Shown: positions 1 through 64,000 of the stretch, one piece after another
Position numbering within the stretch: position 1 is the stretch's first letter
How the letters are laid out: every line of letters starts with the position of its first letter
DNA from: an uncultured Actinomycetes bacterium
GTDB lineage: Bacteria > Actinomycetota > Actinomycetes > Nanopelagicales > Nanopelagicaceae
Length of the DNA stretch: 64,000 nt
Assembly: GCA_903825945.1 (NCBI GenBank)
Contig: CAIKCJ010000014.1
Location: forward strand, 1 to 64,000
Direction of reading: 5' to 3'
Notes under the pieces: model-generated
What the model saw: only the letters and a program-made list of their open reading frames with translations
Told to the model about the DNA's origin: nothing
Databases searched by the model: none
Program-made: the position numbers and the translations under genes

Positions 1-777
1 ATTAAGCCAGAATTGATAAAACGCATATGGTGAAGTCATTTCAGGATCTAGCCAGATACTTCCTCCGGCAGTTTTTCCAAACTTCGTTCCATCACTCTTT
101 GTCATCAAAGGAATGGTGAGGCAGTGAGCCGCTCCCCCTTCAACTTTGCGAATCAAATCTAAGCCAGCAACAATGTTGCCCCACTGATCACTGCCACCAA
201 TTTGCAATCGACAATTATGGCGACGATATAACTCGAGATAATCAAATGCCTGAAGAACTTGGTAAGAGAATTCTGTGTACGAAATTCCACCCGCTTCTAA
301 TCTGCTAGAAACACTATCTTTAGAGAGCATCTGATTCACGCTGAAATGTTTTCCGACGTCACGCAAAAAAGTGAGCGCTGATATTGGTGCAGTCCAATCA
401 AGATTGTTTGTCATCACTGCTGCATTGGTTCCAGATTCGAAATTAAGAAATTTCGAGAGTTGATTCTTAATACGATCTACCCATTGTTCGACAATCGCCA
501 AGTCATTAAGTGTGCGCTCTTCATTGCGACCACTTGGATCTCCCACTAATCCAGTAGCTCCTCCTACAAGCGGGAGTGGCTTATGGCCTGCTAATTGGAA
601 TCGACGCATGACAAGTAGGACAACTAAGTTGCCCACGTGCAAGCTTGGCGCTGTTGGATCGTAGCCAATATAAAAACTTGTAGGACCCGAATCGAGTTGC
701 TGGAGAAGTGCCTTTGGATCTGTGCTTTGGGCGATCAAACCGCGCCATTCAAGATCAGCTATGAGTGCTGTTGTCAT
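1..777 (-). CDS. tyrS: Tyrosyl-tRNA synthetase, N-terminal 259 codons (3' end off the window)
   Basis: This is the amino-terminal catalytic part of a class I aminoacyl-tRNA synthetase that charges tRNA-Tyr. No stop occurs down to base 1, so the anticodon-binding and S4-like C-terminal parts lie outside the window. The Rossmann fold is recognisable from FYIGYDPTAPSLHVGN near residues 35-50. The first signature is HVGN rather than HIGH; Asn at the last place is known in active TyrRS enzymes. The second signature is KFGKT, in the KFGKS form typical of bacterial TyrRS, preceded by QWGN. The ATG overlaps the argH stop as ATGA, so the two are probably translated together and tyrS is the last gene visible of the arg transcript. 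Start and family are secure. Confidence 0.95.
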   Translation of the reverse strand, partial: MTTALIADLEWRGLIAQSTDPKALLQQLDSGPTSFYIGYDPTAPSLHVGNLVVLLVMRRFQLAGHKPLPLVGGATGLVGDPSGRNEERTLNDLAIVEQWVDRIKNQLSKFLNFESGTNAAVMTNNLDWTAPISALTFLRDVGKHFSVNQMLSKDSVSSRLEAGGISYTEFSYQVLQAFDYLELYRRHNCRLQIGGSDQWGNIVAGLDLIRKVEGGAAHCLTIPLMTKSDGTKFGKTAGGSIWLDPEMTSPYAFYQFWLN

Positions 778-2201
778 GCGCTCATCATGCCCGAAAAGCG
801 CTTCTGTTCGCCTTCAATAAAACTTGAATATGTGCGAATTTTCTCCTCTAGGCCAGCAAGTTGGGCGCTCACGCTCTTTGTAGAGGTTCCGCTTATCGAC
901 ACTCGTGACTCCACCGCGGCACGTGCCGATAGCTTCGCGCGCAAGTCTGACGTGAGTCCTGGATGAACCTGCAGAAGTTGCTCATCACTAAGTTCGTGAA
1001 CATCAACCCCAAGTGTCTGAGCCAATGCAACAGCCTTCCCCGAAATCTCATGTGCCGCAGCAAATGGAGTTCCGCCCAGCACGAGAAAATCGGCAATTTC
1101 GGTTGCTAGCGCATGGCCCGTCGAGACCTGGGAACCAATGCGATCTCGGTTAAATGTGGCCGTAGCAATCATTCCTCGAACCGCTGGTAGCAAGACCAAC
1201 AGTTGCTCGATCGAATCAAAAATCGGCTCTTTGTCTTCCTGCAAATCTCGGTTGTAGGCGAAGGCAAGCCCTTTTAGGGTTGTCATCATCGCCGTGAGAT
1301 TGCCGATAAATCGCCCGGCTTTTCCCCGAGCAAGTTCAGCGATATCCGGATTCTTCTTCTGAGGCATGATCGATGATCCTGTTGAGAAGGCATCGTCGAG
1401 GGTAACCCAAGAGAATTCCTGAGTGTTCCAGATCGTGAATTCTTCGCCGATGCGCGATAGATGAACACCAATCATCGCAAGGTCAAAGAGCGCCTCGGCC
1501 ACAAAATCGCGGTCGCTGACTACGTCAATGCTGTTTCGAGCTACTCCCCCGAAGGCCAACTCCGCTGCGGTAATTTCAGGATTGGGAACGAGGGCAGAAC
1601 CGGCAAGCGCTCCAGCTCCAATAGGAGAAATTGAATTACGAGTCTGCCAATCTTTCAATCGATCCAAATCTCGCAACAGCGCATGGGAGTGCTTGGCTAA
1701 TTCATGTCCGAAAAGTATTGGTTGCGCATGTTGCAAGTGCGTGAAGCCTGGAGCCAAGGTTTCGATCTCACTCTTAGCTTTTGTATTAATCACCACAATT
1801 AACTCTGCAACCTCTTGTGAAATCTGCAGGAGGTGGTCGATGAGATAAAGCTTGAAGTCGGCTACTACGAGATCATTACGGGATCGCCCAGCGCGGAAGG
1901 CTCCACCCAATGGTCCTAACTTTGCACTGAGGCCACGTTCGATAGCGCTATGAACGTCCTCATCCGTATCATTGTAAGTAAATACACCAGTTGTAATCTC
2001 TTCGCCGAGTTCCTTGAGGGCATGCGTGATTGATGCCGCATCCGACTCGTTCAAAATCCCTGCACGTTTGAGTCCGGCTACATGTGCGATATTCACCCGT
2101 ACGTCGTAGGGAGCCAACCGCCAGTCAAAGTGAACGCTACGCGAGAGCTTAGCTACCGATTCATCAGGACCAGTTGCAAATCTTCCACCCCAGAGTGCCA
2201 T
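774..2201 (-). CDS. argH: Argininosuccinate lyase
   Basis: Cytosolic enzyme that splits argininosuccinate into arginine and fumarate, the last step of arginine synthesis. The 475-residue length is normal for the fumarase/aspartase superfamily. Visible motifs are GRSRND near residue 105, the HLQHAQP region near 155 that carries the catalytic His, and the superfamily signature GSSIMPQKKNP near 280. The start ATG follows the argR stop TAA without a gap, and the stop overlaps the tyrS start. argG, which makes its substrate and often sits between argR and argH in actinobacteria, is not here. Confidence 0.97.
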   Translation of the reverse strand: MALWGGRFATGPDESVAKLSRSVHFDWRLAPYDVRVNIAHVAGLKRAGILNESDAASITHALKELGEEITTGVFTYNDTDEDVHSAIERGLSAKLGPLGGAFRAGRSRNDLVVADFKLYLIDHLLQISQEVAELIVVINTKAKSEIETLAPGFTHLQHAQPILFGHELAKHSHALLRDLDRLKDWQTRNSISPIGAGALAGSALVPNPEITAAELAFGGVARNSIDVVSDRDFVAEALFDLAMIGVHLSRIGEEFTIWNTQEFSWVTLDDAFSTGSSIMPQKKNPDIAELARGKAGRFIGNLTAMMTTLKGLAFAYNRDLQEDKEPIFDSIEQLLVLLPAVRGMIATATFNRDRIGSQVSTGHALATEIADFLVLGGTPFAAAHEISGKAVALAQTLGVDVHELSDEQLLQVHPGLTSDLRAKLSARAAVESRVSISGTSTKSVSAQLAGLEEKIRTYSSFIEGEQKRFSGMMSA

Positions 2202-2696
2202 TTAAATACCTTTCCCAAAGTTGGTCTGAATATTCTTCGCTAACGCTGCGCCACCATTTGCTGTCGCTGCAATTACCAAAACTGTGTCGTCGCCGGCGAT
2301 TGTTCCGATCGCACCAGCGAGTTCCTTATTAGCCACGGCGCTATCGATTGCTGCTGCAAGCAGTTGCGCTGCAGCTGTTGGGGTTTTAATAACTACCGTA
2401 TTCCCACTCGATGTAACCGAAGTGATTAGCCCCGAACTCATCGCACTCTGGGTGGAATTTGGAAGCGCATATCGAATTGCTCCTGAGCCACTTTTCCCTT
2501 TGAGCGCACCAAGCTCCTGCAAATCCCTGCTAGCAGTTGCTTGCGTGAGAAGAACTCCGCGCTTTTTAAGTTCGGTCACTACATCACCTTGTGAAGAAAT
2601 TAGTCCCGCTTGGATAAGTTCGGCAATGATGGCTTTTCGCTTTGAAGCACTGAGGACAGAATTGTTTTCTTTCGTACTGACAGCTTTCTTAGGCAT
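2202..2696 (-). CDS. argR: Arginine repressor ArgR
   Basis: Hexameric arginine-responsive DNA-binding repressor of arginine genes. The 164-residue protein has an N-terminal winged helix (about residues 18-80) with the recognition-helix sequence TASRDLQELG, and a C-terminal arginine-binding and trimerisation domain with GTIAGDDTVLV near residues 130-140. A lysine/serine-rich stretch of about 15 residues precedes the helix domain. It overlaps argD by 8 bases and abuts argH, so it lies inside the operon it should control through the paired operators at 5697-5731; autoregulation is therefore likely. Family assignment is firm. Confidence 0.95.
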   Translation of the reverse strand: MPKKAVSTKENNSVLSASKRKAIIAELIQAGLISSQGDVVTELKKRGVLLTQATASRDLQELGALKGKSGSGAIRYALPNSTQSAMSSGLITSVTSSGNTVVIKTPTAAAQLLAAAIDSAVANKELAGAIGTIAGDDTVLVIAATANGGAALAKNIQTNFGKGI

Positions 2697-3867
2697 GCGG
2701 CAGCTCCTTTACGCACTCTGCAAAGACTTCGACAAAAGTTTTGAGTTGTTTCTTGGTGACGTTCAAGGGAGGCGCAAGACGAATAACGTTCTTATTAGGT
2801 GCATTCACGAGCAACCCCTGGTGCATGCAAATCTTCGAGAGTTCAACGGCCTGCGAAGATTTGAGAACTACACCCAGCAATAAGCCTCTACCTCGAACAG
2901 ATTCAACTCCTGGAATTGTCTCGAGAGAATCGTTTATATACCTGCCCGCCCACTGAACATGTTCGAGCAGATCATTCTCAACGATGAAATCGATCGCGGC
3001 GTTAGCTGCGGCGCACGCAATTGGATTGCCTCCGAATGTGGAGCCGTGTTCGCCCGGCCTGAAGGTAGGTACTTTTGAACCGAGTGAAATCATTGCGCCA
3101 AGCGGAAGACCCCCGCCTAGCCCTTTCGCAAGAGTGATCACATCAGGCTTGACTCCCTCGTGTTCATACCCAAACCACTCTCCCGTACGACCCATTCCGG
3201 TCTGAACTGCATCAATCACAAATAAAGCACCGGTGGCATCACATATCTCCCGGACTCCGGCAAGATATCCATCAGGTGGAACAACGACGCCATTTTCGCC
3301 CTGAATAGCTTCCACAATAACCATTGCAGTTTTTCTGTTGACGAATTTGCGAAGTGCATTGAGATCACCATACGGCGCGAATTTCACTTTCGAGAGCAAT
3401 GGATAAAAAGCAGCTCGCTTGCTCGCTTGTCCAGTGATCGAGAGTGAGCCGATTGTTCGGCCATGGAATGATCCCTCGGTTGAGACAATTCTCTTGCGAC
3501 CCGTTAGGCGTGAGAGTTTGATAGCCGCCTCGTTCGCCTCGGCACCCGAATTGCAGAAGAAGGCTCTTGCACTCGGCTCGCCGACAAGATCTTGCAATTT
3601 TTGGGCCAATTCGATCGCTTGTGGATGCATATAGAGATTGCTGACGTGCCCTAAACGAGTGATTTGTTCGCTAACAGCGCTGGCAATATCGGGGTGTGCG
3701 TGTCCCAGGATGTTAGTAGCAATACCACCAAGGAAATCTAGATATTTTTTACCGTCAGCATCCCAAACAAAAGCTCCCTTGCCTTTCGTTAGCAAAATTC
3801 CCGGGGTTCCGTAGTTATCTTGAAGAGCCTCTTTCCATTGTTCGGATGCTGCAATGTTTGCGCTCAT
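2689..3867 (-). CDS. argD: N-acetylornithine aminotransferase
   Basis: PLP-dependent class III aminotransferase that converts N-acetylglutamate semialdehyde to N-acetylornithine using glutamate. The 392-residue form starts at the ATG that overlaps the argB stop (ATGA); a longer reading by 10 residues exists but lies in argB and has no merit. Motifs include FCNSGAEANEAAIKL near residue 105, the cofactor Asp in VIDAVQTGMGRTG, and the Schiff-base Lys in TLAKGLGGGLPLGA near 245. Since no argJ or argE is in the cluster, the enzyme that removes the acetyl group from its product must be encoded elsewhere. Confidence 0.95.
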   Translation of the reverse strand: MSANIAASEQWKEALQDNYGTPGILLTKGKGAFVWDADGKKYLDFLGGIATNILGHAHPDIASAVSEQITRLGHVSNLYMHPQAIELAQKLQDLVGEPSARAFFCNSGAEANEAAIKLSRLTGRKRIVSTEGSFHGRTIGSLSITGQASKRAAFYPLLSKVKFAPYGDLNALRKFVNRKTAMVIVEAIQGENGVVVPPDGYLAGVREICDATGALFVIDAVQTGMGRTGEWFGYEHEGVKPDVITLAKGLGGGLPLGAMISLGSKVPTFRPGEHGSTFGGNPIACAAANAAIDFIVENDLLEHVQWAGRYINDSLETIPGVESVRGRGLLLGVVLKSSQAVELSKICMHQGLLVNAPNKNVIRLAPPLNVTKKQLKTFVEVFAECVKELPHA

Positions 3868-4652
3868 TTGTAAACCACCGTTCCACCTTCGCCACATAGC
3901 GCCGATTCCACATTCGCTATTGATCGACCATCAATGACACGAGCGCGATTGGCTCCAGATGTCAGTGCTGTTATGACTGCTTTCACTTTAGGCGCCATGC
4001 CATCAGCGAAAGATGGCGCCAGCTCTTTGAGATCAGAGAGAGAGATTTCTGCGATAAGAGATTCTGGATCTGGCCAATTACGATAAATTCCTGCTACATC
4101 TGTAATAAAAATTACCTCATCAGCATTGAGAGCACCCGCAATCGATCCAGTCGCGATATCTCCATTGATATTCATTGCAATGCCATCTTTACTAACGCTC
4201 ACCGGTGAGATGATTGGCAGGTAACTATTTGACAAAAGTAGCGATAGGAAAGTTCCGTCCACGGTTTCGGCTTCACCAACGAGACCTGCATCAACGCTCT
4301 GGCCATTTACCTGAGGTGTGTACTTGCGTGCACGGAGCGTGCCTCCGTCGCCGGTACTCAGACCAACTGCATTGATTCCATGACCAATAAATTGATTTGT
4401 TAGATTGCGCAACACTGATCCCGAGAGAGTTTGCTGGACGATCTGCATTACTTCAGGAGTGCTCACGCGATATCCCGACGCCATCTCGGTTGGAATATTG
4501 TGTATCGCCAATTCTTGATCTACCGCTGGCCCGCCCCCGTGTACGACGACAAGCGCACCACCACGTTTATGAAATTGCGCGAGCGAGGCCACGATTGCAT
4601 CGTTGTCAGCTGCAGATTCAAGGACGTGCCCGCCATACTTAATGACAATCAT
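3864..4652 (-). CDS. argB: N-acetylglutamate kinase, short form
   Basis: Amino-acid kinase that phosphorylates N-acetylglutamate. The protein is 262 residues and begins directly with the first strand, MIVIKYGGHVL, followed by the glycine-rich VVVHGGGPAVDQEL. Arginine-inhibited hexameric enzymes carry an extra N-terminal helix of about 25 residues and are near 290-300 residues; this one lacks it and looks like the E. coli-size, arginine-insensitive type. The start is fixed by the ATGA overlap with argC, so the helix is not hidden upstream. Insensitivity is inference from length. In most actinobacteria argJ lies between argC and argB; here the two overlap directly. Confidence 0.95.
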   Translation of the reverse strand: MIVIKYGGHVLESAADNDAIVASLAQFHKRGGALVVVHGGGPAVDQELAIHNIPTEMASGYRVSTPEVMQIVQQTLSGSVLRNLTNQFIGHGINAVGLSTGDGGTLRARKYTPQVNGQSVDAGLVGEAETVDGTFLSLLLSNSYLPIISPVSVSKDGIAMNINGDIATGSIAGALNADEVIFITDVAGIYRNWPDPESLIAEISLSDLKELAPSFADGMAPKVKAVITALTSGANRARVIDGRSIANVESALCGEGGTVVYK

Positions 4653-5674
4653 GCGCCTAAACCTATTTTTGTCAGTCCCAGAGATGGGCTAAATCCACAC
4701 ATAATGTTGGCATTTTGAACGGCCTGACTTGAAGCGCCTTTGCCGAGATTATCGATCGCACTTGAAATAACGAGTCGGTTTGTATGGGCATCGATAGCAA
4801 CCTGAATCACCACCGAGTTGCTTCCGACAACAGAAGATGTGGCAGGTAGCTCGCCTTCAGGTAGCAAAGTGACGAAATCGCATTGCGCATAAAAATTTTC
4901 ATAGAGCGCACGGACAGCTTGTATATCTACAGCCCCGGCAAGCTTTGCAGTTGTTGTGGCCAAAATTCCACGTGGCATAGGTGCAAGGATCGGCGTGAAG
5001 GAGACCTTGACATCACTCTTGGTGAGTTTTTGCAAAGTCTCCTCTATTTCCGGAGTGTGCTGATGCACTCCCCCAAATTTGTACGAAGAGAGAGATCCCA
5101 TCACTTCACTACCGAGCAAGCGAGCCGATGGCTTGCGACCTGCGCCTGTTGTCCCAGAAGACGCCACAACAACAATGTCAGAGCCATCTATAATCCCTGC
5201 CGAGATTGCTGGGGCAGCAGCAGTGATGATGGACGTTGCATAACAACCAGGGTTTGAGACTCGAGCACTCGTTGCGATCACATCGGTTGCGCCAGGTAGC
5301 TCGCTAAGTCCATAACTCCACGTACCAGCGTGTGCTCCGCCATAATATTTTTCCCATGAGCTCTTGGAGTTCAATCTGAAATCGGCACCTAGGTCCACAA
5401 CTTTCACCGAAGCATCAATCTGTGCGACCAACTTGGCGGATTCGCCATGAGGCAAAGCGATGAACACAAGCTCGCACTCATTCATCCTGGTGACGCTTGT
5501 CTCCTCAAAAACTCGTCTACCGAAAGAACGTAATCCTGGATGAACCGAGGTGATGGTTTGGCCAGCGCTTGATCCTGCTGCAATATATTCAAGCTCGAAG
5601 TGAGGATGTGTGATCAGCAGGCGCAATAACTCTCCGCCTGAATACCCGCTAGCCCCTATAACGCCTATTTTCAT
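4649..5674 (-). CDS. argC: N-acetyl-gamma-glutamyl-phosphate reductase
   Basis: NADPH-dependent reductase for the third step of arginine synthesis. The 341-residue protein shows the nucleotide-binding N-terminus GVIGASGYSGGELLRLL and the active-site Cys in SNPGCYAT near residue 145. It is the first gene of argC-argB-argD-argR-argH-tyrS. No Shine-Dalgarno sequence precedes the ATG. Instead TATTCT lies exactly six bases upstream, which fits a leaderless mRNA starting at the A of the start codon. Two ArgR-type palindromes lie immediately behind this -10 element. Confidence 0.96.
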   Translation of the reverse strand: MKIGVIGASGYSGGELLRLLITHPHFELEYIAAGSSAGQTITSVHPGLRSFGRRVFEETSVTRMNECELVFIALPHGESAKLVAQIDASVKVVDLGADFRLNSKSSWEKYYGGAHAGTWSYGLSELPGATDVIATSARVSNPGCYATSIITAAAPAISAGIIDGSDIVVVASSGTTGAGRKPSARLLGSEVMGSLSSYKFGGVHQHTPEIEETLQKLTKSDVKVSFTPILAPMPRGILATTTAKLAGAVDIQAVRALYENFYAQCDFVTLLPEGELPATSSVVGSNSVVIQVAIDAHTNRLVISSAIDNLGKGASSQAVQNANIMCGFSPSLGLTKIGLGA

Positions 5675-5680
5675 GGGCTA

Positions 5681-5686
5681 AGAATA
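5681..5686 (-). promoter_or_regulatory. -10 element of a leaderless argC promoter
   Basis: On the minus strand TATTCT is followed by six bases and then the argC ATG. The sequence shows a TANNNT hexamer at the position expected if the start codon is the transcription start. I do not see a convincing -35 hexamer. The first ARG box begins 11 bases upstream of it and covers the -35 region, consistent with repression by steric block. Confidence 0.55.
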
Positions 5687-5696
5687 GCAGAGATTG

Positions 5697-5731
5697 TGCA
5701 TAGTTATGCATGCTTTATGCATAACTATGCT
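5697..5731. promoter_or_regulatory. Paired ArgR operators (ARG boxes)
   Basis: Two near-identical 14-bp palindromes, TGCATAGTTATGCA at 5697-5710 and TGCATAACTATGCT at 5718-5731, sit between pheT and argC. Their centres are 21 bp apart, two helical turns, as known for paired ARG boxes bound by one ArgR hexamer. The whole stretch is also a 13-bp perfect inverted repeat (5699-5711 with 5717-5729). Position at the argC promoter, with argR in the operon, makes the assignment strong although no binding data are available. Confidence 0.82.
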
Positions 5732-5752
5732 TGAGTGATACTTAAGACGCCT

Positions 5753-5784
5753 AGAGGCTTAGAGGCTTAGAGGCTTAGAGGCTT
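5753..5784. repeat. Four perfect 8-bp tandem repeats (AGAGGCTT) at the pheT stop codon
   Basis: Four exact copies of AGAGGCTT run from 5753 to 5784 and into the pheT stop codon at 5783-5785. Read on the pheT strand the array gives TAA, TAA, TAA, TAA and TAG spaced exactly 8 bases apart, so stops occur in all three frames. No hairpin is formed by the array. It lies between pheT and the ARG boxes. Confidence 0.9.
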
Positions 5785-8236
5785 AGGCTCTGGCTACGGC
5801 TGCGCATGAACTACTTGCCATCGCTACGGCGCTTTGGCGGTAACCACTGACTTCTTCAGCGGTGAGAGTCCTGTCTGGAGCTCTGAAAACCAAAGTAAAG
5901 GCAAGTGAAACTTTCCCCTCACCCAAATTTTCATAGCGATCAAAGAGAGTAATGGTTTCAAGGAGCTCACCTGCGCCAGAGATCAAAGCGCGTTCGACCT
6001 CGGCTGCTGGAATGCCTGCGTCTACGATCAGTGAGACATCTTGAGTTGCGGCTGGCATCGTATTGATCTTCGGAGCAGCTTTCTGTCCAGGGAAATCTAG
6101 CTCAGAAAGAATCACAGCAAATGCACACGTCCGCGGCGGTAGACCAAGTGCTTCGAGCACGCGAGGGTGTAGCTCGCCAGCATGAGCTACAGCTTTTCCA
6201 TTTACTTGAAACTCGGCACAACGACCTGGATGCCATGGAGCGAGATCGGATTGAATAATCGACGCCTGATTGCCAGATTCTTCAATGATGCGTAGGGCAT
6301 CATTAACAGCATCAGACCACTCATAACTTCGGCCACTTCCCCACCAACCATCGCGGTCGAGGGATCCGGCAACAACGGCTCCAACAAAGAGAGGTTGGGG
6401 TGGAACGCTCCCGTAAATAGCTGAGATCTCATCATCGCTCGGACGCGAATCGGTCCCAATCTGCGCAACGTGAGCTAATTTCACTATATCTCTGAACACA
6501 GTTCCGATTTCAAAGATTGCAACATCTTTGGCACCACGAGATAAATTCCTTTTGGCGGTATCGAGCAAGCCCGGCAACAAGTGCGTGCGAAGTAGCGGCG
6601 CCTGCTCCGACATTGGGTTAGCAATGGTGAAGCTGGCAGCGCGAGCTCCGGCGAATCCCAGAATAGAGACCATCTCGGGGCTGACGAAGGGATAGTTATA
6701 GACCTCGCTAAAGCCGCGAGTAGCCAAGGCGTGTGCCACGTGGCGCTTGCGATATTGAAGCGGACTTAGAGTTGTGCTGGCCTTACCGATTGGCAAGGTG
6801 CCTTCAATTTCATTGAGACCAACTAGACGCGCTACCTCTTCGACTAAATCTGTCGGGGTGACTAGATCGCTACGCCATGATGGCACCGAGACTTTCCAGA
6901 GTGGCGAAGAGTTCTCGACGGTACAACCAACAATTTCGAGCTTGCTCTGCACAATGACATCACCGAGTGGAATACCCAATAGCTTGGCTGGAAAATGTGG
7001 ATCAAATTCGATGACAGTCTGCTCCATGAGTGAGCCAGCAGTGGCTGTGCCGACGTATTTGGCGCCACCATGAGCCACCATTAATTCAACAGCGCGCGCT
7101 GATGAGATCGAGGCGAGTGCGGGATCAGTAGCTCGCTCGAGTCGACGAGAGGCCTCTGATGAGAGACGGTGATATCGCGAATTCTTAGCGATGGTGATTG
7201 GATCAAAACGAGCAGCTTCGATCGCGATCTCAGTTGTCTGATTAGTAACTTCTGAATCTAGGCCACCCATAGTTCCGGCTAAAGCCAGAGCATGTTCATC
7301 GTCGGCGACAACGAGATTATCTGAAGAGAGTTTGCGCTCCTGGCCATCGAGAGTGACAAAAGTAGCTTCCTGATTGGCTCGTCGGATATGCAGTGCACCA
7401 TCAATCTTGGAAGCATCAAATGCATGAAGCGGTTGGCCGAGCTCGAGCATGACATAGTTGGTGATATCAACAGCCAAAGAAATGGAACGCATTCCGCATT
7501 TTTCTATACGTCGTGACATCCAGAGTGGAGTCGGCGCCGCTGGATCGAAGCCAGCTATAGAGCGAATATAAACAACACTCGCCGTAGACGGATCTTCGAT
7601 TGTTACCTGAATTCCCTTGTCGTTTATCTCAAATCCAGAAGTATTAACTAGCGAAGCAGGATCGGTGTAAGCCACGTCAAGAGAGGCGGCGATCTCTCGC
7701 GCTAAGCCACGGATTGATAACGCATAACCTCGGTCAGGATTTACAGCAACATCAAAGATTGCATCTTTTACTTCTAGGAGTTTTAGAGCATCATCACCTG
7801 GATTGCCCTCACGCAGGACAATAATTCCTGCATGATCTTCATTAATACCAAGTTCTTTAGCAGAGCAGATCATTCCGTTGGAAGTATGTCCGTACGTTTG
7901 GCGTGCGGCAATCTCAAATCCACCCGGAAGTACTGCTCCTGGAAGTGAGACCACAACTCTATCTCCCACCTCAAAATTACTTGCTCCGCAGATAACATAA
8001 CGAACGTCAGCTTCGCCACAATCTACGCCGACATAGCGGATTGGCTTCTTCTGACCCTCGACGAGAACAGCAGAGAGAACTTTTCCGACGACAAGTGGGC
8101 CTGTGAGGTCATAGCCTTGACGCTCGACTCCCTCGACTTCAAACCCGACAGCAACAAACGCTTCTTCTAGCGCCTCAATTGTTATGTCTGCTGGAATTGC
8201 GGCGAATTCGCGCAACCATGACAAAGGAACCTTCAT
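5783..8236 (-). CDS. pheT: Phenylalanyl-tRNA synthetase beta subunit
   Basis: Beta chain of the alpha2-beta2 enzyme that charges tRNA-Phe. At 817 residues it is full length. In order it has an N-terminal tRNA-binding OB domain (about 40-150, with GLVVGKVL-like VVGKVLSAV), the B3/B4 editing domain (about 200-380), the B5 domain (about 400-475), the catalytic-like core, and a C-terminal FDX-ACB anticodon-binding domain (about 725-817, PAATQDVSLIVD). Its ATG overlaps the pheS stop as ATGA. The stop codon is part of an 8-bp tandem array. Confidence 0.97.
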   Translation of the reverse strand: MKVPLSWLREFAAIPADITIEALEEAFVAVGFEVEGVERQGYDLTGPLVVGKVLSAVLVEGQKKPIRYVGVDCGEADVRYVICGASNFEVGDRVVVSLPGAVLPGGFEIAARQTYGHTSNGMICSAKELGINEDHAGIIVLREGNPGDDALKLLEVKDAIFDVAVNPDRGYALSIRGLAREIAASLDVAYTDPASLVNTSGFEINDKGIQVTIEDPSTASVVYIRSIAGFDPAAPTPLWMSRRIEKCGMRSISLAVDITNYVMLELGQPLHAFDASKIDGALHIRRANQEATFVTLDGQERKLSSDNLVVADDEHALALAGTMGGLDSEVTNQTTEIAIEAARFDPITIAKNSRYHRLSSEASRRLERATDPALASISSARAVELMVAHGGAKYVGTATAGSLMEQTVIEFDPHFPAKLLGIPLGDVIVQSKLEIVGCTVENSSPLWKVSVPSWRSDLVTPTDLVEEVARLVGLNEIEGTLPIGKASTTLSPLQYRKRHVAHALATRGFSEVYNYPFVSPEMVSILGFAGARAASFTIANPMSEQAPLLRTHLLPGLLDTAKRNLSRGAKDVAIFEIGTVFRDIVKLAHVAQIGTDSRPSDDEISAIYGSVPPQPLFVGAVVAGSLDRDGWWGSGRSYEWSDAVNDALRIIEESGNQASIIQSDLAPWHPGRCAEFQVNGKAVAHAGELHPRVLEALGLPPRTCAFAVILSELDFPGQKAAPKINTMPAATQDVSLIVDAGIPAAEVERALISGAGELLETITLFDRYENLGEGKVSLAFTLVFRAPDRTLTAEEVSGYRQSAVAMASSSCAAVARA

Positions 8237-9258
8237 CGTCCACCCGTTCCAAAACCTTGGGCGAATCGAGTATCGCCCTCAACAATGTCGTGCATATCTG
8301 TGATGCCATGACGGACCATCAGCGTGCGTTCTAGACCCATTCCAAAAGCGAAGCCGCTGTAAACATCTGGATCAATTCCAGCTGCACGCAATACTTTTGG
8401 ATTAACCATTCCGCAGCCACCCCACTCAATCCAGCGGCCGTTGAAGTAGAAATCAACCTCGGCACTTGGTTCGGTGAATGGGAAGAAGGATGAGCGAAGA
8501 CGGGTCTTTACATCGGGCCCAAAAATGGAGCGCGCGAAGTGATCAAGCGTTCCTTTGAGGTCTGCCATTGTGATGCCTTTGTCGATCACTAGGCCCTCAA
8601 CCTGAGAAAAGACAGGTGTGTGAGTCGCATCTAACTCATCGGCGCGATACGTGCGGCCTGGGCAGATGACGTAAATCGGTGGCTTCTCTTGAAGCATGGT
8701 ACGAACTTGGACCGGAGAGGTATGAGTGCGAAGCACCAAGTGTGAATCCAGTGGTTCGATGAAGAATGTATCTTGCATAGTGCGCGCTGGATGATCTGCA
8801 GGAATGTTGAGGGCATCGAAATTAAGCCACTCTGCTTCGAGTTCGGGTCCTTCGGCTACGCGATATCCCATTCCTAGAAAGAGATCGCAGATCTCGTTAG
8901 TCAAAATGGTGAGTGGATGCAGGCCACCTTGAGGTGTTCGTCTAGCAGGAATGGACACGTCGACTCGCTCTTCAATCAGGACTCTCTCATCGCGCTGTGC
9001 CTCGAGCACTTTTGATCTAGCCTCAAAAGCTGTGGCGATCGCAGATTTAGCCTGACCAACGATTTTTCCAAATTCTGCACGAGCGCTGGCATCGAGTGAG
9101 CCCAACTCTTGGCTGAATTTAGCCACGGGAGATTTATCTCCTACATGGTTGATCTTTACCTCTTTGAGAGCTTCGAGGTCAGGCGCTGTAGAGATGGCTT
9201 CTAACGCTGCGAGCTTGGCTGCTTCAACGCCATCTGCTGAAAGATGAGGAGAGGTCAT
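8233..9258 (-). CDS. pheS: Phenylalanyl-tRNA synthetase alpha subunit
   Basis: Catalytic alpha chain of PheRS, a class II synthetase. The 341-residue protein has an N-terminal coiled-coil (about residues 10-95) and a catalytic core with motif 2 in GRTYRADELDATHTPVFSQ and motif 3 in FAFGMGLERTLMVRHG. It follows the methyltransferase gene by 14 bases. No clear Shine-Dalgarno sequence is seen; a TAGGCT lies 8 bases before the ATG, close to but not matching the leaderless spacing found at other starts here. Confidence 0.97.
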   Translation of the reverse strand: MTSPHLSADGVEAAKLAALEAISTAPDLEALKEVKINHVGDKSPVAKFSQELGSLDASARAEFGKIVGQAKSAIATAFEARSKVLEAQRDERVLIEERVDVSIPARRTPQGGLHPLTILTNEICDLFLGMGYRVAEGPELEAEWLNFDALNIPADHPARTMQDTFFIEPLDSHLVLRTHTSPVQVRTMLQEKPPIYVICPGRTYRADELDATHTPVFSQVEGLVIDKGITMADLKGTLDHFARSIFGPDVKTRLRSSFFPFTEPSAEVDFYFNGRWIEWGGCGMVNPKVLRAAGIDPDVYSGFAFGMGLERTLMVRHGITDMHDIVEGDTRFAQGFGTGGR

Positions 9259-9272
9259 AATGCTTAAGCCTA

Positions 9273-10088
9273 CTAAGAATTGCCGCTTTGAGAGACGAAA
9301 TACATAGCGATTGCGGCCGCAGAAGCCACATTAAAGCTCTCGGCATAACCCTTCATCGGTATCTTGATCAGCGAGAATTCAGGAGGCAATTCGGGCAGTC
9401 CGCGCGCTTCATTTCCAAAGACCATGATGAGAGGCGCTGCTCCATCAATGGAGTTGAGCTCTACTGAAGCTTTTCCATCAAAGCCTGAAATCTTCAATTG
9501 GTGTTGAGCAGCAAATGCGTTGAGATCTTCCAAACTCACATCTGTCGCAACTGGAATATTCCACATAGAGCCAGCGGTTGATCGAATAACTTTCGGACTG
9601 TAAACATCAACGCTATTTTCGCTAAAGACGACGAGATCGAACCCACACGCATCGGCTGTGCGTATCGCTGTGCCAGCATTTCCTGGATCTTGAATCTGCC
9701 AAAAGTAGGCGACCTTCTTTATTGAACCAGCAGTAAATTTTGCGAGATCTGTCGGCATGTATTTGCAGATTGCCAGAATTCCTTGTGGTGACTCTGTCTC
9801 TGCCATTGCAGACATCACCTGTTCGCTCACCATGATGCACTCATGTTGGTCGAGTTGGGATTGTGAGAATTCAGCCAAGAGGCGCAAAAGGCCAGCATCA
9901 GTGAGGTACATGCGCACGATGCGCGGAGCAAAACTTACTTTTGGATCGAGCGCAGACCGCAGACTCTGTAGGCCATCAGCGACAAAAATATGTTCTAGGT
10001 TCCGGAGTTTTTTACCTCGTGAACCCAAAAGAGCCTTCACTCTCTCGACATGCGGAGACTGAAGGCTCGTGATTGGTGCGTGGGTCAT
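9273..10088 (-). CDS. TrmH/SpoU-family RNA 2'-O-methyltransferase
   Basis: SPOUT-class, AdoMet-dependent RNA ribose methyltransferase acting on rRNA or tRNA; the exact target cannot be read from sequence. The 271-residue protein has an N-terminal substrate-binding domain (about 5-105, with the typical [11 protein letters not shown]-like segment) and the trefoil-knot domain with motif 1 near [16 protein letters not shown], motif 2 in [12 protein letters not shown] and motif 3 in [18 protein letters not shown]. It overlaps rplT by the ATGA pattern. Its place between rplT and pheS is typical of actinobacteria. Confidence 0.9.
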
Positions 10089-10444
10089 GCAGGGATATTC
10101 TGGCGTGCAACCTCTACTAGTTGTGCAAACGCAGCAGGATCATTTGTTGCAAGCTCTGAAAGTAGACGACGATCTACTTCGATTCCAGCAGCCTTGATGC
10201 CCTGGATGAAGCGGTTGTAGGTAAGACCATGTTCGCGAGCACCAGCATTGATGCGCTGAATCCATAGTTGGCGGAAATCGCCCTTCTTATCCTTACGGTG
10301 ATCAAAGGCATAGACCATTGAGTGAGTGACTTGCTCTTTCGCCTTAGTGAAAAGACGTGAACGTTGTCCGCGATAACCCGCAGCACGCTCGAGAGTTGTA
10401 CGACGCTTCTTTGCAGCGTGGACGCCGCGTTTTACTCTTGCCAT
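10085..10444 (-). CDS. rplT: Ribosomal protein L20
   Basis: Large-subunit protein needed for 23S rRNA folding, and in some bacteria the repressor of this operon. The 119-residue basic protein starts [15 protein letters not shown] and has the family's long N-terminal helix followed by a globular C-terminus. AAGGGG lies 9 bases before the ATG. It is 13 bases after rpmI and overlaps the methyltransferase gene. Whether L20 binds the infC leader in this lineage is unknown. Confidence 0.98.
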
Positions 10445-10457
10445 GTTCTATTACCCC

Positions 10458-10655
10458 TTACTTCAAACCGAGCATGCGCTTGGCTGTGACGGTTACGGTC
10501 TTCTTGCCAGTCGCATCGTTGCTCAAACGACGTGTGACGCGTGATGACTTGTGCTCAAGAAGGTGGCGCTTTCCTGCGCGCTCATGCATGATCTTGCCGG
10601 TGCCAGTAAGACGGAATGTCTTCTTAGCTCCACTATGGGTCTTCATCTTCGGCAT
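10458..10655 (-). CDS. rpmI: Ribosomal protein L35
   Basis: Small basic 50S protein of 65 residues, starting [19 protein letters not shown] reading 10 residues longer exists, but GGGAGG eight bases before the internal ATG and the standard N-terminus favour this start. It sits between infC and rplT in the conserved order. Confidence 0.97.
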
Positions 10656-10706
10656 TTCATGCCTCCCTTTTAGCTCGTAGTACAACGTTGGTGGTGCGTT
10701 AAAAAA

Positions 10707-11321
10707 TTATTCTGATACTGCAACTTCTGGTGCCGCAACAACTGCAGCTGCCTTTGGCTCAGAGACAGATTTTGTAGCTGCCTTAGGTTCTGGCTTCTTA
10801 GCCTGAGTCTTTTTCAAGACTGGACCGAGAACCATAGTCATGCTCTTGCCTTCTTTCTTTGGAGCGAACTCCACGAAAGCAACATCTGCTACTTCTTCTG
10901 CCAACTTCATTAGCAAGCGATAGCCCATCTCTGGTCTTGTCTGCTCGCGACCTTTGAATTGAACAGTTACCTTCACCTTGTCCCCCGCTTTGAGGAATCG
11001 GGCGATATGCGCCTTTTTCGTCTCATAATCATGAGGTTCGATCTTCAATCCAAAACGAATTTCTTTCACCACGATGTGGGTTTGATTCTGTCGTGCTTCG
11101 CGTGCTTTCTGTGCGATCTCGTACTTATACTTTCCGAAATCCATGATCTTGCACACGGGCGGCTTGGCATCTGGTGAGATTTCTACGAGATCTAAACCAA
11201 CTTCATCTGCCATATTCAAAGCAGTTGCGAGGTCTACGATTCCGACTTGCTCTCCAGTAAAACCAATCAGACGAATCTCCGAAGCTCGGATTCGATCGTT
11301 GATTCTTTGTTCAGCGCTGAT
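10707..11321 (-). CDS. infC: Translation initiation factor IF-3, probable AUC start
   Basis: Binds the 30S subunit and checks start-codon pairing. The IF-3 N domain ([16 protein letters not shown] onward) and C domain ([28 protein letters not shown]) are complete, followed by a 35-residue Ala/Lys-rich tail. No ATG, GTG or TTG lies at the expected N-terminus; an upstream ATG at 11474 would add 51 unrelated residues. The codon at 11319-11321 is ATC, giving M-SAEQRIND, in line with other actinobacterial IF-3 N-termini, with GAGG seven bases upstream. Non-canonical AUU/AUC/AUA starts are a known infC feature used for IF-3 autoregulation. The product is then 204 residues. Confidence 0.88.
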
Positions 11322-11402
11322 AACTCTTCCTCTCGTGTCATTAACTGCAACTAGCTGCCACCAAATTGATGAGCAGTTAGATAACAAATGGAGAGGTCGC
11401 GC

Positions 11403-11437
11403 AAAAAAGAAGCCCAGCAAAAAGCAGGCAATTTCTT
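11403..11437 (-). terminator. Attenuator-like hairpin in the infC leader
   Basis: On the infC strand AAGAA (11437-11433) and GCC pair with GGC and TTCTT (down to 11407) around a T-rich loop, and the 3' arm runs into a T tract ending at 11403. The hairpin is about 80 bases before the infC start. A terminator inside a leader upstream of infC-rpmI-rplT recalls the L20-controlled attenuator of Bacillus, but the structure is imperfect (an AUU bulge and wobble pairs) and the function is inferred. Confidence 0.45.
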
Positions 11438-11493
11438 GACCAACCAGCCGAAGCCAGTGAGGTGGGAGCGACAAACTCCACTTGATGGGTCAC

Positions 11494-11499
11494 ATACTA
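11494..11499 (-). promoter_or_regulatory. Candidate -10 for the infC operon
   Basis: TAGTAT on the minus strand lies 172 bases before the infC start and just after the fabI gene. It would give a leader of about 165 bases holding the attenuator-like hairpin. I see no good -35 at 17-18 bases, so this is a weak call. Confidence 0.35.
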
Positions 11500-11506
11500 C
11501 AGGAAT

Positions 11507-11520
11507 GCCCCCTTGGGGGC
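11507..11520. terminator. Perfect 14-bp GC palindrome after fabI
   Basis: GCCCCCTTGGGGGC is a perfect palindrome 10-23 bases past the fabI stop. It may end or slow fabG-fabI transcription, but there is no T tract and the loop would need to open, so it is a weak terminator call. Confidence 0.3.
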
Positions 11521-11530
11521 GAAATTCGGG

Positions 11531-12301
11531 CTATCCCCCGATCGCGTGGACTCCACCATCTACGTGGATGATCTCGCCGGTGGTCATTGGGAACCAATCT
11601 GAGAGTAGCGCCACGGCTCCGCGAGCGGCAGGGACTGGATCTTCGGCGTTCCAAACCAGTGGAGAGCGAGAGTTCCAGACGTTTTCAAACTCATCAAATC
11701 CTGGAATCGCCTTAGCCGCAATGGTCTTGAGTGGTCCAGCCGCGATCAAATTGACTCGGATATTCGACTTTCCGAGGTCACGAGCTAGGTAGCGAGATGC
11801 CGACTCAAGGCCTGCCTTTGCCACGCCCATCCAGTCGTATTTAGGCCAAGCCACAGTTGCATCAAAGGTGAGTCCAACAATGCTTGCACCTGACTCCGGG
11901 AAGAGATCTTTAGTGGCCATTGCTAGAGACTTATACGAGAAAGTTGATGTATGGACGGCAATCGCAACATCTTCCCATGTTGTGTTGAGGAAATTTCCGC
12001 CAAGAGCCGCTTGCGGTGCAAAGCCGATTGAGTGAACAACTCCATCGAGGTGTGGGACGTGCTTTTTGATCTCGCCTGCAAGGGCATCGAGTTGCTCTTG
12101 ATTGGTGACATCGAGCTCGATGACAGGCGCTGGCTTAGGAAGACGGCCCGCAATGCGAGTGGTCAGTGACATGCTTCGTCCAAAACCAGTCAAAATAACG
12201 TTTGCACCCTCTTCTTGAGCAAGGCGTGCGATATGAAATGCAATTGAGCCATCTGTCAGTACGCCAGTGACCAGGATATTTTTTCCGCTTAGAAGTGCCA
12301 T
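11531..12301 (-). CDS. fabI: Enoyl-ACP reductase, InhA-like
   Basis: NADH-dependent enoyl-acyl carrier protein reductase, last step of each fatty acid elongation round. The 256-residue SDR protein has the nucleotide-binding start KNILVTGVLTDGSIAFHIA and the catalytic Tyr-x6-Lys in PKYDWMGVAKAGLES. That segment closely resembles mycobacterial InhA. The TAATG overlap with fabG upstream reproduces the mabA-inhA pair of mycobacteria; here it presumably serves ordinary membrane lipids, as nothing in the window points to mycolic acids. Confidence 0.94.
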   Translation of the reverse strand: MALLSGKNILVTGVLTDGSIAFHIARLAQEEGANVILTGFGRSMSLTTRIAGRLPKPAPVIELDVTNQEQLDALAGEIKKHVPHLDGVVHSIGFAPQAALGGNFLNTTWEDVAIAVHTSTFSYKSLAMATKDLFPESGASIVGLTFDATVAWPKYDWMGVAKAGLESASRYLARDLGKSNIRVNLIAAGPLKTIAAKAIPGFDEFENVWNSRSPLVWNAEDPVPAARGAVALLSDWFPMTTGEIIHVDGGVHAIGG

Positions 12302-13047
12302 TAGTGACCCATCCCCATTCCTCCGTCGACGGGGATTAACGCCCCAGTGATGTAACTTGCTTCGGGTGAAGCGACAAACTGAACTACGGACGCAATCTCC
12401 TCGGGTGAGCAGAAACGGCCTAGTGGGATCTGCGAAATATATTTATCTCGAAGGCTCTCATTGAGAGTCGATGTCATATCAGTCTCCACAAAGCCTGGCG
12501 CAATGACATTGAAGGTAAGTCCGCGAGATCCATATTCACGAGCGAATGCACGAGCCATGCCGATCAATCCGCTCTTTGTCGCCGCATAGTTGACCTGGCC
12601 GGCCGAACCTAACATTCCTACAACTGAACCGATAAAAATCACTCGACCGCTGCGCTTTTTCATCATTGGCGCGAGGGCTTTTTGGGCAGTACGAAAAGCG
12701 CCAGTGAGATTGGTGTTCACCACATCCTGAAAGTCAGTCTCACTCATCCTCATCGAGAGGCCATCTTTGGTGATTCCAGCATTGGCTACAAGTACATCAA
12801 CAGCTCCGTAGGTCTGCTCTATTTCGGCAAAAGCGCGATCCACGCTCGCTTGGTCAGTGACATCCATCTGTACGCCAACGAGTCCCCCGGGAGCCCCGCC
12901 GGAGCGATAGGAAACGATCGCCAAGTCGCCCTCGCGCGCAAAAGCTCGGGCAATCGAGAGTCCGATTCCACGATTGCCGCCGGTGACAAAGACCACTCTG
13001 GGCTTCTTGGCAGCATCTAGGTTCTGATCAGGCAGTTGGCTCGACAT
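12301..13047 (-). CDS. fabG: 3-oxoacyl-ACP reductase (MabA/FabG)
   Basis: NADPH-dependent SDR reductase of fatty acid elongation, 248 residues. It has the cofactor motif VTGGNRGIGLSIARAF, the NAG motif in VLVANAGITKDG, the catalytic Ser near FIGSVVGMLGSAG, and Tyr-x3-Lys in NYAATKSGLIG. The first 14 residues are a variable lead-in. The start ATG has no ribosome-binding site but has TAATCT six bases upstream, the leaderless pattern. It heads a two-gene unit with the InhA-like reductase. Confidence 0.94.
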   Translation of the reverse strand: MSSQLPDQNLDAAKKPRVVFVTGGNRGIGLSIARAFAREGDLAIVSYRSGGAPGGLVGVQMDVTDQASVDRAFAEIEQTYGAVDVLVANAGITKDGLSMRMSETDFQDVVNTNLTGAFRTAQKALAPMMKKRSGRVIFIGSVVGMLGSAGQVNYAATKSGLIGMARAFAREYGSRGLTFNVIAPGFVETDMTSTLNESLRDKYISQIPLGRFCSPEEIASVVQFVASPEASYITGALIPVDGGMGMGH

Positions 13048-13053
13048 GTGAGC

Positions 13054-13059
13054 AGATTA
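13054..13059 (-). promoter_or_regulatory. -10 element of a leaderless fabG promoter
   Basis: TAATCT on the minus strand, then six bases (GCTCAC), then the fabG ATG. A loose TTTAAC lies about 17 bases further upstream as a possible -35. Confidence 0.5.
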
Positions 13060-13107
13060 ACCGTTACTAGCCCGTAGTTAAAAGAGGCGCGGTGAGCGGA
13101 TCAGATT

Positions 13108-13113
13108 TACTCT
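13108..13113 (+). promoter_or_regulatory. -10 element of a leaderless promoter for the DUF3099 gene
   Basis: TACTCT is followed by six bases (TTGGAG T-end at 13119) and the ATG at 13120. GGAG lies only one base before the ATG, too close to act as a ribosome-binding site, which supports leaderless initiation. Confidence 0.45.
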
Positions 13114-13119
13114 TGGAGT

Positions 13120-13518
13120 ATGAAACTCTTAAGGGGACTAGGCAAAAAGAAGGATAAATCTGCTAATTCGGCAAGCAATCTAACGGGCAACCTAGCGGGC
13201 AACCGAAGCCAGAAGAGTTCACCAATCATGGCCACATCCACCACAGTCCATGCAATTACAAATACACAAATTGGGTTAACCCAAGATCAACGCCACCGCC
13301 AAAGAGCATATTTCGCCTCAATGATGGTTCGCACCTTCTGCTTCATAGCTGCCATAGTCCTTCACAACCCGTACCGCCCATTTGCTATCGCAGGGGCTTT
13401 AATTCTCCCCTATGTCGCAGTGGTCATGGCAAATGCTGGAAAAGAACGGCCTAGCGAATCTAATGCGTTTGTCTTACACCAACCTCGCAAGTCGCTACCA
13501 AATCTCTCAGACCTTTAG
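13120..13518 (+). CDS. DUF3099 membrane protein
   Basis: Small actinobacterial membrane protein of unknown function, 132 residues. The DUF3099 core covers about residues 40-110: an ITNTQIGLTQDQRHRQR-like lead-in, two membrane helices around MMVRTFCFIAAIVLHN and PFAIAGALILPYVAVVMAN. The first 36 residues are Lys/Asn/Ser-rich and contain a 12-bp tandem duplication at 13180-13203 (NLTG-NLAG), so the native start could also be the internal MATSTT at residue 37. It is divergent from fabG and convergent with the ABC exporter. Confidence 0.75.
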   Translation: MKLLRGLGKKKDKSANSASNLTGNLAGNRSQKSSPIMATSTTVHAITNTQIGLTQDQRHRQRAYFASMMVRTFCFIAAIVLHNPYRPFAIAGALILPYVAVVMANAGKERPSESNAFVLHQPRKSLPNLSDL

Positions 13519-13534
13519 GGCACTCCTGCTCGAT

Positions 13535-15427
13535 CTATTCACCATTCCTACCGTGAAGAACCTGGCGTTGGTAGAGCTCGAAATACAATCCGCGTCGATC
13601 TACTAACTCTTGGTGCTTTCCAATTTCGACGACACGACCTTTCTCTAAAACAACTATCTGATCGGCGCTCTGAATTGTAGAAAGTCTGTGCGCGATCACA
13701 ATGCTTGTTCGACCTTTGAGTGCAACTTCTAAAGCCGCTTGAACGAGTGCTTCATTCTCCGAATCTAAGTGCGCGGTTGCTTCATCCAAAATAACAATGC
13801 TTGGCGATTTAAGAAGTAGTCGAGCGATAGCCAATCGCTGCTTCTCGCCACCACTGAGTCTGTGGCCGCGCTCACCGACTATGGTCTCCAGGCCATTAGG
13901 TAAGGTTTGGATAAACCCCCAAATCTGGGCTGCCTTACACGCCTCAACCATTTCTTCCAGCGTTGCATCACTCTTCGCATATTTCAAATTAGCTGAGATG
14001 GTGTCGTGGAACATGTGAGAATCTTGAGTCACTACCCCAATTGTCTTGCGCAGTGAAGCGAGTGAAACATTACGAATATCAATATCGCTAATTTCGATCG
14101 CGCCAGATGTCACATCGTATAGTCGTGGAACGAGGCCAGAGATGGTGCTCTTACCTGCTCCCGAAGGGCCCACTATTGCCGTAAATGATCCCGGCTCGCA
14201 ATAAAAACTCACATCATCAAGCACTACGCCAGAATCAACTATCTCTTTTTTAGCAACCAGTTCAAGTGAAGCCAGTGAAATTTGATCAGCGGTTGGATAA
14301 GAGAAGTGAACGTGGTCGAATCGAACAGAAGGGATCTGATCCGGCAGGTTGATGGCACCAGGTGCGTCTTGAACCATTGGTTCTAAATCAAGAACTTCAA
14401 AGACTCGCTCAAAAGAGACAAGTGCGGTCATCACATCGACCCGAACATTTGAGAGTGAGGTAAGTGGTCCATATAGTCTGGCGAGCAACGTCGTGATAGC
14501 CAAGAGTGAACCGACAGTAATAGCACCGCTTATTGCGAGGTGCCCCCCAATTCCATAAGCAATGGCTGTTGCAATTGCAGCAACCGACGTGATAGACAGC
14601 AAGAAGATGCGATTGAGCATGGCTACTTCTATACCGATGTCGGCTACCTTGCGCGCCTTACCGCTAAAGGATTTTCGTTCAGTCTCTGGTTCTCCGTAAA
14701 GTGACACGAGCAGCGCGCCTGAAACGTTAAAGCGTTCTGTCATAGTGGATGACATCTCAGCATTGATATTAAATGAATCTCGAGTGAGATCAGCAATTTT
14801 CTTGCCCACCCATTTTGTCGGAAAGAGAAAGAGCGGAAGTAGCGCGAGGGCAAGTAGGGTAATTTGCCACGAAAGAACGAGCATTGCGCCTGCTACCAAA
14901 CTGAGAGTAAGAATATTGCTGATCACACCAGAGAGCATGTCTGTGAAAGCATTTTGTGCACCGATAACATCTGAGTTGATACGAGATATGAGGGCGCCAG
15001 TTTGAGTGCGAGTGAAAAATGCGATGGATTGGCGCTGAACATGTTCAAAAACTTGAGAGCGCATCTGGAATATCAGGCCTTCGCCGATACGTGCAGAAAA
15101 CCAACGGCCAGTTAGATTCGTCAACATATCTATGATCGCAATGAATCCTACGATTAGTGCGAGTTCAGTGACCAGACGCCCTTTGTGGGGTATTACCCCA
15201 TTGTCGATGAGCGATTTAAGAAGCAATGGGGCTGCCACCGTAAGAAGTGAATCTACAACTACCGTGACGAGGAAACAGGCGAGATAAAACTTAAAGGGCT
15301 TGGCGAACTGCCAAATCCTGCGGATCGTTCCATCCTTAAGTTTTACATTCTTGACTGATTGGTCTCTCGTCAGGGAACGCAGGGCTGCTCTATTTCCGCC
15401 ACCACCGCCAGCTGCTCGCATAGACAT
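13535..15427 (-). CDS. ABC exporter half-transporter (MsbA/multidrug type)
   Basis: One-chain fusion of a six-helix type 1 exporter domain (about residues 40-330) and an ATPase domain (about 370-620); 630 residues, expected to work as a homodimer in the cytoplasmic membrane. ATPase motifs: Walker A GPSGAGKST, Q-loop region VTQDSHMFHD, signature LSGGEKQR, Walker B IVILDEAT and switch His in IVIAHRLST. The Gly-rich start MSMRAAGGGGGN and the DQSVKNVKLKDGTIRRI segment are typical of a conserved actinobacterial subfamily. Substrate unknown. It lies 47 bases downstream of the suf operon and could be co-transcribed. Confidence 0.88.
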   Translation of the reverse strand: MSMRAAGGGGGNRAALRSLTRDQSVKNVKLKDGTIRRIWQFAKPFKFYLACFLVTVVVDSLLTVAAPLLLKSLIDNGVIPHKGRLVTELALIVGFIAIIDMLTNLTGRWFSARIGEGLIFQMRSQVFEHVQRQSIAFFTRTQTGALISRINSDVIGAQNAFTDMLSGVISNILTLSLVAGAMLVLSWQITLLALALLPLFLFPTKWVGKKIADLTRDSFNINAEMSSTMTERFNVSGALLVSLYGEPETERKSFSGKARKVADIGIEVAMLNRIFLLSITSVAAIATAIAYGIGGHLAISGAITVGSLLAITTLLARLYGPLTSLSNVRVDVMTALVSFERVFEVLDLEPMVQDAPGAINLPDQIPSVRFDHVHFSYPTADQISLASLELVAKKEIVDSGVVLDDVSFYCEPGSFTAIVGPSGAGKSTISGLVPRLYDVTSGAIEISDIDIRNVSLASLRKTIGVVTQDSHMFHDTISANLKYAKSDATLEEMVEACKAAQIWGFIQTLPNGLETIVGERGHRLSGGEKQRLAIARLLLKSPSIVILDEATAHLDSENEALVQAALEVALKGRTSIVIAHRLSTIQSADQIVVLEKGRVVEIGKHQELVDRRGLYFELYQRQVLHGRNGE

Positions 15428-15474
15428 CTAGTACGTACGTCCTTTCGAGATCTCATCAAACGAGAAGCGACAAA

Positions 15475-15795
15475 TCAAACAGTGAATCCGATGGCTCGTA
15501 GTTGTTCGCGGCCATCGTCAGTAATCTTGTTCGGACCCCAAGGTGGCATCCATACCCAGTTAATATGAACATCGCTTGTAATGCTGGACAACACTGTGCG
15601 GGCTTGCTCTTCGATAACGTCTTGAAGCGGACAAGCGGCTGAAGTAAGAGTCATTTGAAGTACGGCGATGTTGCCTTCTTCTACGCTCATGTCATAGATC
15701 AACCCGAGGTCGACAACATTGATGCCGAGCTCCGGATCGATAACATCCTTCAGCGCTTCAGTCACCTGATCGATCGTAGCCAATTGCTCGCTCAT
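15475..15795 (-). CDS. sufT: SufT-like MIP18/DUF59 Fe-S assembly protein
   Basis: Member of the MIP18 (DUF59) family that helps load iron-sulfur clusters on target proteins. 106 residues; the core includes VIDPELGINVVDLGLIYD and the conserved Cys in SAACPLQDVIEEQ, then the WVWMPPWGPNKIT tail. The start is the ATG overlapping the sufU stop (ATGA), with GGAGGA about eight bases upstream; a TTG five codons earlier is possible but not needed. It is the last gene of the suf operon. Confidence 0.88.
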   Translation of the reverse strand: MSEQLATIDQVTEALKDVIDPELGINVVDLGLIYDMSVEEGNIAVLQMTLTSAACPLQDVIEEQARTVLSSITSDVHINWVWMPPWGPNKITDDGREQLRAIGFTV

Positions 15796-16241
15796 TGCTC
15801 TCTCCTCCAACTTGTATCAGCTTGTATTGCTGCATCTTTAAATGCCATCCAACCCAGCAGTGCGCATTTTACGCGTGCTGGAAATTTTGAAACGCCGGCA
15901 AGGGCAATAGCGTCCTCAAGAACATCTTCATTCCCGACCATAGCTCCTTTGCTTGCCATAAGAGCTGAAAACTCATCAAGAATGCTAAATGCCGCGTCGA
16001 CACTCTTCCCCAAAACCAAATCGCTCATAATCGAAGAGCTTGCCTGCGAAATCGAACACCCAACGCCATCCCAGACAAGATCGGTGATTATGCCATTGGT
16101 AACAGCGAGCGAGAGGGTAATCTCATCGCCACAGCTTGGATTGACGTGATGTACTTGAATTTCTCCAGTAGGCAAACCTTTGTGATGAGGGTTCTTGTAG
16201 TGATCCAAGATCACCTCTTGATACAAGGAATCTAGTTCCAT
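15792..16241 (-). CDS. sufU: SufU Fe-S scaffold/sulfur transfer protein
   Basis: Zinc-dependent sulfurtransferase partner of SufS, of the IscU-like fold. In the 149-residue protein Cys37 with Asp39 (NPSCGDE), Cys62 (GVGCSIS) and Cys126 (RVKCALLGW) are the conserved metal and sulfur ligands. The insertion between the second and third Cys marks SufU rather than IscU. It directly follows sufS (stop TAA next to ATG). It takes the role that SufE plays in proteobacteria. Confidence 0.94.
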   Translation of the reverse strand: MELDSLYQEVILDHYKNPHHKGLPTGEIQVHHVNPSCGDEITLSLAVTNGIITDLVWDGVGCSISQASSSIMSDLVLGKSVDAAFSILDEFSALMASKGAMVGNEDVLEDAIALAGVSKFPARVKCALLGWMAFKDAAIQADTSWRREQ

Positions 16242-17492
16242 TTAACGCTTCCTAAAGTAGTCACGAGCCGCAGTTACAGACTCAAGCAGTACATCAACAT
16301 CGCTCATATCGTTGTAGAGATAGAAAGATGCACGGGTTGTACCGCTCACGCCTAACTTGCGAATAAGGGGCCAAGCGCAGTGGTGGCCAGTGCGCACCGC
16401 AACACCAAATTGGTCCATAACCTGCCCAACATCGTGTGGGTGTAAACCATCAATGACGAAGGAGATCACTCCCCCGCGATCCTCGAGTGTCTGCGGCCCA
16501 AGAATCTTCACATCTGCAATCTCACGCAGACCATCAAGTGCGCGTTTGGTAAGTTGGAGTTCCCAGTTATGAATATTCTCAAGTCCCACACTCTGCAAAT
16601 ATTTCAATCCTGCAGCTAGACCGACAGCCTGTGCCATGTTGGGTACGCCGGCTTCAAAACGCTTCGGTGCATCGGCCCATGTTGCATCTGTCATCGTGAC
16701 TGACTCAATCATGGAGCCGCCGAAAAGCATCGGTTGCATTCCGTCCAAAAGATCGGACTTTCCCCATAAGACGCCAACGCCGGTAGGACCAAGAGCCTTA
16801 TGTCCAGAAAATGCAAGGAAATCGATCCCAAGATCGCGCGGAGCAACTGGCATATGCGGAACTGATTGGCACGCATCTAAAACAAAGAGCGCACCTACTG
16901 CATGGGCGGCAGAAATTATTGGCGCAATATTTGGGATTGAACCTAAAACGTTAGACTGATGCGTGATTGCAACAATTTTGCATTTCTCGGTAATAACGGA
17001 TGAGATATTCGAAAGATCGAGGGAACCATCTTCTCGTGCACTAAACCATTTGAGCACTGCGCCAGTGCGCTTAGCGAGCTCCTGCCATGGAATCAGATTG
17101 GCATGGTGCTCGAGTTCGGAGAGAACAATTTCATCACCCGGCCCGACATGATGCGCACTTCGTGGATTTCCAAAGGCATAGGCGAGAATGTTGAGACTCT
17201 CCGTCGCGCTTTTGGTGAAAATTATTTCATCAGAGCCGACGCCAAGAAAATCGGCAACATCGCTTCGTGCCCCGTCAAAAGCCTCGCTCGCCCGCTCAGC
17301 AAGGAGGTAGCTTCCGCGATGAACTGCAGCGTTGCTGGTGTAGTAAAAATTGCTCTCAGCTTCTATGACGCTCCGTGGCTTTTGAGAAGTTGCACCGCTA
17401 TCTAGAAATACCAAGCGCTTTGCCCCACGCATCGATTGCTCGAAGATGGGGAAATCTGCCTTGATGGCAGCTACATCCAAAACGCTTTTCAT
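16242..17492 (-). CDS. sufS: Cysteine desulfurase SufS
   Basis: PLP enzyme that takes sulfur from cysteine as a persulfide for cluster assembly. 416 residues with the PLP Lys232 in FSGHKALGPTGVG, the His of ELEHHANLIPW near 128, and the persulfide Cys in VRTGHHCAWPL near the C-terminus; the RxGHHCA motif marks group II desulfurases. It lies 33 bases after sufC and abuts sufU. Confidence 0.96.
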   Translation of the reverse strand: MKSVLDVAAIKADFPIFEQSMRGAKRLVFLDSGATSQKPRSVIEAESNFYYTSNAAVHRGSYLLAERASEAFDGARSDVADFLGVGSDEIIFTKSATESLNILAYAFGNPRSAHHVGPGDEIVLSELEHHANLIPWQELAKRTGAVLKWFSAREDGSLDLSNISSVITEKCKIVAITHQSNVLGSIPNIAPIISAAHAVGALFVLDACQSVPHMPVAPRDLGIDFLAFSGHKALGPTGVGVLWGKSDLLDGMQPMLFGGSMIESVTMTDATWADAPKRFEAGVPNMAQAVGLAAGLKYLQSVGLENIHNWELQLTKRALDGLREIADVKILGPQTLEDRGGVISFVIDGLHPHDVGQVMDQFGVAVRTGHHCAWPLIRKLGVSGTTRASFYLYNDMSDVDVLLESVTAARDYFRKR

Positions 17493-17525
17493 GACTAGTG
17501 CGTGCTTCTTTCTTTGTGAGGATCG

Positions 17526-18278
17526 TTAAGCAGGCAGATATTCCGCGTAGCCGTTTTCTTCGAGCTTATCCGCAAGCTCCGGTCCACCTTCTTCAACGAT
17601 GCGGCCGCCCGCGAATACGTGAACGAAGTCAGGTTTGATGTAACGCAAGATGCGTGTGTAGTGAGTAATCAGCATAATTCCAAGATCTTGATTCGACTTC
17701 ACTCGATTGACGCCTTCAGAGACGATGCGAAGCGCATCCACATCGAGACCAGAATCTGTCTCATCCAAAATTGCCATCTTTGGCTTAAGGAGTTCCATCT
17801 GCAAAATTTCGTGGCGCTTCTTCTCTCCGCCAGAGAATCCTTCATTGACGTTTCGTTCAGCAAAAGCTGGATCCATGCTTAGCTCTGACATCGCTGTCTT
17901 TACTTCGCCAACCCAGGTGCGAACTTTTGGAGCTTCTCCACGAATCGCAGTCACAGCAGTTCGCAAGAAGTTAGAAACAGAAACTCCAGGAACTTCGACC
18001 GGGTACTGCATGGCCAAGAAGAGACCTGCTTTAGCGCGCTCATCGACTGTCATAGCAAGTACATCGACGCCGTCCAGTGTCACGGTGCCGCTGGTAATTG
18101 TGTACTTAGGGTGACCCGCGATTGAGTAGGCCAGAGTCGATTTACCAGAGCCGTTTGGCCCCATGATCGCATGAGTCTCTCCGCTTTTGATGGTGAGATC
18201 TACGCCTTTGAGAATCTCCTTCGAGCCTTCTTCGGTTGTAACGCTGACATGTAAATCCTTGATGATTAATGTGCTCAT
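17526..18278 (-). CDS. sufC: SufC ATPase
   Basis: ABC-type ATPase of the SufBCD scaffold, cytosolic. 250 residues with Walker A GPNGSGKST, signature FSGGEKKR and Walker B MAILDETDSGLD, the last being characteristic of SufC. The start overlaps the Rieske gene stop by one base. Confidence 0.97.
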   Translation of the reverse strand: MSTLIIKDLHVSVTTEEGSKEILKGVDLTIKSGETHAIMGPNGSGKSTLAYSIAGHPKYTITSGTVTLDGVDVLAMTVDERAKAGLFLAMQYPVEVPGVSVSNFLRTAVTAIRGEAPKVRTWVGEVKTAMSELSMDPAFAERNVNEGFSGGEKKRHEILQMELLKPKMAILDETDSGLDVDALRIVSEGVNRVKSNQDLGIMLITHYTRILRYIKPDFVHVFAGGRIVEEGGPELADKLEENGYAEYLPA

Positions 18279-18592
18279 TATTTTCCGCTCTCTTCTGTTT
18301 TCTGAGAAATTGTGACTACATCGCCATTACGTGTGACGCTAAAAGTTTCTAGGGGTGCAACCGCTGGTGGGGTTAGGGCTGCTCCGGTACGCAGATCAAA
18401 TTCGGCGCCATGCAACCAACACTCGATTTTGTGATCTGTAATTTCGCCTTCAGAAAGCATGGCATCGGCATGAGTGCAAAGGTCAGAAACTGCAAAGACC
18501 TCTTCACCAATACGTGCTACGCAGACTTTCTTGCCGGCTAAGTCGATTTGATGTGGCTTGCCTTCGATGAGGGACTGATATGAAATCTCCAT
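18278..18592 (-). CDS. Rieske-type ferredoxin of the suf operon
   Basis: Small [2Fe-2S] protein, 104 residues, with ligands Cys39-x-His41 (LCTHADA) and Cys58-x2-His61 (ECWLHGAEF), the full Rieske set. Such a protein is a regular member of actinobacterial suf operons, between sufD and sufC, and may supply electrons or iron to the scaffold; its role there is not settled. One-base TAATG overlaps on both sides tie it to the operon. A dioxygenase ferredoxin subunit is an alternative label but no oxygenase is near. Confidence 0.9.
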   Translation of the reverse strand: MEISYQSLIEGKPHQIDLAGKKVCVARIGEEVFAVSDLCTHADAMLSEGEITDHKIECWLHGAEFDLRTGAALTPPAVAPLETFSVTRNGDVVTISQKTEESGK

Positions 18593-19677
18593 TATTGGGC
18601 AACCTCCGAGAGTTCTTTATCGATACGAGCCATGATCCGCTCCTCTACTTCACTCAAGTGAAGCTTGGAGATGATTTCCGCAAAGAAGCCGCGGATAACC
18701 AGGCGACGAGCTTGCTCTGCAGGAATGCCTCGTGACTCTAAATAAAAGAGTTGTTCGTCATCGAAGCGACCTGTAGTACTCGCGTGGCCCGCTCCGACAA
18801 TGTCACCAGTTTCGATCTCGAGATTTGGGACTGAATCTGCGCGAGCTCCATCAGTGAGTAGAAGATTTCGATTGAGCTCATAGGTATCTGTTCCTTGGGC
18901 TGCCGCCTTGATGAAGACATCGCCAATCCATACTGTTCGAGCCAAGTCGCCAGCCAGTGCGCCTTTGTAGTTCACTCGAGACTTAGCGTTCGGGCAGTCA
19001 TGCTCAACATGAACACGATGCTCTAAATGTTGGCCATCAGTTGCGAAATAGAGTCCGTTGAGTTCTGCGCTCGAACCTGGGCCGGTGTACTCAACTGTCG
19101 GCAAGAGTCTGACAACAGAACCACCAACGGTGATTACATGCGACGTGAATGTTGCATCCTTTGCAATAACTGCATGGTGTCTGGCCGCATGAACTGAGCC
19201 AGTCTCCCACTCTTGCAAGGTTATGAAACGTAAGTTGGCCCCATCTTCAAGAATAATTTCGATATCTTCACCCAGAACGCTCTGACCCATATTAGATATC
19301 ACTACTGTTGCATGAGCATGCGAACCGACGAGAATGAGTAAGCGAGAGGCCTCAGCCTCGAGCCCAGCAGAATTTCGATTGAGAAAAATAGGTTCTTGTA
19401 GTTCGTTGTGCGCAGAAATTCGAAGTACCGAAACCTGCGAGACGGCTTCTGCAACCCGCAAGGAGATTTGGTCGTCAGTGTGAGTGCGCAGCGGGAAATC
19501 CGCAGCGTTTTCTAGTGACATCGAGGTTCCGGCCGGAAGGTTCTGGGCGATCAACGAAGGTCGATCAACGAGTGTTATCGAGCTCTCGTGAAGTCCTCCT
19601 AGGCGAGTGAGCGGAGTAAAACGCCACGCTTCTTCGCGTCCGGTTGGGGTCAAATAGTTTGTTGTTGCAAGCGACAT
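18592..19677 (-). CDS. sufD: SufD scaffold subunit
   Basis: Beta-helix subunit of the SufB-SufC-SufD complex on which clusters are assembled. 361 residues, starting with TPTGREEAWRFTPL, with the C-terminal FDDEQLFYLESRGIP segment that SufB and SufD share and that binds SufC. Overlaps sufB and the Rieske gene by one base each. Confidence 0.95.
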   Translation of the reverse strand: MSLATTNYLTPTGREEAWRFTPLTRLGGLHESSITLVDRPSLIAQNLPAGTSMSLENAADFPLRTHTDDQISLRVAEAVSQVSVLRISAHNELQEPIFLNRNSAGLEAEASRLLILVGSHAHATVVISNMGQSVLGEDIEIILEDGANLRFITLQEWETGSVHAARHHAVIAKDATFTSHVITVGGSVVRLLPTVEYTGPGSSAELNGLYFATDGQHLEHRVHVEHDCPNAKSRVNYKGALAGDLARTVWIGDVFIKAAAQGTDTYELNRNLLLTDGARADSVPNLEIETGDIVGAGHASTTGRFDDEQLFYLESRGIPAEQARRLVIRGFFAEIISKLHLSEVEERIMARIDKELSEVAQ

Positions 19678-21092
19678 TACCCAACTGCTCCTTCCATTTG
19701 AAGTTCGATCAAACGATTGAGCTCAAGTGCATATTCCATAGGAAGTTCACGCGCAATCGGTTCGATAAATCCGCGAACGATCATTGCCATGGCTTCGTCT
19801 TCAGATAGACCGCGTGACATGAGGTAGAAAAGTTGATCATCGCTGATTTTCGAAACGGTAGCTTCGTGTCCCATCGAGACATCATCTTCTCGAATATCAA
19901 CGTAAGGGTAAGTATCAGAGCGCGAAATCGTGTCTACCAAAAGCGCGTCACACTTAACGGTCGACTTGGAGTGGTGCGCACCAGGTTGTACTTGAACTAG
20001 TCCGCGATATGACGTACGTCCGCCACCGCGAGCAACTGATTTTGAGATGATCGTTGAAGAGGTGTACGGCGCAGCGTGAACCATCTTGGCACCTGCATCT
20101 TGGTGCTGACCTTCACCTGCAAATGCAATCGAGAGAGTCTCGCCTTTGGCATGCTCGCCCATAAGAAAGACTGCAGGATATTTCATGGTTACCTTCGAAC
20201 CGATATTTCCATCGATCCACTCCATAGTTGCACCTTCAGCGCAGGTCGCGCGCTTTGTTACGAGGTTGTACACGTTGTTCGACCAATTTTGGATCGTCGT
20301 ATAACGCACACGAGCATTTTTCTTAATGATAATTTCAACGACGGCCGAGTGCAGCGAATCTGATGAGTAGATTGGTGCAGTGCAGCCCTCTACATAGTGA
20401 ACGTAAGAACCTTCGTCGGCAATAATCAACGTGCGTTCAAATTGACCCATATTCTCGGTGTTGATGCGGAAATATGCCTGCAGTGGAATATCTACATGTA
20501 CGCCTTTTGGTACATAAATGAATGAACCACCTGACCAGACTGATGTATTAAGTGCTGCGAATTTGTTATCTCCGACAGGAATTACTGTTCCGAAATACTC
20601 CTTGAAGAGCTCTTCGTGTTCGCGAAGTCCACTATCGGTATCGACGAAAATCACGCCGAGCTTCTCGAGATCTTCGCGGATTGAGTGATAAACAACTTCT
20701 GACTCATATTGCGCAGCGACGCCGGCTACCAAACGATTCTTCTCCGCATCTGGAATACCGAGCCGGTCATAGGTGTTTCGGATATCTTCAGGCAAATCTT
20801 CCCAAGACGTTGCTTGCTTCTCCGTTGAGCGAACGAAGTATTTAATGGTGTCAAAGAAAATTCCTGAGAGGTCGCTTCCCCAGCTAGGCATTGGCTTCTT
20901 TTCAAATAGCCCAAGTCCTTTGAGGCGAAGGTCAAGCATCCATTGAGGCTCGCTCTTCTTGGCGGAGATGTCACGGACAACCGCTTCATCGAGTCCACGT
21001 TTTACATCTGACCCGGCATCGGTCTTATCGGACCAGCCGTACTCATAATTTCCAATACCTTCTAATTCTGGATGTAGGACGGTATCGCTCAT
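19677..21092 (-). CDS. sufB: SufB scaffold subunit
   Basis: Main scaffold subunit for nascent Fe-S clusters. 471 residues; typical segments are [19 protein letters not shown], the conserved Cys in [11 protein letters not shown], and [15 protein letters not shown]. No intein interrupts it, unlike some mycobacterial SufB. The start overlaps the sufR stop by ATGA, and the stop overlaps sufD. Confidence 0.97.
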
Positions 21093-21862
21093 GATTTGAC
21101 TCCATCATTGGTGAGATTGGCATTGTTGCCTTGAGGAATTTGAGGAATTTGAGGAATTTGAGGAATTTGAGAAATTTGAGAAGGTGCGTGTGGAATATAT
21201 GTCGTACATACGCCATCACCGCGTGCGATCGTTGCAAGTCGCTGCACATGCGAGCCTAGTAATTGAGAGAAGATTTCGGTCTCGGCTTCACAGAGCTCAC
21301 TAAATTGTGAGGCGACATGCGCGATCGGACAATGATGCTGGCAGAGCTCAATTCCAATTGCAGTCGACTTAACTGTTGTTGCATAACCTTCTTGATTAAG
21401 AAATGTAGCTAAGCCATCGATTTTGCCTGACTGAGTTTTAGCTCGCGCAACACGCTGCCCACCTAGTCGTGCAATCTCCTGCGCACGCGCATTGGCAAAG
21501 TCTGCCACCAAGTTGCTATCTGGAACGTTAGACATAAAACGAAGTGCAGAAACGGCAAGGTCGTCATAGGAGTGCTCGAACGTAGCGCGTCCTAAATCTG
21601 TAAGGACAAAGACTTTCGAAGGTCGTCCGCGACCACGCGCAACCTTGGTGGATCGATAAGGCTCTTTGGCCTCCAAGATGCCCGCCTCGAGGAGGAGATC
21701 TAAATGGCGACGGATTCCGGCCGCCGTCAGACTGAGCTTGCTTGCCAGGTCGGCAGCGCTCAAAGGTCCGTTTTCAAGAATGGTGCGGGCGACTAAATCC
21801 CGCGTCTTATCCTCATTCTTTTTCACAACATAAGTGTTGCGTAAATCGACCTTTTCCGCCAC
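21089..21862 (-). CDS. sufR: SufR-type iron-sulfur transcriptional regulator
   Basis: Winged-helix repressor that senses clusters and controls the suf operon it leads. The N-terminal helix-turn-helix is at about residues 22-90 ([20 protein letters not shown]). Cys174, Cys178, Cys191 and Cys219 lie in the C-terminal half, and Cys178-x12-Cys191 matches the known SufR spacing. The C-terminus is an unusual QIP repeat coded by five 9-bp tandem units. The start taken is the GTG at 21860-21862; a second GTG 12 codons on (before KKNEDK) is also possible. Promoter is shared with the divergent ctaA gene. Confidence 0.9.
21133..21177. repeat. Five 9-bp tandem repeats (GAGGAATTT) coding the SufR tail
   Basis: Units at 21133, 21142, 21151, 21160 and 21169; the last has one mismatch. 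In the sufR frame they code Gln-Ile-Pro repeats. The unit length is a multiple of three, so copy-number changes keep the frame. Confidence 0.93.
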
Positions 21863-21911
21863 TTGGAGCCCGAATCCGCTTTCGTGTAAATCCAGGCACG
21901 CTCACACGGGA

Positions 21912-21918
21912 TAGGCTA
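21912..21918. promoter_or_regulatory. Overlapping divergent -10 elements of ctaA and sufR
   Basis: The heptamer TAGGCTA reads TAGGCT on the plus strand, six bases before the ctaA GTG (leaderless pattern), and TAGCCT on the minus strand, about 50 bases before the sufR GTG. One symmetric element could serve both genes. No strong -35 is seen on either side. Confidence 0.42.
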
Positions 21919-21923
21919 CGAGC

Positions 21924-22823
21924 GTGAACTTAGTGAGTCTGATTTACACCACACTCGTAGTGCTTCAAACCCTTCTCGTACTCACCGGCGGTGCGGTACG
22001 CCTGACAGGCTCAGGGCTCGGTTGCCCCACCTGGCCAGATTGCGTCGGCGGTTCACTAGCCCCCGTCCCCCACCAAGCTCAGGGAACCCTCCATTCGTGG
22101 ATTGAGTTCGGAAACCGACTGCTCACCGTCCTTCTCATCCTCGCGATATTTGCTGCAATTGTTGGAGCTTTCCGTTGGGGTCGTGCACGCGCAGATTGGG
22201 CGATGATTCGCAATCTTGCGATTATCCAATTCCTGGGAATTGTGGCTCAGATCGTGCTCGGCGGAATCACAGTGCTCACCAAACTTAACCCATTCTCGGT
22301 CTCATCCCACTTCCTGCTTTCAATACTATTAATTGGCGCATCTGCCTCGCTTCGCCAACGAATGGTTAACTCGCCTCGAACCAACGTCCTACCAACCACG
22401 TTGTGGCTTATTCGCGCGCTCCTAGTATTGAGCGGCATCGTGATCATGCTCGGAACTGTTGTCACGGGAAGCGGACCTCACGCTGGAGATATTCAAGCCA
22501 AGCGATATCACATAGATCCTCGACTGATTAGTTGGATGCATGCCGATGCGGTCATTGCACTCATTACTCTGACCATTGGACTGATATTGGTGGTTAGAGT
22601 TTCAGAAACCGTAACCAACCGTGCACTCGTTGGTAAGCAAGCCATGCTTTTCTTATCCATATGTCTTGGACAAGGCCTCATCGGCTACATCCAATACTTC
22701 ACGCACCTTCCTGAAGGCCTCGTTGCGCTTCATCTCTTGGGAGCCGCATGCATCTGGCTCGCCATGTGGAATATCGCTTTTACCTCACACGCACTATCCC
22801 GCACCACGTTATCTACTCACTAA
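21924..22823 (+). CDS. ctaA: Heme A synthase (CtaA/Cox15)
   Basis: Integral membrane oxidase that turns heme O into heme A for aa3-type terminal oxidase. 299 residues with about eight membrane helices. Heme-ligand His residues occur in LHSWIEFGNR, SSHFLLSIL, ISWMHADAVI and VALHLLGAACIW, and the conserved GGAVRLTGSGLGCPTWPDC loop with its two Cys follows helix 1. The GTG start has TAGGCT six bases upstream and no ribosome-binding site. It stands directly before tkt on the same strand; the ctaB gene that usually neighbours tkt in actinobacteria is absent. Confidence 0.94.
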   Translation: MNLVSLIYTTLVVLQTLLVLTGGAVRLTGSGLGCPTWPDCVGGSLAPVPHQAQGTLHSWIEFGNRLLTVLLILAIFAAIVGAFRWGRARADWAMIRNLAIIQFLGIVAQIVLGGITVLTKLNPFSVSSHFLLSILLIGASASLRQRMVNSPRTNVLPTTLWLIRALLVLSGIVIMLGTVVTGSGPHAGDIQAKRYHIDPRLISWMHADAVIALITLTIGLILVVRVSETVTNRALVGKQAMLFLSICLGQGLIGYIQYFTHLPEGLVALHLLGAACIWLAMWNIAFTSHALSRTTLSTH

Positions 22824-22879
22824 CGACCGACTAACTAACAAATCTCACGAACATCGAAAACTGAAGAAAGAGGAATTAC

Positions 22880-24949
22880 ATGAATAGCACTCCACTCGCG
22901 CGCAACACCTGGACTGAAAACGATGATAAGGCGGTTGTTGTCGCTCGCGCGCTTGCAATGGATGCAGTACAGAAGGCTGGCCATGGCCACCCTGGCACAG
23001 CTATGTCATTAGCTCCTGCTGCTTATACGTTATTCCAACGTTTCCTACGCCACGATCCAACGGATTCGCAATGGCTAGGCCGAGATCGCTTCGTACTTTC
23101 TTGTGGACACTCATCACTCACCCTTTACATTCAACTCTTCCTTTCTGGTTATGGTCTCTCACTCGATGATCTCAAGGCATTTCGTACTCATAATTCCCTT
23201 ACTCCGGGACACCCTGAATATGGCCACACCAATGGCGTAGAAGTCACAACTGGTCCTTTGGGAGCCGGTATTTCAATGGCTGTTGGCATGGCAATGGCTG
23301 CTCGTTATGAAAAGGGTTTGTTGGATCCAGAGAGCACAACATCTCTCTTTGATCACAACATTTGGGTGATCTGTTCAGATGGCGATCTTGAAGAAGGCGT
23401 CAGCGGTGAAGCTTCATCAGTGGCCGGAACCCAATCTCTCGGCAATCTCAAAATGATCTACGACGATAACCGCATCTCTATCGAAGGTGACACCCACGTT
23501 GCTTTCACAGAAGATGTAACGGCTCGCTATCGTGCATATGGTTGGAAGGTTATTGAAGTCGCCGCGCTTTCCGATGGCAACGTTGATCGCGAAAAGCTTG
23601 AAGCCGCAATGATTGAGGCAGAGAAAATTTCTGATCTGCCTGTGCTTATTCGCATGCACAGCACTATCGCTTGGCCAGCTCCAACTGCACAGGGAACCGC
23701 AGAATCGCATGGCTCTGCTCTCGGAGCTGACGAGATTGCTGCAACAAAAGTTCTTCTCGGACTTAATCCAGAAGAGAGCTTTATTGTTCCTGCCGAAGTA
23801 TTGACTCACGCACGCGAAGTTATTACGCGTGGCAAGGCTGCACATGCGCAGTGGGATGCAGAATTTAAATCATGGGCGCAAGCTAACCCAGAGCGAGCCG
23901 CGCTTCTTGAGCGCCTACGTTCACATGAGCTTCCTGCAGGGTGGGAGAACGCGCTTCCAGAGTTCCCAGCTGGCAAGGATGTAGCAACCCGCGCCGCATC
24001 TGGAAAAGTCATTAATGCCATTGCTGGAGTACTTCCTGAGTTCTGGGGTGGATCTGCGGACCTCGCAGGCAGTAATAACACCACAATCAACTCAAGCAGC
24101 TCATTTTTGCCTGCTAGCAGCGCAATGGAAGGAGCCGATCCTTATGGTCGCGTCATCCACTTTGGAATTCGTGAGCATGCAATGGGCGGCATCCTCAATG
24201 GAATTGCACTCCATGGATTGAGCAAGCCATTTGGTGGAACATTCCTCGTATTTAGTGATTACATGCGCGGAGCTGTTCGCTTGGCAGCGCTTATGAACAT
24301 TCCTGTGACATTTGTTTGGACCCATGACTCCATTGGACTTGGCGAAGATGGTCCAACTCACCAGCCAATCGAACACATCGCATCACTTCGCTTGATTCCA
24401 AACCTCGCAGTGATTCGTCCAGCCGATGCCAATGAGACAACAGTTGCTTGGCGCGAAGTAATCAAGCGTGCAAAGCCAGCAGGCCTTGCACTATCTCGCC
24501 AAAATCTTCCTGTCCTCGACCGAACCGTATTTGCAAGCGCACAAGGTGTTGCAAATGGTGCATATGTCCTTAGCGATAGCGAAGGCACTCCAGATGTCAT
24601 CATCATTGCCACTGGTTCTGAAGTTGCGCTAGCGATCACTGCGCAAACCACACTCAAGGAACAGGGCATCAAAGCTCGCGTTGTTAGCGCACCATGCCTT
24701 GAATGGTTTGAGCAAAAAAGTGAGGCTTATCGCGAATCAGTGCTGCCCGCGGCAGTCAAAGCACGCGTCAGCGTTGAGGCCGGCGTAGCTCAAGGATGGC
24801 GTGAGTATGTTGGAGATGCTGGAGAAATCATCAGCATCAATCACTTCGGTGCATCAGCTAGCGCTGGAACCCTCTTTAAAGAATATGGATTTACAGCTGA
24901 AGCAGTAGTTGCGGCGGCGCAATCTTCTATTAAGAAAGCAGGCAAGTAA
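22880..24949 (+). CDS. tkt: Transketolase
   Basis: Thiamine-diphosphate enzyme of the non-oxidative pentose phosphate pathway, 689 residues. It shows the substrate His in AGHGHPGTAMSLAP, the ThDP motif GDGDLEEGVSGEA-like DGDLEEGVSGEASS near 155, and HFGIREHAMGGILNG and HDSIGLGEDGPTHQP in the pyrimidine domain. GAGGA lies seven bases before the ATG, so this gene has a conventional leader. It overlaps tal by one base. Confidence 0.97.
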   Translation: MNSTPLARNTWTENDDKAVVVARALAMDAVQKAGHGHPGTAMSLAPAAYTLFQRFLRHDPTDSQWLGRDRFVLSCGHSSLTLYIQLFLSGYGLSLDDLKAFRTHNSLTPGHPEYGHTNGVEVTTGPLGAGISMAVGMAMAARYEKGLLDPESTTSLFDHNIWVICSDGDLEEGVSGEASSVAGTQSLGNLKMIYDDNRISIEGDTHVAFTEDVTARYRAYGWKVIEVAALSDGNVDREKLEAAMIEAEKISDLPVLIRMHSTIAWPAPTAQGTAESHGSALGADEIAATKVLLGLNPEESFIVPAEVLTHAREVITRGKAAHAQWDAEFKSWAQANPERAALLERLRSHELPAGWENALPEFPAGKDVATRAASGKVINAIAGVLPEFWGGSADLAGSNNTTINSSSSFLPASSAMEGADPYGRVIHFGIREHAMGGILNGIALHGLSKPFGGTFLVFSDYMRGAVRLAALMNIPVTFVWTHDSIGLGEDGPTHQPIEHIASLRLIPNLAVIRPADANETTVAWREVIKRAKPAGLALSRQNLPVLDRTVFASAQGVANGAYVLSDSEGTPDVIIIATGSEVALAITAQTTLKEQGIKARVVSAPCLEWFEQKSEAYRESVLPAAVKARVSVEAGVAQGWREYVGDAGEIISINHFGASASAGTLFKEYGFTAEAVVAAAQSSIKKAGK

Positions 24950-26034
24950 TGTCTAATCTTCAGGATGTCTCCAAAGCCGGAGTCTCAATCTGGCTTGATG
25001 ATCTCTCTCGCGATCGCCTTCAAAGCGGCTCACTTGCCGCACTTATCGAAGGATCTTGCGTTGTAGGCGTAACAACCAATCCAAGCATTTTCTCGGCTGC
25101 AATTAAGGGATCTGCGCTCTATCGCGAAGATATTCTCGCGCTTAAAGCGCAGGGCAAGAGCGTTGAAGAGATTGTTACCGAGCTAACCACGCAAGATGTC
25201 CGTCAAGCATGCGATCTCTTCGCGCCAATATTTGATTCTACTCATGGTGTTGATGGTCGAGTAAGCATCGAAGTGAGTCCATTTTTGGCTCACGAAACTG
25301 CTCCAACGATTGAGCAAGGCATTGAACTCGCAGCACTCGTTAATCGTCCAAATCTTCTCATCAAGGTTCCCGCGACACTTGAAGGTCTGCCAGCTATTGA
25401 AGAACTGACTGCTCGCGGCATTAGCGTGAACGTCACACTCATCTTTTCAGTAGATCGCTACGAGAAAGTCATGGAGTCCTACATCAAGGGTCTTGAACGT
25501 CGCGTTGCTGCGGGTGAATCAATCTCTAACATTCACTCTGTTGCATCGTTCTTCGTGAGCCGCATTGATACCGAGATCGATAAGCGCCTAGATGCAACTA
25601 CACCTGGCTCGCCACTTCGCGGCGCAACAGCTATTCCAAATGCTCATCTTGCGTATGAAGCCTTCTTGAAGGTCACTGCAAGTGATCGTTGGAAAGCACT
25701 CGCGGCGCAAGGCGCACAGCTGCAGCGTCCACTATGGGCATCGACTGGCGTGAAAGATAAGGCGTATGACTCAACTCGTTACGTTATCGAACTGATTGCA
25801 GCCAACTGCGTAAACACAATGCCTGAAGGAACTTTGAATGAGGTTCGTGAACATGGCGTAGTGCGCGGTGACACAATCTCTGCACATTTCCAAGCTGCTC
25901 ACGCACACTTTGCCGCTTTAGCTGCAGCAGGAATCGATTTCGCCGATGTCGTTGCATTCCTAGAGAAGGACGGCGTCAAGAAATTTGCTGATGCATGGCA
26001 AGAGCTACTCGACAACGTAGCTTCGGTTGCATAA
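24949..26034 (+). CDS. tal: Transaldolase
   Basis: Transfers a three-carbon dihydroxyacetone unit between sugar phosphates; 361 residues, the long actinobacterial form. It has the VVGVTTNPSIF segment near residue 40 and the Schiff-base Lys in NLLIKVPATLEGLPAI near residue 140. TAATG overlap with tkt and direct contact with pgi indicate one operon. Confidence 0.95.
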   Translation: MSNLQDVSKAGVSIWLDDLSRDRLQSGSLAALIEGSCVVGVTTNPSIFSAAIKGSALYREDILALKAQGKSVEEIVTELTTQDVRQACDLFAPIFDSTHGVDGRVSIEVSPFLAHETAPTIEQGIELAALVNRPNLLIKVPATLEGLPAIEELTARGISVNVTLIFSVDRYEKVMESYIKGLERRVAAGESISNIHSVASFFVSRIDTEIDKRLDATTPGSPLRGATAIPNAHLAYEAFLKVTASDRWKALAAQGAQLQRPLWASTGVKDKAYDSTRYVIELIAANCVNTMPEGTLNEVREHGVVRGDTISAHFQAAHAHFAALAAAGIDFADVVAFLEKDGVKKFADAWQELLDNVASVA

Positions 26035-27609
26035 ATGATTTCCGTTGACCTCAAGAATGTAGCCACAACTCAAGGTACTCGCGATTCGCTCAACGCTGTA
26101 ACACAGCGACTCGCTGCTAAAGATGCAACGCTTTGGGGTGAGGCTGCCGTCGCAGATGCATCAGTTCGCTTGAACTGGATAGACCTTCCAACGTCATCAC
26201 GAGCACTCTTGCCAGAGCTCGATGCTCTAGCCGCTTGGGCAAAGAGCTCGGGGCTTAACCATGTGATTTTGGCAGGAATGGGTGGCTCTTCGCTTGCCCC
26301 TGAAGTCATTGCCAAAACATTTAGCAAAAAGCTCACAGTCTTGGATACAACTGATCCTGATCAGATCGCCGCTGCAATCCCATCGGATCTGCGTAACGTA
26401 GTAGTCGCGATTGGTTCGAAGTCTGGCTCCACCATCGAAACCGCCTCACACAAAGCGCTCTTCACTGAACTGCTTGTTAAGGCTGGTCTCAACCCAGCAG
26501 ATCACTTGGTGATTGTCACCGATCCGGGCTCACCTTTCGATCTTTCTTCACGCGCCGATGGACTCAAAGTAATTAACGCTGATCCACAGGTAGGTGGACG
26601 GTACAGCGCATTAAGTGCATTTGGGCTTGTGCCTGCTGCACTTATAGGTGTCGATGTATCAGTGTTGCTTGATGATGCAGCGGCTGCTGCGCAAACATTT
26701 AGCGCACCGGACTCCCCTGCCGTCCTTCTGGCAGCAGCTATCTTTGATGCCAACGAACAGAACGTCGCATTCTTCGATGGCGATTCTAATGTTCCTGGAA
26801 TCTCTGATTGGATCGAGCAACTTGTTGCAGAGTCAACAGGTAAAGATCAGAAGGGTCGATTGCCGATTGTTATCGAAGGCGCCGGCGCTGATGTAGCTGG
26901 CCCTGGGCTTGTGATTTCATTTGCGCAATCAACTTCAGCACAACCTGCCTCGGATATTATGGTGCAAGGCTCTCTCGGTGAGCATTTCATTCTGTGGGAA
27001 TGGGTAACAGCGCTCCTTGGATATGCACTTGAGCTCAACCCATTTGATCAACCCAATGTCACTGAAGCTAAGGAACGTACCGGTGCCCTCTTGGCTACGT
27101 GGAGCGATGGTCGAGTACCAGCGCTAACACCTTCTTTTGAGGATGACGATATAGCCATCTTTAGCAGTTCCTCAGCGCAATCTGCTCGCGGAGCGCTCGA
27201 AGAGTTCTTCAAGGCGCAACCACAGAACAACACTCATTATTTTGCGATCATGGCTTACTTGGCCCGCGGAATTAATGAGGAGATTACGCAGATGCGCCCG
27301 TTCGTTGCTGCTATCACTGGCGCCGGGACAACATTTGGTTGGGGTCCTCGCTTCCTCCACTCAACCGGACAGTTCCACAAAGGTGGACAGCGCAACGGGG
27401 CATTTATTCAAATCACTGGTGAGAATCAGATTGATCTTGCAATTCCAGGCAAAGAGTTCACATTCCATACGCTCTTGATGGCTCAAGCTCTCGGAGATGG
27501 CCAAGCACTCAGCTCTCGTGAATTCCCGTTGATCCGCATTCACTTAAAAAATAGAACGCGTGGCGTAGTTCGAGTTCTCGAACTCTTGCGTGAATTGAGT
27601 GTGGCTTAA
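26035..27609 (+). CDS. pgi: Glucose-6-phosphate isomerase
   Basis: Interconverts glucose 6-phosphate and fructose 6-phosphate, 524 residues, of the SIS-fold type found as the third gene of actinobacterial tkt-tal-pgi operons. Visible sugar-phosphate motifs are AGMGGSSLAPEV near 80 and AIGSKSGSTIETASHK near 125, and the late Lys in STGQFHKGGQRNGAF. zwf, opcA and pgl, which usually follow, are missing; the gene instead ends with a stop that overlaps the convergent rbpA stop by 4 bases. Confidence 0.92.
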   Translation: MISVDLKNVATTQGTRDSLNAVTQRLAAKDATLWGEAAVADASVRLNWIDLPTSSRALLPELDALAAWAKSSGLNHVILAGMGGSSLAPEVIAKTFSKKLTVLDTTDPDQIAAAIPSDLRNVVVAIGSKSGSTIETASHKALFTELLVKAGLNPADHLVIVTDPGSPFDLSSRADGLKVINADPQVGGRYSALSAFGLVPAALIGVDVSVLLDDAAAAAQTFSAPDSPAVLLAAAIFDANEQNVAFFDGDSNVPGISDWIEQLVAESTGKDQKGRLPIVIEGAGADVAGPGLVISFAQSTSAQPASDIMVQGSLGEHFILWEWVTALLGYALELNPFDQPNVTEAKERTGALLATWSDGRVPALTPSFEDDDIAIFSSSSAQSARGALEEFFKAQPQNNTHYFAIMAYLARGINEEITQMRPFVAAITGAGTTFGWGPRFLHSTGQFHKGGQRNGAFIQITGENQIDLAIPGKEFTFHTLLMAQALGDGQALSSREFPLIRIHLKNRTRGVVRVLELLRELSVA

Positions 27610-27947
27610 ATATCTTCGCCGCGTAGTGCAGCTAAGGCATCATTGAGAATCTTCTCAGCCTCTGCTTCACTACGACGCTCTTTTACATAGGCTAAGTGCG
27701 TCTTGTAAGGCTCATTTTTCAAAGGTAGCGGTGGATTCTCTTTATCGCGACCCGCTGGAAAACCACAACGTGGACAATCCCATTCTGCCGGAATTGCTAC
27801 AGTGCCATCTTCGGCAAATGAAGGCTTAGTTTCGTGGCCATTTGCACACCAATACGAGACACGGAAGCGAGCAATAGCTTCGCCGCGCTCCGCCTCACCC
27901 ATTGGGCCTGCGCCAACACGACTACCGCGGATTGCACTTCCTGCCAT
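27606..27947 (-). CDS. rbpA: RNA polymerase-binding protein RbpA
   Basis: Actinobacterial transcription factor that binds RNA polymerase and the primary sigma factor and stabilises open complexes. 113 residues. Cys34 and His38 (YWCANGHE) with Cys58 and Cys61 (CPRCGFP) form the zinc site of the core domain; the MAGSAIRGSRVGAGPMGE start is the family hallmark. GGGAG six bases before the ATG gives a conventional start. The upstream spacer (27948-28031) is A/T-rich without a clear promoter. Confidence 0.96.
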   Translation of the reverse strand: MAGSAIRGSRVGAGPMGEAERGEAIARFRVSYWCANGHETKPSFAEDGTVAIPAEWDCPRCGFPAGRDKENPPLPLKNEPYKTHLAYVKERRSEAEAEKILNDALAALRGEDI

Positions 27948-28031
27948 GGCTTACTCCCTTACCTCAAATTATTTAATTTACTGATTTTTTTATTTCACTC
28001 TGGACGAGAGATAACGCAAAAGCTGTGAAAC

Positions 28032-28259
28032 TTATTTCAGGTAGAGACCAAGCGCTACAACTCCTGCAAACCAGAGGCCACCTACGACAATGGTGATGCG
28101 ATCAAGATTCTTCTCGACAACAGATGAGCCGCCGTAGTTGGATGAGACGCCGCCACCGAAGAGGTCTGAGAGTCCGCTGCCCTTGCCCTTGTGGAGCAGA
28201 ACCAAGAGGATCATCAGGATGCTTGTGATGACCAAGAGGATTGAGAGGGTTAGGACCAC
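28032..28259 (-). CDS. secG: Preprotein translocase subunit SecG
   Basis: Third core subunit of the SecYEG channel; 75 residues with two membrane helices (about 3-23 and 53-73) and the conserved LLHKGKGSGLSDLFGGG loop. The start is GTG with GAAGGAG seven bases upstream. It lies between tpiA and rbpA in the usual actinobacterial neighbourhood. Confidence 0.95.
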   Translation of the reverse strand: MVLTLSILLVITSILMILLVLLHKGKGSGLSDLFGGGVSSNYGGSSVVEKNLDRITIVVGGLWFAGVVALGLYLK

Positions 28260-28335
28260 GTGAGAACTCCTTCAGAGACTTAAGTCGATGGCCGGTGAAG
28301 GCCGTTATTGGCCCGCTCTCGCAGGACAGAGGGCA

Positions 28336-28341
28336 ATCATA
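28336..28341 (-). promoter_or_regulatory. Candidate secG -10
   Basis: TATGAT on the minus strand, 77 bases before the secG GTG, in the 167-bp tpiA-secG gap. The match to TATAAT is good but no -35 is clear. The rest of the gap holds small GC hairpins (for example GTGCC at 28350 with GGCAC at 28363) and no reading frame. Confidence 0.35.
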
Positions 28342-28426
28342 CCCGCCCTGTGCCCCTTATGAGGCACGATCGGACTCCCCTAGGTTAGGAATATCTAGCA
28401 GCAGATATGCCGCCAAATGATTAAAA

Positions 28427-29203
28427 TTACTTGGCTGCGCGATGAAAACTTGCGATTCGAGCGAATTCCTCAGGGTCTAGGCTCGCTCCACCCACGAGGG
28501 CGCCATCGACATCTGCTTCAGCCATGATCTCGATGATATTTGCTGACTTCACAGAGCCCCCGTAGAGAACTCGTGCAGCCGCCGCAATCTCTTCATCTGC
28601 AATTTCGATCAGAGCCGCGCGAATGGCAGCACAGACTTCTTGAGCATCTGCCGGGGTCGCGGTCTTGCCTGTGCCGATCGCCCATACTGGCTCGTAGGCG
28701 AAGACAATCTTCTTAAGATCAGACTTACTAAAGCCCTTAAGCGCAGCCTGAACCTGAGCAACAACGTAAGCAACTTGGTTGCCAGATTCACGTACTGTGA
28801 GATCTTCACCGATGCACAGGAGCGGTGTGAGTTCGTTCGCAAGCGCAGCTTTAATCTTCTTGGACACTAAGGCGTCGTTCTCTCCGTGAATAGTGCGTCG
28901 CTCGGAGTGTCCAATTAGTACATATGAGCAACCGAGCTTGGAGAGCATCGAGCCCGAAATATCACCTGTAAATGCGCCTGATGCTTCTGGTGAAAGGTCT
29001 TGTGCGCCGTACTGCAAGCGTAGGCGATCTCCGTCAATCAGGGTTTGCACTGAACGAATATCTGTAAATGGTGGGAAGATGACAATTTCGACAGCTTCGT
29101 AATCCTTGTCCTGAAGTGAGTATGAAAGCTTCTGGGTCACCGCGATGGCTTCAAGATGATTGAGATTCATCTTCCAGTTTCCAGCAATAATTGGCTTACG
29201 CAT
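28427..29203 (-). CDS. tpiA: Triosephosphate isomerase
   Basis: TIM-barrel enzyme interconverting dihydroxyacetone phosphate and glyceraldehyde 3-phosphate. The 258-residue form starts [13 protein letters not shown], the standard N-terminus; an upstream in-frame extension of 45 residues lies in pgk and is rejected. Catalytic Lys in GNWKMN, His in IGHSERR and Glu in [15 protein letters not shown] are all present. The start overlaps the pgk end by 8 bases. Confidence 0.97.
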
Positions 29204-30412
29204 TATGTAGAACCTCAATTCCAGGTAGGGATTTTCCTTCGAGATATTCGAGTGATGCGCCACCACCCGTTGAAATGTAACCAAATTGCTCATCAGTAAA
29301 CCCAAGAGCACGAACTGCAGCAGCTGAGTCGCCACCACCTACAACAGATATTCCACTGACTTTTGTTAGCGCATCTGCAACAACTTTCGTTCCATTCGCA
29401 AAGTTAGGAAATTCAAAAACGCCCATTGGGCCATTCCAGAATACTGTTTTGCAACCTTCGATAGCCAATGCAAAGACTGCAGCGCTCTGGGGTCCAATAT
29501 CTAGGCCCATCTGATCGGCAGGAATTGCATCTGCCTTCACGAGAGTTGGAGTTGCATCTGCTGCAAAGGTTGGAGCAACCACGATGTCGGTCGGAAGCAA
29601 AAGCTTGACACCTAACCGCTGAGCATCGCTCATCAATTTTTTAACATCAGGAATCAAATCAACTTCAACGAGAGACTTTCCAATTTCGTGACCCTGGGCT
29701 GCAAGGAAGGTAAAGAGCATTCCGCCGCCAATAGCCATCACATCAACTTTTTCAAGGAGATTTTTAATCACGCCGATTTTGTCCGAAACTTTTGAGCCAC
29801 CGAGAACGACTCCATAAGGGCGTTCTGGTTCTACCGTCAGCTTCTTCAAGACGTTTATTTCTGCTGCTACTAAGAATCCAGCTGCATGAGGAAGAATTGT
29901 TGCAACATCATAAACAGATGCATGCTTGCGGTGTACTGCACCGAAACCATCGCTGACGTAGAGATCCATATCAGCGGTTAATTTCTTAGCTAATTCAACT
30001 CGCTGCGCATCATCCTTGCTGGTCTCTGCACTCTCAAAACGAATATTTTCTAGGAGTAATACTTCTCCGCCTTTTAGCGCTGCGCGTTTTGCGAGGCTAT
30101 CGGCTCCGACGACATCAGTCGAGAAGAGAACGGGTGAGCCAAGGAGGTCTCCAAGACGGTGTGCAACAGGAGCAAGTGAAAACTCTGGTGCCGGTCCGTT
30201 CTTAGGTCGGCCCAAGTGAGCCATGATTACAACCGCAGCCCCTGCTTCCAACAGATACTTAATTGTTGGAAGCGAGGCGCGAATTCGACCATCATCGCGA
30301 ATAACGCCATCTTTGATTGGAACGTTCAAATCGCAGCGAAGGAGTACTCGCTTGCCTTTGAGTTCTGACTCTACGTTCAGATCGGTAATAGCGCGCAATG
30401 ATGTTTCTGACA

Positions 30413-30413
<1 letters not shown>
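29196..30413 (-). CDS. pgk: Phosphoglycerate kinase
   Basis: Makes ATP from 1,3-bisphosphoglycerate. 405 residues with the N-terminal [11 protein letters not shown] signature, AHLGRPK, and the C-terminal nucleotide segment [14 protein letters not shown] and [10 protein letters not shown]. One-base overlap with gap and 8-base overlap with tpiA show a gap-pgk-tpiA operon. Confidence 0.97.
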
Positions 30414-31438
<1,025 letters not shown>

Positions 31439-31501
31439 TCAGTAATTTTTATAAAATAGGCCCAAAATCGGCCACCACACCATTGTGAGGTGTGCAGTCT
31501 A

Positions 31502-32482
31502 TCACTCCGCCAGGAGCTCGGGGCTAAGGCCGGCCTCTGTATCGGGAATTCCTAGTTCATGAGCGCGCTTATCAGCCATCGCCAAGAGTCGTCGGATGCG
31601 TCCTGCAATTGCATCCTTGGTCATAGGTGGCACCGCAAGTGAACCAAGTTCTTCTAGGCTCGCCTGGCCGTGATTAATGCGCAGCTCCCCCGCTTCTTTC
31701 AGGTGATCGGGAATTTCTTCACCAAGAATCTCTAGTGCTCGGGCTACGCGAGCTGATGCTGCAACTGCAGCGCGTGCAGAGCGACGTAAATTGGCATCAT
31801 CAAAATTTGCTAGACGATTTGCTGTCGCACGAACCTCGCGACGCATTCTGCGTTCTTCCCACGCAAGCACGCTTTCATGCGCACCCAAACGCGTCAGTAG
31901 TGCGCCAATTGCATCGCCATCACGAATGACTACTCGATCGACAGATCTGACTTCGCGCGCCTTTGCGGTGATGCCAAGACGGCGTGCGGCTCCAACGAGT
32001 GCAAGCGCAGCCTCGGGTCCAGGACAGGTAATTTCTAACGCAGAGGAACGACCAGGTTCTGTTAGTGAGCCATGTGCGAGAAATGCACCACGCCATGCAG
32101 CTTCGGCATCACATATTCCAGATGAGACAACTTGCGGTGGCAATCCTCGGATTGGGCGACCTTGTGCATCGATCAAGCCAGCCTGACGTGCAAGCGCGTC
32201 TCCAGCCGATGTAACGCGAACGACGTATCGACTACCTTTACGTAGCCCACTTGGTGAGAGAACAGATAGTTCACTGTCATGTCCATAAATATCAGAGATG
32301 TCCTTGCGCAGGCGTCTAGCAGATTGGGCAGTATCAAGCTCAACCTCAATAGCGATCTTGCCTGCGGCAATATGTAATCCGCCTGCAAAGCGCAAGAGTG
32401 CGGAGACTTCGGCCTTTCGGCAGCAAGGTTTTGAGACGCTCAGTCTGCTGAGCTCGTCCTTCACCGATGCTGTCATTGCCAT
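31502..32482 (-). CDS. whiA: Sporulation/division regulator WhiA
   Basis: DNA-binding protein conserved in Gram-positive bacteria, controlling division and development genes. 326 residues, start [14 protein letters not shown], with a degenerate LAGLIDADG homing-endonuclease-like fold (about 15-210) and a C-terminal helix-turn-helix (about 230-310, [20 protein letters not shown]). It follows yvcK by four bases; the yvcK-whiA pair with rapZ is conserved. Confidence 0.95.
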
Positions 32483-32486
32483 GGCG

Positions 32487-33431
32487 CTATCTAAGCAGGC
32501 TTAGCTCCATAATGTGTGCGAAAACGGAACGTAATTTTTCAACGCTATGGTGATAACTTCCGGGTGCTTCGGCGACATCGGCGACGATTAATTGCCCGCC
32601 CAAACCCTCAACCATCACTTGAAGTTGGGAGCTGACGTTTCTGGCGCTTTGGTCTGCGATTGCATAATCAATTTTCAAATCTGGCATATGCCGCAAAACG
32701 AATTGTAGGTGCTCCTCCAGAGTGGAGCCCGCAAATTCATCGGCCGCCTCAGGTTCTGGCAGGTTAAAAATCATTATTTTCTTGGCAGGGCTGGCGATAA
32801 TTGCTTCGGCCTGTTCCTTCAAAAGCACATGCGGCATAACTGATGAGAACCAAGAGCCTGGACCGAAGGTGATCCACTGGGCTTCTGAAATCGCATCGAG
32901 AGCTTCTCGCGTTGCCGAAGGATTCTCAGGTATCAACCGAAGTGATTCGACTCGCCCTTTTGCGGTTGCGACTTCGACCTGTCCTCGCACAATTGTGCGA
33001 CCATACGCCGTGTTAAAAGTGCCTTCGATATCAAGTGGCTGCAGCGACATCGGCAGTACGCGACCAACTATCCGCAGCAATTTTCCAACTTGGGCGACAC
33101 CGGCAACTGGATCGCCATCTTTATCCCATAGTGCCATGAGCAAGAGATTGCCAAGTGGATGTCCATCGAGTGGGCCATCGGTAGTAAATCTATATTGCAG
33201 AAGATCTGCCCAGCCTCGGCCCCAATCATCATCACTGCAGAGCGCAGCTAACGCCATGCGCAGATCGCCCGGCGGCATAAAAGAAAACTCTTCCCGCAGC
33301 CTTCCGCTGGATCCACCGTTATCCGCGACTGTGACAATTGCGGTCAACTCACTCGTTAAGCCACGAATTGCTTTGAGAGTTGCAGCCAAACCATGTCCCC
33401 CACCTAAAGAGACAACGCGAGGTGCTCTCAC
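32487..33431 (-). CDS. yvcK: YvcK/CofD-like gluconeogenesis factor
   Basis: Rossmann-like UDP-sugar-binding protein linked to carbon balance and cell-wall control in Gram-positives. 314 residues with [13 protein letters not shown] at the N-terminus and [15 protein letters not shown] near 40. It starts with GTG in a GTGA overlap with the rapZ stop. Confidence 0.93.
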
Positions 33432-34300
33432 AGTTCCCGACCAAGGTCGCGGTGTATCGCAGAGGAAACAATTTTCTTCTCTCCGACTAACCCTTGAGCG
33501 TTAAGCCGTGCTGAAAGTTCTTCTGCGATCGCAACAGAGCGATGCTTGCCACCGGTGCATCCAATTGCGAGAGTCAGATATTTTCTACCCTCTTGAAAAA
33601 ACCCAATGGCCATCGTTTCGAAGAGGTTTTGATAACCACTCAAAAAATCCTGCACATTCTGATTATTAAGTACTTTTTCGCTCACAGGTTTGTCTAGACC
33701 GGTGAGAGGACGCAATTCTGGAATCCAATGTGGATTTGCTATGAACCGACAATCCATCACAAGATCAGCATCAATGGGAATTCCATACTTATAGCCAAAT
33801 GAAAGAATGTTCACTCGAAGATCAGCTTGTGTATCATCTCTGAAAAGTGCAGCAACCTTCTGCTCTAACTGATGAACGTTTAAGGCAGATGAATCGATGA
33901 TGACGTCGGCTACTGAACGAACTTCGCGTAGGCGCTGCCTCTCCTTGGAAATTCCATCGACGATTCGCTCGCTTCCTTGCAATGGGTGCGGACGCCTAGT
34001 GGATTCAAACCTACGGACGAGAACATCATCTGCTGCATCGACAAAGAGAACTCTTCGAGCAATTGCGTGTTCAGCTATTTCGCTGAGGGCACTGTTGAGG
34101 TTGCCAAAAAATTCACGGCCACGCACATCGATCACGACTGCAATTTTGGGGGCTGTCACAGTGGAGATATCGCACAGTGTTGAGAGCATTGAAGGTGGGA
34201 GGTTATCGACTACATACCAACCCAAATCTTCCATTGCATGCGCGACGGTCGATCGACCCGCACCGCTCATGCCGGTGATGACCACTACTTCGCTACTCAT
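33428..34300 (-). CDS. rapZ: RapZ/YvcJ nucleotide-binding protein
   Basis: P-loop protein of the RapZ family; in E. coli it is an RNA-binding adaptor, and its role in actinobacteria is not settled. 290 residues with Walker A GMSGAGRST, the VIDVRGREF segment, and the C-terminal GCTGGKHRSVAIAE signature. It lies 24 bases after uvrC; TAGGCT occurs seven bases before the ATG, near the leaderless spacing. Confidence 0.93.
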   Translation of the reverse strand: MSSEVVVITGMSGAGRSTVAHAMEDLGWYVVDNLPPSMLSTLCDISTVTAPKIAVVIDVRGREFFGNLNSALSEIAEHAIARRVLFVDAADDVLVRRFESTRRPHPLQGSERIVDGISKERQRLREVRSVADVIIDSSALNVHQLEQKVAALFRDDTQADLRVNILSFGYKYGIPIDADLVMDCRFIANPHWIPELRPLTGLDKPVSEKVLNNQNVQDFLSGYQNLFETMAIGFFQEGRKYLTLAIGCTGGKHRSVAIAEELSARLNAQGLVGEKKIVSSAIHRDLGREL

Positions 34301-34324
34301 GGGAATAAGCCTAGCTAGAAAATC

Positions 34325-36235
34325 TCAGCGTGTAAGGATCTCACCCGTACCAACATCGACCGCAGCCTCTGGCGCAGGTCCAAGTGCCAACTCAATCGTG
34401 GCCGCAGTCTTCTCGCCAATTCCGGGAACTGCAGCAATCTCTGCCAAGGTCGCTTTGCGAATGGCGCCAACCGAGCCAAACCGATCTAAGAGGGCACGCC
34501 TGCGGACTTCTCCCAACATCGGAATTTCGTCCAAGAGAGATTCGAGCATGACAGCCGAACGCTTGGAGCGGTGAAAATTAATCGCAAATCTGTGCGCCTC
34601 ATCGCGCACTCGCTGGAGAAGATAGAGACCCTCGCTATGGCGCGCAAAAATCACTGGGTCTGGATCATTAGGTATCCACACTTCCTCAAGTCGCTTAGCC
34701 AGACCGACCAACGGAATATGCTCAAGTCCAAGCTCAGTTAGCGCCTTATATGCGGCCTTCACCTGTGGAGCGCCGCCATCGACCACGATCAGTTGGGGCG
34801 GATAGGCGAATTTTGCTCGACCGCCACCTGCCATAGCCAATTCTGTCTTATCAAGATCTCGCTCGGCTAAATATCGCTTCATGCGTCGAGTGATCACATG
34901 ATGCATGGCACGAGTGTCATCGAACCCGGATTCGTCGTCAATAGCAAAGCGACGATATTCAGATTTCTTTGGTTGGCCATCTTCGAAAACAACCATGGAT
35001 GCCACCATATGTTTACCTTGAATATTTGAGATATCGAAGCACTCGATGCGAAGCGGCAGAGTTGGCAGCGAGAGACCTTCGGTAATCTCTTCAAGTGCTT
35101 TACCCACAACTGCACTGTCATTGGCTCGCTTACTGAGATATTGGATAAGCGCTTGATGAGCATTTCGTTTGACGGTCTGCATCATCTCGAATTTCTCACC
35201 TCGCTGTGGAACGGAGATGCGTACTGCGTGCCCCGAGATCTGCGCCAACCACTGCTCAAGCGCACTCGTGTCGTTAGCTGCCCGATCGATAAGAATCTCC
35301 AATGGAATCTTGCTCTCAATATAGATCTTGGCAAGAGCCGCTTCAACTACATCTTCCTCCTCTAACACATCTGCTAAATCTATAATCCATGCCCGGGAGG
35401 CGATGATGCGACCGGCTCGAATAGAGAACAAGGATGCAGCTGCATGAGTGAGTTCAGTATGTATGGCGATTAAGTCGGCCGAGAAATTATTATTGAGCGA
35501 TACTTCGGTTAGCTCTGTGGTAGCAGTAAGCGCAGCTAGCTGATCACGTAACTTTGCTGCCAATTCGAATTCCAGATTCTCAGAAGCACGCTCCATATCC
35601 AGTTGAATGGACTCAGCGATGTCAGTTGGGTTTCGATCTAGATAGGAGACCAGCTTCTTGGCCAGGTCCATATGTTCCTCTTTGGAAATCCAGCCCACGC
35701 ACGGTGCTGCGCATTTGCCGATGTCACCTAGCAAGCATTGACGTTTGGTGCTGACAGCGCGATTGAAGTTAGGTTGGGAGCAGGCGCGAATCGGAAATAT
35801 CTTCTGCAATACATCCACAGTTCCCCGAAGCGCCCAGGTGTGAGTAAACGGGCCGAAATATCGATTTCCCTTGATATGTTTGCTGCGCGATACAAATAAG
35901 CGTGGATATTCCTCGCTTAACGAGACGGCAAGATACGGATAGGTTTTATCATCCTTAAATTGAATATTAAATTGTGGATTCTCAGATTTAATCCAGGTGA
36001 ATTCCAGCGCTAGGGCTTCAATCTCGCTACCTACGATCGTCCAATCCACGCGCACTGCGGTGTGAACCATGCGATACGTCTTAGCCGCTAAGTTGCTACC
36101 AAAATATGAATTGAGTCGATTCTTTAAATTCTTCGCCTTGCCGACATAAATCACTCGATCTTTTGCGTCATAGAAACGATAGACGCCTGGATCGGTAGGT
36201 ATATCTTTCGGGCGATAGTCCGCTGGATTGGACAT
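34325..36235 (-). CDS. uvrC: Excinuclease ABC subunit C
   Basis: Dual-incision nuclease of nucleotide excision repair. 636 residues: N-terminal GIY-YIG domain (GVYRFYDAKDRVIYVGKAK), central UVR motif (about 200-235), RNase H-like C-terminal nuclease (IECFDISNIQG, LIVVDGGAPQ) and helix-hairpin-helix repeats at the end. TAATG overlap with uvrA. uvrB-uvrA-uvrC form one tight operon. Confidence 0.97.
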   Translation of the reverse strand: MSNPADYRPKDIPTDPGVYRFYDAKDRVIYVGKAKNLKNRLNSYFGSNLAAKTYRMVHTAVRVDWTIVGSEIEALALEFTWIKSENPQFNIQFKDDKTYPYLAVSLSEEYPRLFVSRSKHIKGNRYFGPFTHTWALRGTVDVLQKIFPIRACSQPNFNRAVSTKRQCLLGDIGKCAAPCVGWISKEEHMDLAKKLVSYLDRNPTDIAESIQLDMERASENLEFELAAKLRDQLAALTATTELTEVSLNNNFSADLIAIHTELTHAAASLFSIRAGRIIASRAWIIDLADVLEEEDVVEAALAKIYIESKIPLEILIDRAANDTSALEQWLAQISGHAVRISVPQRGEKFEMMQTVKRNAHQALIQYLSKRANDSAVVGKALEEITEGLSLPTLPLRIECFDISNIQGKHMVASMVVFEDGQPKKSEYRRFAIDDESGFDDTRAMHHVITRRMKRYLAERDLDKTELAMAGGGRAKFAYPPQLIVVDGGAPQVKAAYKALTELGLEHIPLVGLAKRLEEVWIPNDPDPVIFARHSEGLYLLQRVRDEAHRFAINFHRSKRSAVMLESLLDEIPMLGEVRRRALLDRFGSVGAIRKATLAEIAAVPGIGEKTAATIELALGPAPEAAVDVGTGEILTR

Positions 36236-39075
36236 TACTTCAATACTTCCGCCAAGAATTTTCCGGTGTAGCTCGCGGCCACCTTTGCGACAGCTTCAGG
36301 AGTTCCCTCAGCGATCACAGTTCCCCCTCCAGATCCTCCCTCGGGACCCATATCGATGATCCAGTCGGCAGATTTGATGACGTCTAAATTGTGTTCAATG
36401 ACTACGACAGTATTTCCCGAATCCACCAGACGATTAAGAACAAGCAACAGCTTGCGGGTATCCTCGAAGTGCAGACCAGTTGTTGGCTCATCGAGAACAT
36501 AGATTGTGCGACCCGTTGAACGCCGCTGAAGTTCGGTAGCGAGTTTCACCCGCTGCGCCTCTCCCCCAGAAAGAGTTGGGGCGGATTGCCCTAGGCGAAC
36601 ATAACCAAGTCCTACATCGACCAGAGTTTTTAAATACCGAGAAATCGCAGGAACGGATTCGAAGAACCCAAGAGCTTCCTCGATTGGCATATCTAGTACT
36701 TCTGAAATGGTCTTGCCTTTGTAATGGACTTCCAACGTTTCACGGTTGTACCTAGCGCCATGACAGATCTCGCATGGGACGTACACATCCGGCAAGAAGT
36801 TCATTTCGATCGTGATGGTTCCATCGCCAGCGCAATTCTCGCAACGTCCACCTTTGACATTAAAGGAGAAACGTCCTTGCTGGTATCCGCGAATCTTCGC
36901 TTCGGTTGTCTCGGCAAATAAGGCGCGCACCTTATCGAATACTCCCGTGTATGTGGCCGGGTTTGATCGTGGCGTACGTCCGATAGGCGACTGATCGACG
37001 TGCACGACTTTGTCGAGAAGATCGATTCCCGTGATTGTGCGATGGCGACCGGGCACAATTCGCGCCCCATTGAGCTTATTGGCCAGAACCGAATACAGGA
37101 TGTCATTGACCAAAGTTGATTTACCAGAACCACTAACGCCCGTTACCGCTACAAATACACCCAGCGGGAATTCGACATTAATGTTCTTAAGATTATTTTC
37201 CTTGGCTTCTTTAACAACAAGCTGCCTCTTTCGGTCGAGTGCACGCCGCTGTTCTGGAAGTGGGATAACTCTGCGTCCAGCCAAATAATCTCCTGTGACT
37301 GAATCCTTCGCCGCTAATAGCGCTTGGTAGTCACCTGAAGACACTACATGCCCACCATGCTCGCCCGCTCCTGGACCAATATCTACGATCCAGTCGGCAA
37401 CGCGAATTGTATCTTCATCATGTTCGACAACGATCAACGTGTTCCCGAGGTCACGGAGTCTGGTTAACGTCTCAATCAGACGTCGATTATCGCGTTGGTG
37501 CAATCCGATACTTGGCTCGTCTAGAACATAGAGGACACCCGTAAGCCCAGAACCAATTTGAGTTGCTAGGCGAATGCGCTGAGCTTCTCCACCGGAGAGC
37601 GTGGCAGCTGGTCGCTCGAGGGATAGATAATCTAGACCGACGTCAAGCAAGAATCCCATGCGAGCATGTACTTCTTTGAGTACTCGATCAGCGATCTTCT
37701 TCTCACGCGCATTGAGCGAAATTTTCTTTAAGAAGGTGGCGCAATCAGCAATAGAGAGTTCGCAAATCTCCCAGATGTTTTTGCCGCCTAACGTTACTGC
37801 CAGAACTTCTGGCTTTAGGCGCGCGCCTTTGCATGCAGGACAAGGTGTCTCACGCATGTATGCCTCATACTTTTCGCGACTGAAATCAGAATCAGTCTCG
37901 GAGTGCTTGCGCTCAATGAAGCCAAGAACGCCTTCAAAGCCCGTAGCGTAATTGCGCACACGACCATATCGATTCTTGTATTTGACCTGAACTTCATAGT
38001 CGGAGCCGTGCAACACTGCTTCACGAGCTTTGGCAGATAGCTTGGACCATGGCTTATCCATAGAGAAATTGAGTTCATCGGCCAGGCCTTGAAGTAATCG
38101 TCCAAAGTATTCTGCGGAATGTCCGCCGGCCCACGGAGCGATAGCTCCTTCACTAAGCGAGAGCGAATCATCTGGAACTACCAGTTCTGGATCTACCTCC
38201 AGTCGAGTTCCGATTCCTGTGCATTCTGGACACGCACCAAAAGGTGAGTTGAAGGAGAATGATCGTGGCTCCATCTCTTCAAATGAGAGTCCGCAATCGT
38301 GACAAGCCATGTGCTCACTGAAAGTCTTTTGCTTTTCGGGATCAGTATCTTTGAGATCCACGAAGTCCAGAATCACCAGTCCGCTAGCCAACTTGAGCGC
38401 GGTTTCGATGGAATCTGTGATGCGAGACTTTGATTCTTTCTTGGCCGCCAATCGATCGACAACAACTTCAATTGTGTGTTTCTCTTGCTTCTTAAGCTTT
38501 GGAACTTCGGTGAGTGAGTAAACAACTCCATCGACACGTACCCGCGAGAAGCCTTGGGTCGTAAAGTCGGTGAAGAGATCGAGAAATTCGCCTTTGCGCT
38601 CTCTCACTACTGGAGCGAGGACTTGGAATCTAACTCCCTCTTGCATATCGAGAATTTGATCAACAATGTTTTGTGGGGTCTGACGCGCAATCGGCTTGCC
38701 ACATTCAGGGCAATGTGGGCGTCCAGCTCTAGCAAAAAGTAATCGGAGGTAGTCATAGACCTCGGTAATTGTTCCTACAGTTGAGCGCGGGTTTCGATTG
38801 GTGGATTTCTGATCGATAGAGACTGCAGGTGAAAGTCCCTCGATGAAATCCACATCTGGTTTATCCATCTGTCCGAGAAATTGCCTGGCATATGCAGAGA
38901 GAGATTCAACATAGCGACGTTGGCCCTCGGCAAAAATTGTGTCAAAAGCCAAGGACGACTTACCCGAGCCCGAAAGACCGGTGAAAACGATCAGTGAATT
39001 TCGAGGGAGATCAAGTGATACATCCTTCAGATTGTGCTCGCGAGCTCCTCGAATTATTAGCCGATCTGTACTCAT
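36235..39075 (-). CDS. uvrA: Excinuclease ABC subunit A
   Basis: Damage-recognising ABC ATPase dimer of excision repair. 946 residues with two ATPase halves: Walker [10 protein letters not shown] and GVSGSGKST, signatures LSGGEAQR twice, and zinc modules with CPECG, CHDCG, CPAC and CENCAGDG. Overlaps uvrB (ATGA) and uvrC (TAATG). Full length and intact. Confidence 0.98.
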
Positions 39076-41153
39076 GTACCCGCCTCTTCCATGCCACGTA
39101 ATTCGCGCTTGAGTTCGCGAAGCTCATCTCGAAGGCGCGCTGCTACTTCAAATTGAAGTTCTGCAGCAGCCGATTTCATCTGCTCTGTGAGTGAGTCTAT
39201 GAGAGCCAGGAGTTCTTGTCGCGGTAGCGACTCTTTACGCGCGGCAGGTCGCACCCCTGTAGCCATCGCCTGATTGGCTTTCTTGCTCCCCTTACTTAAG
39301 GCTTCGCTATCTTCCACTTCCTTCGTGATCAAATCTGTTATATCGGCAATCTTCTTGCGAAGTGGCTTCGGATCAATTCCGTGTTCAAGATTGTAAGCAA
39401 CTTGTTTGGCTCGGCGGCGATTGGTTTCATCGATTGCTTGTGCCATGGCGGGGGTGATGCTGTCGGCATACATATGGACTTCGCCGGAGACGTTACGAGC
39501 AGCTCGGCCGATTGTCTGAATCAGAGAGGTGGCAGAGCGCAAGAAGCCCTGTTTATCCGCATCCAAAATAGCCACAAGAGAGACCTCGGGTAAATCCAGG
39601 CCCTCACGCAAGAGATTGATGCCGATCAGAACGTCATATTGACCAGAACGCAACTCTCGTAGCAGCTCAATCCTGCGCAGGGTATCTACCTCAGAGTGGA
39701 GATAACGCACCCTGATACCCAGTCCCAAGAGGTAGTCAGTGAGGTCTTCCGACATTTTTTTGGTCAGAGTCGTCACGAGAACTCGTTCATTGCGCTCGGC
39801 ACGAAGATTGATCTCACCGACTAGATCATCAATCTGACCCTTAATTGGCTTGAGAATAATCGCTGGATCGATCAGTCCAGTAGGCCGAATAACCTGCTCG
39901 ACCACATCTGCGTTTACTTTCTCTAACTCATACTTACCCGGTGTGGCAGAAAGGTAAACGGTCTGACCTTTGCGCTCGAGGAATTCATCAAAGCGAAGCG
40001 GGCGATTATCCAGCGCGCTAGGGAGTCGAAAGCCGTGCTCAACGAGCGTTCTTTTGCGCGAAGCATCGCCCTCAAACATGGCGCCAATCTGCGGCACCGT
40101 TACGTGGGATTCATCAATAACAACAAGGAAATCCTCTGGGAAATAGTCGAGGAGACAGTTAGGTGGACTACCGGCAGCGCGTCCATCAATTTGGCGCGAA
40201 TAGTTTTCGATTCCCGAGCAGAAGCCCAGCTGGCCGATCATCTCTAAGTCAAACGTTGTCCGCATCCGAATTCGTTGAGCTTCTAGTAATTTACCTGCTC
40301 GCTCGAATGCTTCAACCTGGCCTTCCATCTCATTTTGAATTTCACTCATCGCCCGGTGCATTGTCTCGGTTCCGGCCGAATAGTGTGATGCCGGGAAGAT
40401 ATACATCTCTTGCTCATCGGCAATAATTTCGCCTGTCAATGGATGTAAGGTCATGATCTTTTCGATCTCTTCACCAAACATCTCAATGCGAATCGCATGC
40501 TCTTCATACATAGGGATAATCTCGATAGTGTCGCCACGAACCCTAAAAGTTCCGCGCTCAAAAGCCATATCGTTGCGCTTGTACTGGACATCAACAAAAC
40601 GTCGCAACAGTGCATTGCGTTCGATTTCCTCACCAACGCGAAGGCGAATCATTCGATCGACATACTCTTGCGGTGTGCCAAGTCCGTAGATGCACGAGAC
40701 CGTAGCAACCACGATCACATCACGACGGGTCAGAAGAGAATTGGTCGCAGAATGTCGAAGTCGCTCTACTTCTTCATTGACAGATGAATCTTTTTCGATG
40801 AAGGTATCTGATTGCGGAACATAGGCTTCTGGCTGGTAATAATCGTAATAAGAGACAAAATACTCAACGGCGTTATTTGGAAGTAACTCTCGAAATTCAT
40901 TCGCCAACTGAGCTGCAAGCGTCTTGTTAGGTGCAAGCACAAGCGTTGGGCGCTGCAATTTCTCAATTAGCCAAGCAGTTGTTGCAGATTTGCCGGTACC
41001 GGTTGCGCCTAGGAGCACTACATCCTTATCTCCGCGCTCGATCCTGGCGACGAGCTCGGCAATCGCGGTGGGCTGATCACCTGATGGTACGTACTCGCTG
41101 ATTACCTCAAAGGGTTGAACTTTTCGTTGCAGATCTGTGACTGGACGCATCAT
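39072..41153 (-). CDS. uvrB: Excinuclease ABC subunit B
   Basis: DNA-loading helicase-like subunit of excision repair, 693 residues. Helicase motifs include GATGTGKS, the beta-hairpin [16 protein letters not shown], and QTIGRAARN; the C-terminal UVR motif that binds UvrC is at about residues 650-685. The ATG overlaps the coaE stop. Confidence 0.98.
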
Positions 41154-41752
41154 GCACCCATCTGACGTATTGGCCAGAGTCGCTCTTCGTAGATATTTTC
41201 GACTTGGCGCAAGAGCTCATCTTCGGTGCCGTCATTTTTAATGACTATATCTGAGATGGCCTCGCGATCTTCATCACTAGCCTGAGCATCCATTCTCGCA
41301 ACAATCTGATAATCCTTTAGGCCGCGTTCACGCAAGCGCGATGTGCGAACCTGTCGATTCGCACTCACCGTGATAACCAGATCAAATTCATAGTCATAAT
41401 CAGATTCAGCCAGTAGTGGAATTTGTGCGATGACAATTGCATCGGGTTCTTGCCCAGAGATGAAGTGTGCGTAAGCCGAGCGAATTCGCGGGTGGACAAT
41501 GGCTTCGAGGTTTGCTCGTGCCTGTGGATCTGAGAAAACGATAGCGGCTAATTTTGCTCGGTCCAGCTCCCCCTGCGTCAGAATCTCATCACAGAAGGTC
41601 GCGACGACTTCATCAAACCCTTCAGTTCCACGCTCTACTACATCTCGTGCTAACTGATCGAAATCAACAACTACAGCGCCCAGCTGCTCGAAATAGTGAG
41701 CGGCCAGGGATTTACCTGAGCCGATTCCACCTGTGAGTCCAACTTCTAGCAC
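41150..41752 (-). CDS. coaE: Dephospho-CoA kinase
   Basis: Last step of coenzyme A synthesis. 200 residues with the P-loop [11 protein letters not shown] and the lid segment [10 protein letters not shown]. Many actinobacterial CoaE proteins carry a C-terminal GrpB-like domain; this one does not. The start is GTG; TAGGCT lies six bases upstream and no ribosome-binding site is seen, so a leaderless mRNA is likely even though rpsA precedes it. Confidence 0.95.
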
Positions 41753-41758
41753 TTCTTA

Positions 41759-41764
41759 AGCCTA
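41759..41764 (-). promoter_or_regulatory. -10 element of a leaderless coaE promoter
   Basis: TAGGCT on the minus strand, then TAAGAA, then the coaE GTG. It lies just past the rpsA terminator, so coaE needs its own promoter. No good -35. Confidence 0.55.
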
Positions 41765-41791
41765 CCGACTTGGCTCGAAGCTTGAGACATG

Positions 41792-41820
41792 AAAAAGCCC
41801 CCGACCGAAGTCAGGGGCTT
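41792..41820 (-). terminator. Rho-independent terminator of rpsA
   Basis: On the minus strand a 7-bp AAGCCCC/GGGGCTT stem plus an inner GAC/GTC closed by a TTCG tetraloop is followed by a run of T. It starts 27 bases past the rpsA stop. This is the clearest intrinsic terminator in the window. Confidence 0.9.
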
Positions 41821-41846
41821 CAACTCTAGATTGATGAGTGTGCTGC

Positions 41847-43211
41847 TTATTCAGCAACAACCTCAGCTGTACCAGCAGTATCTACCGCCTCATCGGCAGC
41901 CTCATCGGCAGCTCTTGCTTCGACCTTCTGCTTCTTGTGAGCTACGAAGCGGCTCTGAGCTTCAGCGTATTGACGCTCCCACTCTTCGCGTTGTGCTTCA
42001 AAGCCTGGACGCCACTCTTGTGAGTCAGCATCGAAACCTTCTGGATAGATGAAGTTGCCTTCAGCATCGTAGCGAGCAGGCATCCCATATTGTGTTGGAT
42101 CGAAAGCTTCGATCTCCACTTCATGGCCTTCGTTAGCTTGCTTCAATGAGAGTGAGATGCGGCGACGCTCGAGGTCGATATCGATGATCTTTACGAAGAG
42201 CTCATCGCCAACCTGAACAACCTGCTCTGGGATCTCAACGTGGCGTTCAGCCAATTCTGAGATGTGAACAAGGCCTTCGATTCCTTCGAATACACGGATA
42301 AACGCACCGAATGGAACAAGCTTTGTGACCTCACCTGGAACAACTTGGTTGATCGCATGTGTGCGAGCAAATGCTTGCCATGGATCTTCTTGTGTAGCCT
42401 TAAGCGAGAGTGAGACACGCTCGCGCTCGAAATCTACTTCGAGAACTTCAACAGTTACCTCATCGCCAACTTCGACAACCTCAGATGGGTGATCGATATG
42501 CTTCCATGAGAGTTCTGAGACGTGAACCAAACCGTCAACGCCACCAAGATCAACGAAAGCACCGAAGTTAACGATCGATGAAACCACACCGGTACGTACC
42601 TGGCCCTTTGTGAGCTGGTTAAGGAATGTTGTGCGTGACTCTGATTGAGTCTGCTCTAGGTATGCACGACGTGAAAGAACAACGTTGTTGCGATTCTTGT
42701 CGAGTTCAATGATGCGGCACTCAACTTCCTTACCGATGTAAGGAGTGAGATCGCGTACGCGACGCATCTCAACGAGCGATGCTGGCAAGAAGCCGCGTAG
42801 TCCGATATCGACAATCAAGCCACCCTTAACAACTTCGATGACCATACCCGTAACGACTTCGTCGCGCTCTTTCTTGCCTTCGATCTCGCCCCAGGCACGC
42901 TCGTATTGAGCACGCTTCTTGGAGAGGATCAGGCGACCTTCTTTATCTTCCTTCTGCATCACGAGAGCTTCGATACGATCGCCAACCTTGACGAGTTCGG
43001 AAGGATCTACATCGTGGCGAATAGATAGTTCGCGTGAAGGAATGACACCTTCAGTTTTGTAACCAATGTCGAGGAGAACTTCTTCGCGATCAATCTGGAC
43101 AACGATTCCAGAGACCAAATCCCCATCATTGAAATTCTTAATTGTGCCTTCAATTGCGGCAAGGAAATCTTCTGCTGAGCCAATATCGTTTACTGCGTGG
43201 TTGCTAGACAA
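41847..43211 (-). CDS. rpsA: Ribosomal protein S1, TTG start
   Basis: RNA-binding 30S protein that helps load mRNA. 454 residues with four S1 domains (about 20-95, 105-180, 190-265 and 275-355), the actinobacterial form, then a charged C-terminal tail ending in AADEAADEAVD from a 12-bp tandem duplication near 41888-41911. The family N-terminus begins shortly before AVNDIGSAEDF. The best start is the TTG at 43211, with GGAG eight bases upstream; an ATG 28 codons earlier would put the start upstream of the likely promoter. A TTG start is unusual for so abundant a protein. Confidence 0.9.
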   Translation of the reverse strand: MSSNHAVNDIGSAEDFLAAIEGTIKNFNDGDLVSGIVVQIDREEVLLDIGYKTEGVIPSRELSIRHDVDPSELVKVGDRIEALVMQKEDKEGRLILSKKRAQYERAWGEIEGKKERDEVVTGMVIEVVKGGLIVDIGLRGFLPASLVEMRRVRDLTPYIGKEVECRIIELDKNRNNVVLSRRAYLEQTQSESRTTFLNQLTKGQVRTGVVSSIVNFGAFVDLGGVDGLVHVSELSWKHIDHPSEVVEVGDEVTVEVLEVDFERERVSLSLKATQEDPWQAFARTHAINQVVPGEVTKLVPFGAFIRVFEGIEGLVHISELAERHVEIPEQVVQVGDELFVKIIDIDLERRRISLSLKQANEGHEVEIEAFDPTQYGMPARYDAEGNFIYPEGFDADSQEWRPGFEAQREEWERQYAEAQSRFVAHKKQKVEARAADEAADEAVDTAGTAEVVAE

Positions 43212-43275
43212 GTGTGATGCTCCGATGGAATAGAAAGTAGTAGGGCGTACAACTCGCACGGTGTGCGAAGTCCCA

Positions 43276-43305
43276 AGGTTACCGAGTGGCGGCAAGGAGG
43301 GTCAA
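43276..43305 (-). promoter_or_regulatory. rpsA promoter
   Basis: On the minus strand TTGACC (43305-43300), an 18-base spacer and TAACCT (43281-43276) give a close match to the primary sigma consensus. The leader would be about 60 bases and holds a short hairpin (TCGCAC/GTGCGA, 43254-43268) before the GGAG site. Confidence 0.62.
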
Positions 43306-43309
43306 ACGC

Positions 43310-43339
43310 CTGACAAGCCCATGAGAAAAGGTCTAGACT
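43310..43339 (+). promoter_or_regulatory. Leaderless promoter of the MFS gene
   Basis: CTGACA (43310-43315), 18 bases, TAGACT (43334-43339), six bases, ATG at 43346. Both hexamers are good and the start codon is at the expected transcription start. Confidence 0.65.
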
Positions 43340-43345
43340 CCAAAA

Positions 43346-44509
43346 ATGCGCTCATATTTGGCGATTCTTCGAAATCCCAGAGCTCGGGCAATGATCGTGG
43401 CGGCCTTTCCGGCCCGCCTGGCCTACGGGATGGTCGGCCTGGGCCTCTATTTCAAGGTCCACTCCGATACCCACTCGATCGCCCTGGCTGGTCTAGCCGC
43501 AGGCGCCAATGGAATTGTCGGCTCACTGACCACCGGACTTAGATCTCACGTGATCGAGCGCGTTGGATCCATGCTCCCGCTACGCGTTTTTGTCCCCGGA
43601 TATGCCCTAGCCCTGGTTCTTGTCGACCATGCTCATGGCGCTGGATTATTGATATTTTGCTCCGGGCTTCTCGGCGCCACAGCGCCTCCAATCAATCTCT
43701 CTGTAAGGCCTATGTGGAAGACAGCAGTTCCGGAAGAGCAGTATCGGACGGCGGTTGCCATCGATACCGCGTCGCTGAATATGGGAGTGATCCTCGGGCC
43801 TCCGATCGTTACAGCGCTCGCGCTTTCATCGCATCCTTCTTCAGCTCTTGAAGTCGCAGCCTTCCTTATTCTCCTCGGCGGTATCTCGCTCTCACTCTTG
43901 CGTTTTACGAGAGAGTGGAAGCCAGAGAGAAAAATTTCCGGTGCTCCAAGCCTCTTCAAATCCCCTGCAATGAGAATTTTGCTCCTTGAGGCGATGCTGA
44001 TGGGATTTGCCACTGGCAACTTCCAGATCGGCATCCCTGCAATAAGCACCTTGCACAACCAACCACATTTCGCTGGCTACGCATTTGGGCTCACTGCAAC
44101 CACATCAATTGTGGGAAGTTTGCTCGCAGGAACACTCGGGCGCCACATTCTGCCGGTACGTGGTTTTCGCCTTATATATATCTTCTGGTTCTTCGCTAGC
44201 ATTCCTATGGTCTTTAGCAATCCAGGTTGGTCTTTCTTATCTGCTTGCGCACTCTTTGGTTTCATCGGTGGGGCCGAACAAGTTTTTTACCTAGAGATGC
44301 TCGAATTCGTACGTCCTGTTGGTGCGGCGGTCTCGGCTCTAGGATGGATTTGGACAACAGAAGGAAGTTTTGCAGCTATCGGTCAAACATCGGGCGGATT
44401 TACTTCGCAACACTTTTCGCCACATGGTTGCTTTCTCATCAACAGCGCCATGATGGGTGCTGGCATGATCGTCATTCACTTGGGTCGTCGACGATTAGCG
44501 AGCGGCTAG
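43346..44509 (+). CDS. Major facilitator superfamily permease
   Basis: Membrane transporter of 387 residues with about 11-12 hydrophobic segments arranged in two halves separated by a basic loop near residues 188-210 (TREWKPERK). No residue motif identifies the substrate; the overall look is of an efflux-type or uncharacterised MFS protein. It is divergent from rpsA and convergent with polA. Its stop lies in the first copy of an 11-bp repeat whose second copy holds the polA stop. Confidence 0.82.
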   Translation: MRSYLAILRNPRARAMIVAAFPARLAYGMVGLGLYFKVHSDTHSIALAGLAAGANGIVGSLTTGLRSHVIERVGSMLPLRVFVPGYALALVLVDHAHGAGLLIFCSGLLGATAPPINLSVRPMWKTAVPEEQYRTAVAIDTASLNMGVILGPPIVTALALSSHPSSALEVAAFLILLGGISLSLLRFTREWKPERKISGAPSLFKSPAMRILLLEAMLMGFATGNFQIGIPAISTLHNQPHFAGYAFGLTATTSIVGSLLAGTLGRHILPVRGFRLIYIFWFFASIPMVFSNPGWSFLSACALFGFIGGAEQVFYLEMLEFVRPVGAAVSALGWIWTTEGSFAAIGQTSGGFTSQHFSPHGCFLINSAMMGAGMIVIHLGRRRLASG

Positions 44510-44524
44510 TGTGCGGCTAGTGTG
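44503..44524. repeat. 11-bp tandem duplication holding both convergent stop codons
   Basis: CGGCTAGTGTG occurs twice in a row. The MFS stop TAG is in copy one and the polA stop (CTA on this strand) is in copy two. Each strand thus has a second stop 11 bases away in another frame. Confidence 0.85.
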
Positions 44525-47108
44525 CCGCTAAATCCCAACTTGCACCGACACCTAGATTAACCGCTAGCGGAAGCGAGAGTTCGATAGCGCTCTCCATCTC
44601 TCGCTTAACAATCTGCTCGAGTGCCTGTCCCTCCCCTGGATAAACCTCGAAGATGAGCTCATCATGCACCTGCAACAGCAGTCGTGATGCAAGCACTTCT
44701 TTCTTCATTGCTGAAACTACATTCAACATTGCCACTTTAATAATGTCTGCTGCCGAGCCTTGGATTGGGGCATTAAGCGCCATCCGCTCCGCAACCTCGC
44801 GGCGCTGGCGATTATCACTATTAAGGTCAGGCAGGTAGCGACGTCGACCAAGAATTGTCTCGGTATATCCCTTTTCACGAGCATGAACGACCACGGTTTT
44901 CAAATAGTCTTGGATTCCACCGAAGCGCTCAAAATATTGGTTCATGAGAGCTGCGGCGTCGCCGGGTGACAAGTTGAGTTGTTGTGCTAATCCGTACGCG
45001 GATAGCCCGTACGCAAGTCCGTATGACATGGCCTTAATCTGTCTGCGCATTTCAGGATCGACCTCAGAAGCCTGTACGCCGAAAACTTGCGCTGCAACAG
45101 TGGAGTGAAGATCTTCTCCGCTCTTGAAGGCTTTGATCAAGCCCGCATCTTGGGAGAGATGAGCCATGATGCGCATTTCAATCTGGCTGTAGTCAGCAGT
45201 TAGCAGGCTCTCAAACGGGGCATGCGGAACAAAGCAATCGCGGATTCGGCGGCCCTCTTCAGTTCGAACAGGAATATTTTGCAAGTTCGGATCTGTGGAA
45301 GATAAACGACCGGTCGCAGTGACTGTTTGCTGGAAGGTAGTATGAATTCTTCCATCGGTAGCAATCGCGCTTTCTAAGCCTGAAACCGTAGTGAGTAATT
45401 TACTGGTCTCTCGAATGCGCAACAGATGATTGAGCACTGGGTGGCTAGTTTTAGCAAATAGAAGTTCAAGGCTTTCGGCATCGGTGGTGTAACCAGTTTT
45501 AATCTTCTTTGTTTTTGGCAGAGCTAATTCGTCAAAGAGGACCGTTTGTAGCTGCTTAGGTGAGGCAACATTAAATTCATGTCCCACAACGGCGTGCGCG
45601 GCTTTGGTCTCTTGTGCAACTTCTGAAGCAAAAAATTCCCCAAGTGCAGATAATTTTTTGCGGTCGACGGCAACGCCTACACGCTCTAACTCGCTTAGTG
45701 CAAACATCGTAGGCATTTCTATCTTCTCGAGTAGATCGCTCTGTTCACGTGCCTCTAGCTCTGCCCGGAGTATCGGCTCAAGTTCGTAAATGACACCGGC
45801 GTACGCTGCGTTGAACGATGAGAAGAGGTCATCGCCACTCTCTGCAATCGAGCGCTCTAGAAAGCGCTCCGCTAGATCATTTAATTCGAGGTTTCGACCC
45901 CCTGGATTAATGAGATATGCAGCTAGCTCTGTATCAAATTCAATTGCTTGGACCTGACACTTTCGTAAGATTTCTTTGGCGCGATGCACCCATTTTGGAA
46001 TGGTGCTCTCGAGAAGCCACTCCGGGGCTCCATAACTGCAGAGATAAATCTCATCGCTGCCAAGTGCGATAGCAAATGGTCCTGTCGTTAGATCGCTCTC
46101 GCTGTACAGTGAAATGGGAGTTGTGCGAGCGTTAAGTTTTTCTTTGAGTTGGAGTTCGGTGATTTCCACAACAGGGATATCGACGGATTCAGGGCGCTTC
46201 TCTCTTTGTGTTTCTGAGACGTTCGATGATCCTCCGAGTGCATGGATTTTCTCTTTAAGGGCTTTGATCTCCAGCTCTGCTAGAAGTTGATCGATTTTGA
46301 TGAAATCTGGACCGCGCCAAGCAAGTTCTTCGACTCCTGCACGGAGCGCAACATCATGACGTAGCGCAGTTAGATGGCGATTAAGTTTTACAGCCTCTAT
46401 GTGAGTACGGAACGATTCACCGGCCTTGCCTGGAATTTCTGCGCTATGGTCAATCAACGAATCTAGCGAGCCGTATTCGACTATCCACTTTGTCGCAGTC
46501 TTCTCGCCCACACCAGGAACTGATGGCAAGTTATCCGATGGATCTCCTCGCAAAGCGGCAAAATCTGGGTATTGAGTGGGAGTAAGTCCATATTTTTCTT
46601 CAACAGCAGCAGGCGTCATTCGCGCCAATTCCCCCACCCCACGCTTGGGATAGAGCACAGTGATTCGATCGGTCACAAGTTGGAATGAGTCGCGATCACC
46701 GGTGCTAATGAGTACCTCAAAGTCAGCAGCTGCCGCTTGCGTTGAGAGCGTAGCCAAAATGTCATCAGCCTCAAAGCCCTCGATAGCGAAGCGAGTAATG
46801 CCTAGGTCAGTGACAAGTTCTTCTAGATACCCCATCTGAGATCGAAATTCATCAGGAGTCGCGCTGCGGGTAGCTTTATATTCCGGGAAAATTTCACTGC
46901 GAAATGTCTTACGCGAGACGTCGAATGCAACAGCGATATGTGTTGGCTTTTCACTTGCGATCAGATTCACCAACATTGAGCCGAATCCATAGACCGCGTT
47001 GGTCGCTTGGCCTTTGCTATTGGAGAAATTCTCAACAGGAAGAGCGAAAAAGGCGCGATAGGCCAGTGAGTGACCATCGACAAGCAGTAAGCGCTTCTTC
47101 ATCTCCAT
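44517..47108 (-). CDS. polA: DNA polymerase I
   Basis: Repair and Okazaki-fragment polymerase, 863 residues. The N-terminal 5'-3' exonuclease (about 1-290) has LLLVDGHSLAYRAFF and the DxD metal residues in STGDRDSFQLV. The middle exonuclease-like domain (about 310-480) lacks an obvious DEDD set and is probably inactive, as in related actinobacteria. The polymerase domain has the SADPNLQNIPVRT-like STDPNLQNIPVRT, ADYSQIEMR (motif A), the RRQIKAMSYGLAYG helix (motif B) and LLQVHDELIFEV (motif C). A second ATG two codons in is also possible. TAGAAT lies seven bases before the first ATG. Confidence 0.97.
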   Translation of the reverse strand: MEMKKRLLLVDGHSLAYRAFFALPVENFSNSKGQATNAVYGFGSMLVNLIASEKPTHIAVAFDVSRKTFRSEIFPEYKATRSATPDEFRSQMGYLEELVTDLGITRFAIEGFEADDILATLSTQAAAADFEVLISTGDRDSFQLVTDRITVLYPKRGVGELARMTPAAVEEKYGLTPTQYPDFAALRGDPSDNLPSVPGVGEKTATKWIVEYGSLDSLIDHSAEIPGKAGESFRTHIEAVKLNRHLTALRHDVALRAGVEELAWRGPDFIKIDQLLAELEIKALKEKIHALGGSSNVSETQREKRPESVDIPVVEITELQLKEKLNARTTPISLYSESDLTTGPFAIALGSDEIYLCSYGAPEWLLESTIPKWVHRAKEILRKCQVQAIEFDTELAAYLINPGGRNLELNDLAERFLERSIAESGDDLFSSFNAAYAGVIYELEPILRAELEAREQSDLLEKIEMPTMFALSELERVGVAVDRKKLSALGEFFASEVAQETKAAHAVVGHEFNVASPKQLQTVLFDELALPKTKKIKTGYTTDAESLELLFAKTSHPVLNHLLRIRETSKLLTTVSGLESAIATDGRIHTTFQQTVTATGRLSSTDPNLQNIPVRTEEGRRIRDCFVPHAPFESLLTADYSQIEMRIMAHLSQDAGLIKAFKSGEDLHSTVAAQVFGVQASEVDPEMRRQIKAMSYGLAYGLSAYGLAQQLNLSPGDAAALMNQYFERFGGIQDYLKTVVVHAREKGYTETILGRRRYLPDLNSDNRQRREVAERMALNAPIQGSAADIIKVAMLNVVSAMKKEVLASRLLLQVHDELIFEVYPGEGQALEQIVKREMESAIELSLPLAVNLGVGASWDLAAH

Positions 47109-47115
47109 TCCGAGG

Positions 47116-47121
47116 ATTCTA
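47116..47121 (-). promoter_or_regulatory. Candidate polA -10
   Basis: TAGAAT on the minus strand, seven bases before the first ATG of polA. It would give a one-base or absent leader. It faces the thioesterase promoter only 14 bases away. Confidence 0.4.
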
Positions 47122-47135
47122 GGGGCAGATGGGGC

Positions 47136-47141
47136 TAATAT
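47136..47141 (+). promoter_or_regulatory. -10 element of a leaderless thioesterase promoter
   Basis: TAATAT, six bases (TTCTGC), then the ATG at 47148. A five-of-six match to TATAAT, with no ribosome-binding site at the start. Confidence 0.6.
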
Positions 47142-47147
47142 TTCTGC

Positions 47148-47549
47148 ATGACCGATTACATGAAAATTCTCAACGAACGTGGCCTAGGCGCGCTAGATAA
47201 AAAGATGGGAATCACCATCATCGAAGCATCTCCCGAGCAAGTAATTGGCACAATGCCAGTTGAGGGCAATACCCAGGCGATGGGTATCTTGCATGGCGGT
47301 GCAAATGTTGTACTTGCAGAAGTTCTTGGCTCAATTGGTGCTTGGCTGCATGCGGGTGGCAGTAAGCGGACTGTCGGCGTTGATATCAACGCGACTCACC
47401 ATAAAGCTGGAAAGGAAGGAATCCTCACCGGAATCGCAACACCGGTATCACGAGGTAAGACACTTGCCTGTTATGAGATTGAAATAAGAAATGAGGCCGG
47501 TGAGCGAACATGTTCTGCTCGCATCACCAGCCTCATTTTGAATGACTAG
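47148..47549 (+). CDS. Hotdog-fold thioesterase (PaaI/YdiI type)
   Basis: Probable acyl-CoA thioesterase, 133 residues, one hotdog domain. The active-site region is GILHGGANVVLAEVLGS near residues 46-62, where the His-Gly-Gly and Glu match the PaaI/EntH group, followed by VGVDINATHHKA. The natural substrate cannot be told. It is divergent from polA and convergent with livF. Confidence 0.85.
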   Translation: MTDYMKILNERGLGALDKKMGITIIEASPEQVIGTMPVEGNTQAMGILHGGANVVLAEVLGSIGAWLHAGGSKRTVGVDINATHHKAGKEGILTGIATPVSRGKTLACYEIEIRNEAGERTCSARITSLILND

Positions 47550-47577
47550 TTCTCTTTTTCGTTAGAACTCTTCCGAC

Positions 47578-48306
47578 TTAAACAGCGTGCTCGGCACCAG
47601 TACCTAGGTAGGCAGCGCGAACAGCTGGATCATTGAGCAAGTCAGAAGCCTTCGCTTCCTTGACAACGTTACCTGTCTCAAGAATGTATGCACGATGTGC
47701 GCGTTGGAGCGCTTGCTGTGCGTTCTGTTCGACAAGCAGAATTGTTGTTCCTGACTTGTTGATCTCTGTGATGATGTTAAAGATATTTTGGATCATCATA
47801 GGAGCAAGACCCATTGATGGCTCATCAAGCAACAAGACTTTAGGGCGAGCCATAAGCGCGCGACCAATTGCAAGCATCTGCTGCTCTCCACCAGAGAGAG
47901 TTCCGCCGGCTTGAGAAATACGCTCTTTAAGACGTGGGAACAGGGTAAAGACACGATCGAGATCTTCTGACATTTCAGAAGCACGGTTTTTGCGGAAATA
48001 TTTTCCGATCTCAAGGTTCTCCAGCACTGTCATGCCTGGGAAAATTCCGCGGCCTTCTGGAACTTGAGAGATACCGATCTCAACTCGCTCATGAGCAGGC
48101 AGATTAGAGATATCTTGACCATCGAAAATAATCTGGCCGCTGCTGACTTTACGAAGTCCTGAGACAGTTTTAAGGGTCGTTGTCTTACCAGCGCCGTTAG
48201 CACCGATCAGTGTGACAATCTCCCCCTGATTTACAACAACGCTGATGCCCTTGATGGCCTCAATCTTGCCGTAGTAAACGTGGATGTCATTAATTTCAAG
48301 ACGCAT
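47578..48306 (-). CDS. livF: Branched-chain amino-acid ABC transporter ATPase LivF
   Basis: Second ATPase of a HAAT-family importer. 242 residues with Walker A GANGAGKTT, signature LSGGEQQM, Walker B VLLLDEPSMGLAP and His in ILLVEQNAQQAL; the QQM signature and EQN ending mark LivF. Last gene of livKHMGF, overlapping livG by 11 bases. Confidence 0.94.
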   Translation of the reverse strand: MRLEINDIHVYYGKIEAIKGISVVVNQGEIVTLIGANGAGKTTTLKTVSGLRKVSSGQIIFDGQDISNLPAHERVEIGISQVPEGRGIFPGMTVLENLEIGKYFRKNRASEMSEDLDRVFTLFPRLKERISQAGGTLSGGEQQMLAIGRALMARPKVLLLDEPSMGLAPMMIQNIFNIITEINKSGTTILLVEQNAQQALQRAHRAYILETGNVVKEAKASDLLNDPAVRAAYLGTGAEHAV

Positions 48307-49075
48307 CTGCGGGTGCTCCTAAATAGGCTTCAATAACCTTTGGATCGTTTTGGACCTTAGATGGAATGTCATCGGCGATCTTCTGACCGAAATCAAGAAC
48401 AGATACGCGATCTGAAATTCCCATAATCAAGGACATGTCATGTTCGATAAGCAGAACGGTGTAACCCGCATCGCGAATCTTGCGAATGGTTGCAGCCAGT
48501 GCGACCTTTTCAGCAGGGTTAAAGCCAGCTGCAGGTTCATCAAGAAGGAGCAACTCCGGTGAAGTGCCCAAAGCACGGGCAATCTCAAGGCGTCGCTGAT
48601 CACCATAAGGAAGATTTCTGGCTAAGCGGTCAGCATGGTGTGCGATGCCGATGAACTCAAGGAGCTCCATCGCGCGAGCACGGTCTGCCTTCTCTTCGTG
48701 ACGCGACTTAGGCAAGCCAAAGAGAGCTGAGATCAAGCCAGACTTCTTGTGCACATCAGATGCTGTCATAACATTTTCAAGAGCGGTCATATCGCCGAAA
48801 AGTCGAACATTCTGGAATGTACGCGCGATACCACCAGCAGTGATCTTGTTACGCTTTTTTCCAACAATGCTCTCACCTTTAAATTTGATATCACCCTCAG
48901 TGACGCGATAAACACCAGTGACAACGTTAAAGACTGTTGTCTTGCCAGCGCCGTTCGGGCCAATGAGTGCAGCAATCTCGCCACGGTTAACGTGGAAGTT
49001 CACCTTGTTGAGTGCGCTAACGCCACCAAATCGCATGGTGACATCTTGGAGATCGAGAATACGTTCGGTACTCAC
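48296..49075 (-). CDS. livG: Branched-chain amino-acid ABC transporter ATPase LivG
   Basis: First ATPase of the importer, 259 residues. Walker A GPNGAGKTT, signature LPYGDQRR (the LivG form), Walker B LLLLDEPAAGFNP and His in LLIEHDMSL. Overlaps livM by four bases (ATGA) and livF by 11. Confidence 0.94.
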   Translation of the reverse strand: MSTERILDLQDVTMRFGGVSALNKVNFHVNRGEIAALIGPNGAGKTTVFNVVTGVYRVTEGDIKFKGESIVGKKRNKITAGGIARTFQNVRLFGDMTALENVMTASDVHKKSGLISALFGLPKSRHEEKADRARAMELLEFIGIAHHADRLARNLPYGDQRRLEIARALGTSPELLLLDEPAAGFNPAEKVALAATIRKIRDAGYTVLLIEHDMSLIMGISDRVSVLDFGQKIADDIPSKVQNDPKVIEAYLGAPADAS

Positions 49076-50211
49076 TTGCTCGCCTCCTTCTCTGCTTTCT
49101 CAGATGCTTTCTCAGATGCTTTCTCAGATGCTTTCTTAGATGCCTTCTTAGATGCCGTGAGTGCTGCCCGCGTTGCTTTAAGGGCTGCACGCTCTTCGTC
49201 TGAGAGATGTTCGCGCTTCTTGCGAGGCAGCAAACCTTCTGGACGAATATTCATCATCACAACGAGAGCAAGTCCAAAGACGAACTCACGTGCATTGGAG
49301 ATAAAACGAATGCGCTCTGGAAGATAGGAAAGGATCGAGGCACCGAGGACAACGCCCCAGATATTTCCCATTCCACCAAACACGACGCAAGAGAGGATAA
49401 GAACTGAAACGTTGTAGTTAAAGCTCTGCGGAGCAACGAACATCTGCTCCGATGCGAAGATCACGCCAGCTGCGCCGCCAACTGCTGCGCCGATGCTAAA
49501 TGACCAGATTTTGTAGCGAAGAATTGGAACACCCATGAGGAGGGCGACATCTTCATCTTGACGAATCGCTTCCCAAGCGCGGCCTGGGCGGCGGATTGAA
49601 AGGCGTCGAACCATCCAAATAACAGCCAGGATCATGATCACGACAAGCCAGAAGAAGTGATCCGGATGTGTAATATCGAATGCTTGACCTAAGACCGTAG
49701 GTGGTTGTGGGACACCAGCAATTCCGTTAGGTCCGCCGATTGATGGCGTATTGATCGCAAGAATTCGGACGATTTCACCAAATCCCAGAGTCACAATCGC
49801 GAGGTAGTCACCACGTAGTCGCAAGGTTGGTAGACCTAGCAGGACGCCAGCGAGCATCGCAAAGCCCATTCCCATTGGGAGGATCTCCCAGGTATTTAAG
49901 TGGGTGTGCGTGCCCAAGATAGCTGCGGTGTATGCGCCAATCGCAAAGAACGCAACGTATCCCAAGTCGAGCAATCCACTCTTGCCAACAACAATATTGA
50001 GGCCAAGTGCCATCAAAATGTACATGCCAACGGGGTAAACAAGAACCGCCTCATACGAGCTAATCGGCGTATTTAAGAAATTAGTAAGTGAGAAGTTGCC
50101 GGCATATGGCAAGCAGAGAGCTGCAAAAATAGCGACGAGAGCAAACGCTGTACGTTGTAGACGATTAGCGCCTTCCCAAAGTTCTGCACCTTTATCGCGA
50201 AGATTTATCAT
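49072..50211 (-). CDS. livM: Branched-chain amino-acid ABC transporter permease LivM
   Basis: Inner-membrane permease, 379 residues, about ten membrane helices. The ATPase-coupling loop is seen in RRPGRAWEAIRQDEDVALLMGV. The protein ends in a hydrophilic KASE/KASK repeat of about 25 residues after a basic RKKREHLSDEERAA segment; this tail is coded by five 12-bp tandem units and is not a family feature. GGAG lies six to seven bases before the ATG. It follows livH by nine bases. Confidence 0.93.
   Translation of the reverse strand: MINLRDKGAELWEGANRLQRTAFALVAIFAALCLPYAGNFSLTNFLNTPISSYEAVLVYPVGMYILMALGLNIVVGKSGLLDLGYVAFFAIGAYTAAILGTHTHLNTWEILPMGMGFAMLAGVLLGLPTLRLRGDYLAIVTLGFGEIVRILAINTPSIGGPNGIAGVPQPPTVLGQAFDITHPDHFFWLVVIMILAVIWMVRRLSIRRPGRAWEAIRQDEDVALLMGVPILRYKIWSFSIGAAVGGAAGVIFASEQMFVAPQSFNYNVSVLILSCVVFGGMGNIWGVVLGASILSYLPERIRFISNAREFVFGLALVVMMNIRPEGLLPRKKREHLSDEERAALKATRAALTASKKASKKASEKASEKASEKAEKEASK
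49094..49153. repeat. Five 12-bp tandem repeats in the livM 3' end
   Basis: Units of GCTTTCTCAGAT at 49094, 49106 and 49118, then GCTTTCTTAGAT and GCCTTCTTAGAT. In frame they code Ser-Glu-Lys-Ala and Ser-Lys-Lys-Ala repeats. The graded changes along the array suggest stepwise duplication. Confidence 0.92.
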
Positions 50212-50220
50212 GATTATCTC

Positions 50221-51174
50221 CTATACCCGAGTCTGCTGAACGGCTTCACCGAACAGGCCATTTGGCTTAACGAGAAGGACAAGAACGAGAACCACAAAGA
50301 CTGTGATCTCCTTCCATTGTGAACCCAGAAGCGCAGAGAAGTACTCCTCAGCAAGGCCAAGTGCAAGACCGCCATAAAATGCGCCTCGCAGATTACCAAT
50401 ACCTCCGAGCACTGCAGCTGTGAAAGCTGCTAGACCGATATTGAAACCAACGTTAAAGACTGTCTGCTCGTACACAGTCATATACATAAACGCAGCAGCT
50501 CCAGTGACAAGGCCGCCGATCAAGAATGTTAGTGAGATAACTCGGTTGAGGTTGATTCCCATCAACTTTGAGTTCTCTTCGGACATCGAAACGGCGCGAA
50601 TCGCCTTACCCATGCGGGTTTTTGTGACGAAGCGGTCTACTGCGATGAAGAGAAGTAGTCCAGATGCGATCGTGAGAAGCTGATCGATGCGTAGGCCTAC
50701 TCCGTGAATTTTAAAGACATAGAACTTGCTCAATACGCGCGGACTAGCCACGGGAATTGAGTGGGTCAGAATACGAACACCTTCTGAAAGAGTGATTGAT
50801 GTTCCGATAGCAGAGATCAAGGAACCCAGACGGTTCGCACCCTTGGTACGTAAGCGACGGTATGCAATTAACTCAACGAAAACTGCCACTACGCCAGAGG
50901 TTGCCATCGAGGCAAGGAGACAACAGAGCAAGACAATGAAGAGTTTCATGCCATGGCTGGGTTGCGAATTCTGATTAAATTTAAATACCGATGTGGAGAC
51001 GATCGCTGTAGCAAATGTGCCCAGCATAAAGATTTCGGAGTTGGCGAAGTTAATCAAGCGCAACACTCCGTAAACCATCGTGTATCCGACGGAAACGAGA
51101 ACATAGATAAAACCCAAAGCCAGACCGTTGATCAACAACGGAAAGAACTGGGATCCAACAACCGAGAAATTCAT
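50221..51174 (-). CDS. livH: Branched-chain amino-acid ABC transporter permease LivH
   Basis: Inner-membrane permease, 317 residues, about eight to nine helices, with the coupling loop TRMGKAIRAVSMSEENSKLMG. The start taken is MNFSVVG with AAGGA four bases upstream; a TTG nine codons earlier is less likely. A 190-base spacer with a hairpin and a near-consensus promoter separates it from livK. Confidence 0.93.
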   Translation of the reverse strand: MNFSVVGSQFFPLLINGLALGFIYVLVSVGYTMVYGVLRLINFANSEIFMLGTFATAIVSTSVFKFNQNSQPSHGMKLFIVLLCCLLASMATSGVVAVFVELIAYRRLRTKGANRLGSLISAIGTSITLSEGVRILTHSIPVASPRVLSKFYVFKIHGVGLRIDQLLTIASGLLLFIAVDRFVTKTRMGKAIRAVSMSEENSKLMGINLNRVISLTFLIGGLVTGAAAFMYMTVYEQTVFNVGFNIGLAAFTAAVLGGIGNLRGAFYGGLALGLAEEYFSALLGSQWKEITVFVVLVLVLLVKPNGLFGEAVQQTRV

Positions 51175-51243
51175 GGCGTCCTTACTTAAAAATTGTTGCA
51201 ATCAGATCTCACTCTGAGCGAGCCGATTGTGTGATTGCACGTC

Positions 51244-51272
51244 TTATAAAAACTTTTTAAAGACTTATCAAA
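51244..51272 (-). promoter_or_regulatory. livH promoter
   Basis: On the minus strand TTGATA (51272-51267), a 17-base spacer and TATAAG (51249-51244) match the primary sigma consensus at ten of twelve places. It lies between the livK hairpin and livH, so livHMGF can be transcribed apart from livK. Confidence 0.65.
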
Positions 51273-51289
51273 TCAGAGTTAAAGCAGAG

Positions 51290-51323
51290 TTTGGGTGTGG
51301 CTCCTTGGAGCCACACCCAAACG
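51290..51323 (-). terminator. 16-bp perfect hairpin after livK
   Basis: Two 16-base arms (51290-51305 and 51308-51323) are perfectly complementary around a two-base centre, 42 bases past the livK stop. The T tract is weak (TCTGCTTT), so it may act as a partial terminator and as a 3'-end stabiliser for the livK mRNA, as is known for binding-protein genes. Confidence 0.7.
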
Positions 51324-51364
51324 CGCCGTACTAAGTATTACTTCGATCTAACCTGAGTAACGAC

Positions 51365-52528
51365 TTAAGCGTTGCCTACAGGGATGATCTTTCCACCCTT
51401 AACAAGGTAAGCACCAACTGGAGCGCCCTGTGCGATATCGCCGTAGCGGGTGAAGTTGAACTTTGAACCTGTTGCATCTGTGAATGATCCTGTTGCAACG
51501 CAGTTCTGGATAGCTGCACGTGATGTAGCGCCAGACTTGATGCATGTAAGGAAGACGTTTGTAGCGTTGTAAGCCTGTGTGACATAAGCATGTCCAGCTG
51601 GGCTTGCAAGACCTGTTGCAGCTGTGAAGTCCTTAAGGACAGCAGCAGGAGCAGCAAGCTCAAAAGGAACGCTCTGAGATGTGATCAAAGTACCTTCTGC
51701 ATCCGTAGCGCCAGCTGAGGTGATGTAACCATCATCGTCAGTTCCGTCGCCTGATGCGTAAGCGCCCTTGTAACCAGCAAGGTCAAGAGCCTTCTTCAAC
51801 TTACCTGCATCTGAGTAGTAACCGAAGTAGATAACTACGTTCGCCTTTGAAGCAACAACCTTTGATGCTGTTGCTGAGTAATCAGATGCTGGAGCGATAA
51901 CAGTGTCTGAACCGACGACTGTGACGCCAGCGCTCTTGAGTGATGGTGTTGTAAGAGCCTTGAGACCTGCACCGTAAGTAGATGCATCGTCGATCAAGTA
52001 ATCCTTAGGAGCTGTAACACCCTTGTTTGCGTAACGAGCAAGAGCTGGGCCTTGGAAGGCATCTGTTGCTGCGACACGGTGGAAGAATGGGAAGCCGTTT
52101 GTTGGTGACTTTGGATCTGTAAGAGTTGCGTTTGTTGCTGAAGGAGAAACAACAGTCAAACGACCAGCCTTGAATGCTGGGAAGTCTGCCTTTGTAGCAC
52201 CTGAGCAGCAAGAACCAACAACGCCGATTACTGAAGCGTTCTGAGCAAGACCAAGAGCAACTCCTGGTGATACAGATGGATCAGCTTGGTCATCTGCTGT
52301 AAGCAATGAGACCTTTACAGTTGGGTTGGTCTGGTTGTACTCATAAATAGCTGTCTTTGCGCCAAGAAGTTCATCTTGACCAAGACCAGCCTCTGAGCCT
52401 GTCAATGGTGACAAGAATGCGATTGTTGCTGACTTAGGAGCAGCCTGTGCAGTTGTTGCAACAACTGAGCCAAAAGCTAGGGCCACAGCCGCAGCAACAC
52501 CGAGGGTGCGCTTTGTTGTGAGGTTCAT
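51365..52528 (-). CDS. livK: Branched-chain amino-acid binding protein LivK
   Basis: Extracytoplasmic receptor of the importer, type 1 periplasmic-binding fold, 387 residues. A Sec signal peptide is clear: TTKR, a hydrophobic core near residues 9-24, and cleavage after TTAQA. No lipobox Cys is present, so it may be held by charge or released. IAFLSPLTGSEAGLGQDELLG starts the mature fold; the single pair of Cys in GSCCSG and two more near the end (FLTCIK, QNCVA) could form disulfides. The start is the ATG with AAAGG five bases upstream; an ATG seven codons earlier has none. Confidence 0.92.
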   Translation of the reverse strand: MNLTTKRTLGVAAAVALAFGSVVATTAQAAPKSATIAFLSPLTGSEAGLGQDELLGAKTAIYEYNQTNPTVKVSLLTADDQADPSVSPGVALGLAQNASVIGVVGSCCSGATKADFPAFKAGRLTVVSPSATNATLTDPKSPTNGFPFFHRVAATDAFQGPALARYANKGVTAPKDYLIDDASTYGAGLKALTTPSLKSAGVTVVGSDTVIAPASDYSATASKVVASKANVVIYFGYYSDAGKLKKALDLAGYKGAYASGDGTDDDGYITSAGATDAEGTLITSQSVPFELAAPAAVLKDFTAATGLASPAGHAYVTQAYNATNVFLTCIKSGATSRAAIQNCVATGSFTDATGSKFNFTRYGDIAQGAPVGAYLVKGGKIIPVGNA

Positions 52529-52598
52529 GTTTACCTTTCGATTTTTCATTGCGCAAAACGCGTCATTGCGCAGCTATCCCGAGGGAGGGATTGAACGA

Positions 52599-52628
52599 AC
52601 CCTACAGGTGAACAACGGGTTAACTCAA
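52599..52628 (-). promoter_or_regulatory. livK promoter
   Basis: TTGAGT (52628-52623), 18 bases and TAGGGT (52604-52599) on the minus strand, about 70 bases before the livK ATG. The leader holds a direct repeat TGCGCAATG. The remaining part of the 233-base pdtaR-livK spacer shows no gene. Confidence 0.5.
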
Positions 52629-52761
52629 TATTTTTGACCCTTTGGAGCCTGCGTGGCCCTCAAGAATCCTCAATTAGGTGGTGCTGGGCGAGCAGATTTA
52701 CGCTCAAAATGGGGTCAAAATCGATGTGAAATAAGATTTACACAACTGTTACTTTAAAAGA

Positions 52762-53370
52762 CTATAAAAACGGCACTGCATCCGGCGAGATGACAGCCTG
52801 CGCCACAGCTTTCATGGAAATTCGTCGATCCATGGCCGTACGCTGGATCCAACTAAATGCCTCTGGTTCGCTGAGTTTAAGCGTGGACATCAAAATACCC
52901 TTGGCGCGGTCAATGACTTTGCGAGTGTCGAGGCGCTCCTGAAGATCAGCAACCTCGGATTGCAGCGCTTTGAGTTGGCGATGTCTACTGACAGCGATTT
53001 CAATAGCTGGCGTGAGATCAGAAATTCCAAAAGGCTTCACCACGTATGCCATGGCTCCGGCGTCGCGAGCTCGCTCCACCAATTCACGTTGACTAAATGC
53101 TGTCAACATAAGCACCGGTGCAATTTCGATGATCTGCTCGGCTGCTGTAATTCCATCCATCTCTGGCATCTTTACATCCAGAATGGCAATATCAGGAACG
53201 TGTTGCTTCGCAAGTTCAATCGCCTCTACCCCATTGGTGGCTTGAGCGACGACCTGATATCCAGCTTCGGTCAGCATTTCGACGAGGTCGAGGCGAATGA
53301 TCGCTTCATCTTCAGCAACCAGGATTCGCACAGGCGTAGTTTCTGTACTCGTTGCTGAGTTACTTGTCAT
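52762..53370 (-). CDS. pdtaR: PdtaR-type response regulator with ANTAR RNA-binding domain
   Basis: Cytosolic two-component regulator that acts on RNA rather than DNA. 202 residues: receiver domain (about 14-130) with acidic Glu20-Asp21, phosphoacceptor Asp65 in AILDVKMPEMDG, Thr90 and Lys112, then a coiled segment and an ANTAR domain (about 140-195) with LDTRKVIDRAKGILM and the AF/W-containing AFSWIQRTAMDRR. In family members ANTAR binds twin hairpins and prevents termination. The ATG lies one base after the 3' end of a tRNA gene and has no ribosome-binding site and no TANNNT element at leaderless spacing, so its mRNA must come through the tRNA. The cognate kinase PdtaS is not in the window. 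Confidence 0.93.
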   Translation of the reverse strand: MTSNSATSTETTPVRILVAEDEAIIRLDLVEMLTEAGYQVVAQATNGVEAIELAKQHVPDIAILDVKMPEMDGITAAEQIIEIAPVLMLTAFSQRELVERARDAGAMAYVVKPFGISDLTPAIEIAVSRHRQLKALQSEVADLQERLDTRKVIDRAKGILMSTLKLSEPEAFSWIQRTAMDRRISMKAVAQAVISPDAVPFL

Positions 53371-53371
53371 G

Positions 53372-53444
53372 TGCCTCGAGTCGGATTTGAACCGACACTG
53401 TGCGGATTTTGAGTCCGCCCTCTCTACCGTTGGAGTACCGAGGC
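53372..53444 (-). tRNA. tRNA-Leu(CAA) with a class I (short) variable loop
   Basis: A full 73-base cloverleaf can be drawn: acceptor GCCTCGG/TCGAGGC (7 bp, last pair G-U), D stem CTC/GAG with a GG-containing loop, anticodon stem GCGGA/TCCGC with loop CTCAAAA (anticodon CAA, codon UUG), five-base variable loop ACAGT, T stem GTCGG/CCGAC with loop TTCAAAT, discriminator A. CCA is not encoded. Bacterial tRNA-Leu is normally class II with a long variable arm; this one is not. It follows pyk and abuts pdtaR. No clear promoter is visible just upstream. Confidence 0.9.
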
Positions 53445-53508
53445 TTTTCTACATACATTTGTTTGCACTCACCATTGATGGCAGAAATGCCTAGCCGCGC
53501 AAATGAGT

Positions 53509-53536
53509 TAGCCGGAAGTATAACTACTCCCGGCTA
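53509..53536 (-). terminator. 12-bp hairpin after pyk
   Basis: Arms 53509-53520 and 53525-53536 pair over 12 bp with one G-U and a four-base loop, 20 bases past the pyk stop. No T run follows, so termination may be partial and read-through could supply the tRNA-pdtaR transcript. Confidence 0.6.
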
Positions 53537-53555
53537 GATCTGATAAAACGAGTTT

Positions 53556-54998
53556 TTATGCTCGATAAGCGGGTGCAACCCCACCGACCGCATCGCCCAC
53601 TATGTGAACTCGAAGGGCATTTGTCGAACCAGGGATTCCTGGAGGGGAGCCAGCAACGATGACCACGCTCTCGCCCTTGGTTGCACGCTTTGACTCAATC
53701 AAGATTGAATCTACAAGCTTGACCATCTCATCGGTCGCTCCAGCGGTTGGAGTGATCAAAGATTCCACTCCCCATGAGAGTGCAAGTTGGTTATAAACCT
53801 CGGTGACCGGGGTTAAGGCCAAGATTGGAATTGCTGAACGCAGGCGGGACATACGACGCGCGGAGTCTCCACTCTGTGTAAAGGCCACCAGGTACTTCGC
53901 GCCAAGGATTCCACCCACCTCGGCAGCTGCCTTGGTGATAGTTCCGCCCTTGGTATGAGGAGTATGTGTCAGCGGCGCAATCTGAGTGAGCATCGCTTCC
54001 TCAGTACGTTCAATGATACGTCCCATTGTCGCTACAGCTTCGATGGCAAAAGCTCCGACAGATGTCTCACCAGAAAGCATGAGTGCATCTGCGCCATCGA
54101 GTACCGCGTTGGCACAGTCAGTGGCCTCGGCACGAGTTGGAGTTGAATTTGAAATCATTGAATCAAGCATCTGAGTCGCAACGATGACTGGCTTTGCAGA
54201 AGCACGAGCCAGCGCAATACAGCGCTTTTGGACGATTGGAACCTCTTCGATTGGCATTTCAACACCAAGGTCGCCACGTGCAACCATGATGCCATCGAAA
54301 GCGTCGACGATCTCTTCGAGGTTATCAACGGCCTGCGGCTTCTCAATTTTTGCAATTACAGGACGATGAATTCCTTCTTCATCCATGATGGCAAGAACAT
54401 CATCAATGTCTTTGGCACTTCGAACGAATGAGAGCGCAATGAAATCTGCGCCAGCATGAAGTCCCCAGCGAAGATCTTCTTTATCTTTCTCGGAGAGCGC
54501 AGGAACTGAGACTGCAACGCCAGGAAGGTTGATTCCCTTGTTATTGCTTACAAATCCAGGTTGCACACACTTGGTGACAACAGCGTTGCCTTTAACTTCG
54601 AGAACCTCGAGAGTGACCTTGCCATCATCGATCAAAATGCGATCGCCAGGCTTGCAATCCCCCGCCAGACCTTTGTAGGTGGTACCGCAAATATCCTTCG
54701 TGCCCTCAACATCATCTGTTGTGATGGTGAAGAAATCTCCGCGAGCAAGCTCATGTGGACCGTCTTTGAATCGAGCCAGACGGATTTTTGGCCCTTGGAG
54801 GTCAACCAAAATTGCAACTGGACGACCAGCCTTAGTAGCTGCCGCGCGAACGCGATCAAGGCGGTTCTGGTGCTCCTCGTATCCCCCGTGTGAGAGATTA
54901 AGGCGAGCCATATTCATTCCCGCTGCAATTAGTTCATCTACTTTTTCAGGTGCCTCAACTGCTGGACCCATTGTGCATACAATTTTCGCTCTTCGCAT
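53556..54998 (-). CDS. pyk: Pyruvate kinase
   Basis: Converts phosphoenolpyruvate and ADP to pyruvate and ATP. 480 residues with the N-terminal KIVCTMGPAVEAPEKV, MARLNLSHGG, the signature AKIEKPQAVDNLEEI with the catalytic Lys, and GDLGVEMPIEEVP. The C-terminal allosteric domain is complete. It lies nine bases after gltD, on the same strand. Confidence 0.97.
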   Translation of the reverse strand: MRRAKIVCTMGPAVEAPEKVDELIAAGMNMARLNLSHGGYEEHQNRLDRVRAAATKAGRPVAILVDLQGPKIRLARFKDGPHELARGDFFTITTDDVEGTKDICGTTYKGLAGDCKPGDRILIDDGKVTLEVLEVKGNAVVTKCVQPGFVSNNKGINLPGVAVSVPALSEKDKEDLRWGLHAGADFIALSFVRSAKDIDDVLAIMDEEGIHRPVIAKIEKPQAVDNLEEIVDAFDGIMVARGDLGVEMPIEEVPIVQKRCIALARASAKPVIVATQMLDSMISNSTPTRAEATDCANAVLDGADALMLSGETSVGAFAIEAVATMGRIIERTEEAMLTQIAPLTHTPHTKGGTITKAAAEVGGILGAKYLVAFTQSGDSARRMSRLRSAIPILALTPVTEVYNQLALSWGVESLITPTAGATDEMVKLVDSILIESKRATKGESVVIVAGSPPGIPGSTNALRVHIVGDAVGGVAPAYRA

Positions 54999-55007
54999 GT
55001 GCTCAGC

Positions 55008-56462
55008 CTAAACCATCAGCGAGCGAGTTGTGGGAGCGATAGGCGCAGGTAGTTGTGTTTCTCCCATGAGATATTCATCTACGGCTTTTGCTGCACTTCG
55101 TCCCTCTGCGATTGCCCAGACGATAAGTGATTGTCCACGACCAGCGTCGCCGCAAACAAAGATACCTTCTTCGCTTGTTGCAAATTCTGAATCGCGCTTG
55201 ATGTTTGTTCGTTCATCAAGATCAACTTCTAGTTGTTCAATCAAAGCGTTCTTCTCTGGCCCCAAAAAGCCCATAGCAAGAAATACGAGATCGGCTGGAA
55301 TCTCTTTCTCAGTTCCTTCAACCTTCTCGAATTTGCCATTAATAAATTGTGTTTCGACAATTTTGAGTGCGCGAAGATTGCCATTGCCATCGCCAAGGAA
55401 CTCCTCGGTAGAAACAGAGTAGAGGCGCTCTCCAGCCTCTTCATGAGCTGAGCTCACACGGTAGATCATTGGATATGTTGGCCATGGCTGTCCGGCAGGA
55501 CGCTCTTCTGTAGGGCGAGGCATGATTTCAAGCTGCGTAACGCTCGCTGCACCTTGACGAATAGCAGTACCTAGACAGTCGGCGCCTGTATCGCCGCCAC
55601 CGAGAATGACAACGTGCTTACCCTTTGCATCGATTGGAGCTTGCTCTACTTCACCAAGACCCAACTTATTGCCCCAAGGTAGGTATTCCATCGCTTGATA
55701 GATGCCCTTGTTCTCGCGACCAGGAACATTAATGTCGCGCCAATTAGTTGCTCCAACAGCGAGCACAATTGCGTCGTAACGTGAACGAAGCTCTGGGCCC
55801 GTTACATCTACGCCAACATTGACACCAGTGCGGAAGCGAGTTCCCTCGGCCTCCATCTGTGCAATGCGACGGTCAACAATCGCTTTCTCCATTTTGAATT
55901 CTGGAATTCCGTAGCGCATAAGTCCACCTGGACGCGCGGCTCGCTCGTACACCGCAACAGTGTGACCTGCGCGTGTGAGCTGCTGAGCGACGGCAAGTCC
56001 TGCTGGGCCAGAGCCAATAACTGCAACAGTCTTACCTGTAAGTCGATCGGCAGGCAATGGCTTAACTAAGCCATTATTGAACGCTTCTTCGATGGTGCGA
56101 AGTTCTACCTGCTTGATTGTGACAGCATCAGCGTTGATTCCGACGACACATGCAGTTTCGCATGGAGCTGGGCAAAGACGACCGGTGAATTCAGGGAAGT
56201 TATTTGTCGCATGAAGGCGATCGATTGCTTCGCTATCTTCGCCGCGCCACATAAGATCGTTCCACTCTGGAATCAGGTTGCCGAGTGGGCAACCGTTGTG
56301 ACAGAACGGGATTCCGCAATCCATGCAACGACCGGCTTGCTTTTTGAGCTCATCAAGATCCTGTTCGAGGTAGACCTCTTTCCAATCTTTAATTCGCACA
56401 TCTACCGGACGACGCTTTGGCGTCTCTCGCGGTGTTGTCATAAAGCCCTTTGGATCAGCCAC
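55008..56462 (-). CDS. gltD: Glutamate synthase small subunit
   Basis: NADPH-oxidising subunit of glutamate synthase, 484 residues. The N-terminal Cys clusters that bind two [4Fe-4S] centres are in [17 protein letters not shown] and [15 protein letters not shown] and NADPH sites are [15 protein letters not shown] and [16 protein letters not shown]. The start is GTG, overlapping the gltB end by 8 bases, with GGAGG six bases upstream inside gltB. Confidence 0.97.
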
Positions 56463-59400
56463 GTGTTGCCTCCATTACTTCCTTATCAACATCAAGTCCT
56501 TCGCGCTCTGCGCGCTCCATAGCCGCTAACACGCGCGCATAATCACGTGGCATGACCAATGAGATTCTCTTGCTCTCAACATCCCAGTTTGCAAGGAGAC
56601 GATGAGCAACTTGCGAACCTGTCTCAGCATGGAACTTAGAGATGATCTCCTTCACTTGAGCACTGCGCTCTGGCGTTAGGTCAATGACATCAACCATATC
56701 TGGGTTGACCAGACGTGGATCGAGATCAAGTACGTATGCAACTCCACCGGACATTCCGGCACCGAAGTTACGTCCAGTTGCACCAAGAATTACTGCAACG
56801 CCACCAGTCATATATTCGCAGCCATGATCGCCGACGCCTTCTACAACTGCAGTTGCACCAGAGTTGCGGACACAGAAGCGCTCACCCACGATTCCACGAA
56901 TGAAAATTTCACCACTCGTTGAGCCATATCCGATGACGTTACCTGCGATGACGTTCTCTTCAGATTTGAAGAGCGCCTTCTCATCAGGTTGAACGATGAC
57001 GCGACCGCCGGAAAGTCCCTTGCCAACATAGTCGTTGGTATCGCCGTACAGACGTAGTGTCAGACCCTTTGGAATAAATGCACCAAGTGATTGACCAGCA
57101 GAGCCGTGGAAGGAGACTTCGACAGTGTTGTCAGGTAGTCCTGCTCCCCCGTACTTGCGAGTGATCTCTGCACCCAACATTGTTCCAACTGTGCGATTGA
57201 CGTTGCCGACAGGCAATTCAATACGGACCTGCTCACCCTTAGTGAGGGCTGGTTGCGCGAGCTCAATCAAGGTGTTGTCGAGTGCTGCTGCAAGACCATG
57301 ATCTTGGACTTCTGTGTTCTTACGCGCTCCAGCAAAGAGAGGTGCCTTAAGAAGTGGAGAGAGATCAAGGCCGCTAGCCTTCCAATGTTCAATCGCATCA
57401 CGTGTATCAAGGGATTCGACCTGACCGATAGCTTCTTCCAAAGTACGCAAGCCGAGTGAGGCCAAGATTTCGCGAACTTCTTCTGCGATGTATTCAAAGA
57501 AAGTTTCAACGAACTCAGGCTTGCCAGAAAAACGCTTGCGCAGTTCTGGGTTCTGAGTAGCTACACCCACTGGGCAGGTATCGAGATGACAGACGCGCAT
57601 CATGACACAACCAGAAACCACAAGCGGAGCAGTAGCAAAGCCGAACTCTTCGCCACCAAGGAGAGCAGCAATGACAATGTCGCGTCCGGTCTTCATTTGA
57701 CCATCGACTTGAACAACAATGCGATCACGCAGACCGTTGAGCATAAGCGTCTGCTGAGTTTCGGCCAGGCCAAGCTCCCATGGACCGCCAGCATGCTTGA
57801 GCGAAGTAAGTGGTGATGCACCGGTGCCGCCATCGTGTCCTGAAATCAGCACAACATCGGCATGTGCCTTGGATACTCCAGCTGCAACAGTTCCGACACC
57901 TACTTCGGCAACAAGCTTCACGTGAACACGTGCATTCTTATTTGCGTTCTTGAGATCATGAATGAGTTGAGCGAGATCTTCAATTGAATAAATATCGTGG
58001 TGCGGAGGTGGTGAGATCAAACCAACGCCAGGAGTTGAGTAACGAACTTGGGCAATCCATGGATAGACCTTGTTGCCAGGAAGCTGTCCACCTTCACCAG
58101 GCTTAGCTCCTTGCGCCATTTTGATTTGAATATCTTCCGCGTTAACAAGGTATTCACTCGTTACACCGAAGCGACCTGATGCAACCTGCTTAATAGCAGA
58201 ACGCTTAGAGTCTCCATTAGCTTCCACAATGTTACGAATTGGATTCTCTCCGCCTTCACCAGTATTGGATTTTCCACCAATACGGTTCATGGCAATCGCG
58301 AGAGTTTCGTGAGCTTCTTGTGAGATCGAACCATATGACATTGCGCCTGTTGCGAAGCGCTTGATGATCGCAGAAGCTGGCTCAACTTCGTCGATTGAAA
58401 TTGCTGGGCGTAGCCCTGTTTTGAATTCGAAGAGACCGCGAAGAGTCATCAAGTTCTTTGATTGATCGTTTATCAAAGTGGTGTACTGTTTAAAGATATC
58501 AAAGCGCTTATTACGAGTTGCGTGCTGCAACTTAAATACTGTCTCTGGATTAAATAGATGCGGTTCGCCATCGCGACGCCACTGGTATTCACCGCCGATA
58601 GGCAGTTTCTTTGTGCCAGGAACTTCACCCATTGGTGGGTATGCAAGGTAGTGACGCTTGATGGTTTCTTGTGCCAATGTGTCGAGTGAAACTCCACCTA
58701 GTCGAGAAGTAAGTCCTGTGAAGTACTCATCGACAACCTCTTTAGAAAGACCGATAGCCTCAAAGACTTGTGCGCCGTGATAGGAAGCGATGGTGGAGAT
58801 ACCCATCTTTGACATCACCTTGAGAACGCCCTTGCCAAGAGATTTGATCAGGTTGGCAACTGCCTTCTCTGGCGTGATTCCTGTGATCTGACCCTGACGG
58901 ACTAGATCTTCGGCTGATTCCATAGCAAGGTATGGGTTGACTGCAGATGCACCAAAGCCAATAAGAAGTGCTACATGGTGGACTTCGCGAATTTCGCCAC
59001 TTTCTACGATCAACGAAATTTGCGTACGTGTCTTCTCGCGAATCAGATGATGGTGTACTGCTGCGGTAAGTAGGAGTGAAGGAATTGGAGCTTCTTCTGA
59101 ATCTCCATCGCGATCAGAGAGCACGATGATGCGAGCTCCGGCTGCGATAGCTTGTGAAACTTCCGCGCGAATCTCTTCAATGCGCTTGCGTAGCGCATCT
59201 CCCCCACCTAGAACCGGGAAGAGTCCGCGAACGATGTGGCTTGCGAAATGCGGATGCTCATCATCAGCATTGACATGAATAATTTTTGCCAGTTCGTCAT
59301 TGTCGATGACAGGGAAATCGAGTGCGATCTGACGACAAGAAGCAGGTCCTGGATCGAGCAGATTGCTTTCGGCACCAATGGTGAGAGAGAGGCTTGTCAC

Positions 59401-60969
59401 CATCTCTTCACGGATTGCATCGAGTGGTGGATTTGTTACTTGCGCAAAGAGTTGTGCAAAGTAATCGAAGAGCAAACGTGGCTTCTCTGACAGTGCTGCA
59501 ATTGGTGAGTCAGTTCCCATCGAACCAAGAGGTTCTGCTCCACTTTTCGCCATTGGAGAAATGATGATACGAAGTTCTTCTTCGGTGTAACCGAATGCGC
59601 GCTGGCGACGAAGAACTGAAGAGTGTGGGTAAATGATGTGTTCGCGCGCGGGAAGATCAGCGAGCTGAACAATGCCCTCTTGCAACCATTTGCTGTATGG
59701 CGCGCTCTGTGCGAGTGAATCTTTAATTTCGCCATCTTCGATGATGCGACCTTCTGCAATATCGACCAAGAACATGCGACCAGGTTGTAGGCGTCCCTTG
59801 CGAACGACTTTCTCTGGGGCAATCTTCAGTACGCCAACTTCAGAAGCCAAAATGACGAGGCCCTCATCAGTTACCCAGTAGCGAGATGGACGAAGTCCAT
59901 TTCGATCGAGAACAGCACCGACCTGGTTTCCGTCAGTGAAGGTCACGCAAGCTGGACCATCCCATGGCTCCATCATTGATGAGTGGAATGCATAAAAATC
60001 GCGGCGTTCTTGAGACATCGTTGCATGGTTCTCCCATGCTTCAGGAATCATCATCAAAATTGAGTGCGGCAATGAGCGACCGGTGAGGTAGAGCAGCTCA
60101 AGAACTTCATCGAATGACGCTGAGTCACTGCCAGAATTGTTAACAATTGGGAAGAGGCGAGTGATGTCGCCTTCAATCAGTGGACTAGAAAGCAACGCTT
60201 CACGAGCACGCATCCAGTTGCGATTTCCACGCACGGTGTTGATTTCACCGTTGTGTGCGATATAGCGATAAGGGTGCGCAAGTGGCCATGATGGGAATGT
60301 ATTAGTTGAGAAGCGTGAGTGAACGAGTGCAAGTGGTGACTTAACAAGGTCATTAGATAGATCTGGGAAGAACTCTTCGAGTTGACCCGTAGTTAACATG
60401 CCCTTGTAAACGATGGTGCGAGTTGAAAGCGATGGGAAATAGATAGGAAGGGTATGTTCAACGCGCTTACGGAATGCGAATGCTTTGCGATCAAGCGCAA
60501 GCTCGCTCTCCCCTGCTTGGCCCGCGATAAAGATTTGAACGAAGCGAGGCATAACTGAAAGTGCAGTCTTACCTAAAGATGAATCATTGATAGGGAGCTC
60601 GCGCCAGCCGAGGATAGAGATTTTCTCTTCAGCTGCGAGCTTTTCAATAGCAGGTTGATCTGCAAAATCAGGTTCGATAAATGCGATACCGGTTGCATAA
60701 CTTCCTTCAGCAGGAAGAGTGAAATCTACAACGGAGCGATAAAACTCATCAGGGATGCGAATCAAGATTCCTGCACCGTCGCCACTATCTGGCTCTGCAC
60801 CTGTCGCGCCGCGGTGTTCCATGTTGCGCAACGCTTCGAGCGCTTGCGAAACAACTTCGTGGGTGGCCTTTTTATTGAGGGTTGCAATCATTGCAACTCC
60901 ACAGGCATCGTGCTCATCTGCTGGGTTATACAGTCCCTGTGCGGATGGCAGAGTAGAAAATAGGCTCAT
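56455..60969 (-). CDS. gltB: Glutamate synthase large subunit
   Basis: Makes two glutamates from glutamine and 2-oxoglutarate. 1504 residues: N-terminal type 2 amidotransferase whose nucleophile Cys23 ([11 protein letters not shown]) is exposed by removal of a 22-residue propeptide; central domain; FMN-binding synthase barrel (about 830-1200) with the [3Fe-4S] set [15 protein letters not shown]; and the C-terminal GXGXG beta-helix. A modest AGAGAG site precedes the ATG. The 92-base spacer upstream has no clear promoter; a short GC hairpin at 61028-61041 may end the upstream transcript. Confidence 0.97.
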
Positions 60970-61061
60970 GATCGCTCTCTTTCGAACGGTCAGGACGACG
61001 ATGGCCTAACGACTTGCTTAATTAAATCCCACCCTGGCGGGTAGCAGTAAAGCGTAGCAAA

Positions 61062-61760
61062 CTAGATGCGAACCAGGGCACCGATTCCCGCAGTGATGAT
61101 CATTCCCACAGAGCCCCCGATGAGTACACGCAGCGTGGTGCGCACCCATGGCGAGCCAGCGAGCCGCGCGCTCGTAACACCTGTGCCAGCAAGGCCGAGA
61201 AGCGTGAATCCAATAATTGTGGCGATTTTCCCGCCCGTTGTAGGCAAGAGCGCACCTAATAGCGGGATCGTGGCACCGAGAGCAAAGCTGAGCGCCGAGG
61301 CAACGGCCGCCTGGACGGGATTAGCACTGTTGGCTTCATGGTGTCCTAACTCATCCCGGAGATGAGCCTCTAGGGCATCATTTTCCGTAAAGGTCCTGGC
61401 TACTTGTGCTGCCAATTCCTGAGGCAACCCTCGATCTATATAAATTTGAGTAAGTTCAAGTAGCTCGCCCTCAGGGTCTGCAGCTAAGTGATCGATCTCC
61501 ATTTGGCGGTCAGACGCTTCAATATCTACTTGTGAACGGACCGAGATGTACTCCCCCACGGCCATCGACATAGCCCCGGCTGCGATTCCGGCTAAGCCAG
61601 CAACGCGGAGCAAATCCATCTTGCCAGCAGCGGCTATTCCGATCAGCAAGCTCGCATTGGAGACAAGGCCGTCATTCGAGCCGAGTACGGCAGCACGCAA
61701 CCATCCTGAGTTCTGACCCTTGTGGTGGAGATTGCGCTGATATACGGCTTCGAGTGACAT
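61062..61760 (-). CDS. VIT1/CCC1-family membrane protein
   Basis: Predicted iron or manganese transporter of the vacuolar iron transporter family. 232 residues, five membrane helices; the first carries RAAVLGSNDGLVSNASLL and the second GAMSMAVGEYISVRSQ, both family hallmarks, with a cytosolic acidic loop (about 85-145, HLRDELGHHEANSANP) expected to bind metal. It has TAATAT six bases before the ATG, inside the 3' flank of lgt, and so probably its own leaderless transcript. It interrupts the usual lgt-gltB neighbourhood. Confidence 0.9.
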   Translation of the reverse strand: MSLEAVYQRNLHHKGQNSGWLRAAVLGSNDGLVSNASLLIGIAAAGKMDLLRVAGLAGIAAGAMSMAVGEYISVRSQVDIEASDRQMEIDHLAADPEGELLELTQIYIDRGLPQELAAQVARTFTENDALEAHLRDELGHHEANSANPVQAAVASALSFALGATIPLLGALLPTTGGKIATIIGFTLLGLAGTGVTSARLAGSPWVRTTLRVLIGGSVGMIITAGIGALVRI

Positions 61761-61766
61761 GATCAG

Positions 61767-61772
61767 ATATTA
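61767..61772 (-). promoter_or_regulatory. -10 element of a leaderless promoter for the VIT1 gene
   Basis: TAATAT on the minus strand, six bases (CTGATC), then ATG. It lies in the 23-base gap after lgt; the -35 region would be in the lgt tail and is not clear. Confidence 0.55.
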
Positions 61773-61783
61773 ACCAATTCAGG

Positions 61784-62665
61784 TTAAGAAATCGTATCCA
61801 GTGGTGGAATTTTTGGAGCTCTTTCTCCTCTTTCGCCTCTTTCTCCTCTTTCTCCTCTTTCTCCTCTTTCGCCTAGTTCTCGCAGTGCAATCACGACCAG
61901 GCTGAGCACTAAGACCACCCCAGCGACCCAATCATTGAGCCGAATTCCCCAGAGATGATGAGCGTCGTCGATACGCAGCGCTTCAATCCAGATTCGACCT
62001 ACGCAGTAGCCCGCGACGTAACTGAGAAATACATTTCCGGGAGCCAACTTTTTCATGACAGGCAGAAACGTAATGAGACTTGCGATAAGGATGCACCACA
62101 TCGCCTCGTATGCAAATGTCGGCTGAAACGTTGCGTAACTCTGATAACCCATAGGTCGCTCTCGCAACGGAATTGATAAAGCCCAAGGCAGCGTTGTTGG
62201 GCGGCCAAATAGCTCCCCATTAAACCAATTGCCAAAGCGACCAATCGCCTGAGCACACAAAATTCCCGGAGCAATTGAATCCGCGAAGATGGCAAAGGAG
62301 CGTGATCGTCTGGCTTTTTTGAAGTAAAGATAAGTTGCAAGAGTTCCAAGAAGTACCGCACCCCAGATGCCCATCCCGCCATTCCATAATCGAAACGCAT
62401 TCGCGAAATTACCATCGGCACCAAAATAAAGTTCTGGAGTAGTCACGACGTGATAGATCCGACCGCCGATGATGCCTGCTGGAATTGCATAGATAGCGAC
62501 GTCATAAATCTCAGTAGGAATTCCACCTCGACTCACATACCGCTTTTTACCTATGTACATCGCAACAACTATCCCGAGCAGAATGCAGAGCGCATAAAAA
62601 TGAATGGATAAAGGACCCAACCCCACCGAAGATTTCGATGGGGTTGGGATAAAACGCGAAAACAC
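61784..62665 (-). CDS. lgt: Prolipoprotein diacylglyceryl transferase
   Basis: Membrane enzyme that adds diacylglycerol to the lipobox Cys of lipoproteins. 293 residues, seven helices, with the signature GRFGNWFNGELFGRPT near 140 and HxxxxYE-like region near the end. The C-terminus is a GER repeat of about 18 residues coded by 9-bp tandem units, not part of the fold. The best start is GTG at 62665, giving FSRFIPTPSKSSVGLGPL, which aligns with family N-termini; no ribosome-binding site is seen and the start lies in an RNA hairpin (see 62616-62687). Confidence 0.93.
   Translation of the reverse strand: MFSRFIPTPSKSSVGLGPLSIHFYALCILLGIVVAMYIGKKRYVSRGGIPTEIYDVAIYAIPAGIIGGRIYHVVTTPELYFGADGNFANAFRLWNGGMGIWGAVLLGTLATYLYFKKARRSRSFAIFADSIAPGILCAQAIGRFGNWFNGELFGRPTTLPWALSIPLRERPMGYQSYATFQPTFAYEAMWCILIASLITFLPVMKKLAPGNVFLSYVAGYCVGRIWIEALRIDDAHHLWGIRLNDWVAGVVLVLSLVVIALRELGERGERGERGERGERGERAPKIPPLDTIS
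61822..61875. repeat. Six 9-bp tandem repeats in the lgt 3' end
   Basis: Units TTTCTCCTC at 61822, 61840, 61849 and 61858, with TTTCGCCTC at 61831 and TTTCGCCTA at 61867. They code Gly-Glu-Arg repeats on the minus strand. Confidence 0.92.
62616..62648 (-). other. 15-bp hairpin inside the start of lgt
   Basis: Two 15-base arms (62616-62630 and 62634-62648) pair fully with one G-U and a three-base loop. In lgt this spans codons 6-16. Such a strong stem just after the start should slow initiation or transcription. There is no T tract. Confidence 0.75.
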
Positions 62666-62687
62666 GTGTGGAGTTACTTCACACGTG
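62663..62687 (-). other. 8-bp hairpin joining the dsbA-like stop and lgt start
   Basis: CACGTGTG (62663-62670) and CACACGTG (62680-62687) are perfect inverted copies around nine bases that include the TAA of the upstream gene. The lgt GTG is the last three bases of the 3' arm, so it is paired in the folded RNA. Ribosomes ending the upstream gene would open it, which suggests translational coupling. Confidence 0.6.
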
Positions 62688-63375
62688 AAGCTTTAAGGGC
62701 AGCATTAAAGGCAGCTTGGAATGCAACTGGATCAAGGTAATCACCCTGAGGCAGCGTCTTTCCATTGATCAATACGGTTGGTGTGGAGTTGATGTTCTGG
62801 GAACCGGCGTAGTTTTCAACGTTGTTGACCCAATTAATGTATTGCCCTTTATTGACGCAGTTGTCGTAAGCAGAAGATGTGATTCCAAGGCTCTGGCCTA
62901 ATTGCACCAACTTTGCGTTGGTCCAGGTGCCGTCATTTTCAGTAGCTGGCTGGTTTTGATACAGAGCCTTGTGCATCTCCAAGAACTTACCTTGATCAGA
63001 TGCGCAAGCAGAAGCGGCAGCAGTCAAGATTGACTCAGGGCCGATAAATGACATTGGGTGGTAGACGGCATGGATCTTGCCAGCTGTCACAAGGCCATTG
63101 ATGTAGGTGTTATTCACTACCTCAAAATCACGGCAGTGAGGGCACTGGAAGTCTTCATAGAAATCAACTTTTACAGGAGCACTCTTGTTAAATTCGATGC
63201 CGTAACCATCGCTTGTAGCGACAGCTGATGGCGCTGTCGCATGAGAATTAGTGCGGCTCTTTGTAATGGCAGTGATAGCACCAACAACAATGACGAGAAT
63301 GATCATGCCGATCACGATGTTGCGAGTGCCATTGTCCTTCGCGTCCAACTTGCTCTTTTTCTCTTTCTTAGCCAT
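62674..63375 (-). CDS. Membrane-anchored DsbA-like thiol oxidoreductase
   Basis: Extracytoplasmic thioredoxin-fold protein, 233 residues. After a Lys-rich cytosolic start there is one membrane helix (about 20-38), then the fold with the redox motif CPHC (Cys78-Cys81) in FYEDFQCPHCRDFE and the cis-Pro in NSTPTVLINGK. Two further Cys (SACASD and DNCVNK) may pair. The start is MAKKEKK with GGAG five bases upstream; an ATG ten codons earlier is possible. It probably forms disulfides in secreted proteins with the MauE-like partner upstream. Confidence 0.9.
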   Translation of the reverse strand: MAKKEKKSKLDAKDNGTRNIVIGMIILVIVVGAITAITKSRTNSHATAPSAVATSDGYGIEFNKSAPVKVDFYEDFQCPHCRDFEVVNNTYINGLVTAGKIHAVYHPMSFIGPESILTAAASACASDQGKFLEMHKALYQNQPATENDGTWTNAKLVQLGQSLGITSSAYDNCVNKGQYINWVNNVENYAGSQNINSTPTVLINGKTLPQGDYLDPVAFQAAFNAALKASRVK

Positions 63376-63429
63376 TACATCTCCTCGTTCACTATTTTCT
63401 GTCATCCTGAAAAAAATTTGTTCATTAAT

Positions 63430-63461
63430 CGGTTAAGCAATTAAACGGTTCAGCGGTTAAG
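63430..63461. repeat. Degenerate 8-bp tandem array at the MauE-like stop codon
   Basis: CGGTTAAG (63430), CAATTAAA (63438), CGGTTCAG (63446) and CGGTTAAG (63454). On the gene strand the units carry TAA (the true stop, 63457-63459), TGA, TAA and TAA at 8-base steps, closing all three frames although one unit has diverged strongly. Confidence 0.75.
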
Positions 63462-63939
63462 AGCCTTTACGATCATCTAGCCCAAACTTACCGCCTGGAA
63501 AGCGCATCAGGAATGCGGCACACAGGACTAGCCCGGTGTCACGCATAATTTCGGTTGCATAGACCCATGGGTGAACTTTTCCATCAGCGGTTATGCCGCC
63601 ATTTCCAAAGCAGCCACAGTTAATTGGCAGCTTACGTGCCCACGCTTGAGAGATCGCAACGATAAAGAGGAGCATAAGAGCGCCGCCTGCAAAGCCGGAC
63701 CATTTCACCCAGATGCCGATAACAAGCAAGAGCGCGATACCAATCTCAAGCCAGGGCAGGATTAATCCGAATGAGTTAGCTACTCCGGTTGGCAATATTT
63801 GGTAGACCCGAACTGAGGATTGCGCTTCAGTTGGAGTCATTGCTTTAATCCAGCCGGCGGCCAAAAGGACGCCTCCGAGAATCAACCGCGCTAAGAGCGT
63901 GATCCATGGTTGGGCTTGTGTGGTGAAAAATTTCTTCAT
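63457..63939 (-). CDS. MauE/DoxX-like membrane protein
   Basis: Four-helix membrane protein, 160 residues, of the MauE/DoxX group. Helices lie near 12-32, 52-76, 82-100 and 125-145, and a Cys108-Gly-Cys110 pair (PINCGCFGNGG) sits at the outer face, as in proteins that pass electrons to or from thioredoxin-like partners. The neighbouring DsbA-like gene supports that job. The ATG overlaps the trpA stop. Confidence 0.88.
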   Translation of the reverse strand: MKKFFTTQAQPWITLLARLILGGVLLAAGWIKAMTPTEAQSSVRVYQILPTGVANSFGLILPWLEIGIALLLVIGIWVKWSGFAGGALMLLFIVAISQAWARKLPINCGCFGNGGITADGKVHPWVYATEIMRDTGLVLCAAFLMRFPGGKFGLDDRKGS

Positions 63940-64000
63940 GAACGCACCACCTCTTCAGCAATTGCTGCAGAGAGTGCTTGCGCAAGCTCTCTCACTCGAG
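63936..64000 (-). CDS. trpA: Tryptophan synthase alpha subunit, last 20-21 codons
   Basis: An open frame enters from the right edge and ends in a TGA that overlaps the ATG of the MauE-like gene. It codes RVRELAQALSAAIAEEVVRS. The short helix-like tail matches the usual TrpA C-terminus, and trpA upstream of lgt is a standard actinobacterial arrangement. Too little sequence remains for a firm call. Confidence 0.55.
   Translation of the reverse strand, partial: RVRELAQALSAAIAEEVVRS

Follow-up and report, generated by a model that had tools for sequence, protein, structure and literature searches.

Does a bacterial leucine tRNA need a long variable arm? A 2023 review states that tRNA-Leu is always long-armed outside animal mitochondria (PMC9976931). 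The window analysed here, a stretch of 64,000 nucleotides from an uncultured Actinomycetes bacterium, contains a gene that had been predicted from its letters alone to encode a tRNA of 73 bases with the anticodon CAA and a variable loop of five bases. ARAGORN, the Rfam tRNA model and direct reading together bear out this original prediction, and no alternative placement of the anticodon, the reservation attached to it, is supported. The gene very probably encodes a functional class I leucine tRNA that is charged by LeuRS without a long arm, reads UUG, and belongs to a family typical of its bacterial class and common in phages; we infer its charging and its expression. The features of the gene are as follows.

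53372..53444, minus strand: tRNA-Leu(CAA), class I, 73 nt, no encoded CCA (ARAGORN and Rfam RF00005; 96.1 bits with R1, a covariance model of class I UUR tRNAs that includes this sequence)
53409..53411, minus strand: anticodon CAA, reader of UUG (ARAGORN and direct reading)
53397..53401, minus strand: variable loop ACAGT, 5 nt, positions 44-48, last base U48 (direct reading and alignment)
53423..53432, minus strand: D loop CAACGGTAGA, 10 nt, with A14, A15, G18, G19, A20a, G20b and A21; leucine-type D arm
53372..53372, minus strand: discriminator A73 (direct reading and identity-element comparison)

The Rfam match spans 53372-53444 on the minus strand (55.7 bits, E=1.3e-10), and ARAGORN, whose span of 53371-53444 on that strand includes one extra 3′ base, calls the anticodon CAA. 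By direct reading, the acceptor stem has 7 bp (GCCTCGG/TCGAGGC), and the anticodon arm (GCGGA-CTCAAAA-TCCGC) and T arm (GTCGG-TTCAAAT-CCGAC) each have a 5-bp stem. Class II tRNAs have a variable arm of at least 10 nt, which the 5-nt loop does not reach, and the acceptor stem of 7 bp and T stem of 5 bp are not those of an allo-tRNA or novel cloverleaf (8/4 or 9/3). The free single-strand fold contains the same three main stems. It pairs D-stem positions 10-12 with 21-23, an arrangement that was rejected as impossible in some relatives, for example the genome's own tRNA-Leu(UAA); all 17 relatives keep 10-12 paired with 23-25 around the 10-nt loop, and two of these three pairs show changes on both sides. 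All four stems are paired in the alignment of these 17 relatives, with both-side changes at 14 of 20 pairs, which bears out the earlier judgement that the stems are intact and the gene is not decayed. An identical or near-identical tRNA occurs in 30 of the 31 other same-genus genomes searched; this conservation and the support for the stems in the alignment indicate that the gene is not a chance cloverleaf.

The genome to which the window belongs (1.26 Mb in 51 contigs, 94.8% complete) has 41 tRNA matches, which were typed with ARAGORN. Its CAA and UAA leucine tRNAs are class I, and its UAG and GAG tRNAs, the CUN readers, are class II. Among the 41 matches in this 94.8% complete draft, no class II tRNA-Leu with a CAA or UAA anticodon was found, so the coexisting class II tRNA-Leu(CAA) that had been proposed as a check is absent from the set. 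To rule out a gap in the draft genome, two single-contig relatives were checked. Both have the class I UAA and CAA tRNAs, and their tRNA matches of at least 79 bases are Leu(UAG), Leu(GAG), Ser and Tyr, with the long matches of the second relative fetched in part and the remainder having the same scores and lengths as those of the first. Since the draft genome and both relatives show the same set, UUA and UUG appear to be read in the window's family by class I tRNAs alone.

The meaning of these codons was assessed in one gene, the window's glutamate synthase (1504 codons, 22 UUG and 3 UUA), aligned with six homologues whose source genomes, also of the phylum, have no strong class I match. The homologue residue is Leu at 64% of UUG, 83% of UUA and 73% of CUN positions, so that UUG aligns with Leu as CUN does. 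UUR codons fall in eight homologue-invariant columns, of which Leu occupies seven and Phe the other, and the alignment with the six homologues gives no sign of codon reassignment. Across seven window genes there are 59 UUG and 12 UUA codons.

In E. coli, LeuRS needs A73, the A15-U48 pair, G18G19 and A20a, and in Aquifex it needs U8-A14; the long arm of E. coli tRNA-Leu is unnecessary for leucylation (PMC9976931). The identity elements A14, A15-U48, G18G19, A20a and A73 are all present in the window's tRNA-Leu(CAA). Among the genome's tRNAs, A14-A15, U48, A73 and the AA-GG-AGA D loop come together in the four leucine tRNAs and nowhere else; the remaining A15-U48 tRNAs (Gly, Asn, Trp and Gln) have U73 or G73. 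The genome has a single LeuRS (960.9 bits to TIGR00396); a search with the editing domain returned two weaker matches, in frames of 862 and 1081 aa that, judged by length, are probably ValRS and IleRS. The gene is best read as encoding a tRNA that LeuRS leucylates in the ordinary way and that decodes UUG. LeuRS would charge tRNA-Leu(CAA) through A73, A15-U48, U8-A14, G18G19 and A20a, none of which should require the long arm, and once leucylated the tRNA would decode UUG as leucine on the ribosome. Some efficiency may be lost without the arm. The identity rules were drawn from the E. coli and Aquifex enzymes, which are of another lineage.

The tRNA is one member of a class I tRNA-Leu family with UAA and CAA anticodons, plus UAG in phages. 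This family is the usual form within Actinomycetes, occurs in some of the remaining Actinomycetota and is common in phages. With R1, class I leucine tRNAs score at least 58.7 bits and other tRNAs at most 54.1, except for one rhizobial tRNA-Phe at 55.6. The window's tRNA lies above this gap, although its 96.1 bits are partly by construction, as the sequence is included in the model; independent relatives reach 80-98 bits. Of 295 genomes of the class, 278 have a class I tRNA-Leu (best R1 match E < 1e-15), making the form the lineage-wide variant that had been one of three options offered for it. It also occurs in 26 of 109 genomes sampled from the other classes of the phylum. One family, with all four of its sampled genomes, and some members of a genus that has bldA-like class II UAA tRNAs are among the 17 genomes of the class without a strong match. 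By strict sequence patterns, which undercount genomes with class I tRNA-Leu, some genomes have both UUR tRNAs in class I and others have one of each class.

A wider survey with a restricted pattern covered 84,980 species, with one genome per species. It found a Desulfovibrio metagenome-assembled contig with chromosomal-looking neighbouring frames, and the class I form is therefore not confined to Actinomycetota. The Desulfovibrio gene, a tRNA-Leu(UAA) at 4484-4559 on the minus strand of its stretch, adjoins mutM-, folC- and selA-like genes. Two tRNA-array contigs labelled Bacteroidota, phage-like in appearance, were also recovered. The one plasmid match that was checked, from S. meliloti, is a tRNA-Phe and was rejected.

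Phages carry the family widely. Lactobacillus phage LP65 has class I tRNA-Leu in UAA, UAG and CAA versions, and others occur in Synechococcus phages S-CREM1, S-CRM01 and Sf-FR1, in Ochrobactrum phage OC, and in Streptomyces and Rhodococcus phages. The LP65 record annotates these tRNAs (27-368 of its stretch) on the strand opposite to the ARAGORN calls. At least 120 viral contigs have a class I tRNA-Leu with a UAA or CAA anticodon, and all 120 listed were confirmed by ARAGORN. Among the contigs listed there are 130 distinct sequences, with A73 in 129 and U48 in 128, and their median G+C, 40%, suggests that the hosts are mostly non-actinobacterial. The phage tRNAs (LP65, S-CREM1, Trina, Alone3 and many viral contigs) share the D loop and A73 of the window's tRNA and in most cases A46-G47-U48, and R1 gives those of named phages roughly 59 to 94 bits; the phage tRNAs differ in lying on phage genomes and in including the UAG anticodon.

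Class II bacterial tRNA-Leu, represented by the genome's own UAG and GAG tRNAs and by those of E. coli, shares with the class I form a 3-bp D stem, a loop of 10-11 nt, and A14, A15-U48, G18G19, A20a and A73. The variable loop of 5 nt compares with about 13-15 in class II, which also forms its own clade in a tree of the core region. In that tree, which is too short and too closely fitted to the model to settle descent, one group with weak support (0.345) unites 46 of 48 class I leucine tRNAs, and one with good support (0.986) unites the 22 class II leucine tRNAs. The common D-arm architecture suggests that class I tRNA-Leu descended from class II tRNA-Leu. That the class I tRNAs are one separate lineage, exchanged between Actinomycetota and phages and kept because a tRNA without the long arm evades the enzymes of hosts or toxins directed at class II tRNAs, is a speculative extension that we think rather unlikely.

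Two further kinds of tRNA-Leu resemble the class I form. Animal mitochondrial tRNA-Leu(UUR) is likewise a UUR reader without a long arm and is recognised through A73 and A14 (PMC9976931), but it has a weakly folded anticodon branch, whereas the tRNA described here is a fully paired bacterial cloverleaf found beside class II CUN tRNAs. A tRNA-Leu(UAG) encoded in a mycobacterial tRNA cluster was noted in passing to have a short variable loop where a larger one was expected; the cluster is strain-specific, and a normal class II isoacceptor lies elsewhere, whereas here the core UUR tRNAs themselves have the short loop (PMC6582537).

tRNA predictors already label such genes tRNA-Leu, and curators will have seen them. 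The original prediction had allowed that this might be a standard, described tRNA of the phylum: it is standard for the phylum, but in open-access full text, with subscription journals mostly outside the search, we found no paper describing class I tRNA-Leu as phylum-wide and only passing mentions of exceptions. The short form has apparently not been formally described so far. The long-arm rule for tRNA-Leu (PMC9976931) fails in a large bacterial class and in many phages. Nature has here removed the arm from a tRNA-Leu that very probably still works, which opens to direct test the arm's purpose, the means by which LeuRS separates its own tRNAs from the Ser and Tyr ones, and whether enzymes or toxins that act on tRNA distinguish the two forms. 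Isotype models that presume a long arm may misjudge class I tRNA-Leu genes.

The tRNA gene lies between two protein-coding genes on the same strand, and the order in the window's family is pyk, tRNA, pdtaR.

53556..54998, minus strand: pyruvate kinase gene (pyk), upstream of the tRNA (Pfam PF00224, PF02887)
52762..53370, minus strand: pdtaR-like gene with receiver and ANTAR domains, its ATG one base past A73 (Pfam PF00072, PF03861; conserved arrangement)

In 43 of 45 distinct pyk-tRNA-pdtaR loci of the family, an ATG or GTG start codon of pdtaR stands exactly one base after A73 (window 53368-53372); in the other two, pdtaR is further downstream. Among these loci, the N-terminal extension ahead of the receiver domain differs in both length and sequence. 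Across the class, tRNA-Leu(CAA) and pdtaR are neighbours, mostly divergent, with pyk frequently on the opposite flank; in other classes, some genomes have pdtaR downstream of tRNA-Leu(CAA). The neighbourhood is old.

This arrangement is what would favour a mainly regulatory, non-decoding role for the tRNA towards the adjoining pdtaR, another of the options in the original prediction: the two genes are neighbours class-wide, and the start codon directly follows the tRNA in nearly all loci of the family. The gene is the genome's sole CAA tRNA, however, which leaves a non-decoding role unsupported; its anticodon arm and identity elements are intact, and UUG is the commoner of the two UUR codons in the seven window genes. 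We regard this role as highly improbable, and any part that the tRNA plays in the expression of pdtaR would be additional to decoding. Charging by a synthetase other than LeuRS, with UUG (and UUA) reassigned or ambiguous, is just as improbable. It would fit the missing long arm, and other class I tRNAs reach about 56 bits with R1, but UUR codons stand at leucine positions, the complete leucine identity set is unique to the genome's leucine tRNAs, and the form is fixed across a class whose proteins look ordinary. The same leucine positions and identity set, and the lack of a class II CAA tRNA, speak against the remaining option, an extra isoacceptor with atypical charging.

Phages do integrate at such genes: one Mycobacterium abscessus prophage record opens with 47 bases from the 3′ end of a class I tRNA-Leu(UAA), which is therefore its apparent integration site. 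This could make the window's gene a decayed or truncated copy, such as the remnant of an integrating element. The sequence is identical in most genomes of the genus, its stems are all paired with compensatory changes, and the genome has no intact alternative CAA tRNA; its conservation and its status as the only CAA tRNA already refute decay, to which we assign next to no probability. The functional leucine tRNA charged by LeuRS is thus the reading that we retain.

With the start codon one base after A73, there is no space for a pdtaR ribosome-binding site outside the tRNA. Either 3′ processing of the tRNA may free a leaderless pdtaR mRNA or the GAGG of the acceptor stem may serve unprocessed transcripts. 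The tRNA has no encoded CCA, yet in the window's genome the best match to the RNase Z model TIGR02651, 17.9 bits, falls below the curated cut-off. In the stretch that separates pyk from the tRNA, at window positions 53510-53535 on the minus strand, lies a hairpin, AGCCGGGAGTA...TACTTCCGGCT, which has no T run and is a possible terminator or processing site.
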